Positions 1 through 49,807 of a DNA stretch of 49,807 nucleotides are shown one piece after another. The notes below the pieces were generated by a model, which was not told the origin of the DNA, made no database searches, and saw only the letters and a program-made list of their open reading frames with translations. The position numbers and the translations under genes are program-made. Numbering within the stretch: the first letter of the stretch is position 1; each line of letters opens with the position of its first letter. Source of the DNA: Desulfovibrio sp. DV (GTDB lineage: Bacteria > Desulfobacterota > Desulfovibrionia > Desulfovibrionales > Desulfovibrionaceae); the NCBI RefSeq assembly GCF_001936595.1, contig NZ_MLBG01000018.1, forward strand, positions 1 through 49,807. Direction: 5' to 3'.

Positions 1-8
1 GGCAGAAG

Positions 9-60
9 AGGCCTCCGGCGGCCGGGGGGGATAATCCCCCCGGACCCCCTTGATGGGGGA
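9..60. repeat. REP-like intergenic hairpin element
   Basis: The 13-mer GCCTCCGGCGGCC at 11-23 runs into a perfect 8-bp stem (CCGGGGGG at 22-29 with CCCCCCGG at 36-43), then a second small stem (CCCCC 45-49, GGGGG 55-59). The same 13-mer recurs at 3971-3983 after a similar purine-rich run. I read it as a dispersed intergenic repeat, perhaps ending transcription of a gene left of the window. The rest of 61-159 is leader for the next gene and shows nothing else clear. Confidence 0.5.
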
Positions 61-159
61 AGTGTTTTAAGGGGTTCCTGGCCCGGGGAGAGGGGGAACA
101 CGCAGTGCAGTGCAGGCAGCCGACCATACCGGCCAACCCATAGCCCAAGGGGAGACCAG

Positions 160-2772
160 ATGTTTAAATACCTCAAGACTGCCGCCGGATTATTGGGCTG
201 TCTAAGCGTCTCCATGCTCCTCGTGTGGGGATGCAGCCAGAGCGAACCGCCGGCCCAGCCTGCCAAACCGGTCGGGGAGGCGGGCGCGCCGACGCCGGCC
301 TTCAAGCCGGGGGTGCCGGAAGGGAAAAAGCTGGCCGCCCTTGATCCCGAGGCCGAAGCGGCCCGAATGAAAAAGATCATGGAGCGCAAACGGGCCAAGC
401 CCAAAAAGAGTTTTGACAAGCCCAGGGAAGCCCAGATCTTTTTTGCCCAGAAACGCGCTCCGGTCGGCGAAACGGCCATCCCGGTCCAGCGCTACATCAC
501 GGCCATGGAGGCCATGCGGGACATGCCGCTTTTTTCCACCCGCGACAATGTAATGATTCCGGCTGCGGATCGCCGGGCCTATGACACCCGCGGCGGGGCA
601 GCCCTCGGCAATTGGACCGGCGTCGGTCCCGGCAATGTGGGCGGGCGCATCCGGTCCATGGTGATCGACCCGGCCACACCGGCCACCATGTATATCGGCG
701 GCGTGGCCGGCGGCGTGTGGAAAACCACCAACGCCGGCACTACCTGGACGCCGCTGACCGATCTGCTGGCCAATCTGGCCGTGTGTTCCATGGCCATGGA
801 CCCCAAAAACGCCTCGGTCATCTATGCCGGCACCGGCGAAGGCTATTACAACGTCGACGCCGTGCGCGGGGCCGGCATCTTCAAGACCACCAACGCCGGG
901 ACAAACTGGACCCAGCTGGCCTCCACCGCCAATGCGGATTTCTATTACGTCAACAAGATCGTGGTCAGCCCCAACGTCTCCAGCCGTCTCTACGCCGCCA
1001 CCCGCAAAGGCGTTGCCGTCTCCACCGACACCGGCGCAAGCTGGACGCTCAAGCTGGATGCCGAGAACGTCAACGGCTGCACCGATCTGGTCGTTCGCAC
1101 CGACATCACCAGCGCCGATACGCTCATCGCGTCCTGCGGCACCTACCTGACCGCGCCAACCCAGGCCGCCATCCACCGCTCCGAGGACAACGGCCAGACC
1201 TGGACCTCGGTGCATACCCAGACGAACATGGACCGCACCTCCCTGGCCATTGCCAAAAGCGACCAGACCATCCTGTACGCCCTGGTCTCGTCCAACGCGT
1301 CCGGCAACTGGAGCAACGGGTTGCTCACCGTGCTCAAGTCCGTCAACGGCGGAGCGAGTTGGGTGGCCGTATACACCAACACCCTCTCCAAAACCCTCGA
1401 CAACATGCTGCTGACCAACGTCTGCTCGGCCTTCTGCGCCCAGTGTGAAGCCTCGGACACCTACGCCAACCAGGGCTGGTACGACAACGTCATTGCCGTG
1501 GACCCGATCAATCCCAACATTGTCTGGACCGGCGGCATCGACCTCTTCCGCTCCAACAACGGCGGCGTCTCCTGGGGACTGGCTTCGGTCTGGTGGGCCA
1601 ATACCAGCAAGGCCGCCTACAACCATGCCGACCACCATGTGCTGGTCTTTCACCCGAACTATAATGGCGACAGCAACAAGACGCTCTACAGCGGCAACGA
1701 CGGCGGCCTGTACCGCACCGACGACGCCCGGGCCGACACCACAACCGAAACCTGTTCGGACGCGGCATCCAAGGTCACCTGGGTGAGCCTTAATAATGGC
1801 CTGGGCATCACCCAGTACTATTACGGCGCGGTCTACCCCGGCGGCACGTCCTTTTTTGGCGGGGCCCAGGACAACGGCACCACGCGGGGGACCATAGCGG
1901 CCGGCACCAACGCCTGGACCACGCTGCTTGGCGGCGACGGCGGCGGGGTGGCCGTCAATCCGCAAAACACCAACACCCTTTACGGCGAATATACCAATCT
2001 AAGCCTCCAGCGTTCCATCAACGGTGGCACGGCCTTCACCCAGGCAACCACCGGCATCACCGAAGCCTCGGCCAATTTCGCCTTTATTGCGCCGTTTACC
2101 ATGGACCCCAACAACCCGGCCAACCTGTGGACCGGCGGCAAGACGCTCTGGCGCACCATAAATGGTGCGGACGCCTGGACCCAGGCCAGCTCCGCTCTTG
2201 CCGGCGACGGCACGGTCAGCGCCATCGCCGTGGCTCCGGGCAATTCCAACATCGTCGCCGTGGGCACGAACAAAGGCTCCGTCTTCGTGTCCACCACGGC
2301 CCTGTCCACCACCGGCGCAACCGCCTGGACTTCCACCAAGCCCGTTGACGGCAACATCGCCGCCCTGGCCTTTGATCCCGGCAATTCCAACATCCTCTAC
2401 GCCACCTGCTCCAACTTCGGGCAGCCCCACGTGCTCAAATCCAGCAACCGGGGCGCGACCTGGACCACTATCACCGGCACGGGAGCAACCGCCCTGCCCG
2501 ACATCCCGACCTTTGGCATCGTCATCGACCCCAATTTCCGAAACCGCCTCTACGTCGGCACCGACCTCGGCATTTTCGCCAGTCTCGACGGCGGCACCAC
2601 CTGGGCTGTGGAAAATTCCGGCTTTGCCAATGTCATCACCGAATCCCTGGTGGTTGAATCCGTGTCCAAACGGCTGTACGCCTTCACCCACGGCCGGGGC
2701 GTCTGGTACGTCCCCCTGCCGGCCAAGGCCGTCTCCGGGCCGGCAACCGATCTGCTGCTGCTTAATCAGTGA
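160..2772 (+). CDS. Asp-box (BNR/sortilin-like) beta-propeller lipoprotein
   Basis: 870 residues. The N-terminus is a lipoprotein signal peptide with a hydrophobic core and a VWGC lipobox, so Cys25 should be lipidated. A Pro/Lys-rich linker follows, then from about residue 188 to 815 many Asp-box repeats of the form S/T-x-D/N-x-G-x-x-W (TTNAGTTW, STDTGASW, SEDNGQTW, SLDGGTTW). This is the pattern of the sortilin/VPS10, sialidase and xyloglucanase-type beta-propellers. A GGAGACC ribosome site precedes the ATG. No catalytic residues could be assigned, so it may bind or hydrolyse a glycan or protein outside the cell. It appears monocistronic; the next gene is about 100 bases downstream beyond a hairpin. 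Confidence 0.85.
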   Translation: MFKYLKTAAGLLGCLSVSMLLVWGCSQSEPPAQPAKPVGEAGAPTPAFKPGVPEGKKLAALDPEAEAARMKKIMERKRAKPKKSFDKPREAQIFFAQKRAPVGETAIPVQRYITAMEAMRDMPLFSTRDNVMIPAADRRAYDTRGGAALGNWTGVGPGNVGGRIRSMVIDPATPATMYIGGVAGGVWKTTNAGTTWTPLTDLLANLAVCSMAMDPKNASVIYAGTGEGYYNVDAVRGAGIFKTTNAGTNWTQLASTANADFYYVNKIVVSPNVSSRLYAATRKGVAVSTDTGASWTLKLDAENVNGCTDLVVRTDITSADTLIASCGTYLTAPTQAAIHRSEDNGQTWTSVHTQTNMDRTSLAIAKSDQTILYALVSSNASGNWSNGLLTVLKSVNGGASWVAVYTNTLSKTLDNMLLTNVCSAFCAQCEASDTYANQGWYDNVIAVDPINPNIVWTGGIDLFRSNNGGVSWGLASVWWANTSKAAYNHADHHVLVFHPNYNGDSNKTLYSGNDGGLYRTDDARADTTTETCSDAASKVTWVSLNNGLGITQYYYGAVYPGGTSFFGGAQDNGTTRGTIAAGTNAWTTLLGGDGGGVAVNPQNTNTLYGEYTNLSLQRSINGGTAFTQATTGITEASANFAFIAPFTMDPNNPANLWTGGKTLWRTINGADAWTQASSALAGDGTVSAIAVAPGNSNIVAVGTNKGSVFVSTTALSTTGATAWTSTKPVDGNIAALAFDPGNSNILYATCSNFGQPHVLKSSNRGATWTTITGTGATALPDIPTFGIVIDPNFRNRLYVGTDLGIFASLDGGTTWAVENSGFANVITESLVVESVSKRLYAFTHGRGVWYVPLPAKAVSGPATDLLLLNQ

Positions 2773-2810
2773 CGCCGGCCAGCCCCGAATCGGTGCTGCC
2801 AAGACGAAAA

Positions 2811-2840
2811 GGCGGCCGGAAGGATCACCTTCCGGCCGCC
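2811..2840. terminator. Perfect 13-bp hairpin between the propeller gene and cobT
   Basis: GGCGGCCGGAAGG (2811-2823) pairs perfectly with 2828-2840 around an ATCA loop. No T tract follows on the plus strand; an A-rich flank on the left gives a weak U tract on the minus strand. It may stabilise the upstream mRNA end or act as a weak terminator. Confidence 0.5.
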
Positions 2841-2869
2841 CGATGTTTGAAACGTGCAAAGGAGTATCC

Positions 2870-3943
2870 ATGTCCCGCACCCTGTCCGATGTCCTGGCCG
2901 CCATCCGGCCCGTCGACCCGGCCCTCGTTCCCGTGGCCAAGGCCCATCTCGACAACCTGACCAAGCCGCGCGGCAGCCTTGGGCGTCTGGAAGAAATGGC
3001 CGAGCGCCTGTTTGCCATCCGCGGCGGCCAGACCCCGGTGGCCGATCCGGCCCGCATCTATGTCTGCGCCGGCGACCACGGCGTGGCCGAAGAGGGCGTC
3101 AGCCTGTTTCCCCAGGAAGTCACCCGGCAGATGGTGGCCAATTTCCTGACCGGCGGGGCCGGCATCAATGTCCTGGCCGCCACTGCCGGCGTGGACATCC
3201 GGGTGGTGGACGCCGGCTGCCTGGGCGACCCCTTTGCCGCCCACCCCCGTTTTGCCGGAGCGCGCGTGGCCTCGGGCACGGCCAATTTCGTCACCGGCCC
3301 GGCCATGAGCCGCGCCGTGTGCACCGAGGCCCTGCTCCTTGGCGTGTCCCTGGCCGACGAGGCCGCCGCCGAAGGCTTCATGGCCCTGGGCACCGGCGAT
3401 ATGGGCATTGCCAACACCACACCCTCCACCGCCCTTTTCTGCGCCTACCTGGGCCTGGCCCCGCAGGCCATCACCGGTCCCGGCACCGGCCTTGATCCCC
3501 ATGGCGTGCGCCGCAAGGCCGAGGTCATCAGCCAGGGTCTGGCCCGCCACAGCGACGTCGTGGCCGCCGGCGATCCGGTAGGCATCCTGGCCGCCCTGGG
3601 TGGTCTGGAAATCGCCTGTCTGGCCGGGCTGGTCCTGGGCGCTGCCGCCAACCGCCTGCCCATTGCCGTGGACGGATTCATTTCCACCGCCGCCTACACC
3701 GCCGCCCGGGCCATCTGCCCGAGCGTTGCCGACTACGCCTTTTTAAGCCACGCCTCGGCCGAACCCGGCTACGCCGCCATCATGGCCGCCATGGGCCAAA
3801 AGCCGCTGCTCGACCTCGGCCTTCGCCTGGGCGAGGGAACCGGCTCGGCCCTGGCCCTGTTCCTGCTCCGGGCCAGCGCCAACATCTACAACGACATGGC
3901 CACCTTCGCCGCCGCCGGCGTCAGCAGCGGCCAGGGGGCGTAG
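2870..3943 (+). CDS. cobT: Nicotinate-nucleotide--dimethylbenzimidazole phosphoribosyltransferase
   Basis: CobT transfers phosphoribose from nicotinate mononucleotide to dimethylbenzimidazole, making alpha-ribazole phosphate for the lower ligand of cobalamin. The 357-residue length is normal. Family segments are visible: the CAGDHG motif near residue 65, GTGDMGIANTT near 175-185, and LRLGEGTGSA near 318-327 carrying the catalytic glutamate of the family. The ATG at 2870 has AAAGGAG just upstream; in-frame codons further upstream are non-coding in character. No other cobalamin gene and no recognisable cobalamin riboswitch is adjacent. Confidence 0.95.
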   Translation: MSRTLSDVLAAIRPVDPALVPVAKAHLDNLTKPRGSLGRLEEMAERLFAIRGGQTPVADPARIYVCAGDHGVAEEGVSLFPQEVTRQMVANFLTGGAGINVLAATAGVDIRVVDAGCLGDPFAAHPRFAGARVASGTANFVTGPAMSRAVCTEALLLGVSLADEAAAEGFMALGTGDMGIANTTPSTALFCAYLGLAPQAITGPGTGLDPHGVRRKAEVISQGLARHSDVVAAGDPVGILAALGGLEIACLAGLVLGAAANRLPIAVDGFISTAAYTAARAICPSVADYAFLSHASAEPGYAAIMAAMGQKPLLDLGLRLGEGTGSALALFLLRASANIYNDMATFAAAGVSSGQGA

Positions 3944-3956
3944 CCTGGGGGTAAGA

Positions 3957-4110
3957 GAGGAGAGGGGAGCGCCTCCGGCGGCCAAAGGGCAGTGCCTTGG
4001 ATCCCACGTGGGGGTGTTTGATCTGACGGTGCGCGTTGCCAAGTCGGTGCGCGGAAGTAAAGCAGGAAAAGACGGGAAGAGATCGGCAGCCAAAGGGCCG
4101 TGGCCTTTGG
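3957..4110. repeat. REP-like intergenic region downstream of cobT
   Basis: The 243-base gap after cobT starts with a purine run and the 13-mer GCCTCCGGCGGCC (3971-3983), identical to the copy at 11-23. An imperfect stem near 4090-4110 (CCAAAGGGCC / GGCCTTTGG) follows. No coding signal was seen. It is probably an intergenic repeat of this genome. Confidence 0.4.
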
Positions 4111-4124
4111 AAAACCGCGCTTAT

Positions 4125-4172
4125 AAGCGGCCCGGGACCTTGTTGCGGCAAGATTCCGGGCCGCTTTTTTTT
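4125..4172 (+). terminator. Rho-independent terminator after cobT
   Basis: The 13-bp stem (4125-4137 with 4154-4166, one G-T pair) is followed by eight T residues (4165-4172). It ends plus-strand transcription before the convergent glycan genes. Confidence 0.85.
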
Positions 4173-4186
4173 GAGGTCGCGCGGCC

Positions 4187-5329
4187 TTATTCTGTAAGGA
4201 CGTAGGCCCCTTGGTAAAAGGGCTCTTGCGCCATGTCGGCGGCAAAGCGGACCCGGGAAGCGGCAATCAGGCAGTCAGCGGCGGCCATGGGCCGGCCAAG
4301 GCCGCTTCGGTCAACTAGCCGGGGCGCGGCGTGGTCCGGCGCGGTCCGGGCGATGACCCGCCAGCACGGGCTGTGCTGGTAGACAGGCAGGCAGTGGGCG
4401 GTATTGGTCGTGGCGACATAGCGCGGCGACCAGGTGTGGGCCTTGGCGTCGGGGTTTAAAAAATGCAGTTCCGGCAGGTCGCTGACCAGACGGGCGGTGA
4501 AAAGGGGCGGGGCCGGCTTTTGGAGAACAAGGGGCGGGGCCGCCGGATCGGCCAGGGCCTCGGGGCCGAGCCAGGCCAGGAAGGCCTCTGGATCGGCCCC
4601 GGCCGGGGTCTGGACGAACCAGGGGCCAACCACGTGGGTGGTGACGGTGGTCTGGCGGTAGTGCGCGCCGGCCAGGATTTTTTCGGCCAGGGCGAGATCG
4701 TCGGCCGTGTCGATGTCCACGGTCTCGGGCAGGGTCACATCCAGCCGGTATTCCCGCTCGCCCAGGCGGTAGCCCAGGTGCATGGCCTGGATGTGCGGGG
4801 TTTCGCGCCGCCACAGCATGTAGCTGGTGGAGGAAAAACGCAGCAGGTTGGGAAAACCGGCAAAGACCGGGGCCACGCCGCCAGGGACCGGAAAGAAATA
4901 GTCGCGGTCCCAGTGCTGTTCCGGACGCACGGCCTGGACACGCAGGGCATAGCCGGTGTGGATGGCGGCGGCGGCTTCATGGAGGCGCTCGGTGCGGCGA
5001 AAGGGGAAGGTCGGCATGAACAGTCCGGCCCAGTCAAGCTCGGGCCGGTTTTCCACATAATGATCGGCCACCTGGGCCAGGGGTGCGTCGTCGCCGGCCA
5101 GGGCCTCGGGCCGCATGAGGACCCGGACGTCGCCCCCCGGATAGCGTTGGCCAACCAGGGCGGCCACGGCCCTGCTTTCGGTGGATACGGTCACGTCGCA
5201 AAAGACGCCGCTGGCCAGGAGCACGTCCAGGGTGCGGCACACCAGCGGCACACCGCCAAGGTCGATGATGTTCTTGCCGGGCAGACGCCTGGACCCCATT
5301 CGGGCCGGCACCAGGGCTCCGATACGCAT
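4187..5329 (-). CDS. CMP-sugar synthetase-like cytidylyltransferase
   Basis: 380 residues from the ATG at 5329. The start is fixed by AAGGAGGT lying inside the last codons of the upstream gene, five bases before the ATG. Residues 1-230 match the N-acylneuraminate cytidylyltransferase (NeuA/PseF) family, with the nucleotide-binding segment PARMGSRRLPGKN near residues 8-20 and a sugar-nucleotidyltransferase core. Members activate nonulosonic or related acidic sugars with CTP. About 150 extra C-terminal residues exceed a plain NeuA and were not recognised. It is the last gene of a tightly spaced minus-strand set with glycosyltransferases, so it probably supplies an activated sugar for a surface glycan. 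The exact sugar is unknown. Confidence 0.75.
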   Translation of the reverse strand: MRIGALVPARMGSRRLPGKNIIDLGGVPLVCRTLDVLLASGVFCDVTVSTESRAVAALVGQRYPGGDVRVLMRPEALAGDDAPLAQVADHYVENRPELDWAGLFMPTFPFRRTERLHEAAAAIHTGYALRVQAVRPEQHWDRDYFFPVPGGVAPVFAGFPNLLRFSSTSYMLWRRETPHIQAMHLGYRLGEREYRLDVTLPETVDIDTADDLALAEKILAGAHYRQTTVTTHVVGPWFVQTPAGADPEAFLAWLGPEALADPAAPPLVLQKPAPPLFTARLVSDLPELHFLNPDAKAHTWSPRYVATTNTAHCLPVYQHSPCWRVIARTAPDHAAPRLVDRSGLGRPMAAADCLIAASRVRFAADMAQEPFYQGAYVLTE

Positions 5330-5334
5330 ACGGC

Positions 5335-7977
5335 TTAGACCTCCTTGGCCGGGAAGAAATGGGGACGATGGCGGCACAGGCTGTGCGTAACCTCGGCCAT
5401 GTACTGCTCGTGGAGGACCACGGCCCGGTTGCTGCCGTGGCGGCGGTAGCCGCCGATCAGGCGGTCCACGGTCGTGAGCCGGGTGAGCTTGAAAAAACGC
5501 AGCCACAGATCGAAGTCGCCGGCCAGGGGAAAGTCAGGGTCAAAGCCGGCCCCGGCGGCCTGCCACAGTTCCCGGCTAAAAAAGGTGCTCTCCTGCTGGA
5601 TAAAGGCCCGGAAGTCGCCGTCGTAAAAGACCTCCGGGCTCCAGGCCGGCAGGTCCGGGCGCACCCAGGTGACGCACCCGGCAGCGTCAAAGGCCGTGGG
5701 CCGGCCGGTGATCCAGCGGACCGCAGGAGCGGACAAAAAGGCGTCGGCCACCTTCAAAAGGGCCTGGGGGTGGAGCAGGTCGTCGGCGTTGAGCCAGCCG
5801 CATATGGCCGCGTCGCTGCCGGCCAGCCCCTCGGCCACGGCCGGGTAGTGGCCGGCGTCGGGCCGGCTGCGCCAGGCGGCCAGATGGGGGGCTGCCCGGC
5901 GGATGATGGCGGCCGAACCGTCGGTGCTGCCGCCGTCCAGGACCACATAGGACAGGGCCGGATAGTTCTGGGAGAGCACGCTGTCCAGGGCGGCGGCCAG
6001 AAAGGGGGCCTGGTTGAGCGAGGGCGTGGCCAGCCGGATGGCCGGCAGGGGCGTGCGCCTGAGGATTTCCGGCAAGGCCAGGGCGGCGACGGCGTCGCGG
6101 GCCATGGCCGCTGCCGGGGCGTGGCCCGGGACGGCGTCCGGCTCCGGGGTGAGTTCTTCGGCCGTAAAAGAGAGATTCCAGGAAAAGGCCCGGCCAAAGG
6201 CGGCAAAGGGGATGCCGGTGACCGGCAGCCAGTTGCGCTCGTAGGCGGCCCGGGACAGGTGGTGCCAGTCCGGGTCGGCGGCGATGGCGGCAAAGGGGGT
6301 CAGTTCGTCCTGCCGGCCGAGCCGGGCCAGCAGGTAGGGCAGGAAACCGCACGTCCAGGGGCCGTCCGGTTTGGCCACCACGTCCAAGAGGTGCAGATGG
6401 AGCCCCCCCGGCCGGGCCAGCCGGGCCAGATCGGCAGCCAGGGCGCGCCAGACCTCCGGGTCTTCGGGCACATGCTCCAGGGCCGAGACCGAGACCACGG
6501 CGTCAAAGCCGGCGTCCGGCAACTGGCTGGAAAAATCCCCCAGGGCGGCGCGCACCAGCCGGCCGGGATGGTTGGCCGGCAGGCCGGTCGGGCCGTTGCC
6601 GGTTCCGGCCAGGGGGTCAAGATTGGTGTAGGCAAAGCGCCCGGCCAAGGCCCGTCCCAGAGGGGAGACGCCGCCGCCGATTTCCAGCACCCTGGCCCCG
6701 GCCGGTAACGAGGACGACAGCACATGCCAGGCCAGCAGATGCTGGTAGTGCTTGAGATCGGCCAGCCCGGCGTCGCGAAAGGCCAGCTCCGGGGGCGGGT
6801 CCATGGCCGCGAAATGGCTTTTCTGGGAGTAGCGCCAGGGCCGAAAGTCGCGGCCCGTGGCAAAGGGCGGGGACGGGTGGCCGGTTGCCGCCAGATGCGT
6901 TTCCCGCCGGGCGGCGTGTATGGCCTCGGGCAGGGCCACGGCGAAAAACCGGGCCGCAGCCCGGTCCAGGGCCAGGGCCGGCTGGCGGCGAAGGCTCGCC
7001 GGATCGCGCAGCAGCCGCTCGTAGGCTTCCAGATAATAGGCCACCCGGGTCTTGGCGGAAAAATGGCTGGTCAGCCAGTCGCGTCCGGCCAGTCCCACGG
7101 CGTCGGCCGCCTCGGGATCGTCCAGGAGCGCCCGAAGGACCGGGCCGGCGTCTTCCAGCCGGACATTGACAAAGGGGCAGCGCGGCGTGCCGGCAAAGGC
7201 GGCCAACAGTTCCAGGCAGCGGCCGTCGAGAAAGGCCAGCACCGGCTTGGCCAGGGCCAGCCCTTCCAGACCGGTTAAGTGGTAGCTGCCGCTGGCCAGA
7301 TCGTCGATGACGATTCTGGCCCGGCTTTTTCGGGCCAGGGCCTCGGCCAGGGGCAGGCCGGTGACGATGTCGCAGGTAACGCCCCGGGCGCGGCCAAGCT
7401 GCCCGAGCAGGGCGGCCGTTTCCGGCGCGGCCTTGGTGTTCCAGCGGTCCTCGAAGGCCCCGACCGTCTTGGTGTGGCTGAAAAAGACGTCCACAGCCGG
7501 CGGGCCGTCGGCCGGCAGGTAGCCGGGTTCGTCCTCGGGCACGAAATTGGGCACCACCCAGGCCCGGGGATAGAGGCGCTCGGGATACTGGGCAATGACC
7601 AGGGCCGGCAGGGGATCGGCCAGCAATTCGGAGACGGGGATGCCCATGGTCCCGGCCACCAGGGCCGGGGTGCTGTGGAACTGGCGCACCACGGCCGCGC
7701 CGCGCCGGGCCAGGGCGGCGAAATCGAGAGGGGCAAAGGCTTTCGAGTCCAGCGCCAGGTAGTTGTGCAGATGGATGACGTCGGCGGTCTCGGCCAGGGC
7801 CAGGGCCAGCTTTGGCGTCTCGTCAAAGACCACGTCCTGGCCGAACAGCCCGAACCGGGTGGTGTCCACCAGGCGGGCGTCAAGGCCGGCGTGGCGGGCC
7901 AGGGCGGCAACCAGACGCAGCGGCATCCCGGCCAGCGGGGTGGTGGAAAAATGGACCACGCGAAGGGGCCGGCTCAC
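5335..7977 (-). CDS. Fused glycosyltransferase / methyltransferase / glycosyltransferase
   Basis: 880 residues starting at a GTG whose GTGA overlaps the stop of the upstream gene. Residues 1-340 resemble a GT4-like glycosyltransferase fold (IHLHNYLAL segment and the late LEGLALAKPVLAF acceptor loop). Residues about 400-560 carry a class I SAM-methyltransferase with motif I VLEIGGGVSPLG near residue 430 and a post-motif ALEHVPEDPEVW. From about residue 645 a GT2 glycosyltransferase begins (ATPSLNQAPFL, then VVLDGGSTDGS holding the nucleotide-sugar aspartate). Multi-domain enzymes of this type build and methylate chains such as O-antigen or flagellin glycans. Substrates are not predictable. It is probably co-transcribed with both neighbours. 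Confidence 0.8.
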   Translation of the reverse strand: MSRPLRVVHFSTTPLAGMPLRLVAALARHAGLDARLVDTTRFGLFGQDVVFDETPKLALALAETADVIHLHNYLALDSKAFAPLDFAALARRGAAVVRQFHSTPALVAGTMGIPVSELLADPLPALVIAQYPERLYPRAWVVPNFVPEDEPGYLPADGPPAVDVFFSHTKTVGAFEDRWNTKAAPETAALLGQLGRARGVTCDIVTGLPLAEALARKSRARIVIDDLASGSYHLTGLEGLALAKPVLAFLDGRCLELLAAFAGTPRCPFVNVRLEDAGPVLRALLDDPEAADAVGLAGRDWLTSHFSAKTRVAYYLEAYERLLRDPASLRRQPALALDRAAARFFAVALPEAIHAARRETHLAATGHPSPPFATGRDFRPWRYSQKSHFAAMDPPPELAFRDAGLADLKHYQHLLAWHVLSSSLPAGARVLEIGGGVSPLGRALAGRFAYTNLDPLAGTGNGPTGLPANHPGRLVRAALGDFSSQLPDAGFDAVVSVSALEHVPEDPEVWRALAADLARLARPGGLHLHLLDVVAKPDGPWTCGFLPYLLARLGRQDELTPFAAIAADPDWHHLSRAAYERNWLPVTGIPFAAFGRAFSWNLSFTAEELTPEPDAVPGHAPAAAMARDAVAALALPEILRRTPLPAIRLATPSLNQAPFLAAALDSVLSQNYPALSYVVLDGGSTDGSAAIIRRAAPHLAAWRSRPDAGHYPAVAEGLAGSDAAICGWLNADDLLHPQALLKVADAFLSAPAVRWITGRPTAFDAAGCVTWVRPDLPAWSPEVFYDGDFRAFIQQESTFFSRELWQAAGAGFDPDFPLAGDFDLWLRFFKLTRLTTVDRLIGGYRRHGSNRAVVLHEQYMAEVTHSLCRHRPHFFPAKEV

Positions 7978-9657
7978 GGGGCGGCCTCCAGGGGCGGCAG
8001 GGGCAGGCCCCGGGCGGCCAGTTCGGCCCGCAGCCGTCCGGCCGGATCGCCCAGGGCCAGCCGCCGGGAGAAGCGGGCCAGCTGGCCCTGGCCGGCGGCA
8101 GCCAGGGCCGCGGCCATGGCCTCCTCAAGGCCGGGTTCGCGGCGATAGGCGGCCAGATTGGCCTGGGCCAGCTCCAGGCCAAGGGGCCAGTCGTTTCGGC
8201 GGTGGAGGGACAGGTTGGACAAAAGCCCCACCTGCTCGGCCTGGGTTCCGGGCAGGCGGCGCAGTATCCCGGCCAGCCGGCGGTCGACCTCCAGGGCGTC
8301 CGGGCGCAGCACCTTGGCCGCAAGCAGGCACTCGGCGGCGTTTTCGGGCAGATGGCGGTCCGGGTCGAAGACCATGCCCGGCGCGGCGTCGTATCCTCCG
8401 GCTTCGAGGGCGGCGGCGAAAAAGAGCAGATAGTCAAAGGCGTCGTGGAGGCGGACCGCCCGGACCCGGCCGGTTGCGCCCACATAGGCGGCGTAGGCCC
8501 GTCTGGCCCCTTCCGGGTCGCCCATCCGCCAGCAGGCGGCGCAGGCCAGGGCCGCCGCCTGGACATTGGCGGCCAGATCGGGCCGGGCCAGGCACACGCC
8601 GGCCAGTTGGGGGAGAAGGGTCCGGTCGTCCGTGTCTGCGGCCATGTGGAGCATGGCCATGACCACGGCCGGGCTGGGCGGGGCCGCGGCCAGGCGGTCC
8701 CAGACCGCTTGCCGGGGCAGGGAGGTCTGGCCGCTGCGCAAGAGGCGGAAAAAGGTCAGGGCCGTGGCTTCGGCTGCGGCCGGACCGGTGACCGGGCTGC
8801 CCGGGGCGTTGCCGGCCTCGGCGGCCAGGGCGAGCAAGGCCGCGGCCCGGTGCTCGGGCAGATGGCGGGCTTCCACGGCGGCGTGGGCGGCCCGGCCCAT
8901 TTTTTCGGCCAGTCCGGGATGGGCGGCGGCAAAACGGAGATGCTCGTCGAGTTCCAGCACGTCGTCGTAGTACAGGGCCTCGCGGCCCGGCGCGAACAGT
9001 TCGGCCACGGCCTCGGGCCTGCGTTCGGAAATGGGCAGGCAGCCGCAGGAGGCGGCTTCGAACAGGCGCTGGTTGACCTCGCCGGCAATGCACTCGTTGG
9101 GGGCGACCCGGGCATCGGCGTAGACCGCGGCCATGGGCCACGCCGTAGGCGTCCTGGCAGGGCGTGAGCCCGGCGGCGGCCAGATGGTCGGCAAACCACT
9201 GGCGGCGGCGGCGAAGGGCGGTGACGCGTCCGACAAAGGCCATGTCCCGGCTGCGCCCGGCAAAGGGGGCAAAGGGCCGCCTGACCCCGTTCCAGGTGAT
9301 CCAGGCGGTCCGGGCGGCTCCGGCCGCGGCAAAGGCGTCGAGCAGATGGGGCTGGGTGCTGGCTGTGGCGGAAAACTGCCGGGCGTAGTGGCCCTGCCAG
9401 AAAAAATTGAGATGGGGGTCGCGGGCCCAGAAAATGGTGGGGCAGGGGGCGGCCTCGATGTCGGTCAGCACGAACCGTTTGCCGAGATGTTCCTGGTGGA
9501 TGACGCAGTCGGGCGGCTCGGGCAGATCGGCCAGGAGGCGCGGCAGGCTGGCCGTGCCCGCGGGCGGATCAAGGGCCACGGCAGCCACCCCGAGGCGGGA
9601 AAAAGCCCCGGCCAGGGAGGAGTGGATGAGGCAGACGGTTCGTATCCGGGCGGCCAT
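7974..9657 (-). pseudogene. CgeB-like glycosyltransferase split by a single-base frameshift
   Basis: Two overlapping frames make one protein. The upstream frame from ATG 9657 gives an N-terminal domain through the segment AFVGRVTALRRRRQWFADHL and QDAYGVA. It then loses homology, while a second frame continues with MAAVYADARVAPNE, GEVNQRLFEAASCGCLPISE and a C-terminal helical domain to the stop at 7974. Removing one C from the CCC run at 9135-9137 (minus sense GTGGCCCATGG) joins the two into about 560 residues of a Glyco_trans_1_2/CgeB-type glycosyltransferase. The 3' frame may begin internally, but its upstream residues look non-coding. This is either a real null mutation or an assembly error. 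The stop overlaps the GTG of the next gene. Confidence 0.7.
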
Positions 9658-9763
9658 GGGCAGGCTGGGGAAGGGTTATCCCGCGCCCGGGCGGGGAAAG
9701 CCGGCGCGAAACGGCCGGGGGCTCCCCGGGGTTGCGCAGGGCCGGTCCGGCCGGCTGCCGACG

Positions 9764-10072
9764 CTAGACCAGGACCACGGAGTTTTCGCAGTCGCCAAAC
9801 GGGCTGAAGGCGTATTTGTCCGCCTCGGGGTCGCTGATCCAGATTTCCCCGTCGATCAGGTAGCGGAATTGGTATTCGCGCCCGGTGTCCAGGTCAAGGG
9901 TGGCGGTGAAGGAACCGTCTTTTTGCCGGCGCATGGGGGCGGCATGGATGTCCCAGTCGTTGAATTCTCCGACCAGATGCACGGTGCCGGCACCCTTGGC
10001 TTGTTCCTTGGACAGGGTGAAGGTGACCTTGCAGACGGGTTTGCTTTTGAGCGGCTTTTTTTTCAGCGACAT
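9764..10072 (-). CDS. Isolated CBM48/E-set (AMPK glycogen-binding-like) small protein
   Basis: 102 residues from ATG 10072, which has AAGGAG nine bases upstream. After a Lys-rich N-terminus the whole protein is one early-set domain: VHLVGEFNDWD, then MRRQKDGSFTATLDL, YQFRYLIDGEIWISDPEAD and a final VVLV strand. This is the glycogen/isoamylase N-terminal domain family (CBM48) with its characteristic FNDW turn. No catalytic domain is attached, so it probably binds a polysaccharide or protein partner in the cytoplasm. It lies 141 bases after a receiver gene on the same strand and could share its transcript. Confidence 0.8.
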   Translation of the reverse strand: MSLKKKPLKSKPVCKVTFTLSKEQAKGAGTVHLVGEFNDWDIHAAPMRRQKDGSFTATLDLDTGREYQFRYLIDGEIWISDPEADKYAFSPFGDCENSVVLV

Positions 10073-10213
10073 ATTCTCTCCTTGCGGCACTGGCCGGTCG
10101 TCGTGGGGGAAACCGGCAGATACGCGGCATATTCCGGAGTCATCTTCAGGAGGTATCCCCTCTCTGTGACGTTGTAAAATCTTTTTTGGGAAATTTGCGG
10201 TCTGCCCCGAGCC

Positions 10214-10609
10214 CTACAACACCGCCTCTTTTTTGAGTGTTGCCACCATGGTCGCCAGGTTGAAGGGCTTGGTGAAGTAGCAGGTGACATTGCCCTTGAA
10301 AAAAGAGGTTGCGACATTTTTGACGTCGTCGTGGCAGGTGATCATCACCGCCTTGGCCTCGCTGCCCGGCGCCAGGCCCCGTTCTCGCTCCAGGCTGCGG
10401 ATGGCGGTCAGGGCGGTGTGCCCGTCCATGATCGGCATCTGGATGTCCATGAACACCACGGAAAACGGCTCGCCGGCGTCCAGGGCCCGGGTATAGAGGT
10501 CGAGGCCCTCGCTGCCGTTTTCCGCACACGTGCAGGGAGCGAACTTGGACAGGGTGGCTTCCAGGGTCAGGCGGGAGAGGTGGTCGTCGTCCACGATGAG
10601 AATTTTCAT
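10214..10609 (-). CDS. Single-domain response regulator (CheY-like receiver)
   Basis: 131 residues forming one receiver domain with no output. The acidic pocket is IVDDD (residues 5-9), the phosphoacceptor is Asp55 in FMDIQMP, the switch Thr is Thr91 in MITC, and the conserved Lys is Lys114 in FTKPF. The ATG at 10609 follows AGGGGACC. Such proteins relay phosphate or control motility. The kinase is not adjacent, though several hybrid kinases lie elsewhere in the window. Confidence 0.9.
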   Translation of the reverse strand: MKILIVDDDHLSRLTLEATLSKFAPCTCAENGSEGLDLYTRALDAGEPFSVVFMDIQMPIMDGHTALTAIRSLERERGLAPGSEAKAVMITCHDDVKNVATSFFKGNVTCYFTKPFNLATMVATLKKEAVL

Positions 10610-10821
10610 GCTGGTCCCCTTTGGGCGTGCCCGGCAAACAGGGCATGTCGGTTTCCGTGTTGCCAAAAAAGGATAATCGATGCAAGGCCGCAGCCGGGGG
10701 AATCGACCACCGGGCCGGCCGCGAGACTGGATTTTTTTGGCGGGCGAAACTAGTATGGAAAACGGCCCGGCCATCCCCATCCCCGGGCAGGCCCCGAGCA
10801 ACGTGCAAACGGACGTGGTGT

Positions 10822-10879
10822 ATGCGAGCTTTGCTGTTCAAATTGGCGGTCGCTCCGCTGACATTTTTTTTTCAGCAGT
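10822..10879 (+). other. Probable N-terminal segment of PlsC, out of frame by a T9 tract
   Basis: From ATG 10822 this frame reads MRALLFKLAVAPLTFFF, a hydrophobic start typical of PlsC proteins. It enters the nine-T run at 10864-10872 and then leaves the PlsC frame. With eight T residues it would continue as FFFSSMCWLFARVG, joining the frame that opens at 10880. The ribosome site before 10822 is weak (GGACG). A possible -10 (TAGTAT, 10751-10756) lies upstream in the 212-base divergent spacer. Confidence 0.55.
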
Positions 10880-11536
10880 ATGTGCTGGTTGTTCGCCCGC
10901 GTGGGCCGGGACGGCCTGCTCTCCCACTGGTTTGAATGCCAATGGGCCAAATGCCTGTTGTGGACGGCGGGCGTGCGCATCGAGGCCGACCTGTCGGCGC
11001 TGGACCCCAAGGCCACGTATATTTTCATGGCCAACCACCAGAGCCACATGGACATCCCGATCCTTTTCGCGGCGCTGCCGGGATACAATTTCCGTTTCCT
11101 GGCCAAGGAAAGCCTGTTTGCCATCCCGGTGTTCGGCCCGGCCATGCGCCGCATGGGCCATGTGTCCATCGACCGGGGCAACCGGCGAAAGGCCATGGAG
11201 TCCATCCAGGAAGCGGTCAATCTGGTCGACAGCGGCGTTGGGCTGCTGGTTTTTCCGGAAGGCACGCGGTCCATGGATTATTCCCGGCTTCAGGATTTTA
11301 AAACCGGCGGCATGATCGTGGCGCTCAAGTGCCGGGCCCAGGTGGCCCCGATCATCGTGTCCGGCTCCGGGAACATCCTGGCCAAGCACGGCCGCAAACT
11401 CACCCCCGGTGTGGTGCGGATCCGGGCCTTGCCGCCTTTTGACGCCGCTGCCGCCTATTCGCTCAAACAGCGCGAGACTTTTAAAAACGACCTTTGGGAC
11501 CGCATGGACGCGGCCTACCAGGAGATGCGCTCATGA
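10880..11536 (+). CDS. plsC: 1-acyl-sn-glycerol-3-phosphate acyltransferase
   Basis: PlsC adds the second acyl chain to lysophosphatidate at the inner membrane. The acyltransferase motif NHQSHMD (His-x4-Asp) is near residue 52 and FPEGTRS near residue 124. The intact frame opens at ATG 10880 without any ribosome site: a T-rich run and CAGCAGT precede it, and an in-frame TGA sits at 10859. The natural N-terminus very likely starts at 10822 in another frame and reaches this one by loss of one T in the T9 tract. The TGA overlaps the ATG of the RNase J gene (ATGA), implying coupling. Confidence 0.85.
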   Translation: MCWLFARVGRDGLLSHWFECQWAKCLLWTAGVRIEADLSALDPKATYIFMANHQSHMDIPILFAALPGYNFRFLAKESLFAIPVFGPAMRRMGHVSIDRGNRRKAMESIQEAVNLVDSGVGLLVFPEGTRSMDYSRLQDFKTGGMIVALKCRAQVAPIIVSGSGNILAKHGRKLTPGVVRIRALPPFDAAAAYSLKQRETFKNDLWDRMDAAYQEMRS

Positions 11537-13188
11537 ATTCGTCCCCCGCCGTGACCCTCTATCCCTTGGGCGGCCTCGGCGAAATCGGGCTGAACTGCAT
11601 GGCCCTTGTTTCCGGCGATTCGATGATCGTTGTGGACTGCGGCCTGATGTTTCCCGACGACTCCCTGTTCGGTATCGACGTGGTCATTCCACGTTTTGAT
11701 TTCATTTTGCAAAACCGCGACAAGTTGAAGGGCATTGTCCTCACCCATGGCCATGAGGACCATATCGGCGCCCTGCCCTGGCTCATGCGTTCCTGCGACG
11801 CGCCCCTTTATGGCTCGAAATTCACCCTGGCCCTGGCCGGCAAGAAGCTCGAAGAGCACAGCCTGCGGGAATTCACCCGGTTTGAACCGGTGGCTGCCGG
11901 CGATGTGGTGACCCTGGGCGATTTTCGCGTCACCTTTTTCCCGGTCTGCCATTCCATTGTCCACGGCTTTGGCCTGGGCATCGAGACCCCGGCCGGGCGC
12001 ATCGTCCACACCGGCGATTTCAAGATCGACCGCAATCCCCTTGACGGCCACGCCACCGACCTTGAGGCCATAAAGCGCTTTGCCAAGCCGGGCGTCACCC
12101 TGCTTTTGTCCGACTCCACCAATGCCGAGCGCGAGGGCTTTGCGCTGACCGAGCGCGAAATCAAGGCCGCCCTGGGCGACATCTTCACCGATGCTGCCGG
12201 GCGCATCGTGGTGACGCTTTTTTCCAGCCATATCCAGCGGATGCAGGAAGTCTTCGACCTGGCCCACGCCACCGGGCGCAAGGTGGCGGTCTCGGGCAAG
12301 AGCCTTTTCACCAACATCGAGATCGCCCGGGAACTGGGCCATCTGCGCATCCCGCCCGGCACCGAGGCCAGCCTGGACGAGCTGCCGGGCCTGCCCGACC
12401 ATCAGGTGGTGCTGTTGGTCACCGGCTCCCAGGGCGAGCCGCTCTCGGCCCTGTCGCGTCTGGCCTACGGCGAACACCGGCAGGTGAAAATCCAGAAGGG
12501 CGACACCGTCCTTTTGTCCTCGCGCTTCATTCCCGGCAACATCCGGGCCATAACCCGGCTCATAAACCGCCTCTACAAGCTCGGGGCCGAGGTCCTCTAC
12601 GAGCGCGTCCAGGCCATCCACGCCTCGGGACACGCCCATGCCGAGGAACTGCGGCTCATGCTGCACACGGTTTCGCCCAAGTTTTTCATCCCCATCCACG
12701 GCGAGTACCGCCATCTGGTCAAGCACGCCCGCATCGCGGTGTCCTGCGGCGTGGCCCCGGAACGGGCCCTGGTGATCGAGGACGGCCAGCCCGTGACCTT
12801 CGGCGGCGGGCTTATCCGCATGGAAGACGCCATCCCGGTCGAGCACATCTACGTTGACGGCAAGGGCGTCGGCGACGTGGGGGCCACCGTGCTCAAGGAA
12901 CGCCAGCTTTTGGCCGGCGAGGGCCTGGTCATCGTGGTCCTGGTGGTGGACGAGAAATCCGGCGAACTGACCTTTGGCCCCAACATTCTCTCCAAGGGTT
13001 TTGTTTTCGAGCAGCACTACAGCCACGTGCTGGAAGACGCCAAATGCATCGTGCTCGACATCTATGAAAACGTGCCCCCGGGCCAGTCCGATCTGCTCAA
13101 GGAGCGCATCCGCTCTGCCTTGCGGCGGTTTTTCCGCAAGATTCTCGAACGCGACCCGGTGGTGGTGCCGCTGGTCATCACCCTGTGA
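11533..13188 (+). CDS. rnj: Ribonuclease J
   Basis: 551 residues of the metallo-beta-lactamase/beta-CASP RNase J family, which degrades and processes RNA as a 5' exonuclease and endonuclease. The zinc motif THGHEDHIG is near residue 71 and the next ligands include VCHSIVHGFG and HTGDFKID. The beta-CASP part has FSSHIQRM and TGSQGEPLSAL, followed by SGHAH and PIHGEYRHL. The ATG at 11533 overlaps the plsC stop; the reading frame upstream of it belongs to plsC. The stop is followed within 13 bases by the next gene, so plsC, rnj and the hydrolase probably form one operon. Confidence 0.93.
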   Translation: MNSSPAVTLYPLGGLGEIGLNCMALVSGDSMIVVDCGLMFPDDSLFGIDVVIPRFDFILQNRDKLKGIVLTHGHEDHIGALPWLMRSCDAPLYGSKFTLALAGKKLEEHSLREFTRFEPVAAGDVVTLGDFRVTFFPVCHSIVHGFGLGIETPAGRIVHTGDFKIDRNPLDGHATDLEAIKRFAKPGVTLLLSDSTNAEREGFALTEREIKAALGDIFTDAAGRIVVTLFSSHIQRMQEVFDLAHATGRKVAVSGKSLFTNIEIARELGHLRIPPGTEASLDELPGLPDHQVVLLVTGSQGEPLSALSRLAYGEHRQVKIQKGDTVLLSSRFIPGNIRAITRLINRLYKLGAEVLYERVQAIHASGHAHAEELRLMLHTVSPKFFIPIHGEYRHLVKHARIAVSCGVAPERALVIEDGQPVTFGGGLIRMEDAIPVEHIYVDGKGVGDVGATVLKERQLLAGEGLVIVVLVVDEKSGELTFGPNILSKGFVFEQHYSHVLEDAKCIVLDIYENVPPGQSDLLKERIRSALRRFFRKILERDPVVVPLVITL

Positions 13189-13201
13189 GGGAGAACGCCG
13201 C

Positions 13202-13975
13202 ATGAAGGTGCTTCGGGTGCGTCATGGCGACGCCGCTTTTTACGCCCAGCTTGTAGTCGAGGACAGCGCCGTGGTCTGCCTCGACCGCAGCCTGGGCCTG
13301 ACCGATCCCATCCCGCTGGCCGAGGTGGCCGTGCTGCCGCCGGTGACGCCCTCGAAGGTGGTCTGCGCCGCCGGCAATTTTCGCAGCCGCCTGCGCGAGA
13401 TGGGCCGGGACGCCGTCGACGCCCCCATGCTTTTTTTAAAGCCGCCTTCAGGCGTTGTCGGCTCCGGCCAGCCCATTGTGCTGCCCCGGACTTCGAGCCG
13501 GGTGGAGGCCGAGGGCGAGTTGGCCCTGGTCATCGGCCGCATCTGCCGCAACGTGGCCCTGGCCGATGTGCCCAAATGCCTGTTCGGCTATGCCTGCGCC
13601 AATGACGTCACCGCCGTGGACCTGCGCGCCCACGACGAGACGCTTGGCCGGGCCAAGGGCTATGACACCTTTGCCCCCATCGGCCCATGGATCGAAACCG
13701 ACGTGGAAGACCCCTCGGCCCTGGGCCTGCGGATGCTCGTAAACGGCCGGCTCGTCCAGGAAGGGACCACCCGCGACATGGTGGTTTCGCCCTTTGCCCT
13801 GGTGCAGTTCGTCTCCTCGGTCATGACCTTGCTGCCGGGCGACGTGATCCTGACCGGTTCGCCGGCCGGGCCAAGCCCCATTGCCCCGGGCGACGAGGTG
13901 CGGGTGGAGATCGACGGCGTGGGCGTGCTCATCAATCCTGTCCGGGCCGAGCCCGAAGCCACCCCCCTGCAATAA
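13202..13975 (+). CDS. Fumarylacetoacetate hydrolase-family protein
   Basis: 257 residues. The family signature appears in order: VVCAAGNF near residue 59, FLKPPSGVVG near 80, VEAEGELALVIG around 102-113 (Glu residues that bind the metal), GYACANDVTAVDLR around 130-143, KGYDTFAPIGPW near 152 and GDVILTGSPAG near 217. FAH-fold enzymes hydrolyse or decarboxylate beta-diketo acids using Mg or Ca; the substrate here cannot be read from sequence. GGGAGAACGCC before the ATG at 13202 fits a ribosome site, 13 bases after rnj. Confidence 0.9.
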   Translation: MKVLRVRHGDAAFYAQLVVEDSAVVCLDRSLGLTDPIPLAEVAVLPPVTPSKVVCAAGNFRSRLREMGRDAVDAPMLFLKPPSGVVGSGQPIVLPRTSSRVEAEGELALVIGRICRNVALADVPKCLFGYACANDVTAVDLRAHDETLGRAKGYDTFAPIGPWIETDVEDPSALGLRMLVNGRLVQEGTTRDMVVSPFALVQFVSSVMTLLPGDVILTGSPAGPSPIAPGDEVRVEIDGVGVLINPVRAEPEATPLQ

Positions 13976-14000
13976 GCGGCCGTTTGCCGCTTGCCATTTT
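13974..14000 (+). terminator. Weak hairpin after the FAH-family gene
   Basis: A 7-bp stem AAGCGGC/GCCGCTT (13974-13980, 13986-13992) overlaps the stop codon and is followed by GCCATTTTCC. It may attenuate read-through into rpsB. The spacer to 14116 is probably the rpsB leader; no conserved S2-leader structure was recognised. Confidence 0.35.
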
Positions 14001-14116
14001 CCAAAAAGCGGACTACAAGCCGCTGTTCACCAAACACGCACGCCCTGCCTGTTGATCCTGGGTGCCGGACGGTCCGGTTGCTCGGGCGGGGCGGAGGGAA
14101 AACCCAAGGAGTTTTC

Positions 14117-14917
14117 ATGCCTTACGTTTCCATGAAACAGCTGCTGGAGACCGGTGTCCACTTCGGACACCAGACGCGCCGTTGGAACCCCAAGATGCGC
14201 CCGTTCATTTTCGGGGCCAGAAACGGCATCCATATCATCGATCTGCAGCAGACCGTGAAACTGTACCAGAAAGCCCACGACTTCATTTCCGACGTGGTGG
14301 CCGGCGGCGGCCGCGTGATTTTCGTCGGCACCAAGCGCCAGGCCCAGGAGTCTGTGCGCAAGGAAGCCGACCGCGTCGGCCAGTACGCCGTGACCAACCG
14401 CTGGATGGGCGGCATGCTGACCAATTTCCAGACCATCAAGAAAAGCATCGACCGCATGAAGCTCCTGGAGCGCATGTTCGAAGACGGCACCATCAAGCGT
14501 TTCCCCAAAAAGGAAATCGTCATGATGGGCCGCGAAGTGGCCAAGCTCAATGCCAACCTCGGCGGCATCAAGCACATGGACCGCCTGCCCCAGGCTGCCT
14601 TTATCATCGACCCCAAGCGCGAGGAAATCGCAGTCCAGGAATGCCGCAAGCTCGGTATCCCCATCGTGGCCGTGGTTGACACCAACTGCGATCCCGACGT
14701 CATCGACTACGTGATCCCCGGCAACGACGACGCCATCCGGGCCATCAAGCTGTTTGCCACCAGCATTGCCGAGGCCTGCCTCGAGGGTGCGGCCCAGAAC
14801 AAGGACGTCGACATTGAAGCGGCCATGGACAAGGACGAAAAGCCCGAGTCTGTCGAGCCGGTCGCTGCGGCTACTGAAGCTGCTCCCGAAATCGCTCCCG
14901 AAACCACCGACGAGTAG
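14117..14917 (+). CDS. rpsB: 30S ribosomal protein S2
   Basis: 266 residues starting [19 protein letters not shown], the invariant S2 N-terminus, with the RRWNPKM and RNGIHIIDL segments and [19 protein letters not shown] near the C-terminal third. The ATG at 14117 follows AAGGAG. An acidic Glu/Ala/Pro-rich tail of about 35 residues ends the protein. It is followed after 12 bases by tsf in the universal rpsB-tsf order. Confidence 0.97.
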
Positions 14918-14929
14918 GAGGATTCCCCC

Positions 14930-15532
14930 ATGTCGGCCATTTCCGCTGCTAGCGTGAAGGCCCTGCGCGACAAGACCGGCGCGGGCATGATGGATTGCAA
15001 AAAGGCCCTTGGCGAGTGCAACTGCGACGAAGAAAAAGCCATCGCCTGGTTGCGCGAGAAGGGACTGTCCAAGGCCCAGAAGCGGGCCGGCCGTGACACC
15101 TCCGAAGGCGTCATCGGCTCCTATATCCACTCCACAGGCAAGCTTGGCGTCATCGTCGAGATCAAGTGCGAGACGGACTTCGTGGCCCGTTCCGAGCGCT
15201 TTGTCGAGTTCGCCAAGAACGTGGCCATGCAGATTGCCGCGGCCAACCCGGTCTGTCTGGCTCCTGAAGACGTTCCGGCTGATTTGCTGGCCAAGGAAAA
15301 AGAGATCTTCAAGCATCAGGCCATGGAAGAGGGCAAGCCCGAAGCCATTGCCGAGAAGATCGTCGAAGGCCGCGTGAAGAAGTTCTACAAGGAAATCTGC
15401 CTGCTCGACCAGCCGTTTATCAAGGACGACAAGGTCACCATCCGTGACCTGTTAAACGACCTGATCGGCGTCCTGGGCGAAAACGTCCAGATCGGGCGGT
15501 ATACCCGCATGGCCCTGGGCGAGAGCGCCTAG
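14930..15532 (+). CDS. tsf: Translation elongation factor Ts
   Basis: EF-Ts is the guanine-nucleotide exchange factor for EF-Tu. The UBA-like N-terminal segment VKALRDKTGAGMMDCKKAL and the signature ETDFVAR (near residue 80) are present. At 200 residues it is shorter than the E. coli protein, a known short form with a reduced core. AGGAGG precedes the ATG. A strong terminator follows the stop. Confidence 0.97.
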   Translation: MSAISAASVKALRDKTGAGMMDCKKALGECNCDEEKAIAWLREKGLSKAQKRAGRDTSEGVIGSYIHSTGKLGVIVEIKCETDFVARSERFVEFAKNVAMQIAAANPVCLAPEDVPADLLAKEKEIFKHQAMEEGKPEAIAEKIVEGRVKKFYKEICLLDQPFIKDDKVTIRDLLNDLIGVLGENVQIGRYTRMALGESA

Positions 15533-15554
15533 GAGACCACGCACCGATTCGTAA

Positions 15555-15579
15555 ACGGGCCGCAAGGCCCGTTTTTTTT
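15555..15579 (+). terminator. Rho-independent terminator after tsf
   Basis: The stem ACGGGCC/GGCCCGT (15555-15561, 15566-15572) with GCAA loop is followed by eight T residues (15572-15579). It separates rpsB-tsf from pyrH-frr-uppS. Confidence 0.92.
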
Positions 15580-15856
15580 GGAGTCGCCTTGTTTGGCGGT
15601 TCTCCTTGCATTCTCGCCCGAGCCGGGCATGATGGCCGGGATCGTCTGCCTGGGCGCAGGCGGTCCCGCCTTCCGGCCGGTCGGGCGCTGGCGTCGCCGG
15701 TCTGTTCCGGGAGGGGGCGGACACGGGTTTGTTGTCGGCTGCCCCCGGGCTGCCCCGCCTCCCCGGAGCGTCAAAAAAACAGTCCGGGAGTGGGCGGTGC
15801 GGCGGGCAAGGCCTGGCAACGGACGGATTTCTCCTCCCATCATCACGAGGTGCCCC
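15580..15856. other. Non-coding spacer between tsf terminator and pyrH
   Basis: About 277 bases, GC-rich, with several short GC palindromes but no convincing promoter, RNA or ORF. In-frame codons upstream of the pyrH ATG exist but have no family similarity. The region presumably carries the pyrH promoter and leader. Confidence 0.4.
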
Positions 15857-16579
15857 ATGTCGAATTTGCGATTTTCCCAGGTTTTGCTTAAGATCAGCGG
15901 CGAAGCGTTGGCCGGTGGTCGGCCCTTTGGCATCGACAACCAGACCATCACCAATTTCTGCCGGGAGATCGTGGACGCCACGGCCCTTGGGGCCAGGATT
16001 TCCCTGGTCATCGGCGGCGGCAATATTTTTCGCGGCGTCTCCGAGCAGGCCGCCGGCATGGACCGGTCTTCGGCCGACTACATGGGGATGCTGGCCACGG
16101 TGTTAAACGCCCTGGCCGTCCAGGAGGGCCTGGAGAAGCAGGGACTGTCCACCCGCGTCATGTCGGCCATCACCATGCGCGAGGTGTGCGAACCCTATAT
16201 CCGCCGCCGCGCCCTGCACCATCTGGACAAGGGACGGGTGGTCATCTGCGCGGCCGGGACCGGCAATCCGTACTTCACCACGGACACGGCCGCAGCGCTT
16301 CGGGCCATGGAGCTCAAAAGCGAGGCCATTCTCAAGGGAACCAAGGTCGACGGCGTGTACGACAAGGACCCGGCCAAGCACGCCGATGCCGTCAAGTTCG
16401 ACGAACTGACCTATATGGACGTGCTGGAAAAACGGCTGCGGGTCATGGACACCACCGCCATCAGCCTGGCCATGGACAACCATATGCCCATCGTGGTCTT
16501 TAACATGTTTACCGCAGGAAACCTGAGCCGGGTGCTCACGGGCGAGCCCGTCGGCACCGTTGTCAGAGGAGGCGAATAA
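15857..16579 (+). CDS. pyrH: Uridylate kinase
   Basis: PyrH phosphorylates UMP to UDP for pyrimidine nucleotide synthesis. The 240 residues show the amino-acid-kinase fold: LLKISGEAL near residue 10, [10 protein letters not shown] near 55, the [12 protein letters not shown] loop near 140 and [10 protein letters not shown] near 168. The ATG at 15857 has ACGAGGTG upstream. The stop lies one base before the frr ATG and holds the frr ribosome site AGAGGAGG, so translation is probably coupled. Confidence 0.96.
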
Positions 16580-16580
16580 C

Positions 16581-17135
16581 ATGCAGGCAGTGCTCAAGGA
16601 CGCCGAAGAGCGGATGAAAAAGGTGCTGGCCACCCTGGAGAAGGAATTCTCCCGGCTGCGCACCGGCCGGGCCTCAAGCTCCCTGCTTGATGGCGTGCGG
16701 GTGGACTATTACGGCACCATGACCCAGCTCGACCAGCTGGCCTCGGTGGCCACGCCCGACAGCCGCACCATCACCATCCAGCCCTGGGACAGAAAGGCCT
16801 TTGCCGACATCGAAAAGGCCATCATGAAGTCCGACCTGGGCCTCACCCCGGTCAACGACGGCAAGGTCATCCGCATTTCCATTCCGCCCCTGACCGAAGA
16901 GCGCCGCAAGGATCTGGTCAAGGTGGGCAAGAAGCACACCGAGGAAGCCAAGGTGGCCGTGCGCAACATCCGCCGCGACGCCAACGAGGCCCTCAAGAAA
17001 AAGAAGAACGACAAGAAGATCAACGAAGACGACCAGCACAAGGGCCAGGAAGACGTGCAAAAGCTCACCGACAGCTATATTGTCAAAACCGATGAGGCCT
17101 TTTCCAAGAAGGAAAAGGAAATCATGGAGATCTAG
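16581..17135 (+). CDS. frr: Ribosome recycling factor
   Basis: 184 residues, the normal length. Family segments include [16 protein letters not shown] near residue 27, [16 protein letters not shown] near 73, and the basic [14 protein letters not shown] near 108. The protein splits post-termination ribosomes together with EF-G. AGAGGAGG lies nine bases before the ATG at 16581. Confidence 0.97.
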
Positions 17136-17137
17136 CC

Positions 17138-17857
17138 CTGGACAGCCATAAGCTTCCGCTGCCGCGCCACGTGGCCGTCATCATGGACGGCAACGGGCGC
17201 TGGGCCACCATGCGCGGGCTGCCCCGCAGCGAGGGACACCGGGCCGGCACCGAGTCGGCCCGGGCCATTGTCACCCGTTGCCGGGAACTCGGCATCGGCC
17301 ATCTGACCCTGTACACCTTTTCCAAGGAAAACTGGGGCCGGCCGGCCGACGAGGTGAAGTTCCTGTTTGATCTGCTCGTGCGCTTTCTGACCCGCGAGCT
17401 CGATACCCTGCTCACCCAGTCCATCCGCTTCACGGTGCTCGGCGAGATCGACGACCTGCCCCTGGCCACCCGCAAGGTGCTTGGCCATGTCATCGCCAAG
17501 ACCGCCCATTGCACCGCGATGACGCTCAATCTGGCCCTCAATTATTCCGGACGCGAGGAAATCCTTCGGGCCTGCCGCCGGCTTGCCGCCAAAGGCACGC
17601 CGCCGGACGGCATCACCGAAGAGGCGCTTGCCGCCGAACTCTACACCGCCGGCCAGCCCGATCCCGATCTCATCATCCGCACCAGCGGCGAGATGCGCCT
17701 GTCGGGCTACCTCCTGTGGCAGTCGGCCTACAGCGAGTTCGCCTTCCCGGACACCCTCTGGCCGGATTTTTCCCCGGCCCACCTCGACGCCGTCCTTGGC
17801 GACTACCAAAACCGCACCCGCCGCTTCGGCCTGACCGGCGACCAGCTCCAGACCTAG
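17138..17857 (+). CDS. uppS: Isoprenyl (undecaprenyl) diphosphate synthase
   Basis: The cis-prenyltransferase that makes the C55 lipid carrier for peptidoglycan and surface glycans. The catalytic motif HVAVIMDGNGRWA, TLYTFSKENWGRP, LNYSGREEI and the terminal RTSGEMRLSGYLLWQ..YSEF are all present. The frame has no ATG, GTG or TTG between an upstream TGA (17093) and GTG 17171, but GTG 17171 would remove the conserved residues just before MDGNG. CTG 17138 lies two bases after the frr stop with GGAG eight bases before it, and gives LDSHKLPLPRHVAVIMDG. I therefore propose a CTG start (239 residues), with GTG 17171 as the alternative. Confidence 0.9.
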   Translation: MDSHKLPLPRHVAVIMDGNGRWATMRGLPRSEGHRAGTESARAIVTRCRELGIGHLTLYTFSKENWGRPADEVKFLFDLLVRFLTRELDTLLTQSIRFTVLGEIDDLPLATRKVLGHVIAKTAHCTAMTLNLALNYSGREEILRACRRLAAKGTPPDGITEEALAAELYTAGQPDPDLIIRTSGEMRLSGYLLWQSAYSEFAFPDTLWPDFSPAHLDAVLGDYQNRTRRFGLTGDQLQT

Positions 17858-17909
17858 GGACGTGCCCCCGGCCACCCCCGGCCGGGGCCGGCTTCGGCGG
17901 CAGGCCTGG

Positions 17910-18221
17910 CTAGGGCGCAACCGGCCGGTTTGTTTCCATTCCTTCCGTGAGAAGCACCCGATAGTCACTGCCCAGATGCCGGTGTTTGCAGGCCTCCTGG
18001 TAGGCCGGGCTGTGGTAAAAGGCTTTTGCCTCTTCGGCGCAGGCGAATTCCAGCACGACAACGCCTTGGGCCTCGGCTCCCTCCAGCGTCTGGCAGGGGC
18101 CGTAAATGACGTGCGGCGTGATGTTGTGGCCCTGCATGGCTTCGGGAGCCTGCTGGGTATAGAGGGCGTATTCGGCTTCGTCGCGCATTTTCTCGCGAAT
18201 GAAAATCAGATAGGCAGCCAT
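17910..18221 (-). CDS. DUF1330 family protein
   Basis: 103 residues from ATG 18221, preceded by AAGGAG. MAAYLIFIREKMRDEAEYALY is a typical DUF1330 start, and VIYGPCQTLEGAEAQGVVVLEF and FYHSPAYQEA are the family's ferredoxin-like dimeric barrel segments. Members are small cytoplasmic proteins of uncertain role. It is the last of three minus-strand genes with a short-chain dehydrogenase and an NTF2-like protein, but a 116-base gap precedes it, so it may have its own promoter. Confidence 0.85.
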   Translation of the reverse strand: MAAYLIFIREKMRDEAEYALYTQQAPEAMQGHNITPHVIYGPCQTLEGAEAQGVVVLEFACAEEAKAFYHSPAYQEACKHRHLGSDYRVLLTEGMETNRPVAP

Positions 18222-18337
18222 GTGGGTGCTCCTTGTCGGCTGGGTCGTTGGAGGGGCGGGGTGTGCGCCCGTGCCTGAGGGCACCCGGCAGAACCCCGGG
18301 CCATAGGGGCTTGACGGTTCCCGGCGGGCCTTCCCGG

Positions 18338-19117
18338 CTAGGCCACCGGGATCGTGCCGCCGTCGATGACGTACTCCGTGCCGGTGATGGCCGCTGCCCG
18401 GGGCGAGGCCAAAAACGCGATGAGATTGGCCACCTCAAGCGGTTTTGCCGGGCGGCCCAGGGGAATGCCGCCCAGGGCGTCCATGATGATCCGCTGGCCG
18501 CCTGCATAGTCGGTGCCGGCCTCCGTGGCGAGCCTTTCGGCCAGGGCCACGGCCGCTTCCGTTTCGACCCAGCCGGGCGAGACGCGCACGACCCGGATGC
18601 CTTTGGGGGAGACCTCCTTGGACAGGCTCTTGCTGTACGTTGACAGCGCCGCCTTGGCCGCTGCATAGGCCGTCGTGGACTCCGGGAGCGGGAGGCGATC
18701 CTGAATCGAGGTGACGTGGATGATGACGCCGGACCCCTGGGCCAGCATCCCGGGCAGCAGGGCGCGATCCAGGCGCACGGCGGGAAACAGGTTGAGGGAC
18801 AGTTCCCTGTGCCAGGCCGCTTCGTCCAGGGCGGCAAAACCGCCTGCCGGGGTGCTGGACCCGCCCAGCACGTGAATGATGCTGTCCACGCCGCCGAGCC
18901 GGTCGCAAACCGTCCGGGCGACCGCGGTACAGCCGTCAAGGGTCGTCAGGTCCGCGGCCGTAAAGGCGTCATCCGGCAGATCATCCGGTTTTGTGCGGGC
19001 CACAGCCAGCACGCGGGCGCCGTATTGGCGAAAGAGCCCGGCCACAGCGCCGCCAATGCCCTTGGTCCCGGCCGTCACCAGGACGCGCTGGCCCGCAAGT
19101 TCGAGATTCATGGACAT
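18338..19117 (-). CDS. Short-chain dehydrogenase/reductase (SDR)
   Basis: 259 residues with the classical SDR layout: a nucleotide loop [15 protein letters not shown] near residue 12-26, an NLF segment in the position of the structural NAG/NNA region, the catalytic Ser in HVTSIQD near 142, and Tyr-x3-Lys in [10 protein letters not shown] near 157. It ends with [10 protein letters not shown], typical of the family. Substrate and cofactor preference are not assigned. The ATG at 19117 has GGAG seven bases upstream and sits inside the last codons of the NTF2-like gene (10-base overlap). Confidence 0.9.
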
Positions 19118-19443
19118 GGCGTGATCTCCAAAGAGGCGATGCGCTCGCCCGACAGGGTAAACACCTGGTCGAGATTGACCGGGCTGCCGGGAAAATTGCC
19201 GGAAACCCTTGTGTGCACCCGGATAGCGTCCAAAAGGATTTCGCTGTCGCCTGTCTCGGTTGTAAATTGGTATTGCTGTCTGGCGGCGGCCATCCAGTCC
19301 TGGATGGCCGCGTGTCCCTGGTATTCCCGGCCTTCGTCCCGCACGATGGCCGTGTCGGTAAAACAGTGTTTGAGCCTGGTGAAATCTGCGGCGTTGCTCA
19401 GTTGGAAATACGCTGCAACGGCTTTTGGGAGCGGGGTGCTCAT
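19108..19443 (-). CDS. NTF2/SnoaL-like protein
   Basis: 111 residues: an amphipathic N-terminal helix, [24 protein letters not shown] and [14 protein letters not shown] followed by beta strands, as in SnoaL-like polyketide-cyclase-type domains of the NTF2 superfamily. Such proteins are small ligand-binding or isomerase-type folds. It is the first gene of the minus-strand set and faces the HxlR regulator across a 93-base promoter region. Confidence 0.8.
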
Positions 19444-19460
19444 TTTGGGTGCCTTCCTTG

Positions 19461-19508
19461 TTGCAATGGGCTTTCGGCCAAACTATGCCCTGGCTCGCAA
19501 ACCTTCAA
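19461..19508. promoter_or_regulatory. Overlapping divergent promoters of hxlR-type gene and NTF2/SDR genes
   Basis: Plus strand: TTGCAA (19461-19466), 17 bases, TATGCC (19484-19489), directed at the HxlR gene. Minus strand: TTGAAG (19508-19503), 17 bases, TAGTTT (19485-19480), directed at the NTF2-like gene. The two -10 elements overlap, so a regulator bound here would affect both. The assignment rests only on spacing and hexamer match. Confidence 0.55.
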
Positions 19509-19536
19509 GAACGCACCGAAAAGTGAGGGACTTCCC

Positions 19537-19881
19537 ATGAGGAAAGCCTATACGCCCGAAACGGCGGCGGCGGATGTGGAAAAAACCCTGCAGGTGCTTG
19601 AGGGACGCTGGAAGCTGCTCATCGTGTTCCACCTGTTTGGTGGAAAAATCCAGCGTTACAGCGAGCTTGAGCGGCTCATCCCAGGCATTTCCCCCAAGAT
19701 GCTCGCCCAGCAGTTGCGGCAGTTGGAGGCCGACGGTCTGGTCTTGCGAACGCTGTATCCGCAAGTGCCTCCCAAGGTGGAGTACCGTCTGACGGATTGG
19801 GGGCAGGCCCTGTGCCCGGCCCTGGATGCCCTGTTGCAATGGGCGGAAAAACGGCCTGAGGCCGGCGACCCCCGGGAATAA
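19537..19881 (+). CDS. HxlR-family transcriptional regulator
   Basis: 114 residues. The winged-helix core follows the family: LEGRWKLLIVFHLF, RYSELERLIPGISPKMLAQQLRQLEADGLV and PPKVEYRLTDWGQAL. HxlR proteins are dimeric repressors or activators that often respond to electrophiles or redox signals and control a divergent oxidoreductase. That fits the facing SDR/NTF2 genes. The ATG at 19537 follows GTGAGGGA. Confidence 0.9.
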   Translation: MRKAYTPETAAADVEKTLQVLEGRWKLLIVFHLFGGKIQRYSELERLIPGISPKMLAQQLRQLEADGLVLRTLYPQVPPKVEYRLTDWGQALCPALDALLQWAEKRPEAGDPRE

Positions 19882-20022
19882 ACGAGGTTTCCGGGCGGCT
19901 GTCGCCGGCCGCCCTGGCCGGCGACCCCCGGAAACCCAAGGCCTGTGGCTCTGCGATCCCGGCTACCTCCCCGTCACCACGCCCCCCTGCGGCCGGCCCT
20001 GTGCAGGGCAACCCCGCGGTTC

Positions 20023-21900
20023 CTAGGCCAGGGCCTTTGGCCTGCTGCCGCCCCGGCCTTCGGCTTCCAGCTCTTCCATGAGCGCCGCCAGTTCCTGGGA
20101 CTGCCGGGCCAGTTCGGCCACGGTCCGGGCCGCTTCGGCCATGGCCCGGGAATTGGATTCGGAAATGGCGCTGACTGCGTCCACGGCCCGGTTGATCTCG
20201 TCGCTGGTGGCGGATTGCTCTTCGGCGGCCGTGGCAATGGAGCGCACCTGGTCCGAGGCGTTTTCCACCAATCCGACGATCTGGGCCAGGGCCTCGCCGG
20301 CCTGGGCCGCCAGGCTGGTGGCCTTGGCCACGGCCCCGGCCGCCGCGTCCACGTTGCCCACGTTCCGGCTGGCCCCGGCCTGGATGCCCCGGATGGCGTC
20401 GCCCACTTCCTTGGTGGCGGTCATGGTCTTTTCGGCCAGCTTGCGCACCTCGTCGGCCACCACGGCAAAGCCCCGGCCGGCGTCCCCGGCTCGGGCCGCC
20501 TCGATGGCGGCGTTCAGGGCCAGCAGGTTGGTCTGGTCGGCGATGTCGGAAATGACGTTCATGATGGCCCCGATGTCCTGGGCCTGCCGGCCCAGGCTGT
20601 CCATATCGGCCTTGAGGCCTTGGGCCTGCTCCTGGACCAGCTCAATGGCCGCCACCACCTGCGTCACCACGCCGGCCCCTTCCACGGCCTTGGCTTTGGC
20701 CGCGTCGGTGGTGCCGGCGGCGTTGGAGGCATTTTTGGCCACCTCAAGGACCGTGGCGTTCATTTCCTCCATGGCCGTGGCCGTCTCGGTCATGCGCCGG
20801 GACTGGTCCTCGGCTCCCTGGCTCGACTGGCTGATGCGGTCCGACAGTTCGGCCGAGGCCGTCCCCACCACCGACACCACGCCGCCCAGGCGGTCGGCCG
20901 CCTGGGTCAGGCCTTCGGCTTTGGCCCGTTCGGCCTTCTGGGTGGCTTCCTCGGCCAGACGGGTGGCTTCGAACGCAGCCTGGGCCTTGTCCTCGGCCTC
21001 GGCCGTCTTGGCCGTGATGTCGTCCATGTTGGTGCGCAGGGTGGCCACCATGGTGTTGAGGGCCACCTGCATCCGGGCGGCTTCGTCGTTGCCGCGGGCG
21101 TCCAGGCGCACGGACAGGTCGCCGGCGGCGCAGAGCATGGCCGCCTCGGTGGTCTGGCGGATGGGGCTGGTGATCGAGACCATGATGACGGCGCTGACCC
21201 CGATCAGGATGACCAGCCCCACGGCCACGCTGCCGGCGATGGTCAAAAGGGCCGAGCGGATGCGGGCCGCGTTGTCGGCCCGGATGGCGGTCTTGGCCCG
21301 GTCGATGTTGTCGATGTAAATGCCGGTGCCGATCCACAGCGTCGTGCCCGGGATCATGGTGGCGTAGGCCAGCTTGGGCTGGTCGCCCTGGCCGGGCTTG
21401 GGAAAGATGTACTCGATAAACCCGCCGCCGGCCTTGGCTTTCTGGTTGAGTTCGCGCACGAAGTAGACGTTGTTCTTGTCCTTGAGATCCCCCAGGTCCT
21501 TGCCCTGGTTGGCCTTGTTGGGCGGCAGGGCGACGTTGACCGTGTCCTGGTAGACGAAGAAGTAGCCGGATTTGTCTTCTTCAAAGCGAAAGGTGTCCAC
21601 CATGGACCGAATGGTCTCCAGGCGTTTTTCCGGGGTATTCTCGGTTTTGATGGCCGCACTGATGGCCTCGGCCATGGCATTGGAGGCCACGGCGAGTTTG
21701 AGGCGTTCCCCGTCAAGCATGAGTGTCTGGGCCGATTGCACCGTATGCTCTTCCAGCCGATGCAATTCCGTGGAAAAGGCCAGGACCATGCCGACGGTAA
21801 ACAGTGTGAACAGGGCCAACAGGAGGACGAAGCGCCAGGACAGGGAAAAGCGCCGCAGAACAGCAAGGACGCCGCCGGAACCGGATGCAGTCGCAGTCAC
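20023..21900 (-). CDS. Methyl-accepting chemotaxis protein with periplasmic Cache domain
   Basis: 625 residues from the GTG at 21900. This start has GGAGG five bases upstream and lies 54 bases below a -10-like hexamer; an earlier in-frame ATG at 21978 falls between the -35 and -10 and is unlikely. Layout: TM1 ([21 protein letters not shown]), a single Cache-type sensor with [25 protein letters not shown]2 around residues 217-238, HAMP, a long coiled coil, and the signalling tip [20 protein letters not shown]. It senses an extracellular ligand and controls CheA. The ligand is not predictable. Confidence 0.93.
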
Positions 21901-21953
21901 GGGAACCTCCGCCAACAGGTTGCAGGCCAGGGGCTTTTGCGGGATTTCACCAG

Positions 21954-21982
21954 ACTTTAGGATATTATCCAAATGCAATCAA
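21954..21982 (-). promoter_or_regulatory. Sigma70-like promoter of the chemoreceptor gene
   Basis: On the minus strand TTGATT (21982-21977), 17 bases, then TAAAGT (21959-21954). Transcription would start near 21947, leaving a leader of about 46 bases before the GTG. Confidence 0.55.
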
Positions 21983-22053
21983 CAGGGTCGGTGAAAAATG
22001 CCTGCAGGTTCATGCGGCTGGCGTTGGATTCGGGTTTGGCTTTGTTGCAGGCC

Positions 22054-22088
22054 AAAAAAGCAGCCCCCGCCGGGGGGGCGGGGGCCTG
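22054..22088 (-). terminator. Intrinsic terminator of small RNA 1
   Basis: The stem is 22061-22071 with 22077-22088 (one bulged base) and a C-rich loop, followed on the minus strand by six U residues (A run 22054-22059). Confidence 0.8.
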
Positions 22089-22188
22089 TCAAGGAGGGAG
22101 GAGAGAATCTGTGAGCACGTCTGCTCCGGGGGGTTGGCCCGGAAGCGGGATCGTCGACGGTATGGCTTGAGGGGGAGCCTTTCCCGTC
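22054..22188 (-). ncRNA. Putative small RNA 1 of a three-copy tandem array
   Basis: Predicted transcript of about 135 nt, bounded by a PhoB-like promoter (22195-22238) and an intrinsic terminator (22054-22088). After the -10 it reads ACGGGAAAGGC then CCCCCTC, closely matching copy 2. Just before the terminator it carries CUCUCCUCCCUCCUUGAC, a C/U-rich stretch complementary to Shine-Dalgarno sequences. No ORF with a ribosome site was seen on this strand. The call rests on repeated architecture, not on a known RNA family; it could instead encode an unrecognised peptide. Confidence 0.7.
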
Positions 22189-22194
22189 AATGTA

Positions 22195-22238
22195 CAGATA
22201 AGACCCGATCATGAAGCAGGCATGGATGGCGGATGAAC
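22195..22238 (-). promoter_or_regulatory. PhoB/OmpR-like box and -10 of small RNA 1
   Basis: On the minus strand GTTCAT, CCAT and GCTTCAT have their final T at 22233, 22222 and 22211, exactly 11 bp apart. Ten bases after the last half-site is TATCTG (22200-22195), a -10-like hexamer. The box sits where a -35 would be, as in PhoB-activated promoters. Confidence 0.7.
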
Positions 22239-22255
22239 TCTGCGATGGATTTGGC

Positions 22256-22293
22256 AAAACAAAACCCCTGCCGGGGAGCAGGGGTTTTGTTTT
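22256..22293 (-). terminator. Intrinsic terminator of small RNA 2
   Basis: A perfect 16-bp stem (22256-22271 with 22278-22293), rich in C in the middle and ending in UUUUGUUUU on the minus strand. Its symmetry would also stop plus-strand transcription. Confidence 0.9.
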
Positions 22294-22405
22294 CGAGGAG
22301 GAGGAGGAGCAATCGTCTCGGCCTTTGGCGGGAGGGGGACCGCTGCGGGCTTTGGGTTGTTTGTTGGCAAGGGCGGGGCGGCCGAGGGGGTGGCCGCTTC
22401 CCGTT
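22256..22405 (-). ncRNA. Putative small RNA 2 of a three-copy tandem array
   Basis: Predicted transcript of about 150 nt, bounded by a PhoB-like promoter (22412-22455) and the strongest terminator of the three. It begins CAACGGGAAGCGGCCACCCCC, matching copy 1, and has two more C/U-rich runs: UCCCCCUCCCGCC and, just before the terminator, GCUCCUCCUCCUCCUC. Seventeen bases separate its terminator from the outermost half-site of copy 1. Confidence 0.7.
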
Positions 22406-22411
22406 GCCGAC

Positions 22412-22455
22412 AATCTAAAGCCGGTCCATGAAGCTGCGATGGCGGCTGCATGAAT
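22412..22455 (-). promoter_or_regulatory. PhoB/OmpR-like box and -10 of small RNA 2
   Basis: ATTCAT, CCAT and GCTTCAT (minus strand) end at 22450, 22439 and 22428, 11 bp apart. TAGATT (22417-22412) follows after exactly 10 bases. Spacing is identical to the other two copies although the intervening bases differ. Confidence 0.7.
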
Positions 22456-22598
22456 TCTGGTTAGGAATTGCCTTCCCCGCCACCGCAGCGCGGGTTTTCC
22501 GACCCGGCCCGGGCGCGCAAGGCCGGTGGTACGGCCAAGGCCCTTGCACGTCCCGGACCGGCCCCAACCGCACCCGGATCCGCGCCCCGCCGCTTTAC

Positions 22599-22632
22599 AA
22601 AAAGGAAGCCCCCGCCGGGGAGCGGGGGCTTC
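22599..22632 (-). terminator. Intrinsic terminator of small RNA 3
   Basis: A perfect 11-bp stem (22605-22615 with 22622-22632) with loop TCCCCG, followed by C and five U residues on the minus strand (A run 22599-22603). Stem and loop closely match copy 1. Confidence 0.85.
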
Positions 22633-22759
22633 GTCAAGGAGGGGGAGAGCGTCCTTGGGACCGCCTGGGGATGGGAGGGGCCATCCGATCCGGCGAAACA
22701 AGGCAGAGGGTTCGTTTTGAGTGTCTTTTGGGTCGAACGGGCCATTCGCCTCGTTCGAT
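22599..22759 (-). ncRNA. Putative small RNA 3 of a three-copy tandem array
   Basis: Predicted transcript of about 160 nt, from just below a PhoB-like promoter (22766-22809) to an intrinsic terminator. Its 5' part can fold on an inverted repeat (CGAACG near 22751-22756 with CGTTCG near 22733-22738). C/U-rich runs GCCCCUCCCAUCCCC and GCUCUCCCCCUCCUUGAC resemble the other copies, the latter again directly before the terminator. It is the copy nearest the histidine-kinase gene. The 143 bases between this terminator and the copy 2 box show no further unit. Confidence 0.7.
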
Positions 22760-22765
22760 GGCTAC

Positions 22766-22809
22766 CGTATAGAACCCGGATATGAAGCGGGGATGGCCAC
22801 AAAATGAAC
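22766..22809 (-). promoter_or_regulatory. PhoB/OmpR-like box and -10 of small RNA 3
   Basis: GTTCAT, CCAT and GCTTCAT (minus strand) end at 22804, 22793 and 22782, again 11 bp apart, with TATACG (22771-22766) exactly 10 bases beyond. The box starts only seven bases after the stop of the histidine-kinase gene. Confidence 0.7.
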
Positions 22810-22815
22810 GAAAAT

Positions 22816-24195
22816 TTAACTTTTCGTCCGGCCGGCCGGAAAGGCCAGGGTGACCACCAGGCCCGGAGCATTGTCGGCCAGGGTCAGCTCGGCATGATGG
22901 AGCCCGGCCGCCGCCGCCACCAGCGACAGGCCAAGCCCGCTGCCCGGGGTGTTGCGGCTGGATTCCAGGCGGGTGAAGCGTTCAAGGACCAGGTCGCGGT
23001 GCTCGGCCGGGATGCCGGGACCGGTGTCGGCCACGCTTAGCTCCGCCCCGGTGGGGGTGGCCCGCAGGGTCAGGTTCACCGTCCCGCCGACCGGGGTGTA
23101 TTTGACGGCGTTGTCGAGCAGGTTGGCCAGGGCCTGGGAGAGCAGATGGCGGTTGCCGGGCACGGTGACGTCCGGGTCGAGGTCCAGGGTGAAGGCCAGT
23201 CCGGCTTCTTCGGCCACGGGTTCGTAGAGTTCGCCGGCGTCGGCGGCCAGGCTGGTCAGGTCGATGTCGGTGAAATCCTGGCGGCGCGCCCCGGATTCGG
23301 CCTGGGCAATGGTCAACAGGGCGTTGAAGGTCTGGAGCAGTCCGTCGATCTCGCGGATGGTGTGCTCCAGGACCTCGCGGTAGGCCTCGGGGCTCTGGAT
23401 GTCGGCCAGAGACATTTCCAGGCCCGAGCGGATGCGGTTTAAGGGGCCGCGCAGGTCGTGGGCGATGTTGTTGGAAACCTGTTTGACGCCTTCCATGAGC
23501 CGGCTGATCTGGTCGAGCATGGCGTTTAAGTTCTCGGCCAGCCGGTCGAATTCGTCGCCGGCCCCCCGGGTGGGGATGCGCCGGCTCAAGTCGCCGTTCA
23601 TGATTTCGCGGCTGGCTTTGGTGATGACGTCGATGCGCTTGAGCATCCAGCGGCTGGTCAGCACCCCGCCGGCCCCGCCCAGGACAACGGTCAGGAGCAG
23701 GCCCCAGAACAGGGAATCGATGATGAGCCGCTCCACCTTGACCCGTTCGGACACGTCGCGCCCGACCACCAGATGGAAATTGCCGGGCAGCAGGAAATAG
23801 CGCATCCGCACCCGGCGCGGCTCGAAATTCTCCGTATCCTCCAGGGTGGCGTCAAACCAGCCCGAGCCGGTGTCCTTGAACTTGGGCCACTCGGGCAGGT
23901 TGCCGGCCAGGGGATTGAATTTCCAGTCGGTGAGCAGGTAGACGCTCGATCCGGCCTTGTCCTTGGCCACGCGCGACTTGATGACCCGTATAAGGCCTGT
24001 GAGGCCAAGCTGGCTGTACTGTTCGGCCAGCCCCTGGATCTCGGCGTTTATGGTCTCATCGGTCTGGCGTTCCATGAAGCCGGCCGTCGAGGTGTAGATA
24101 AACCACAGGAGCACCAGCACCGACAGGCCGAAGGCGGCCATGTGCAGGATGGACAGGCGAAGGGTGGAGGAACGCAGGAGTTTAGTTGGGATCAC
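22816..24195 (-). CDS. Sensor histidine kinase of an OmpR-type two-component system
   Basis: 459 residues from a GTG overlapping the regulator gene by 14 bases. TM1 spans about residues 14-38, then a periplasmic domain of roughly 125 residues containing WKFNPLAGNLPEWPKF, TM2 near 163-183, and HAMP. The HisKA H-box NNIAHDLRGPLN has its His near residue 245. The HATPase N-box LANLLDNAVKYT is near 355, with DTGPGIP and GSGLGLSL beyond. It is the partner of the adjacent OmpR-type regulator. The signal is unknown. The three small-RNA units begin directly downstream. Confidence 0.93.
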   Translation of the reverse strand: MIPTKLLRSSTLRLSILHMAAFGLSVLVLLWFIYTSTAGFMERQTDETINAEIQGLAEQYSQLGLTGLIRVIKSRVAKDKAGSSVYLLTDWKFNPLAGNLPEWPKFKDTGSGWFDATLEDTENFEPRRVRMRYFLLPGNFHLVVGRDVSERVKVERLIIDSLFWGLLLTVVLGGAGGVLTSRWMLKRIDVITKASREIMNGDLSRRIPTRGAGDEFDRLAENLNAMLDQISRLMEGVKQVSNNIAHDLRGPLNRIRSGLEMSLADIQSPEAYREVLEHTIREIDGLLQTFNALLTIAQAESGARRQDFTDIDLTSLAADAGELYEPVAEEAGLAFTLDLDPDVTVPGNRHLLSQALANLLDNAVKYTPVGGTVNLTLRATPTGAELSVADTGPGIPAEHRDLVLERFTRLESSRNTPGSGLGLSLVAAAAGLHHAELTLADNAPGLVVTLAFPAGRTKS

Positions 24196-24859
24196 GCAGA
24201 CTGTACCCGGCGCCGCGAATGGTGGAGAGCAGGGGCTTGTCGTGGCCCTTGTCGATCTTGTGCCGCAGGCGGCTTATGTGGACGTCGATGACATTGGTCT
24301 GGGGGTCGAAGGAATAGTCCCAGACGTTTTCCAGCAGCATGGTGCGGGTGACCACATGGCCGGCATGGCGCATGAGGTATTCGAGCAGGGAAAATTCCTT
24401 GGGCTTGAGCTCGATGGCCTGGCCGGCCCGGCGCACCGAACGGCCCACCAGATCCATCTCCAGGTCGGCCACCTTGAGAATGGTGTCCGGGGCGTCGGAG
24501 CGGCCCCGGCGCAGGAGCGCCTCCAGCCGGGCCAGCAGCTCGGCAAAGGCATAGGGTTTGACCAGATAGTCGTCGCCCCCGGCCTTGAGGCCCTTGACCC
24601 GGTCGTCCACGTCGCCCAGGGCCGACAGGATGAGCACCGGGGTCTGGTTGCCGGCCGAGCGCATGGTCTTGACGATGGTCAGGCCGTCAACCCCGGGCAG
24701 CATCCGGTCCACCACCACGGCGTCGTAGGTTTCGGCCGCCACCCGGTACAGGGCCTCGCGTCCGTCGGCCACGTGGTCCACCACATAGCCGGATTCCTTG
24801 AGGCCCTTGACCATGTAGGCGGCGGCATCCTGATCGTCTTCCACGATGAGCACTCGCAT
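24182..24859 (-). CDS. OmpR/PhoB-family response regulator
   Basis: 225 residues from ATG 24859, preceded by AAGGAG. The receiver has acidic pocket VEDD (7-10), phosphoacceptor Asp51 in VVVDRMLPG, Ser79 and Lys101 in YLVKPYAF. A winged-helix output domain follows from about residue 128: LKPKEFSLLEYLMRHAGHVVTRTMLLENVW and VIDVHISRLRHKID. Such regulators bind direct repeats with about 11-bp spacing, the spacing seen in the three boxes at 22211-22809. It lies 49 bases after a hybrid kinase gene on the same strand and may be co-transcribed with it. Confidence 0.95.
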   Translation of the reverse strand: MRVLIVEDDQDAAAYMVKGLKESGYVVDHVADGREALYRVAAETYDAVVVDRMLPGVDGLTIVKTMRSAGNQTPVLILSALGDVDDRVKGLKAGGDDYLVKPYAFAELLARLEALLRRGRSDAPDTILKVADLEMDLVGRSVRRAGQAIELKPKEFSLLEYLMRHAGHVVTRTMLLENVWDYSFDPQTNVIDVHISRLRHKIDKGHDKPLLSTIRGAGYSLRDPN

Positions 24860-24908
24860 GGCGGACTCCTTGGCGGGTCGGCGGACAGCGCCGGTCCGCC
24901 GGGGCTGG

Positions 24909-27389
24909 TCATCTGGCGGCAATACGCTCGAGGGCCGCATCGAGTTCGTTCATATCGATGGGCTTTGGCACATAGTCGTCAAAGCCGGCTTCGAGCATAC
25001 GCTCGCGGTAGCCCTTGATGGCATGGGCGGTCAGGGCCACCACGGGCGTTGCGGCAGTGTCGCCGAAGGTTTCGACGTCGCGCAGGCGCCTGAGCGTTTC
25101 CAGGCCGCTTAAGCCCGGCATCTCGACATCCATAAGGACACAGTGAAAGGGTGTGGTGGCCAACAGATCCAGGGCGGCCTGGCCGGAGTCGACAGCGGTG
25201 ACCGCATGGCCGCGCCGTTCCAGCAACCGCTTGGCCACGAGCTGGTTGATGAGATTGTCCTCCACCAGCAAAATGGACAGCGGGGACAACGCCTGCGGGT
25301 GCTTTGCCCGGGCCGGCGCGGTCTGGGCCGGCTCGGGCTGGGCCGGCGGCATTTCGAACACCGCGGTAAAAAAGAAGGTGCTGCCCAGGTCCGGTTCGGA
25401 TTCGACCCAGATCCGCCCGCCCATGAGCTTGACGAGATTGCTGCTGATCGACAACCCCAGGCCCGTGCCGCCGGCCCCGCGATTGAGGCTGGCGTCGAGC
25501 TGGGTGAAATATTCGAAGATGCGCCCGTGTTTGTCGCGGGGGATGCCCATGCCGTCGTCGGCCACGGAGAAAAGCAGGGTCATCGACGGCGTTCCGGGTT
25601 CGGGCACGGCGCAGTGGATGGCCGGGGCGGGCTGGACGAGCACCCGCACCGTGCCGTTCTTGGTGAATTTAAGCCCGTTGGAGACGAGGTTGGCCACGAT
25701 CTGGGCCAGCCGGCCGGGGTCGCCGATGAGGGTCTCTGGCACGTCCGGGGCCACGGTCATGGTCAGACTGTTGCCATGGCGGGCGGCCAGCCCGCTGTAG
25801 AGGCGCTGGCACACGCCCATGGTGTCGCGCAGGGCAAATGGGGTGTGGCCAAGCTCCATCCTTCCTGCTTCTATACGGGAAAAGTCAAGAATATCGTTGA
25901 TAATTTCCAGCAGATTGACGGCGGACTGGCGGGCCAGATCGAGGTAGTCGCGCTGCTCCGGGGTCAGTTCCGTGGACATGGCCAGTTCGACCATGCCCAT
26001 GATGCCGTTCATGGGGGTGCGGATTTCATGGCTCATGGTGGCCAGGAACTGGGACTTGGTGCGGTTGGCGGCTTCGGCCGCCTCCATGGCCCGGGTGAGC
26101 CGCTCGCGGGTGCGCATCAGCTCGGTGACGTCAACCATGGCTTCGATGATGCTGGACGTGCCGGGCAGACGGCTGGCGGTCTTGTACATGATCCGATCGC
26201 CGTTTAAGGTCTTTATGGCGCATTCCCGTTCGCGCACCACGCCCGAGGCGGCGTTTAACACCGGACAGATGTCCTTGTTGCACAGGTAGTCCTTGCAGGA
26301 CAGTCCCCGGGCACTGGGACCGAACAGGCGCTCGGCCGCCGGATTCTGGTATTCAAGGATGCGGTCCCCGCTGTCGGTCAGGCGCACCTTGACGATGGGG
26401 ATGGGGGCGCTATTAAGGACCAGTTCCAGGTCGCGCCGGCTCTGGACGCTTTCGGTGACGTCAAGGACCAGTCCCTGGACGGCACTGACCTGTCCGGAGG
26501 CGTCGCGGCTAAACTGGATGCGGTCGGTCACATGGCGGATCTGGCCGTTTTGCGTCACGATGCGGTAGTCCAGGGCAAAGGCGTCGCGGCCGGAGGCGGC
26601 GTAGTCGCGCATGGCGGCCTCGACCCGCTGCCGGTCTTCGGGGTGGATCAGGCTTTTGGGCGAGCGGGCTCCGGAGAGCAGGGCGTCGCGGGAAAATCCG
26701 AACCGGGCGATGTTCGAGGAGACGTAGGACACCGGCCCGGGTTCGCCGTCTGCGACCGGATAGCGGATGAGATAGGCCGGGCTGGCCTCCAGGATAAGGC
26801 TGGCCTGGCGCATGGCGTCGTCGGCCTCGCAGCGGACGCTGACATCGGCGACCATCATGCGCAGGGTTCGTCCGGGTTGGTCCGGGTTGGAGCCGGTCCA
26901 CGGTTCCGTGGTCAGTTCGGCGGTGAAGCGGCTGCCGTCGCGCCGGGTCAGGCGCACTTCCAGGGTCTGGGGGCAATTGGCCTCCAGGGTCCGGCTGAGG
27001 CTTGTGTGAAAGGCGCTCTGGTCCGAGCGGGCCACGCGCACGACAAAGGGCTTGCCGACGAGCTCGCTGCGGGCGATGCCGAGCATGGCCGACCCCTTGA
27101 GGTTGGCTTCGAGGATGACGCCCCGGGGGTCAAGGGTGAAGTAGCCGGCCGGAGCAAAGTCGTAGAGATTGGCGTAGCGGTCGCGGGTCTCGGCCAGTTC
27201 GGCCTGGGTGCGGCGCAATTCATCGTTTTGCAGTTCCAGCTCGATCTGGTTGACCCGGAGTTCATGGATAAGCCGGGCCATGTCCGCCACGGACAACTGG
27301 CCCAGCTCCGAGGCTGGCGACTGGGCAATGAGGGACTCGGCCTTGCGGCGCAGGTCGGCGGTCATCACATCGGCGGCGGGGTCTTTCAT
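24909..27389 (-). CDS. PAS-containing hybrid sensor histidine kinase/response regulator
   Basis: 826 residues, no clear transmembrane segment, so probably cytoplasmic. A coiled N-terminus (about 1-75) leads into three PAS-type segments; the last contains a cysteine-rich stretch [18 protein letters not shown]. HisKA has [13 protein letters not shown] with His near residue 454, then HATPase with [12 protein letters not shown] and [11 protein letters not shown]-terminal receiver has its Asp near 753 in [13 protein letters not shown] and Lys in YVPKPID. It precedes the OmpR-type system and could feed it, but phosphotransfer between them is unproven. Confidence 0.92.
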
Positions 27390-27657
27390 AATCGGACTTC
27401 CAGGGGGGCTGGGGCCGGGAATCCCCCGGCGAGCTGCACTCGCCTAGGCTATATGTCAACAGGCGCAGCTTGGAAAGGGGGCGGGCCGCCCCGTGTTTTG
27501 CGGGGGAGGCCGGGCCGGGAAAACGGCGTTTGGGGCTGCTGTGGCGGCGGCTGTCGCCGCGCGGGCGGTTTCTTTTTGGGCGCATTGCGGGTATGGCCGG
27601 AAAGCGCGTATGCTGCACACCATGCCCGGCCCGTTTGGCCGGGAGCAAGGAGCCGAT

Positions 27658-28947
27658 ATGGATGGTCATGGGAAGGGTGTTTTCTGTCGTTTTGGCCTGT
27701 CATGGTCGGGTGTTGTCGTTGTGGCCGGCTGCCTGCTGGTGCTGGGCCTGGCGGCGGGGACGGCGCTGGCCCAGAAGGCCGGGCCCCTGACCTTTGGCGT
27801 TTTGTTGCCGGCAACCGGGCCTCTGGCCGAGTCGGGCAAGACCTCCCGGGTCGCCCTGGATATGGCCCAGGCCGACATCAACGCCTACATGGCCGCCTCA
27901 AACCAGGGCGGACAAGCCACATTTCTTTTTGAGAACACGGGCAGCAGCCCTGAACAGGCCCTGGAAAAACTCAAATCCCTGGCCGGCCGGGGCGTTCGGG
28001 TGGTCATCGGTCCCTTCTCCGATGACGAAGCCGAGGCCTGTCTGGAATTTGCCGACAAAAACAATATCCTGCTCATCAGCCAGGGCAGTTCCGGGCCGTT
28101 TTTATCCAAAAAAGGCGACAACCTTTTCCGCCTCTCGCCGTCGGACACCTATCAGGCCGAGGCGGTCACCGGGCTCATGCGCCAGGAAGGGGCCACGGCC
28201 ATTGTGCCCTTGTGGCGCGGCGACCGGTTTGGCGACGATATGACGGTGCACGTCAAGGCGCGGTTCAAGCAGCTTGGCGGCGAGGCCCTGCCGGGCAGCC
28301 GCTATGCCCCGGACCGCAAGGATTTCACGCCCATCCTGGATGATCTGGCCAAGCAGGTCGGACAGGCCCAGCGCAGCGGCAAGGCCCCCAAGGTGGCCAT
28401 CTACTACGTCGGCGGCGAGGAGGTCGTGCCCATTTTGAAGGCCGCGGCCAAGCGGCCCGAACTGGCCGGGCTTGGCTGGTACGGTTCCAGCGCCACGGCC
28501 ATGCTCGACGCCATTGCCAAGGACCCGGAGAGCGCGGCCGCGGCCATGAAGGTCCGGCTGACCAGCCCGCGCTACGGCGAGGGCGGGGCCAATGTCTACG
28601 GGCAGGTGGAGCGGCGCATCCAGGAGAAGACCGACACCTTCCCCGACACCCAGAGCGTGGTGGCCTACGATGCGGCCTGGGCGGCCTTTTTCACGGCCCA
28701 GTCGGTGGGCGGGGCCACGGATTTCGCCCGGTTCAAGCAGGGGTTCGTGACGACCTGCGAGCGCATGTACGGGGCAACGGGCTGGCTGGCCTTAAACGAG
28801 CACGGCGATCGCCGCGAGGACTGGGATTTCGATTTCTGGGTGCTTAAAAACGACGGCGGCAAGTATTTCTGGGAGAAATCCGCCCGCTACCAGTTCGAGC
28901 CGGGCACGGCCAAGGAACTCTTCATCAGTTCCGGCCAGACGAAGTAG
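27658..28947 (+). CDS. Leu/Ile/Val-type periplasmic substrate-binding protein
   Basis: 429 residues from ATG 27658 with GCAAGGAG upstream. A signal peptide (hydrophobic VVVVAGCLLVLGLAAG, then TALAQ) is followed by a type I periplasmic binding fold: LTFGVLLPATGPLAESGK, VVIGPFSDDEAEA, ISQGSSGPFLSKKG, and APDRKDFTPILDDL. These proteins bind branched-chain amino acids, amides or similar ligands. No permease or ATPase gene is adjacent, so it may be a stand-alone receptor or serve a distant ABC transporter. It is divergent from the hybrid kinase gene. Confidence 0.85.
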   Translation: MDGHGKGVFCRFGLSWSGVVVVAGCLLVLGLAAGTALAQKAGPLTFGVLLPATGPLAESGKTSRVALDMAQADINAYMAASNQGGQATFLFENTGSSPEQALEKLKSLAGRGVRVVIGPFSDDEAEACLEFADKNNILLISQGSSGPFLSKKGDNLFRLSPSDTYQAEAVTGLMRQEGATAIVPLWRGDRFGDDMTVHVKARFKQLGGEALPGSRYAPDRKDFTPILDDLAKQVGQAQRSGKAPKVAIYYVGGEEVVPILKAAAKRPELAGLGWYGSSATAMLDAIAKDPESAAAAMKVRLTSPRYGEGGANVYGQVERRIQEKTDTFPDTQSVVAYDAAWAAFFTAQSVGGATDFARFKQGFVTTCERMYGATGWLALNEHGDRREDWDFDFWVLKNDGGKYFWEKSARYQFEPGTAKELFISSGQTK

Positions 28948-28966
28948 CCGGGACACGCCATTGGCC

Positions 28967-29006
28967 AAAAAAACGGCCCGCGTAAGGAGACTTATGCGGG
29001 CCGTTT
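28967..29006. terminator. Bidirectional terminator between convergent genes
   Basis: AAACGGCCCGC (28971-28981) pairs with 28996-29006, extended inward by GTAAG/CTTAT. Seven A residues at 28967-28973 give a strong U tract on the minus strand; the plus strand has only three T residues. Confidence 0.85.
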
Positions 29007-29012
29007 GACGTG

Positions 29013-31199
29013 TCAGCCTGCGACGTCCATATCCAGGCGCAAAGTCACGTACACGGCCGTGCCCTGGCCCGGACGGCTGTCCATGCAGATGGAGCCGCCC
29101 ATGAGCGCCACCAGCCGGCGGGTGATGGCCAGACCCAGGCCCAGGCCGCCGAAGCGGCGGGTGGATGAGCCGTCCTCCTGGGTGAACGGTTCGAAAATGT
29201 ACTCGAGCTTGGCATCCGTCACACCCATGCCGGTATCGGAAATAACCAGCAGCAGTTGCCAGGTCTTGCCCACGGCCTGGCCGCCCAGGTACAGGGCTGC
29301 CTCGCCGCCCATGGTGAAGCGCACGGCATTGCCGAGCAGGTTGGCCAGCACCTGGGCCAGACGCGTCTGGTCGCCGACCAGGGCGGTCGGCACCTGCGGC
29401 GACACATCCACGAGCAGGGCCACGCCCTTGGTCCGGGCCGTATCGGCAAAACGGGCGGCCACGTCCATGGCCAGCAGCCCCGGACTAAAGGGCTGGCGGC
29501 GCAGGATGACCCGGTCGGCCTCCAGGCTGGCGTAATCGAGCATGGCCGCAATGACCTCAAGCATGGTCTGGCCCGATTTGAGGGCCTGTCCCACGCCGGC
29601 CAGGGATTGGGGCGGCAGGGGCAGGGCCTGGACGTGTTCGAGCATGCCCAGCATGATGTTGAGCGGTGTGCGCAGTTCATGGGACAGCACGGCCAGAAAT
29701 TCGGTCTTGGCCCGGCTGACGGCCTCGGCCGCCTTGCGCGCCCGGGTGAGGTCCTCGGCCCGCTTGCGTTCGGTGACGTCCATGGCCAGACAGACCACAC
29801 CCTCGTCGTCCTCGCCCGGACCGCGCAAGAGGGCCAGGGACACCAGCACCGGCACCGTGCGCCCGCCTTTGCCGTAAAGCGTCTTTTCCAGGCCCGTCAG
29901 GCCGCCGGCGGCCAGCAGGTCCTGGATCGGGGCCGATTCCAGGAACGCGCCCAGGGGATCGTCCGGGGCAAACAGACGCGCGGCCTGCATTCCCAGGATT
30001 TCGTCCTCGTCGTAGCCCAGGATGAGGCAGCCGGCCCGGTTGCACAGCGTCACCCGGCCCTGCCGGTCCACCACCCACAAGGCTTCGTTGACGTTGGATA
30101 AAATCCGTTCCAGGGATTCCTTGGCCTGGGTGAGCCCCTGGCGCGAGGCCGCCAGGCCCTGGATCATGGTGTTAAAGGCGGCCCCAAGCTCCCGGGTTTC
30201 GGAAGGGCCGGTGGTCGGGGCGCGTACGGTCAGGTCGCCGGCCGAGACGGCCCGGGCCGTCTCGGCCAGTCGGGCCAGGGGGCGCGAGAGCCCGCGCGTC
30301 CACAACAAGGCCCCCAGAAACGCGACAAAGGCCGCAGCCGCGGCCACAACCATGGCCAGCAGCCGCAACCGGGCCATCTCCGCGTCGATGACCAGCTGGC
30401 GCGGCAGCACCACCAGGATCGACAGGCCGTGCAAGCCCACCGGGGCCGCACCGATTAGGCTTGGCAGGCCGTCAAACAGGTCGTCGACGACCTGCTCGCC
30501 GCCCGCGGCCAAAGCACCGGCCACGGGCGTGGTCTCGGCCACCTGGACCTGGCTGCCGTCCGGGGAATCCACCGACAGCAACATGCCGTTGCCGTCGACC
30601 AGCACGGCATAGCCGCCATGCTCCAGGTGCAGCTCGGTGACCGACCGGGCAATTGCCGCCACGGGCAGGGCGGCCAAAAACACCCCCAGAGGCTGACCAA
30701 AGGGGGTCCGGTGGGCCAGGGCCAGCACCAGCCAGGCCGGCGTGCCGTCACCGCTTGGGCGCAGGGCGGAAACAACCGTATCCGGCTTGGCCAGGGCGTC
30801 TTTGACGAGCGGGTCCTGGGTCAAGGCCTTGGTCCTGTCGGTATACCCCGAGCCGGCGGCCGCATATTCCTGGACCCCTTGTTCATTGACATAGGCCAGG
30901 GAGGTAAAGAGCCCCCGGTAGCGGTCGAACAGGGCCTGCAGGATATGGTAGTCGTGGCTGATGGCAAAGCGTTCCAGGCTTTGGCTGCTGACCAGGAGCT
31001 TCAAGTGCGTTTCGCCCTGGTTGGCGGCCAGGGCGGTTTCCCGGGCCAGCCCGGAGGCCAGCAGGCGGACCTTCTCCTGTTCCTTGCGCTCCAGGATGTT
31101 GGCGGCCAGATGAAACATCCCGCCGCCAAGGGCCAGGGTCAAGAGGGCCACCAACGTCATCTGGCCCATGAGGACTTGGGTTTTGATGGAGCGCAGCAT
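29013..31199 (-). CDS. Membrane sensor histidine kinase with Cache-like, HAMP and PAS domains
   Basis: 728 residues from ATG 31199, which overlaps the stop of the PstS-like gene as TGATG. TM1 (VALLTLALGGGMFHLAANI) is followed by a periplasmic Cache-like sensor of about 230 residues, TM2 near 280-305, HAMP, a PAS domain (ILSNVNEALWVVDRQGRV), and HisKA with LSHELRTPLNIMLGM near residue 505. HATPase follows with LANLLGNAVRFT, DTGMGV and GGLGLGLAI. It has no receiver, so it needs a separate regulator. Co-encoding with a periplasmic binding protein suggests that protein presents the ligand. Confidence 0.92.
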   Translation of the reverse strand: MLRSIKTQVLMGQMTLVALLTLALGGGMFHLAANILERKEQEKVRLLASGLARETALAANQGETHLKLLVSSQSLERFAISHDYHILQALFDRYRGLFTSLAYVNEQGVQEYAAAGSGYTDRTKALTQDPLVKDALAKPDTVVSALRPSGDGTPAWLVLALAHRTPFGQPLGVFLAALPVAAIARSVTELHLEHGGYAVLVDGNGMLLSVDSPDGSQVQVAETTPVAGALAAGGEQVVDDLFDGLPSLIGAAPVGLHGLSILVVLPRQLVIDAEMARLRLLAMVVAAAAAFVAFLGALLWTRGLSRPLARLAETARAVSAGDLTVRAPTTGPSETRELGAAFNTMIQGLAASRQGLTQAKESLERILSNVNEALWVVDRQGRVTLCNRAGCLILGYDEDEILGMQAARLFAPDDPLGAFLESAPIQDLLAAGGLTGLEKTLYGKGGRTVPVLVSLALLRGPGEDDEGVVCLAMDVTERKRAEDLTRARKAAEAVSRAKTEFLAVLSHELRTPLNIMLGMLEHVQALPLPPQSLAGVGQALKSGQTMLEVIAAMLDYASLEADRVILRRQPFSPGLLAMDVAARFADTARTKGVALLVDVSPQVPTALVGDQTRLAQVLANLLGNAVRFTMGGEAALYLGGQAVGKTWQLLLVISDTGMGVTDAKLEYIFEPFTQEDGSSTRRFGGLGLGLAITRRLVALMGGSICMDSRPGQGTAVYVTLRLDMDVAG

Positions 31200-32041
31200 C
31201 AGGGCGCAGCAGGTTTGCCGAGCATGGGCAGACAACCCAGGCGGGTCATGAGGGACAAGGAATCGGGGCTGGCCAGGGCCTTGAGGAACCGGGCGGCGGC
31301 CGGCGACAGGGGCGGTTTGTAGGCCAGGGCCAGGGCGATGGTCAGGGGGTAGCTTCCCCGAGCGAGATTTTCCAGGCTGGGAGCCACGCCGTCAAGGGCC
31401 AGGGGAACGAGGGGCGTGGCGGTTGTGGCTGACAGGGAAAAGTAGCCGATGGCCCCGGGCTGGCCGGTGACCAGACTGACGGCTTCGGGCGTGGTGTAGG
31501 CGATGGCCTGGTCCTGGCAGCCTGTGGCTTCAAAACCGGGGATGGCGGCGTTTATAAGTATCCGGGCCGCTTCCGGCGTTTCCCGGCAGACCCGGCCGAT
31601 GGGCAGGGGAGGGCCGCCGAGTTGGGACCAGTCCCGGACGTCCCCGGAAAAAATGGCCAGGGCCTGGGCTGCGGTCAGGCCCGAAATCCCGGTCACCGAG
31701 GGATGGACGGCAAAGGCCACCGGAACCTTGGCAAAGACGATCTCGGTCAGTCCCCCGGCGATTTCATCCTCGCGCAGGGGCCGGGCCGTGCGGGCCAGTT
31801 CGGCCTTGCCGGCCAGGACGGAGCGGATGCCGCCGGTGGTGCCCACGGATTCCGGCACTTCGACCCGGATGTCGGGATTGTCCTGCATGAAGCGTTTGGC
31901 CAGGATGCGCAGCAGGTCCTGGCTGTCGCCGGTGCCGGCGATGGTGAGCGTGGCCGGATCGGCGGCGGCCAGGGTCGGCAGGCCGAGCAGGGCGGCCAGG
32001 AGCAGGCCGAGGCCCAGACGGGTGAAAAAACCAGCGTGCAT
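31199..32041 (-). CDS. PstS-like periplasmic binding protein coupled to a sensor kinase
   Basis: 280 residues with a clear signal peptide (LGLGLLLAALLGLPTLAAA). The mature part opens LTIAGTGDSQDLLRILAKRF and has VPESVGTTGGIRSVLAGKAELARTARPL, the type II PBP pattern of PstS-like phosphate-binding proteins. No Pst permease gene is present. The stop overlaps the kinase ATG. I infer a sensing role for phosphate or another oxyanion; transport is the less likely alternative. Confidence 0.82.
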   Translation of the reverse strand: MHAGFFTRLGLGLLLAALLGLPTLAAADPATLTIAGTGDSQDLLRILAKRFMQDNPDIRVEVPESVGTTGGIRSVLAGKAELARTARPLREDEIAGGLTEIVFAKVPVAFAVHPSVTGISGLTAAQALAIFSGDVRDWSQLGGPPLPIGRVCRETPEAARILINAAIPGFEATGCQDQAIAYTTPEAVSLVTGQPGAIGYFSLSATTATPLVPLALDGVAPSLENLARGSYPLTIALALAYKPPLSPAAARFLKALASPDSLSLMTRLGCLPMLGKPAAP

Positions 32042-32053
32042 GGAGACTCCGGT

Positions 32054-32467
32054 TCAGGGCTGTCCGGGGGGGCGTTCCAGGACGGCGCGTATGGTCGTAA
32101 GCAGCCACCAGATGGCTGCTGTGGCGGCCAGGGTAAACAAGGCGATGCGCAGGCGTTCGGCGGTCAGGCCGGCCAGGGCTGCATTGTGGCGGGCTTCGAT
32201 GGCCGTAACATTGAAACGCGGGCCGAACCGGGCCGTGAAATCAGCCACCAGCCGTTGGTACGGGCCGTCGAGGTCGTCGCCCTCGACGGCAAAGGTGGGC
32301 AGAAACGTCTTGTCCACGGCATTGGCCGTCAAAAGGGCCATCCGATAGCGCTGCTCGGCCAGTCTGGCCGGGGTGGGCCAGTCGTGGGCGGCGGCTGCCG
32401 CAGCCACGACCAGCCACAGCAAGGCGCAGGCCGGATACAGCCGGCGGGTTGGACGGCTTTTGGTCAT
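32054..32467 (-). CDS. Small exported protein with C-terminal membrane anchor, unknown function
   Basis: 137 residues. Residues about 11-27 form a signal peptide or first TM (ACALLWLVVAAAAAA). The middle is soluble and periplasmic, including FAVEGDDLDGPYQRLVADFTARFG. Residues about 106-127 (IALFTLAATAAIWWLL) form a TM. I do not recognise a family. Its ATG overlaps the rnr stop (ATGA), and the PstS-like gene starts 13 bases after its stop, so it belongs to the same transcript and may be part of the sensing module. Confidence 0.75.
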   Translation of the reverse strand: MTKSRPTRRLYPACALLWLVVAAAAAAHDWPTPARLAEQRYRMALLTANAVDKTFLPTFAVEGDDLDGPYQRLVADFTARFGPRFNVTAIEARHNAALAGLTAERLRIALFTLAATAAIWWLLTTIRAVLERPPGQP

Positions 32468-34686
32468 CGTCTCCGTCTTCTGCTTTTACGCTTGGCCGGG
32501 GCCGCTTCGGTTGGCGAGGCCTGGCCGCCTTCGATCAGGGACAGGTCCACGGACAGACGGCCGAGGTCCACGCCGGCAAGCTCCACCTCAACCGGCTGGC
32601 CGAGGCGGAAACGCCGCCCGGTGCGCTCACCCAGCAGCTCGTGGCGTTCCGGGATGAACTTGTAGTAGTCGTCGGACAGGCTCGACAGGCGCACCATGCC
32701 CTCGGCCATGACCTCTTTGAGTTCCACCCAGAAGCCGAAGTCGGCAATGGAGCCGATGACGCCGGTAAAGGACCGGCCGACCTTGTCGGACAAAAAGAGC
32801 ACGGTGACGCGCTTTAGGATCTCGCGTTCGGCTTCCATGGCCACCCGCTCGCGGCGGCTGATGTGCTCGGCCACCTTGGGCAGCTTGGCCACGAGCTTTT
32901 GCGAGGCCGGTTTGCCGGCAATGGCCGTCTTCATCGACCGGTGGACCACCAGATCGGCGTAGCGGCGAATGGGCGAGGTGAAGTGGCAGTAGCAGGTGGA
33001 GGCCAGACCGAAGTGCCCGTCGTTTTTGGGCGAATAGGAGGCCTGCATCATGGTGCGCAGGGCCATCCGGCTGACCAGGAAGTCGATGTCCGAGCCTGCC
33101 GCCTCGCGAAGGACGGTGGCCAGATCACCGGGGCCGGGGGTGGCCGGCAGTTTCGTGGCCATGTCGGTGGTGCCGAGCAGCTTGAAAAAGCCTTCGAGCT
33201 TGGCCGGGTCCGGCTCGGGGTGGACGCGGTAGAGCACCGGGGCCTCGCGTTCGGTCAGGAAGCGGGCCACGGCCTCGTTGGCCGCGATCATGAATTCCTC
33301 GACGATCTGGTGGCCGAAGTGGCGGGATTTGGGCCGGATGTCCTCGGCTTCGCCCTGGAGATTGAAGAGAATCTCCGGCTCGGGCAGATCGAAGTCAAGG
33401 TTGCCCCGGGCGGCGCGCACGGCATTGATGGCCCGGGCCAGACTCTCGGCCGTCTCCATCATGGGCAGCACCTTGCCGATGGCGGCGCGCTCGGCCTCGT
33501 CCCCGAGCATCAGCGCCCGGTTGACCTGGGAATAGGTCAGCCGGGCCTTGCTCTCGATGACGGCGGTGTAAAAATCCGTGCGTCCGGGAATGCCCTTGGC
33601 CGTAAAGTCGATCTCGGCCACCATGGCCAGACGCGGCACATGGGGGTTTAGGCTGCATAGCCCGTTGGAGATGCGCTCGGGCAGCATGGGCTCGACGGAC
33701 TGTGGGAAATAATACGAGTTACCGCGCTCCAGGGCTTCCTTGTCCAGGGCGCTGCCCTCGGGCACGTAATGGGACACGTCGGCGATGGCCACCCACAGGG
33801 TGAAGGCCGGGCCGCGTTTCTTGACGTAGATGGCGTCGTCGAAGTCCCGGGCCTTGACCCCGTCGATGGTGACGAAGTCGAGGTGGCGCAGATCCTTGCG
33901 GTTGGCGAAATCGGCCTCGCCGGGCTGGTCCGGCAGGGCCTCGGCTTCAAGCAGGACCTTGGGCGGAAAGGGGCCGGGAATGGAGTGGTTGAGTTTGACC
34001 AGACGTTCCTGGACGGCAATGTCGCCCTGGGCACCGAGCAGTTGCAGGCCCCGGCCGGAATAAAGCTTGTATTCGAGCTTCTCGTCCACCGCGACGTTGA
34101 TGATGTCCTCGGCCTGGGGGGTCGGGTCTTCCGGGGTGGGGGGCAGGTAGTCCACCATGAAGCTCATGGTGTGGCGGGGGTCGGTCGGGAGGCACAGGAA
34201 CAGGTCCGGGGCCATGCGTTTGATCACCCGGCAGGGCAGGGTGGTGACGCCGCGTTCGATGACGCGGGCCACGCGGCCTTCGTGGTTTTTGTCCTTGCGT
34301 TCCCGGGTGACGGCGGCCACGACCCGGTCGCCGTGCCAGGCATCGCCGATGTCTTTGGGATGAATGAAAATATCTTTGCGGCGTTTGTCTTCGGGCAACA
34401 CATAGCCCACGCCGGAACGGCTTATTTCCAAAACGCCCGTGACCAGGCGCATACTTTCGACCAGTCCGAATCCCCGCTGGACCCGGATGATTTTACCGGC
34501 TTCCTGAAGTGCCTCAAGAACGGTGAACAGTTCGTGCATCTGGGCGCGCGGTGCGCCAAGCTGGCGCAATACATCCTTTTCAGCCAGGGGCTTGCCGCTT
34601 TCGCGGAATACCCGAACCACGGCAGCGGCATCGATGCCGGTACCCGGGGCCTTTTTGGAGTTTCCTTTTCTTCTTCTCGGTGTCAT
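32464..34686 (-). CDS. rnr: Ribonuclease R (3'-5' exoribonuclease)
   Basis: 740 residues in the RNase II/R layout: a helix-turn-helix-like N-terminus, cold-shock OB folds (GVGYVLPEDKRRKDIFIHPKD), the RNB catalytic domain with VTIDGVKARDFDDAI near residue 275 carrying the metal-binding Asp residues, and a C-terminal S1 domain (FTGVIGSIADFGFWVEL). The tail is basic (KRKSRRRRR), as in RNase R rather than RNase II. It degrades structured RNA in the 3'-5' direction. It leads a four-gene minus-strand set with overlapping or close junctions into signalling genes, an unusual partnership. Confidence 0.95.
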   Translation of the reverse strand: MTPRRRKGNSKKAPGTGIDAAAVVRVFRESGKPLAEKDVLRQLGAPRAQMHELFTVLEALQEAGKIIRVQRGFGLVESMRLVTGVLEISRSGVGYVLPEDKRRKDIFIHPKDIGDAWHGDRVVAAVTRERKDKNHEGRVARVIERGVTTLPCRVIKRMAPDLFLCLPTDPRHTMSFMVDYLPPTPEDPTPQAEDIINVAVDEKLEYKLYSGRGLQLLGAQGDIAVQERLVKLNHSIPGPFPPKVLLEAEALPDQPGEADFANRKDLRHLDFVTIDGVKARDFDDAIYVKKRGPAFTLWVAIADVSHYVPEGSALDKEALERGNSYYFPQSVEPMLPERISNGLCSLNPHVPRLAMVAEIDFTAKGIPGRTDFYTAVIESKARLTYSQVNRALMLGDEAERAAIGKVLPMMETAESLARAINAVRAARGNLDFDLPEPEILFNLQGEAEDIRPKSRHFGHQIVEEFMIAANEAVARFLTEREAPVLYRVHPEPDPAKLEGFFKLLGTTDMATKLPATPGPGDLATVLREAAGSDIDFLVSRMALRTMMQASYSPKNDGHFGLASTCYCHFTSPIRRYADLVVHRSMKTAIAGKPASQKLVAKLPKVAEHISRRERVAMEAEREILKRVTVLFLSDKVGRSFTGVIGSIADFGFWVELKEVMAEGMVRLSSLSDDYYKFIPERHELLGERTGRRFRLGQPVEVELAGVDLGRLSVDLSLIEGGQASPTEAAPAKRKSRRRRR

Positions 34687-34811
34687 GCGTCCTCCCGCGT
34701 TGCGCGCTTCCAGTCATGTATCCCCCTGGCGTCCGTCGCACAAGCCCGATGGCCCGTTGCAGCCGTTTTTGGGGCATGATACCCGGGCATCGAAAAGCCG
34801 AAGGAGGGGCC

Positions 34812-35180
34812 ATGGACGCGTTTGCCTGTCGCCTGCTGGGTGAAATCCGCTATCCCGAAGACTATTCGTTTGAGCGTGTGGCTGCGATAGAGTCTGAGGC
34901 CGCAGCGGTGCTGGAAGAGGCCCTGTCCGGGCTTGGGGTGACACGGGTGGAAGTGGTGCCCGGTCCGGAGGCGCTGCATTTCGAGGTTTTTTGCGACGCC
35001 TGCTCGCCCGAAGAGGGGGCGGTGGTGTGCGAGGCGCTCATGCCGCTTGCCGACGACGGCCCGCTTGGCCGGATCGTGGTGCTGCGTCTGGCCGACGAAC
35101 CGATGACCGTTTTTTATTTTTGCGGTGAAAATCTCGACGAAGTGACGGTGGAGCGGCCAAGCTGCGGCATGGTCAACTGA
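34812..35180 (+). CDS. Hypothetical acidic protein
   Basis: 122 residues from ATG 34812 with a strong AAGGAGGGG ribosome site. The protein is acidic, with no signal peptide or TM. Visible pieces are DYSFERVAAIESEAAAVLEEAL, ALHFEVFCDACSPEEG and MTVFYFCGENLDEVTVE. No family was recognised. The 125-base divergent spacer with rnr shows no clear promoter hexamers. Its stop overlaps the convergent metallopeptidase gene by eight bases. Confidence 0.75.
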   Translation: MDAFACRLLGEIRYPEDYSFERVAAIESEAAAVLEEALSGLGVTRVEVVPGPEALHFEVFCDACSPEEGAVVCEALMPLADDGPLGRIVVLRLADEPMTVFYFCGENLDEVTVERPSCGMVN

Positions 35181-36024
35181 CGCCAGAGCCCCCGGCCGCG
35201 CCAAGCCAGCCCGGCAGGTGATGGCGCGCCGACGATAGCTGCGCGTCAAGCGCCCGGCAGCCCGGCACGTGGCGCTCCAGGAGATCCCAGAACCGTTTGG
35301 AGTGGTTGAGTTCCACGGTGTGGCACAGCTCGTGGTAGAGCACCAGCCGGCACAGTTCCCAGGGCAGAAAGGCCAGGGTGAAATTGAGGCTGATGCGCCC
35401 TTTTAGCGTGCAACTGCCCCAGCGGGTGCGTTGGGCCCGGACGGTCAGGCCGGTATAGGCCAGCCCCGACTCCCGGCTGACCTCGGCCAGGGCCGGGCCG
35501 AGCAGGGCGGCGGCCCGGTCGCGGCAAAACGCGGCCAGCGCCCCGGCCACGGCCGCCGGATCGTCCACTGCGCCGGTAACGGCCACCTGCCCCGGTCCCC
35601 GCAGTACCAGGGTGCAGCCGCCGGCCCGGTCGCGGGCCGCGTAGGACACGCCCCATTCCCGGCCAAAAGCCGTCAGCACCAGCCGGGCCGGGCGCTGGAA
35701 ATCTGCGGCCGGGCCGATGGTGACGCCCTCGGCGGCCAGCCGGTCAAAGGTGGCGGCGATCCATTCGCGGCGGGCGTCGATGGCCTGGGCGAGCAGGTGG
35801 CCCCCGACCCCGGCCGGAGCCACCACTTCCAGGCCCCGGCCCGGAAGGAGGCGCAACACCACATTTTTGGCCCGCCCGCTGACCCGGACGGCCACCGGCA
35901 TGGGCCGGGGCAGCCGTTCGGCCAGGCTTTTGGCCACGGCGGCAGCGTCGAGCCCCGGTTTTTGCCGGGCTGCCGCAATCTTGCCATGCCCTCGGGCACG
36001 GCTGGGGCTTGTTTTCGGCTGCAT
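35173..36024 (-). CDS. YgjP/DUF45-type metallopeptidase-like protein
   Basis: 283 residues from ATG 36024 with GGAGGG upstream. The C-terminal third carries the family signature RWGSCTLKGRISLNFTL, then VLYHELCHTVELNHSKRFW, giving HExxH-like zinc ligands (HELCH) plus the later His of NHSKRFW. The N-terminal half (VVLRLLPGRGLEVVAP) is the family's beta-rich part. This is the M48-like YgjP group, cytoplasmic and of largely unknown role. Confidence 0.88.
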   Translation of the reverse strand: MQPKTSPSRARGHGKIAAARQKPGLDAAAVAKSLAERLPRPMPVAVRVSGRAKNVVLRLLPGRGLEVVAPAGVGGHLLAQAIDARREWIAATFDRLAAEGVTIGPAADFQRPARLVLTAFGREWGVSYAARDRAGGCTLVLRGPGQVAVTGAVDDPAAVAGALAAFCRDRAAALLGPALAEVSRESGLAYTGLTVRAQRTRWGSCTLKGRISLNFTLAFLPWELCRLVLYHELCHTVELNHSKRFWDLLERHVPGCRALDAQLSSARHHLPGWLGAAGGSGVS

Positions 36025-36098
36025 CAACGTCTACCCTCCGCAGGGCCGGTTACTCAGCCGACGCACCGGCCGTCAAGTCGGTCAAGGGAGCCTTTGCC

Positions 36099-37472
36099 AT
36101 GCGTGTTTTGTTTAAGCGCCTGCCTGCCTATGCCTTGCTGCTGGTCGTGGCCCTGTCTTTGGGCTGCGCCAGACCGTCCACGGTTGCGCCGCCGGTAGCG
36201 CCCTCGGTAGCCAAAGGCCCGGGCGAGGTCGAGGACATCCGGGTCCTGCCCCAGGATTTAAACGCCTATCTGGACCCGGCAACCGCCGACCGGCCGCTTT
36301 TTTCCAAGGAGCAGACGGCCCTTCGCATGGAAGGTTTTCTCCAGGAGTGGCTCAAACCCTGGTACCAGACCAAGCCCGGCCCCCAGCGTCGGGATGTGGA
36401 AAAAATTTTCCAGGCCTATGAGAAACGTCCCGGCTTCGGGCCGCGTGGGGTGCGCCACGATCCCGGTTCGGCTTCCGCCTTGCTGGCCGGGGCCGACCTG
36501 CGCGGCTTCCCCAACAACGTGCGCAAGGCCATAACGGTTAAAAACACCAGCCAGCGCGGGATGCCCACCAACGAGCCGCGTTTTCTCGATCCGAGCCAGC
36601 CCGGCGAAGGCTATCCCTTCGACTATCTCCAGCACACCTCCCTGCCGCCGGCCACGCCCATCCTCGTCATCCATGCCAGCCGCGACGGCTCGTGGCTCTA
36701 TACCGAATCCGCCCTGACCCACGGCTGGATGCCGGCGGCCGACGTGGCCTACGTCGATGAAAACCTCATGCGCGAGTTTTCCTCGCCGCGGCTGGCCGCG
36801 GTTGTCCGCGACAATGTCCAGGTGGCGGAAATCGGCCAGGGTGTGGATATCGGCGCGATCTTTCCCCTGGCCGGGCCGGTGGATTCCGGCGGGGTGACGG
36901 TGTCGGTGCCGGTGCGCGGGGCCTCGGGTCTGGCCGAGCTTCGCCGGGTGCGGCTGCCGGCCGGCACGGCGGTGGCCATGCCCATGGCCATGACCCCGCG
37001 AAACGTGGCCGCCGTCGGCAATCAAATGATGCGCCAGCCCTACGGCTGGGGCGGCCTGGACGACCGGCGCGACTGTTCGGCCCTCACCCACGACCTCTAC
37101 GTGCCCTTTGGCGTCTATCTGCCCCGCAACTCGGCCAGCCAGGCGGCCTACGGCGGGTCCGTGCCCCTTGGCGACATGCCCGGCGAGCAGAAAGAGGCCA
37201 CCATCATCAGCCAGGGCATACCCTTTGCCACCCTGGTCTGGATGCAGGGCCACATCATGGTCTACGTCGGCCAGTACAAGGGCCGGCCGGTGATCTTCCA
37301 CAACATGTGGGGATTTCATACCTTTAGCGAAAGCGGGCGTGATGGCCGGCTGGTCATCGGCCGGGCCGTGGTGACGACGCTTCGGGCCGGAGAGGAAGTG
37401 CCGGCGGTGGGACCGAGTCATATCTTGCTTAACCGGGTGCGCTCCATTTCCATCCTGAGCCGACCCTACTGA
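36099..37472 (+). CDS. NlpC/P60-family lipoprotein with SH3-like domains
   Basis: 457 residues from ATG 36099 (AAGGGAG upstream). The signal peptide ends in LSLGC, so the mature protein should be lipidated. The middle part has SH3b-type segments (PILVIHASRDGSWLYTES and HGWMPAADVAYVDE). The C-terminal catalytic domain shows YGWGGLDDRRDCSALTHDLY with Cys near residue 325, His in MQGHIMVYVG near 384 and His in VIFHNMWGF, the Cys-His-His arrangement of peptidoglycan endopeptidases. It likely trims or recycles cell-wall peptides in the periplasm. Confidence 0.9.
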   Translation: MRVLFKRLPAYALLLVVALSLGCARPSTVAPPVAPSVAKGPGEVEDIRVLPQDLNAYLDPATADRPLFSKEQTALRMEGFLQEWLKPWYQTKPGPQRRDVEKIFQAYEKRPGFGPRGVRHDPGSASALLAGADLRGFPNNVRKAITVKNTSQRGMPTNEPRFLDPSQPGEGYPFDYLQHTSLPPATPILVIHASRDGSWLYTESALTHGWMPAADVAYVDENLMREFSSPRLAAVVRDNVQVAEIGQGVDIGAIFPLAGPVDSGGVTVSVPVRGASGLAELRRVRLPAGTAVAMPMAMTPRNVAAVGNQMMRQPYGWGGLDDRRDCSALTHDLYVPFGVYLPRNSASQAAYGGSVPLGDMPGEQKEATIISQGIPFATLVWMQGHIMVYVGQYKGRPVIFHNMWGFHTFSESGRDGRLVIGRAVVTTLRAGEEVPAVGPSHILLNRVRSISILSRPY

Positions 37473-37511
37473 CCCTGACGCGGCCGTACGCGGCCTTATG
37501 CGGAGGACGAG

Positions 37512-37949
37512 ATGCGAAACATTTTCGCCTGGGCCAGCATTTGCGTAACCGGCGGCCTGTTTGGCGCCCTGGCCAACAGCGTGTTTGTGTGGATGGCCGG
37601 GGCGTATGGCTGGACAGCGGCCATCGGCGTGGCCCTGGCCCCGGAATGGACCCGGCCCTGGCTGTACCAGCGTCTGGTCTGGGGGGCCATCTGGGGACTG
37701 GTCTTTGTGCCCCGGTTCCTGGCCAATTCGGTTTTCTGGCGCGGGCTGCTGGTCAGCCTGGGGCCGACCCTGGTGCAACTGCTCATCGTCTTCCCCAACC
37801 AGCTGGACAAGGGCTATCTGGGGCTTGACCTTGGCAATCTGACGCCGCTTGTGGTGGTGCTGGCCAATGCCGTCTGGGGCTGGGCCGCCGCAGTCTGGCT
37901 GCTGGTGTCCGACGACGACCGCCACGCGTACAGCCGCCGGCTGCGTTAG
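37512..37949 (+). CDS. Small multi-pass membrane protein, unknown function
   Basis: 145 residues with about four hydrophobic helices: ICVTGGLFGALANSVFVWMAG, a central pair around RFLANSVFWRGLLVSLGPTLVQLLIVF, and VVVLANAVWGWAAAVWLLV. It starts 39 bases after the NlpC/P60 gene with GGACGAG before the ATG, and probably shares its transcript. No family recognised. The following 142 bases to the diguanylate cyclase gene hold no clear feature. Confidence 0.75.
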   Translation: MRNIFAWASICVTGGLFGALANSVFVWMAGAYGWTAAIGVALAPEWTRPWLYQRLVWGAIWGLVFVPRFLANSVFWRGLLVSLGPTLVQLLIVFPNQLDKGYLGLDLGNLTPLVVVLANAVWGWAAAVWLLVSDDDRHAYSRRLR

Positions 37950-38091
37950 GGAGGCCGGCTGGCCTGTGCGGGAGAGCTGTTGGGGGCGGAAGCCACGTCG
38001 GCCGGGACGTGCAGGAAGCAGGAGGGCTGCGTTGCCCCTATGGACAGAGGGCCAGAAACGGTGAGCCGTCTTTTTTGCCCGGCTTGGAGCG

Positions 38092-39333
38092 ATGACCACA
38101 ATCCGTCATGACGTACTCGATGGACACCAGAACGATCATCTTGCTGTTGGCGATTGGCTCGTTTCTCTTTTTTTGTTGCTGCTGCTTGACCAGTTCCGCA
38201 AAGAACCCTCGCAACGCATTCCCTACTGGGCCGGCGCGAAATTTCTTCAGGCCGTCGGCTCCCTCATCCTCTTTGTGCGCGGACCGACGCCCGAGTTTGC
38301 AACCATTGCCAGCGCCAACACCCTGCTGCTGCTCGGCTGCGCCTACGAGGCCTGGGCTGTGTGCTATCTGGTCGGCCACCGGGTTGGGCGGCTGGTCCAT
38401 GTGCCCGTGGCCCTGGCCATCGTCGCCGTGTGTCTGGCGACCTTCTGCCTGCCGCCGTCGGACCGGGCCGCAGTGGTGTTTGCCGTCCATACGGTTTTTT
38501 ACGCCCTGCCGGCCGTGGTCCTGCTGCGGCGAAACCGGGCCGGCTCCCTGCTGCGGTGGGTGTTGGGGGCGAGCTATCTGCTGGTGTCCCTGCTGTTTCT
38601 GGCCCACGTCCTGTGGCTGGCCGTTGACGTGGCGCCGAGCTGGCAACCCTTCGGAGCGATCATCTATGCCGTCATGGTGCCCTCGATATACGGCATCATG
38701 ATCGTAAGCGGCTTTAGCATGCTGCTTCTGGCCAAGGACAAAAGCGACCGCGAACTGGAGGCGGCCCAGGCGTCGTTGCGCAGCAAGGACGAGCAGTACC
38801 GCCGCAAGCTGGAACGGCTCAACAAGACCGATGATCTGACCGGCATTGCCAACAGAAGGCATTTCGACGCAGTGCTGGCCCGGGAATATGCCCGCCATAC
38901 GCGGTCGGGCGATCATCTGTCGTTGATTCTCGCCGATGTCGACCATTTCAAGGCTTATAATGACTGCTACGGCCACGTGGCCGGGGACGACTGCCTGCGC
39001 CGCATCGGCGGCATCCTGGCCGCCAACGCCAGCCGGGCCACGGATCTGGCGGCCCGCTACGGCGGCGAGGAATTCGCCTGCATCCTGCCCATGACCGACC
39101 TGGACGGGGCCTGCGCCATAGCGGAACAGATGCGCCGGGCCATCGAGGACCAGGCTATTGCCCATCAGGGATCGAGCACGGCCGGCGTCGTCACCGCGAG
39201 CTTTGGCGTCGCCACGATGCGTTGCACCAAGGACCTGACCTTTTCTGAAGTGGTGGCTGCGGCGGACAAGCTCTTGTATGCAGCCAAATCCTCCGGCCGC
39301 AATTGCGTGCAGTGTCTGGCGGTCAAGGACTGA
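38092..39333 (+). CDS. Membrane-bound diguanylate cyclase (GGDEF), N-terminus out of frame
   Basis: The C-terminal domain synthesises c-di-GMP: DDLTGIANRRHF, DVDHFKAYND and the active loop RYGGEEF near residue 322-328. An RATD inhibitory site lies five residues before GGEEF, so product inhibition is expected. The membrane part has about six helices. This frame opens at ATG 38092, but its first 28 residues look unnatural. The frame from ATG 38108/38120 reads MDTRTIILLLAIGSFLF, a common start of such cyclases. It would join this frame at a T run of seven (near 38168-38174) if one T were added. Either a frameshift or a slippage site is present. Confidence 0.85.
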   Translation: MTTIRHDVLDGHQNDHLAVGDWLVSLFLLLLLDQFRKEPSQRIPYWAGAKFLQAVGSLILFVRGPTPEFATIASANTLLLLGCAYEAWAVCYLVGHRVGRLVHVPVALAIVAVCLATFCLPPSDRAAVVFAVHTVFYALPAVVLLRRNRAGSLLRWVLGASYLLVSLLFLAHVLWLAVDVAPSWQPFGAIIYAVMVPSIYGIMIVSGFSMLLLAKDKSDRELEAAQASLRSKDEQYRRKLERLNKTDDLTGIANRRHFDAVLAREYARHTRSGDHLSLILADVDHFKAYNDCYGHVAGDDCLRRIGGILAANASRATDLAARYGGEEFACILPMTDLDGACAIAEQMRRAIEDQAIAHQGSSTAGVVTASFGVATMRCTKDLTFSEVVAAADKLLYAAKSSGRNCVQCLAVKD

Positions 39334-39385
39334 CGCCAGGGCAGGGAAGCCTGATCGGGGCGGCGTGGCGTGTCCGGCCCATAAC

Positions 39386-40807
39386 TCAGAGTGGTTGAGG
39401 TTTTTCCCCTGACTCCTGGCCTTTTATAATCGCCTTGGCCGGAATGAGCCCTGTGGCTGCTGCCGACACGATGTTGCCGGCCACGCCCGGACCGTCGCCG
39501 GCCACGTACATGCCGCCAATGGCCGTCTCCAGCTCGGAGGTGGTGTCGATCTGGGTGGCGAAGAACTTGATCTCCGGCGCATAGAGCAGCGTTTCGTCGT
39601 TGGCCACACCCGGCACAACGGCATTTAACTGTTCCAGCCCGTCCACCAGATTGGCCACGATGCGCTCGGGCAGGGCCATGGCGATGTCGCCGCAGGTGAC
39701 CGACGTCAGGGTTGGTTCGACGCTGCCCCGGCGGATGCGGCTCCAGGTGCTCCGCCGGCCGCGCTTGAGATCGCCAAACCGCTGCAGGATGGGGCTGCCG
39801 CCGCCGATCATGGTGGCCAGCCGGCCGATGGCCTCGCCGTAGGCCTGGTTGTCGGACACCGGGTCGTTTAGGACCACTTTGGACAGAAAGGCGAAATTGG
39901 AGCTGTCGGATTTGCGGTCCATGTAGGCGTGGCCGTTGACGCACACGAAATCCTGGTAGTTCTCCAGGGCCACGTACCCGCCCTGGTTGGTGCAAAACGT
40001 CCGGGTCTGGTCGTCGTATTTGCGGGTGCGCACGAAAAAGGTCGGGTCGTAGATGATGTCGGTCAGGTCGGAGAGGATTTCGTTGTGGACCTCCACCCGC
40101 ACGCCCACCTCGATGCCGCGCTGGTAAAACGGCAGTTCGTGGCGGCGGGCCAGTTGGCCCATCCATTCCGCGCCGACGCGCCCCGGAGCCAGGATCACGG
40201 CCGGGGCCTCGTAGCTGCCCTGGCTGGTGACAACCCCGGCCACGCGCCCGCTTGCCACGATGACGTCGCGCACGGTTTCGCCGGTGTGGATGGTGACCCC
40301 GCGCCCGGCAAGGCCCTTGGCCATGGCCGCGATGTGGTCGGGCAGATGGTCGCTGCCCAGATGCTTCTGGCGGATGAGAAGCAGTTCGATGCCGAGCTTT
40401 CGGGCCTCTTTGCGGATGGCCCGGGCCTTGTCCATGTCGGTCGGGTAGACCGGGCCGTCCATGCCAAGGCCGGTGAAGATGGCTTCGGTCTCGTCGATCA
40501 GGGCCGTGGCCTGGGACAGGGGCATGAACTGGGTCAGGTCGGTCTTGCCGAGCTTGGGGATGAAATTGAGTTTGCCGTCGGAAAAAAGCCCGGCCCCGCC
40601 GATGCCCGAGAGGATGTTGCAGGGCGAACACTTGATGCAGTCGGTGTGGCCCTTGATCGGGCAGCGGCGTTTGCCCGGAGCCTTGCCCTTTTCAAGCAGC
40701 AATACGGACAGCGTTGAGTGCAGGCTCAGGTAGTGGGCGGCAAAAAGACCGGCCGGACCGCCGCCGACCACGATGACGTCGAAACTGGTACGCGCGAGCT
40801 GGGGCAC
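39386..40807 (-). CDS. FAD-dependent oxidoreductase of the COG2509 type
   Basis: 473 residues. A Rossmann FAD motif VIVVGGGPAGLFAAH is near residue 10. A Cys-x7-Cys-x2-Cys-x2-Cys cluster follows (RCPIKGHTDCIKCSPC) near 50-62, then GIGGAGLFSDGKLNF. A late FAD-contact segment GGMYVAGDGPGVAGNIVSAAATG is near 440. The family is annotated only as an FAD-dependent dehydrogenase; the four cysteines could bind a metal or iron-sulfur cluster. The substrate is unknown. It stands alone between convergent and co-directional neighbours. Confidence 0.85.
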   Translation of the reverse strand: MPQLARTSFDVIVVGGGPAGLFAAHYLSLHSTLSVLLLEKGKAPGKRRCPIKGHTDCIKCSPCNILSGIGGAGLFSDGKLNFIPKLGKTDLTQFMPLSQATALIDETEAIFTGLGMDGPVYPTDMDKARAIRKEARKLGIELLLIRQKHLGSDHLPDHIAAMAKGLAGRGVTIHTGETVRDVIVASGRVAGVVTSQGSYEAPAVILAPGRVGAEWMGQLARRHELPFYQRGIEVGVRVEVHNEILSDLTDIIYDPTFFVRTRKYDDQTRTFCTNQGGYVALENYQDFVCVNGHAYMDRKSDSSNFAFLSKVVLNDPVSDNQAYGEAIGRLATMIGGGSPILQRFGDLKRGRRSTWSRIRRGSVEPTLTSVTCGDIAMALPERIVANLVDGLEQLNAVVPGVANDETLLYAPEIKFFATQIDTTSELETAIGGMYVAGDGPGVAGNIVSAAATGLIPAKAIIKGQESGEKPQPL

Positions 40808-40905
40808 AGGGAAACCTCCGCAGAAAACCCCGCTCGCGGCGGGGGATGGTCAGACATTACACGGTGCGTCTGGCTTCTGGCAAGCGTAGCCGGGCGCAGC
40901 CGGGG

Positions 40906-41997
40906 CTACTGCAGCAACAGCGGCCCCACAGCCGGGAGGGCGGGCGGCCGGGCCGAAGAGGTGAGATAGGCCACGGAGCAGGACACCTTGGCGGCGTCGT
41001 AGGCGATGCGCATATAGCCGGCCTCGCCCCAGTCCGGCCCCCAGGAGTTGCGCAGGATCCAGTGCCCGGCGGTCGACTGGTCGCCGTCATTCCAGCCGAC
41101 CAGGGCGATGGCGTGGTCGGTGGTGGTATTGTAGCACGCGCCGTCGGAAGAGGAACAGGTGTCCTCGCCGTCATCAAATACGCCGCCGGCGTAACGGTCA
41201 AAGGCGGCAGTGGTCAGGACGGCAGCATCCACCGGGCCGTAGGCCAGAATGGCGTTTTTGATGGCCGCAATGTCCAGGCAGCCCGCCCGGCCCCAGGAGG
41301 AAAAGAGGGTCATGGGCAGGCCGGATTGGCTGCAATTTTGGGAGTCGAGGCCGGCATAGGGCATGGCGGCCTCGGTGGTGATGCCTTCCACGGTCAGGGC
41401 GAGGAGCTCCGTATAGGAATAGTCCGCGCCAGAGCAGCCGCTGAAAGAGTCGGAGTAGGGTCCGTGCGTGCCCAGGCAAAAGGCCAGATACTGCTCGGAG
41501 AAATCGGCCACATTGGAATTTGTGCGCCGGGTGGCCACATTGTAGGCTCCCTCGGCCGTTGCTGCGGCGGCAAAGGCGTAGCAGGAGCCGCAGGTGCCCT
41601 GGTCGCGGACGGGACCGATATAACTTTTGCCGTCGACGTTTCGCCAGTCAAAGGCGGCGGGCAGGTCGGCCCGCCGGGGCAGGTCGGGCGCAACGGCGAG
41701 GCTTTGCAGGGCAGAGGCTTTGCCCGGAATGCGCCCGCGCGCCCGCATGGCCTCGCGGGTGTCTTTGGGCAGGGCCGAGACCCAGGTTTCGGCCACGGTG
41801 AACTGGTAGCCGTGCTGCGTGATTTTTTCCCGGATGGTTTCCAGACTGTCGTTTGGACCGAAGACCGCCCCGGCCGCAGCCGGCGCTGCAGCCCACAGCA
41901 GCGCAAGGAGCGGCAGGAATGCCAGCGCCAGCGTCCAAAAAGCCTTGCCTGGCGGATGTGCCCGTGCCTGGGCGGGAAGCGGACCGGACTGCAGCAT
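40906..41997 (-). CDS. Secreted papain-like (C1 family) cysteine protease
   Basis: 363 residues from ATG 41997 (GGGGAG upstream). A signal peptide (AFLPLLALLWAAAPAAAGA) is followed by a propeptide-like stretch, then the mature C1 fold: LPAAFDWRNVDG, GPVRDQGTCGSCYAFAA with the oxyanion Gln and catalytic Cys near 139, DHAIALVGWND with His near 297, and LRNSWGPDWGEAGYMRI with Asn near 316. Extra cysteines suggest disulfides outside the cytoplasm. It is divergent from the receiver-HDOD gene across 208 bases. A possible minus promoter is TTGCCG-N17-TATTTG near 42036-42064. Confidence 0.9.
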   Translation of the reverse strand: MLQSGPLPAQARAHPPGKAFWTLALAFLPLLALLWAAAPAAAGAVFGPNDSLETIREKITQHGYQFTVAETWVSALPKDTREAMRARGRIPGKASALQSLAVAPDLPRRADLPAAFDWRNVDGKSYIGPVRDQGTCGSCYAFAAAATAEGAYNVATRRTNSNVADFSEQYLAFCLGTHGPYSDSFSGCSGADYSYTELLALTVEGITTEAAMPYAGLDSQNCSQSGLPMTLFSSWGRAGCLDIAAIKNAILAYGPVDAAVLTTAAFDRYAGGVFDDGEDTCSSSDGACYNTTTDHAIALVGWNDGDQSTAGHWILRNSWGPDWGEAGYMRIAYDAAKVSCSVAYLTSSARPPALPAVGPLLLQ

Positions 41998-42205
41998 GGA
42001 AACTCCCCGGTGGCGCAGGGGCCGCCTGTTGCCGCACAAATAGGATATGGCGCCATTCCCGGCAAGTGCGGTTGCCGGCGTTTGGCTGGCGTCTTTTTCC
42101 GGGCGGGTTCTTTTTCTTTGCAAAGGGCTGGTGTAGTCTGGGAGCAAGCCGTTCGTGGGCAGCACCACCCTGGTTCCCGGGGGGGCGCGGCGGCGGGGAG
42201 GTTTT

Positions 42206-43429
42206 GTGGCGCAGCAGCGTATTTTGTTCGTAGACGACGAACCGCAATTGCTTGGCGGCCTGCGCCGCATGTTGTGGGATAGGCGCGGGGACTGGGAGAT
42301 GCACTTTGCCGAGGGCGGCGTTGCGGCCCTGGCCCTTTTGGAACACACGCCCGTGGACCTGGTGGTCTCTGATGTGCGGATGCCGGGCATGGACGGGCCG
42401 GAATTCCTGGAAGCGGTGCGTCGGCGTTGGCCCGGCACGGTGCGCATGATCCTTTCGGGCCATTCCGACCGCGAATTCGTCTACCGTTCCATCAAGCCGG
42501 CCCACCAGTACCTGTCCAAACCCTGCACCCCCCAGGAGCTCAAGGCCACCATCGACCGGGTGCTTGGGTTGCGGGCGATATTTACCGACGAACGGCTGCG
42601 CGAGACCGTGGCCCGCATCGACTCCCTGCCGGTGCTGCCGGCGGTGTTTGCCGAACTGACCGAGGAGTTGCGCTCGCCAAACGCCTCGTTTAAGACCCTG
42701 GGCGCGATCCTGGACAAGGACATCGGCCTGGCGGCAGGGCTGCTCAAGCTCGTCAACTCCTCGTTTTTCGGAATGCCCCGGCGCATAGCCTCCACCGAGC
42801 AGGCCGTGACCCTGCTCGGCCTTGAAACCGTGCGGGCGCTGGTCCTTTCCCACAGCCTGTTTTCCCGGTTCGACAGCCGGCGCTATCCCGGTTTCGGCCT
42901 GTCAGGGCTTTGGGACCACAGCCTGGGCGTGGCCCGGCTGGCCAGGAATCTGGCCGGGCTGGAAGGAGCCGGCAAGCCCGTGGAGGACGTCTGCTTCATG
43001 GCCGGGCTGGTGCATGACGCGGGCAAGCTCGTCCTGGCCGACCTGTTTGAAGAGGAGTATTCCCGGGTGCTGGACATCGCCCGGTCCCGCAACATAACGA
43101 CCTGGCAGGCCGAGATGGAGATTCTCGGCGTGTCCCATGCCGAGATCGGGGCCTACCTGCTCGGGTTGTGGGGCTTTGAGGAGTCGGTGGTTCTGGGGGT
43201 TGCCCGCCACCATCAGCCCGGCCTGGCCGGGCCGGACGCGCCGCTCGCCGTGCCGGTCGTCCACGCCGCCAACGCCCTGGAGCACGCCCTGGTGGTCATC
43301 AATCACCAGTACGCCGAACATCCCCTGGATACCGTGGCCCTAACGGCCCTGGGGCTTGGGCCGCGTCTTGCGGCCTGGCGCGAGGCCGGGCGCAGCCTGC
43401 TTGCCCACGGAGACAGTCCTGATGAATAA
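42206..43429 (+). CDS. Response regulator with HDOD output domain
   Basis: 407 residues from GTG 42206, chosen because GGGGAGG lies four to five bases upstream. The receiver has FVDDE, Asp56 in VVSDVRMPG, and YLSKPC. A short linker leads to an HDOD domain (IDSLPVLPAVFAELTEEL, DKDIGLAAGLLKLVNSSFFG, AVTLLGLETVRALVLSH) with an HD-like FMAGLVHDAGKLVLA near residue 271. HDOD regulators act in signalling and c-di-GMP-linked pathways without known enzymatic activity. It overlaps the next regulator gene by eight bases, so the two are likely made together. Confidence 0.9.
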   Translation: MAQQRILFVDDEPQLLGGLRRMLWDRRGDWEMHFAEGGVAALALLEHTPVDLVVSDVRMPGMDGPEFLEAVRRRWPGTVRMILSGHSDREFVYRSIKPAHQYLSKPCTPQELKATIDRVLGLRAIFTDERLRETVARIDSLPVLPAVFAELTEELRSPNASFKTLGAILDKDIGLAAGLLKLVNSSFFGMPRRIASTEQAVTLLGLETVRALVLSHSLFSRFDSRRYPGFGLSGLWDHSLGVARLARNLAGLEGAGKPVEDVCFMAGLVHDAGKLVLADLFEEEYSRVLDIARSRNITTWQAEMEILGVSHAEIGAYLLGLWGFEESVVLGVARHHQPGLAGPDAPLAVPVVHAANALEHALVVINHQYAEHPLDTVALTALGLGPRLAAWREAGRSLLAHGDSPDE

Positions 43430-44576
43430 ACGGATCCTTTTTATTGACGACGACGAGCGGATCCTGGCCGGGTTCCGGCGCAATCTCCACGGGCATTTCG
43501 AGGTGGATACGGCGGTTGGGCCCCAGGCCGGCCTGGACAAGGTCCGGGACAACCCGCCCTATGCCGTGGTGGTTTCGGATCTGCGGATGCCGGGTATGGA
43601 CGGCATTGCCGTGCTGGCCAAGGTGCGGGAGCTGCGCCCGGATACGGTGCGCGTCATGCTCACCGGCTTTGCCGAGTTGGAGGCTGCCATTGCCGCCGTC
43701 AACGAGGGCAACATCTTCCGGTTTTTGACCAAGCCCTGCGAGACCGGCTATCTGGTCGGGGCGCTCACTGCCGCCGTGGAGCAGTTCCGGCTGGTCATGG
43801 CCGAGCGGGAGCTTTTGGAAGGCACCTTGCGCGGCAGCCTCAAGATGCTCTCGGAAGTGCTTTCGTTGCTGCGTCCGGAAGTCTACGGCCGGGTGTCCCG
43901 CATCGCTCCCTATGTCCGGCCGCTGTCGCGCCTTTGCGGCGATCCCTCGCCCTGGCAGACGGAAGTGGCGGCCATGCTGTGCCTTATGGGCTATATCATC
44001 CTGCCCGAGGGCATCATTTCCCGGGTGGAGCGCGGCCGGGTCCTTTCCGCCGAGGACGCCGTCGTGTACCGCCAGCACGCCGAGGTGGCGGCCCGGCTGG
44101 TGGCCAACATCCCCCGCATGGCCATCGTGGCCAAGTCCATTGCCTTCCAGGAGAAGAATTTCGACGGCAGCGGCTTTCCCGAAAATGCCCCGAGGGGCAA
44201 GGAGTTGCCGCTTGGGGCGCGCATCCTGCGGGTGCTGCTCGATTTCGACCGTCTGGTCACGGCCGGCCAGGCCAAGGCCGAGGCTTACAAGGCGCTCAAA
44301 CAGACGGTCGGGGCCTATGATCCCGACGTGTTGACCGCTTTCGGCGAGGTGCTCGGCGAGGAAGGCAAGTACGTCATTGTCACGGTGGCCGTAAAAAACC
44401 TGCGCGAAAAAATGATCCTGGCCGAGGACATCTTTGTGGTGCGCGGCGGCCAGAACGCCAAGGTGCTGCCCAAGGGCTACGAACTCTCCTCGGTCTCGCT
44501 TGAGCACATTGCCAAGCTGGCCCGCTACGACAGCATCACCGATCCCATCCGGGTCATCATTCCATCCGATATCTAG
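43422..44576 (+). CDS. Response regulator with degenerate HD-GYP-like output domain
   Basis: 384 residues. Receiver: FIDDDE, Asp53 in VVSDLRMPG, MLTGF and FLTKPC. The output follows the HD-GYP pattern but the catalytic pair is lost: where LLHDIGKI is expected it reads MLCLMGYI near residue 185, and the usual HHE before the GYP loop is FQEKNFDGSGFP near 242. Metal-dependent c-di-GMP hydrolysis is therefore unlikely; binding or protein interaction is more plausible. The ATG at 43422 lies inside the last codons of the HDOD gene. Confidence 0.85.
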   Translation: MNKRILFIDDDERILAGFRRNLHGHFEVDTAVGPQAGLDKVRDNPPYAVVVSDLRMPGMDGIAVLAKVRELRPDTVRVMLTGFAELEAAIAAVNEGNIFRFLTKPCETGYLVGALTAAVEQFRLVMAERELLEGTLRGSLKMLSEVLSLLRPEVYGRVSRIAPYVRPLSRLCGDPSPWQTEVAAMLCLMGYIILPEGIISRVERGRVLSAEDAVVYRQHAEVAARLVANIPRMAIVAKSIAFQEKNFDGSGFPENAPRGKELPLGARILRVLLDFDRLVTAGQAKAEAYKALKQTVGAYDPDVLTAFGEVLGEEGKYVIVTVAVKNLREKMILAEDIFVVRGGQNAKVLPKGYELSSVSLEHIAKLARYDSITDPIRVIIPSDI

Positions 44577-44592
44577 GCCCAGCCGGGCCTAG
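44573..44592. terminator. Hairpin shared by convergent stop codons
   Basis: CTAGGCCC (44573-44580) pairs perfectly with GGGCCTAG (44585-44592). Both stop codons of the convergent genes lie in its arms. A short T run follows on the plus strand. Confidence 0.6.
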
Positions 44593-45029
44593 ATTCCATT
44601 TTTCGTGGAGGACAGGCCCACGCCCGGCCGCCGGGGCCGGGCCGGCAGGCCGGTCCCCTGGGGCTGGCCCGGGGAAAAGGGCTTGGCCGTGCTGCGCAGC
44701 GCCGGCAGGAGGCCGCCGTGGTCGGCCCGCAAGAGCAGCAGGCATGGCAGCAGCAAAAGCGGCGGCAGCAGCAGCAGCCAGGTGAGCACGTCGCGGCCAA
44801 GCAGGAAGGCCCAGGCCCTGGCCAGCGTGTCGCCCTGGGCCAGGGCCGCCGCGTCCGGCAGCCAGTCTTCGGGCACGACGCCGTAGAGCAGGGTATTTGG
44901 CCACACGCCGAGCAGGAGGCGGTAGATGAGTTTGTAGACGGCTGTCAGGCCCGAGCCGCAGGTCCACACGACGAGCAGGCCGGCCGCTGCGGAGGCGACG
45001 TATTTGCGCAAGGAGTCAGATCGTATCAT
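44589..45029 (-). CDS. Small membrane protein, unknown function
   Basis: 146 residues with two clear hydrophobic segments: AAGLLVVWTCGSGLTAVYKLIYRLLL region (about 14-40) and VLTWLLLLPPLLLLPCLLLL (about 81-100). The C-terminal 45 residues are Pro/Gly/Arg-rich and look unstructured. No family recognised. The ATG at 45029 lacks a strong ribosome site. The hybrid kinase gene ends 71 bases upstream on the same strand. Confidence 0.6.
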   Translation of the reverse strand: MIRSDSLRKYVASAAAGLLVVWTCGSGLTAVYKLIYRLLLGVWPNTLLYGVVPEDWLPDAAALAQGDTLARAWAFLLGRDVLTWLLLLPPLLLLPCLLLLRADHGGLLPALRSTAKPFSPGQPQGTGLPARPRRPGVGLSSTKNGI

Positions 45030-45100
45030 GGCGCATCCCTGGCCACGCAGGCGCGCGGTCGGGGATTTCCATGCAAGGACAATGCCTGGGGCCGGCCGGT

Positions 45101-48079
<2,979 letters not shown>

Positions 48080-48426
48080 GTCCGGGGCAAGAGGGGAGGG
48101 AATCGGGCCGGGCCGGAGTGCTTGTGTTCTCCTGGCGCAACAGACGGCGGATTGGGCCGGATTGGTTTCTATCAGGGCTTTTTAGACGCGCTGCTGGCGT
48201 GTTACAGTCTCAATGTCACGGATAGAAGACGTAATCGTGATTGCAGTGAGGGGAAATCACTTTTCAAGTATACGCGATCAGTCTCTTGACAGCCGGTCAA
48301 TCCTTCTTCACCCTCCGGCCACAACAGCTGTCGTAGAGCGGGCAGGGATCGGCAGACCACGTGTTGCGCCGGTCCGGCCCGATGGTCCGGCCCAGCCGGG
48401 CAGCCGACAGGAACAAAGGAGCCGCC
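48080..48426. other. Divergent spacer upstream of the DUF169 gene
   Basis: A 347-base gap. It contains an inverted repeat GTGATT (48237-48242) / AATCAC (48255-48260) and, downstream, CTTGACAG near 48284-48291 that resembles a -35 but lacks a matching -10 at 17 bases. TATACG lies near 48269. A regulator-controlled promoter of the DUF169 gene is likely but not resolved. No ORF or RNA was recognised. Confidence 0.4.
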
Positions 48427-49227
48427 ATGGAAGCGATGACCTACCAGGAGATGCAGCACGTGCTGATGGACGAGCTGCGTCTTATGCATTATCCTATTGC
48501 AATCAAGTACTTTTTTGACCAGTCTGAGCTGGATGCCTTCAAGGCCAAGGCTGAATATTACCTGCCGGCCAAGGCCCTGACCTTTTGCCAGGCCGAACTC
48601 GGTGCGCGCATGGAAGGGCTGACCGTGCTCATGGGCCGGGAGCAGCTTGGCTGTTCCAACGCCAAGTGCGTGTTTGGCTGGAAGGAGATCGACGCGGCCG
48701 AGATCAAGGGCCACCTCAAATACGTGCGCGACCTGGAGCAGGCCGAACGGTTCGTGCGCAGCAAGCCGCGTCTGGCCGGCGAACTGTTGGCCGTGGCCGT
48801 CTCGCCCCTGGCCGATACGATGTTTGCCCCTGACGTCGTGCATTTCTACTGCGACAACATGCAGGCCTACCATCTGGTCGTCGACTGGATGTCGGCCCGG
48901 GACATCCATCCCCTGAGGCCCAACATGACCATCAATTCGGCCGCCTGCGGCGGCAATGTCCAGTGCTTCAACACCGGCGAGGCCAACGTGTTTCTGGCCT
49001 GCAGCGGCAGCTACAACGCCGGGAAGACCGAGCGCGGCGAAATCAACGTGGCCATCCCCGGGGCCGACATCGGCAAGGTGGTGGAGCGTCTGGGCGCGCG
49101 CAAGACGGCCACCGGCGGCGCGTCGCTGACCCGGTCGGGCCATCCCTTCCCGGGGGCCGACATCTGCAAGAACTGTCCGCTGATCGTCTTTAAAAAGGGC
49201 AATGCCCCGGCCGATGCCGAGGGCTGA
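48427..49227 (+). CDS. DUF169 family protein
   Basis: 266 residues from ATG 48427 with AAAGGAG upstream. Typical DUF169 features are a start near MTYQEMQHVLMDELRL, PIAIKYFF, ALTFCQAELGARMEGLTVL, GCSNAKCVFGW, TINSAACGGNVQC and CSGSYNAGKTERGEINVAIPG. Several conserved cysteines are present. The family occurs widely in anaerobes and its biochemical role is not established. It is monocistronic and followed by a terminator. Confidence 0.88.
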   Translation: MEAMTYQEMQHVLMDELRLMHYPIAIKYFFDQSELDAFKAKAEYYLPAKALTFCQAELGARMEGLTVLMGREQLGCSNAKCVFGWKEIDAAEIKGHLKYVRDLEQAERFVRSKPRLAGELLAVAVSPLADTMFAPDVVHFYCDNMQAYHLVVDWMSARDIHPLRPNMTINSAACGGNVQCFNTGEANVFLACSGSYNAGKTERGEINVAIPGADIGKVVERLGARKTATGGASLTRSGHPFPGADICKNCPLIVFKKGNAPADAEG

Positions 49228-49250
49228 TCCGGCCTGATCTGGCGTCTGCG

Positions 49251-49280
49251 AGGCGGTCCCCCCGGGGGCCGCCTTTTTTT
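49251..49280 (+). terminator. Rho-independent terminator after the DUF169 gene
   Basis: AGGCGGTCCC pairs with GGGGCCGCCT (one T-G pair) around a GC loop and is followed by seven T residues (49274-49280). Confidence 0.88.
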
Positions 49281-49438
49281 GCGCCGACGGCGAGGGGTTG
49301 GGCTCGGCCGCTTTGCGCCGGCCGTGGGGCTGGTGTCCCAGGTGGGCGAGAACGCGGGCCGGAGCCGGGGGCCGGGCGGATGCAGCACGGACCAACCCGG
49401 TTGCGGCCCTGCGGGGGAGTTTCGGTCCGGGCAGGCCC

Positions 49439-49603
49439 TTAGACGGCGGTGCGGATGATGGCCCCAAGGCCGGTGTCGAGGAAGTGGCTGGAGATGGCTT
49501 TGGGCGTCGTGTCCGGGACGTTGGACCCCATGCTCGGGCCCAGGCGTTTAGCGGCGAAGTGGCTGGAAGCCAGGGCGACAACCATATCGGCGGTTGAGGT
49601 CAT
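49439..49603 (-). CDS. Small hypothetical ORF (54 residues)
   Basis: From ATG 49603: MTSTADMVVALASSHFAAK, ending LDTGLGAIIRTAV. Almost all third codon positions are G or C, as in neighbouring genes. The tetrapeptide SSHF occurs twice, about 26 residues apart. No good ribosome site precedes the ATG; a strong GGAGGG lies before another ATG (49655) in a different frame that closes after 34 codons. No family recognised. The remaining bases to 49807 and from 49281 to 49438 show nothing definite. Confidence 0.4.
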   Translation of the reverse strand: MTSTADMVVALASSHFAAKRLGPSMGSNVPDTTPKAISSHFLDTGLGAIIRTAV

Positions 49604-49807
49604 GTCGAAGGGGGTCAGCGCCAGGGCGCTCCCACATGCGATCGGATATGGCCATGGCCGCCCTCCAGTCCCGTGCTGCCGGGATGGCCGTCAGGCTAGC
49701 GCGTCGCCGGACGGCCGGCAAGGGATATGCGGATATTTCGGCGAAATGGGCAGCCGCCGGCGGGCGGCCGGAGGCCGGGGCGCAGCCCGATGGGCCGGCG
49801 CAGCGCC

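Follow-up and report, generated by a model that had tools for sequence, protein, structure and literature searches.

Downstream of a two-component system of Desulfovibrio sp. DV, we identified three paralogous units on the minus strand, S3, S2 and S1, each with its own predicted promoter and terminator, which we hold with high confidence to be three genuine, conserved small RNA (sRNA) genes in a regulator-linked array. We propose, with a probability of about two in three, that these paralogous sRNAs are activated by the adjacent response regulator and repress translation through segments complementary to Shine-Dalgarno (SD) sequences. At the place of a protein-quality protease gene in many relatives, this sulfate reducer and its close kin have small-RNA genes, three of them here, and one stress circuit seems to have swapped protein output for RNA output. 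The units provide an sRNA family whose regulator is likely, whose operator is sharp and whose seeds can be tested, and no Hfq is detectable in the group that has it; if our proposal is right, anti-SD sRNA action without Hfq becomes directly testable in Solidesulfovibrio strains.

Organization of the locus

The window, i.e. the whole 49,807-nt stretch of DNA analysed, encodes on its minus strand an OmpR-type response regulator of 226 amino acids (24182..24862), the presumed activator, whose best NCBIfam models (heavy-metal CzcR/SilR/CopR, CusR and HprR) all scored below cut-off, and its partner sensor histidine kinase (22816..24195), featuring HAMP, HisKA and HATPase_c domains. Behind the kinase gene, S3, S2 and S1 follow one another along the same strand, with one layout occurring three times: a box of three half-sites, 10 nt, a TA-type -10 hexamer, about 135-160 nt, a CU-rich run and an intrinsic terminator. 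The boxes of the three units conform to TTCAT-N6-KCCAT-N6-TTCAT, with half-sites phased by 11 bp, and the spacing from box to -10 hexamer is the same in S1, S2 and S3.

The first half-site of S3 begins 8 nt past the end of the stop codon of the kinase gene. Its operator, TTCAT-N6-GCCAT-N6-TTCAT (22782..22808, minus strand like all features below), matches the pattern exactly, with a weight-matrix (PWM) score of 35.9, and is followed by the -10-like hexamer TATACG (22766..22771), the initial TA of which is kept in 13/13 genomes. The predicted RNA of ~161 nt (22599..22759, with a start inferred ~7 nt past the -10 hexamer) contains a hairpin, GGAUGGCCCCUCCCAUCC (22669..22686), based on the alignment, the RNAalifold fold and the count of pair changes, then a pyrimidine segment complementary to SD sequences, CUCUCCCCCUCCUUGA (22634..22649), and finally an intrinsic terminator (22605..22632), recovered by a terminator scan as well as by the fold and the pair-change count. 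S2 has an operator of the same exact pattern, TTCAT-N6-GCCAT-N6-TTCAT (22428..22454; score 33.5), and the -10-like hexamer TAGATT (22412..22417, from the sequence); its predicted RNA of ~150 nt (22256..22405), delineated from sequence, alignment and folds, carries the pyrimidine segment GCUCCUCCUCCUCCUCG (22294..22310) before a terminator with perfect 16-bp arms (22256..22293; repeat finder and fold). For S1, delineated in the same manner as a predicted RNA of ~135 nt (22054..22188), the exact operator is TTCAT-N6-TCCAT-N6-TTCAT (22211..22237; score 32.7), the -10-like hexamer is TATCTG (22195..22200, its initial TA again kept in 13/13 genomes), and the putative seed CUCUCCUCCCUCCUUGA (22089..22105) precedes a terminator found by the scan, the fold and the pair-change count (22062..22086).

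The terminators end at ~22599, ~22256 and ~22054 for S3, S2 and S1, respectively. A scan of positions 21000-24000 returned 11 terminator-like sites versus 3.2 ± 1.9 in shuffles, eight of the 11 being full or nested forms of the three unit terminators. A repeat finder aligned 46 nt of the three terminator regions, the other two matching copy 1 at 61% and 80%, and 28 nt of the three boxes (68% and 75%). Positions 22471-22598, between units 2 and 3, are absent from the nearest relative (G008, which has 18 bp instead) and therefore form a spacer outside the unit layout.

A first-pass annotation of this DNA had already outlined the three-copy minus-strand layout behind the kinase gene, and the sequence bears it out for boxes, -10 hexamers, CU runs and terminators alike. 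The transcript ends that it gave coincide with the terminators detected by the scan, the identical promoter spacing that it described holds at each box and -10 hexamer, and the ACGGGAA and CCCCCTC runs that it assigned to copies 1 and 2 are present in both. Points that go beyond it are the very likely attribution of the box to the adjacent regulator, the link to DegP, the occurrence of a single unit in a sister genus (g53) and the recognition that the C/U-rich run is anti-SD in character.

Distribution and conservation of the units

Among 59 genomes searched by blastn, the region was found in the genome of origin and in 12 of the 13 other Solidesulfovibrio genomes, and in 0/45 genomes from other genera. 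Three units are present in 13/14 Solidesulfovibrio genomes, the exception (G002) being a genome of 69% completeness, and the kinase gene adjoins the three units in all 13 loci; in five genomes the strict box scan returned two boxes only, and the third was taken from a looser scan with weaker overlapping matches. Sequence comparison indicates that S1, S2 and S3 are kept as separate orthologous groups throughout the genus, which agrees with the first-pass view of selection rather than recent duplication. In the sister genus g53, all three genomes drawn (G077, G104 and G122) have a single unit behind the kinase gene, with a box scoring 25.6-28.1 and a CU segment. At the scale of the family, the 16-mer TCTCCTCCCTCCTTGA occurs in 12 of 169 genomes, one copy each, namely in 9/12 Solidesulfovibrio (g1) genomes drawn, 3/3 of g53 and 0/154 others. 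Short matches to the region were also seen elsewhere, in G000 (C75:17180-17207) and in G008 (C4).

The resemblance of the units extends beyond their promoters: each unit's profile picked up the other two with scores of 13.5-45.9 bits, whereas 130 shuffled sequences per profile scored no more than 1.4 bits. The terminator and the CU segment probably carry much of this score, since shuffling destroys the terminator hairpin too. The g53 unit reached 28.4-31.5 bits with the S1 profile and 4.7-8.5 bits with the S3 profile, and the S2 profile matched it in only one of three sequences.

Judged by eye, no start-to-stop frame is common to the 13 genomes in any unit. Short open frames are present in every unit, as would be expected if the units encoded short peptides, the best of them being a 16-codon frame of S3 found in 6/13 genomes with no evident SD; with no start-to-stop frame conserved, we rejected peptide coding, which we regard as extremely improbable. 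TTG-started frames that enter the terminator and leave the unit occur in 11/13 (S1) and 10/13 (S3) genomes, and the DNA of these frames is fixed by the seed and the terminator. The sequences thus support the first-pass view of S1-S3 as small RNAs without a conserved ORF, through the lack of a shared frame and through paired helices in S1 and S3 that exceed those of shuffles.

These helices were taken from RNAalifold structures, in which S1 has 18 pairs, S2 has 15 and S3 has 22. Seven of the 18 pairs of S1 show changes on both sides (shuffle mean 2.6; 1/500 shuffles with as many), five lying in the 5' hairpins and two in the terminator, as do six of the 22 pairs of S3 (shuffle mean 2.7; 1/500 with as many), four of them in the terminator; the structures were derived from the same alignments as these counts, which biases the counts in their favour, and up to 4/13 sequences break some of the hairpin pairs. 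For S2, six two-sided-change pairs, five of them in the terminator, come from the RNAalifold count alone, without shuffle control. Further pair types in S3 were not above shuffles (177/500).

Besides the promoters, the strongly conserved parts of the units are rich in pyrimidines. In S1, 14 of the 15 columns of CUCUCCUCCCUCCUU, the first 15 of the seed, are invariant across 13/13 genus genomes; S3 has conserved runs of the GGCCCCUCCC and CUCUCCCC types, and those of S2, of CCUCCUC type, are less strict than in S1 and S3. Over the 13 genomes each, the CU segment preceding the terminator is unpaired with a mean probability of 0.86 in S1 and of 0.88 in S2, whose cores are mostly unpaired, and of 0.63 in S3, whose segment is partly paired, often at its CCUU end; the remainder of each RNA averages 0.40, 0.43 and 0.37, respectively.

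The units might conceivably be remnants, that is, orphaned degP promoters and terminators shielding the neighbouring genes, with a functionless RNA in between, and in several of the DegP-linked genera degP does start where S3 stands here, preceded by a similar box. We consider this very improbable, as the pyrimidine segments inside the units are no less conserved than the promoters in the 13 genomes, and the S1 hairpins at the 5' side remain paired despite two-sided changes.

Operator specificity and promoter type

The exact box has three matches in the 4.85-Mb genome, every one at this locus, and the reversed-pattern control has none; with one mismatch allowed, three further places match, the reversed control still returning none. 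A weight matrix was then built from 39 boxes of 13 genomes, including the three window sites, which score 32.7-35.9, the next best site in the 49.8-kb window reaching 11.0; as the window sites are part of their own matrix, the evidence lies in this gap and not in the height of the scores. With the matrix built from these same boxes, the 39 genus boxes score 28.0-38.9; the first TTCAT is kept in 39/39, and the genus-wide form is TTCAT-N6-NCCAT-N6-TYCAT.

A scan of positions 21000-24000 with the two-hexamer sigma-70 consensus matched none of the three promoters and yielded no -35 hexamer, which fits activated promoters because an activator would replace the -35 contact. With the start placed as above, the box would reach from about -49 to about -23.

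The regulator and its link to DegP

The regulator is of a type spread across Proteobacteria and often found next to a DegP/HtrA gene. Among the matches listed, it has its closest named relative in Solidesulfovibrio aerotolerans; this species aside, the best 80 homologue loci, mostly from Proteobacteria, show 60-73% identity. A DegP/HtrA-like gene lies within ~1.5 kb of the regulator-kinase pair in 53/93 loci outside the genus and beside the pair in 0/14 genus stretches (the window, L015-L026 and L029), counts in which several stretches end at contig ends and L029/L020 and L030/L150 represent the same contigs. In 8/14 loci of other genera of the family, degP stands directly 3' of the kinase gene, at the position of S3.

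In a tree of 104 regulators, leaving out L029 (same contig as L020) and L030 and L150 (one truncated contig, present twice), the 16 sRNA-linked regulators form one clade (support 99/93). The next rows out are the DegP-linked L147, L149 and L151 of the same family (19-row fork, 96/74), followed by L152, which has neither degP nor sRNA (20-row set, 100/96); the regulators of g10 are placed elsewhere. By its position in the tree, the regulator belongs with DegP-linked OmpR-type systems, and degP itself was seen in none of the 14 genus stretches.

Upstream of degP in six g10 loci, we found sites of the form TTCAT-N6-GAAAY-N6-GTCAT with an upstream ATGAA, as good sites arising in 0-9 of 500 shuffles, and weaker ones in g11 (11 and 31 of 500 shuffles as good). 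In the closer degP-linked genera, the box before degP is weak (g11) or unconvincing (g16, L151). Around the homologues outside the family (L029-L108), the box search gave seven sites, three of which are the S. aerotolerans boxes and four others, versus two in one shuffle, and TYCAT-N6-TYCAT pairs were found in 2/79 loci outside the family.

From these sequence data, it is very likely that the three units are controlled by the adjacent two-component system. The TTCAT boxes could instead be read by another regulator, given that binding by the adjacent one is predicted from sequence and that such boxes are not above chance near homologues outside the family. We regard this as improbable, since the boxes accompany this very regulator in both g1 and g53, similar boxes precede degP beside homologues in g10 and, more weakly, in g11, and OmpR-type regulators typically bind phased direct half-sites.

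DegP homologues are encoded at other loci in 14/14 Solidesulfovibrio genomes, the DegP of the genome under study being 57% identical to the linked DegP of L154 and that of G008 54-58% identical to four linked DegPs. A scan for the box before Solidesulfovibrio degP, covering 30 loci of 32 matches, gave best scores of at most 12.1, inconsistent between genomes. In our reading of these sequences, with an order of events that we infer, the linked protease gene would have left the locus and an sRNA would have taken its promoter position and then multiplied. Because this type of regulator adjoins degP/htrA elsewhere, envelope protein stress is the probable inducing signal, a view towards which we lean with less assurance than towards regulator control.

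Predicted mode of action and candidate targets

Control by the adjacent system would operate as follows: the kinase would sense envelope stress and the OmpR-type regulator would become phosphorylated, then bind the three 11-bp-phased half-sites over the -35 region, leading to transcription of S3, S2 and S1. Folding is predicted to give each RNA of ~135-160 nt a set of hairpins, of which some have C-rich loops, together with a CU-rich segment and a GC-rich terminator. CCUCC and CCUCCUU are the anti-SD core of 16S rRNA, and the CU segment (CUCUCCUCCCUCCUUGA and its kin), which has CCUCC or CCUCCUU as its core, would pair with SD regions and block initiation. As judged from sequence and predicted folds, such anti-SD repression is likely. 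The RNAs would probably lower the synthesis of abundant exported proteins, e.g. class III cytochrome c.

The Hfq model (PF17209) matched in 0/59 genomes of the order, including the genome under study (99.8% complete), and 5/14 control genomes were positive; a very divergent Hfq or another chaperone, such as ProQ, may be present in these genomes. With no Hfq match in their own genome, S1-S3 do not fit the class of Hfq-dependent trans-acting sRNAs.

Real, regulator-controlled RNAs could also act by binding a protein (CsrA-type or another translation factor) and not by SD pairing. Several similar pyrimidine motifs in the loops and linkers of each RNA recall sponge RNAs, Hfq is undetected, and apart from one cytochrome gene no mRNA shows a long conserved complement. 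CsrA sponges, however, have GGA in their loops, whereas the transcribed-strand motif here is CU-rich, with the GGA-rich sequence on the opposite strand, where this kind of box is lacking; the motifs repeated in S1-S3, identified by eye on alignments and folds, are CCCCUC, CCCCUCCC and CUCC, and not the repeated loop GGA of CsrB/RsmZ-type sponges. As the segment moreover contains the anti-SD core, we find protein binding unlikely and retain SD pairing as the predicted mode of action.

On sequence grounds, the best candidate target is the mRNA for a class III cytochrome c that is exported (79.9 bits with Pfam PF02085). It contains AAGGAGGGAGTYGGATG in 14/14 genus genomes, AAGGAGGGAGTTGGATG (with TCGG in G004) preceding the gene in all 14. 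Pairing of this SD with the S1 segment was computed at -21.6 and -23.7 kcal/mol in two genomes, versus -11.4 to -14.3 kcal/mol for three control SDs. This SD may be conserved simply as the strong SD of an abundant protein, and for full-length duplexes the real energy beat the best of 60 shuffles in 0/18 pairs (6 genomes), the cytochrome not being set apart. The comparison of the cytochrome SD covers the 14 Solidesulfovibrio genomes.

At the genome scale, AAGGAGGGAGG-N(2,9)-ATG gave 11 matches in 14 genomes, four of them S1 antisense, versus six for the reversed control, and the 17-nt S1 complement with three mismatches gave 14 places in the genome under study, S1 itself included, versus seven in the reversed control. 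Across the 14 genus genomes, AAGGAGGGRG-N(3,10)-ATG had 56 sites (reversed pattern, 26) and the non-complementary AAGGAGGCYC-N(3,10)-ATG had 101 (reversed, 6), so that complementary SD extensions are not enriched. Exported or membrane proteins made up 8/18 families in the test set of genes with extended complementarity and 7/30 among controls, a non-significant difference (p = 0.20) based on 56/56 test rows and 70/101 control rows (30 as listed by the search and 40 selected by us); gene families, gene reality and export were all judged by eye, rows resembling no real gene and the four S1-antisense rows were dropped by eye before the count, and rows of one family were merged. Among the 70 control sites examined, no gene family occurred in more than three genomes. 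Matches confined to a single genome concerned genes named by eye as encoding a porin-like protein and an HlyD-like lipoprotein, and a nadB-like gene. Since long S1 complements are not enriched and the export bias is not significant, we regard all targets as candidates.

Comparison with known systems

In enterobacteria, the CpxAR and sigma-E envelope-stress systems pair control of degP with sRNAs that repress envelope-protein mRNAs, and these sRNAs use Hfq and other seeds. In contrast, Hfq is undetected here and the Solidesulfovibrio degP loci examined are without the box.

Rfam returned no family at cut-off for the units or anywhere in the window, so the first-pass statement that no described RNA family matches holds at these thresholds; all known Rfam families tried as candidates were discarded at their curated cut-offs. 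Below the cut-offs, a list of 28 rows, weak in that it also holds unrelated families and other-strand matches, includes on the right strand the alphaproteobacterial ar14 (RF02344; 28.9 bits and E 0.0024 for S2, 22.9 bits for S3, cut-off 58.8), mmgR/suhB (RF00519; S3 and S1, far below the cut-off of 41), nse (RF02270; S3 and S1) and sX13 (RF02232; S3), the last two also far below their cut-offs. C-rich sRNAs of the ar14, mmgR/suhB, nse and sX13 type have C/U-rich anti-SD motifs.

We found no title or abstract describing this locus in the open-access literature, most subscription papers lying outside the scope of the search, and passages from a computational search for ncRNAs in Oleidesulfovibrio alaskensis G20 (PMC11124144) describe no such units; the sRNA family was thus found described nowhere in Rfam or in the open-access literature searched. 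According to passages on Desulfovibrio vulgaris (PMC3333781), this species has two OmpR-type regulators only, and the mapped target of the response regulator DVU0679 is Dv_sRNA2, beside its gene. This case involves one sRNA versus three here and is likened to S1-S3 by layout, not by kinship of the regulators.

The closest parallel in design is with the csRNAs of streptococci. As described in part of the CiaRH literature, these are several sibling sRNAs, each transcribed from its own promoter to its own terminator, that carry SD-complementary segments and are controlled through direct-repeat boxes by a single two-component regulator, and htrA belongs to the same CiaR regulon (PMC3091779, PMC8186281). 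Passages of the same literature report that csRNAs were predicted from promoter box and terminator and that every one tested by Northern blot was detected (PMC3091779), which supports inferring S1-S3 likewise. S1-S3 share with csRNAs the features of an intergenic sRNA with its own terminator and an unpaired SD-complementary segment, clearly for S1 and S2 and partially for S3 in the predicted folds. They differ, so far as these passages go, in the box, TTTAAG-N5-TTTAAG in Streptococcus versus a triple TTCAT-type box; in the regulator, whose best models are of the CopR type, CusR and HprR (below cut-off) and not CiaR; in complementarity, which takes in the AUG in csRNAs and was not noticed to do so in S1-S3; and in forming one tandem array beside the kinase gene, unlike csRNAs, with which they were compared by sequence via Rfam alone. 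By analogy, S1-S3 would work like CiaR csRNAs without belonging to them. More tentatively, and with clear doubt, we suggest that in Solidesulfovibrio and one sister genus a stress system swapped its protease neighbour for RNA, the degP promoter position now driving an anti-SD sRNA, later three, as an Hfq-free arm that would shut down abundant exported proteins including class III cytochrome c and form an independent counterpart of CiaRH-htrA-csRNA. If this is right, a stress response can acquire an RNA arm at a promoter left by a displaced protease gene, in convergence with the CiaR csRNAs.

Organization of the predicted sRNA locus

The operator of S3, one of the three predicted minus-strand sRNA units behind the kinase gene, partly overlaps an inverted repeat (22806-22829) that scored as terminator-like in the terminator scan. 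The repeat covers the first of the S3 half-sites as well as the stop codon of the kinase gene. This repeat might form the end of the kinase mRNA or shape the S3 operator. The terminator of S3 and the box of S2 are separated by some 128 bp of GC-rich sequence (22471-22598), which is lacking in the nearest relative, G008, where 18 bp stand in its place; the sequence looks like an insertion in the genome of the window. The regulator gene is immediately preceded, in the same orientation, by a gene for a PAS hybrid histidine kinase (window 24909-27389).

A genome-wide pattern search recovered boxes with one mismatch at three other places (contig C6, 57080-57106; C13, 57239-57265; C46, 2597-2623), which could be extra regulon members or chance occurrences.

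Related loci and candidate pairing partners

None of the 59 genomes of the order, that of the window included, has a match to PF17209 (Hfq). At locus L152 (genome G029), which encodes a regulator orthologue (78%), the kinase gene is followed by no degP and by no evident sRNA unit. In the sister genus g53, the single unit downstream of the kinase (L145, L146 and L148) contains a G-rich stretch, CGGGGAGGGGUGCGG, that, judged by eye, could pair with the pyrimidine-rich CU segment of the same unit, a self-sequestering switch being a possible reading of this pairing. The Shine-Dalgarno region of a class III cytochrome c gene, AAGGAGGGAGTYGGATG (L234; contig C2 of the window's genome, 22108-22124), is kept in all 14 Solidesulfovibrio genomes.
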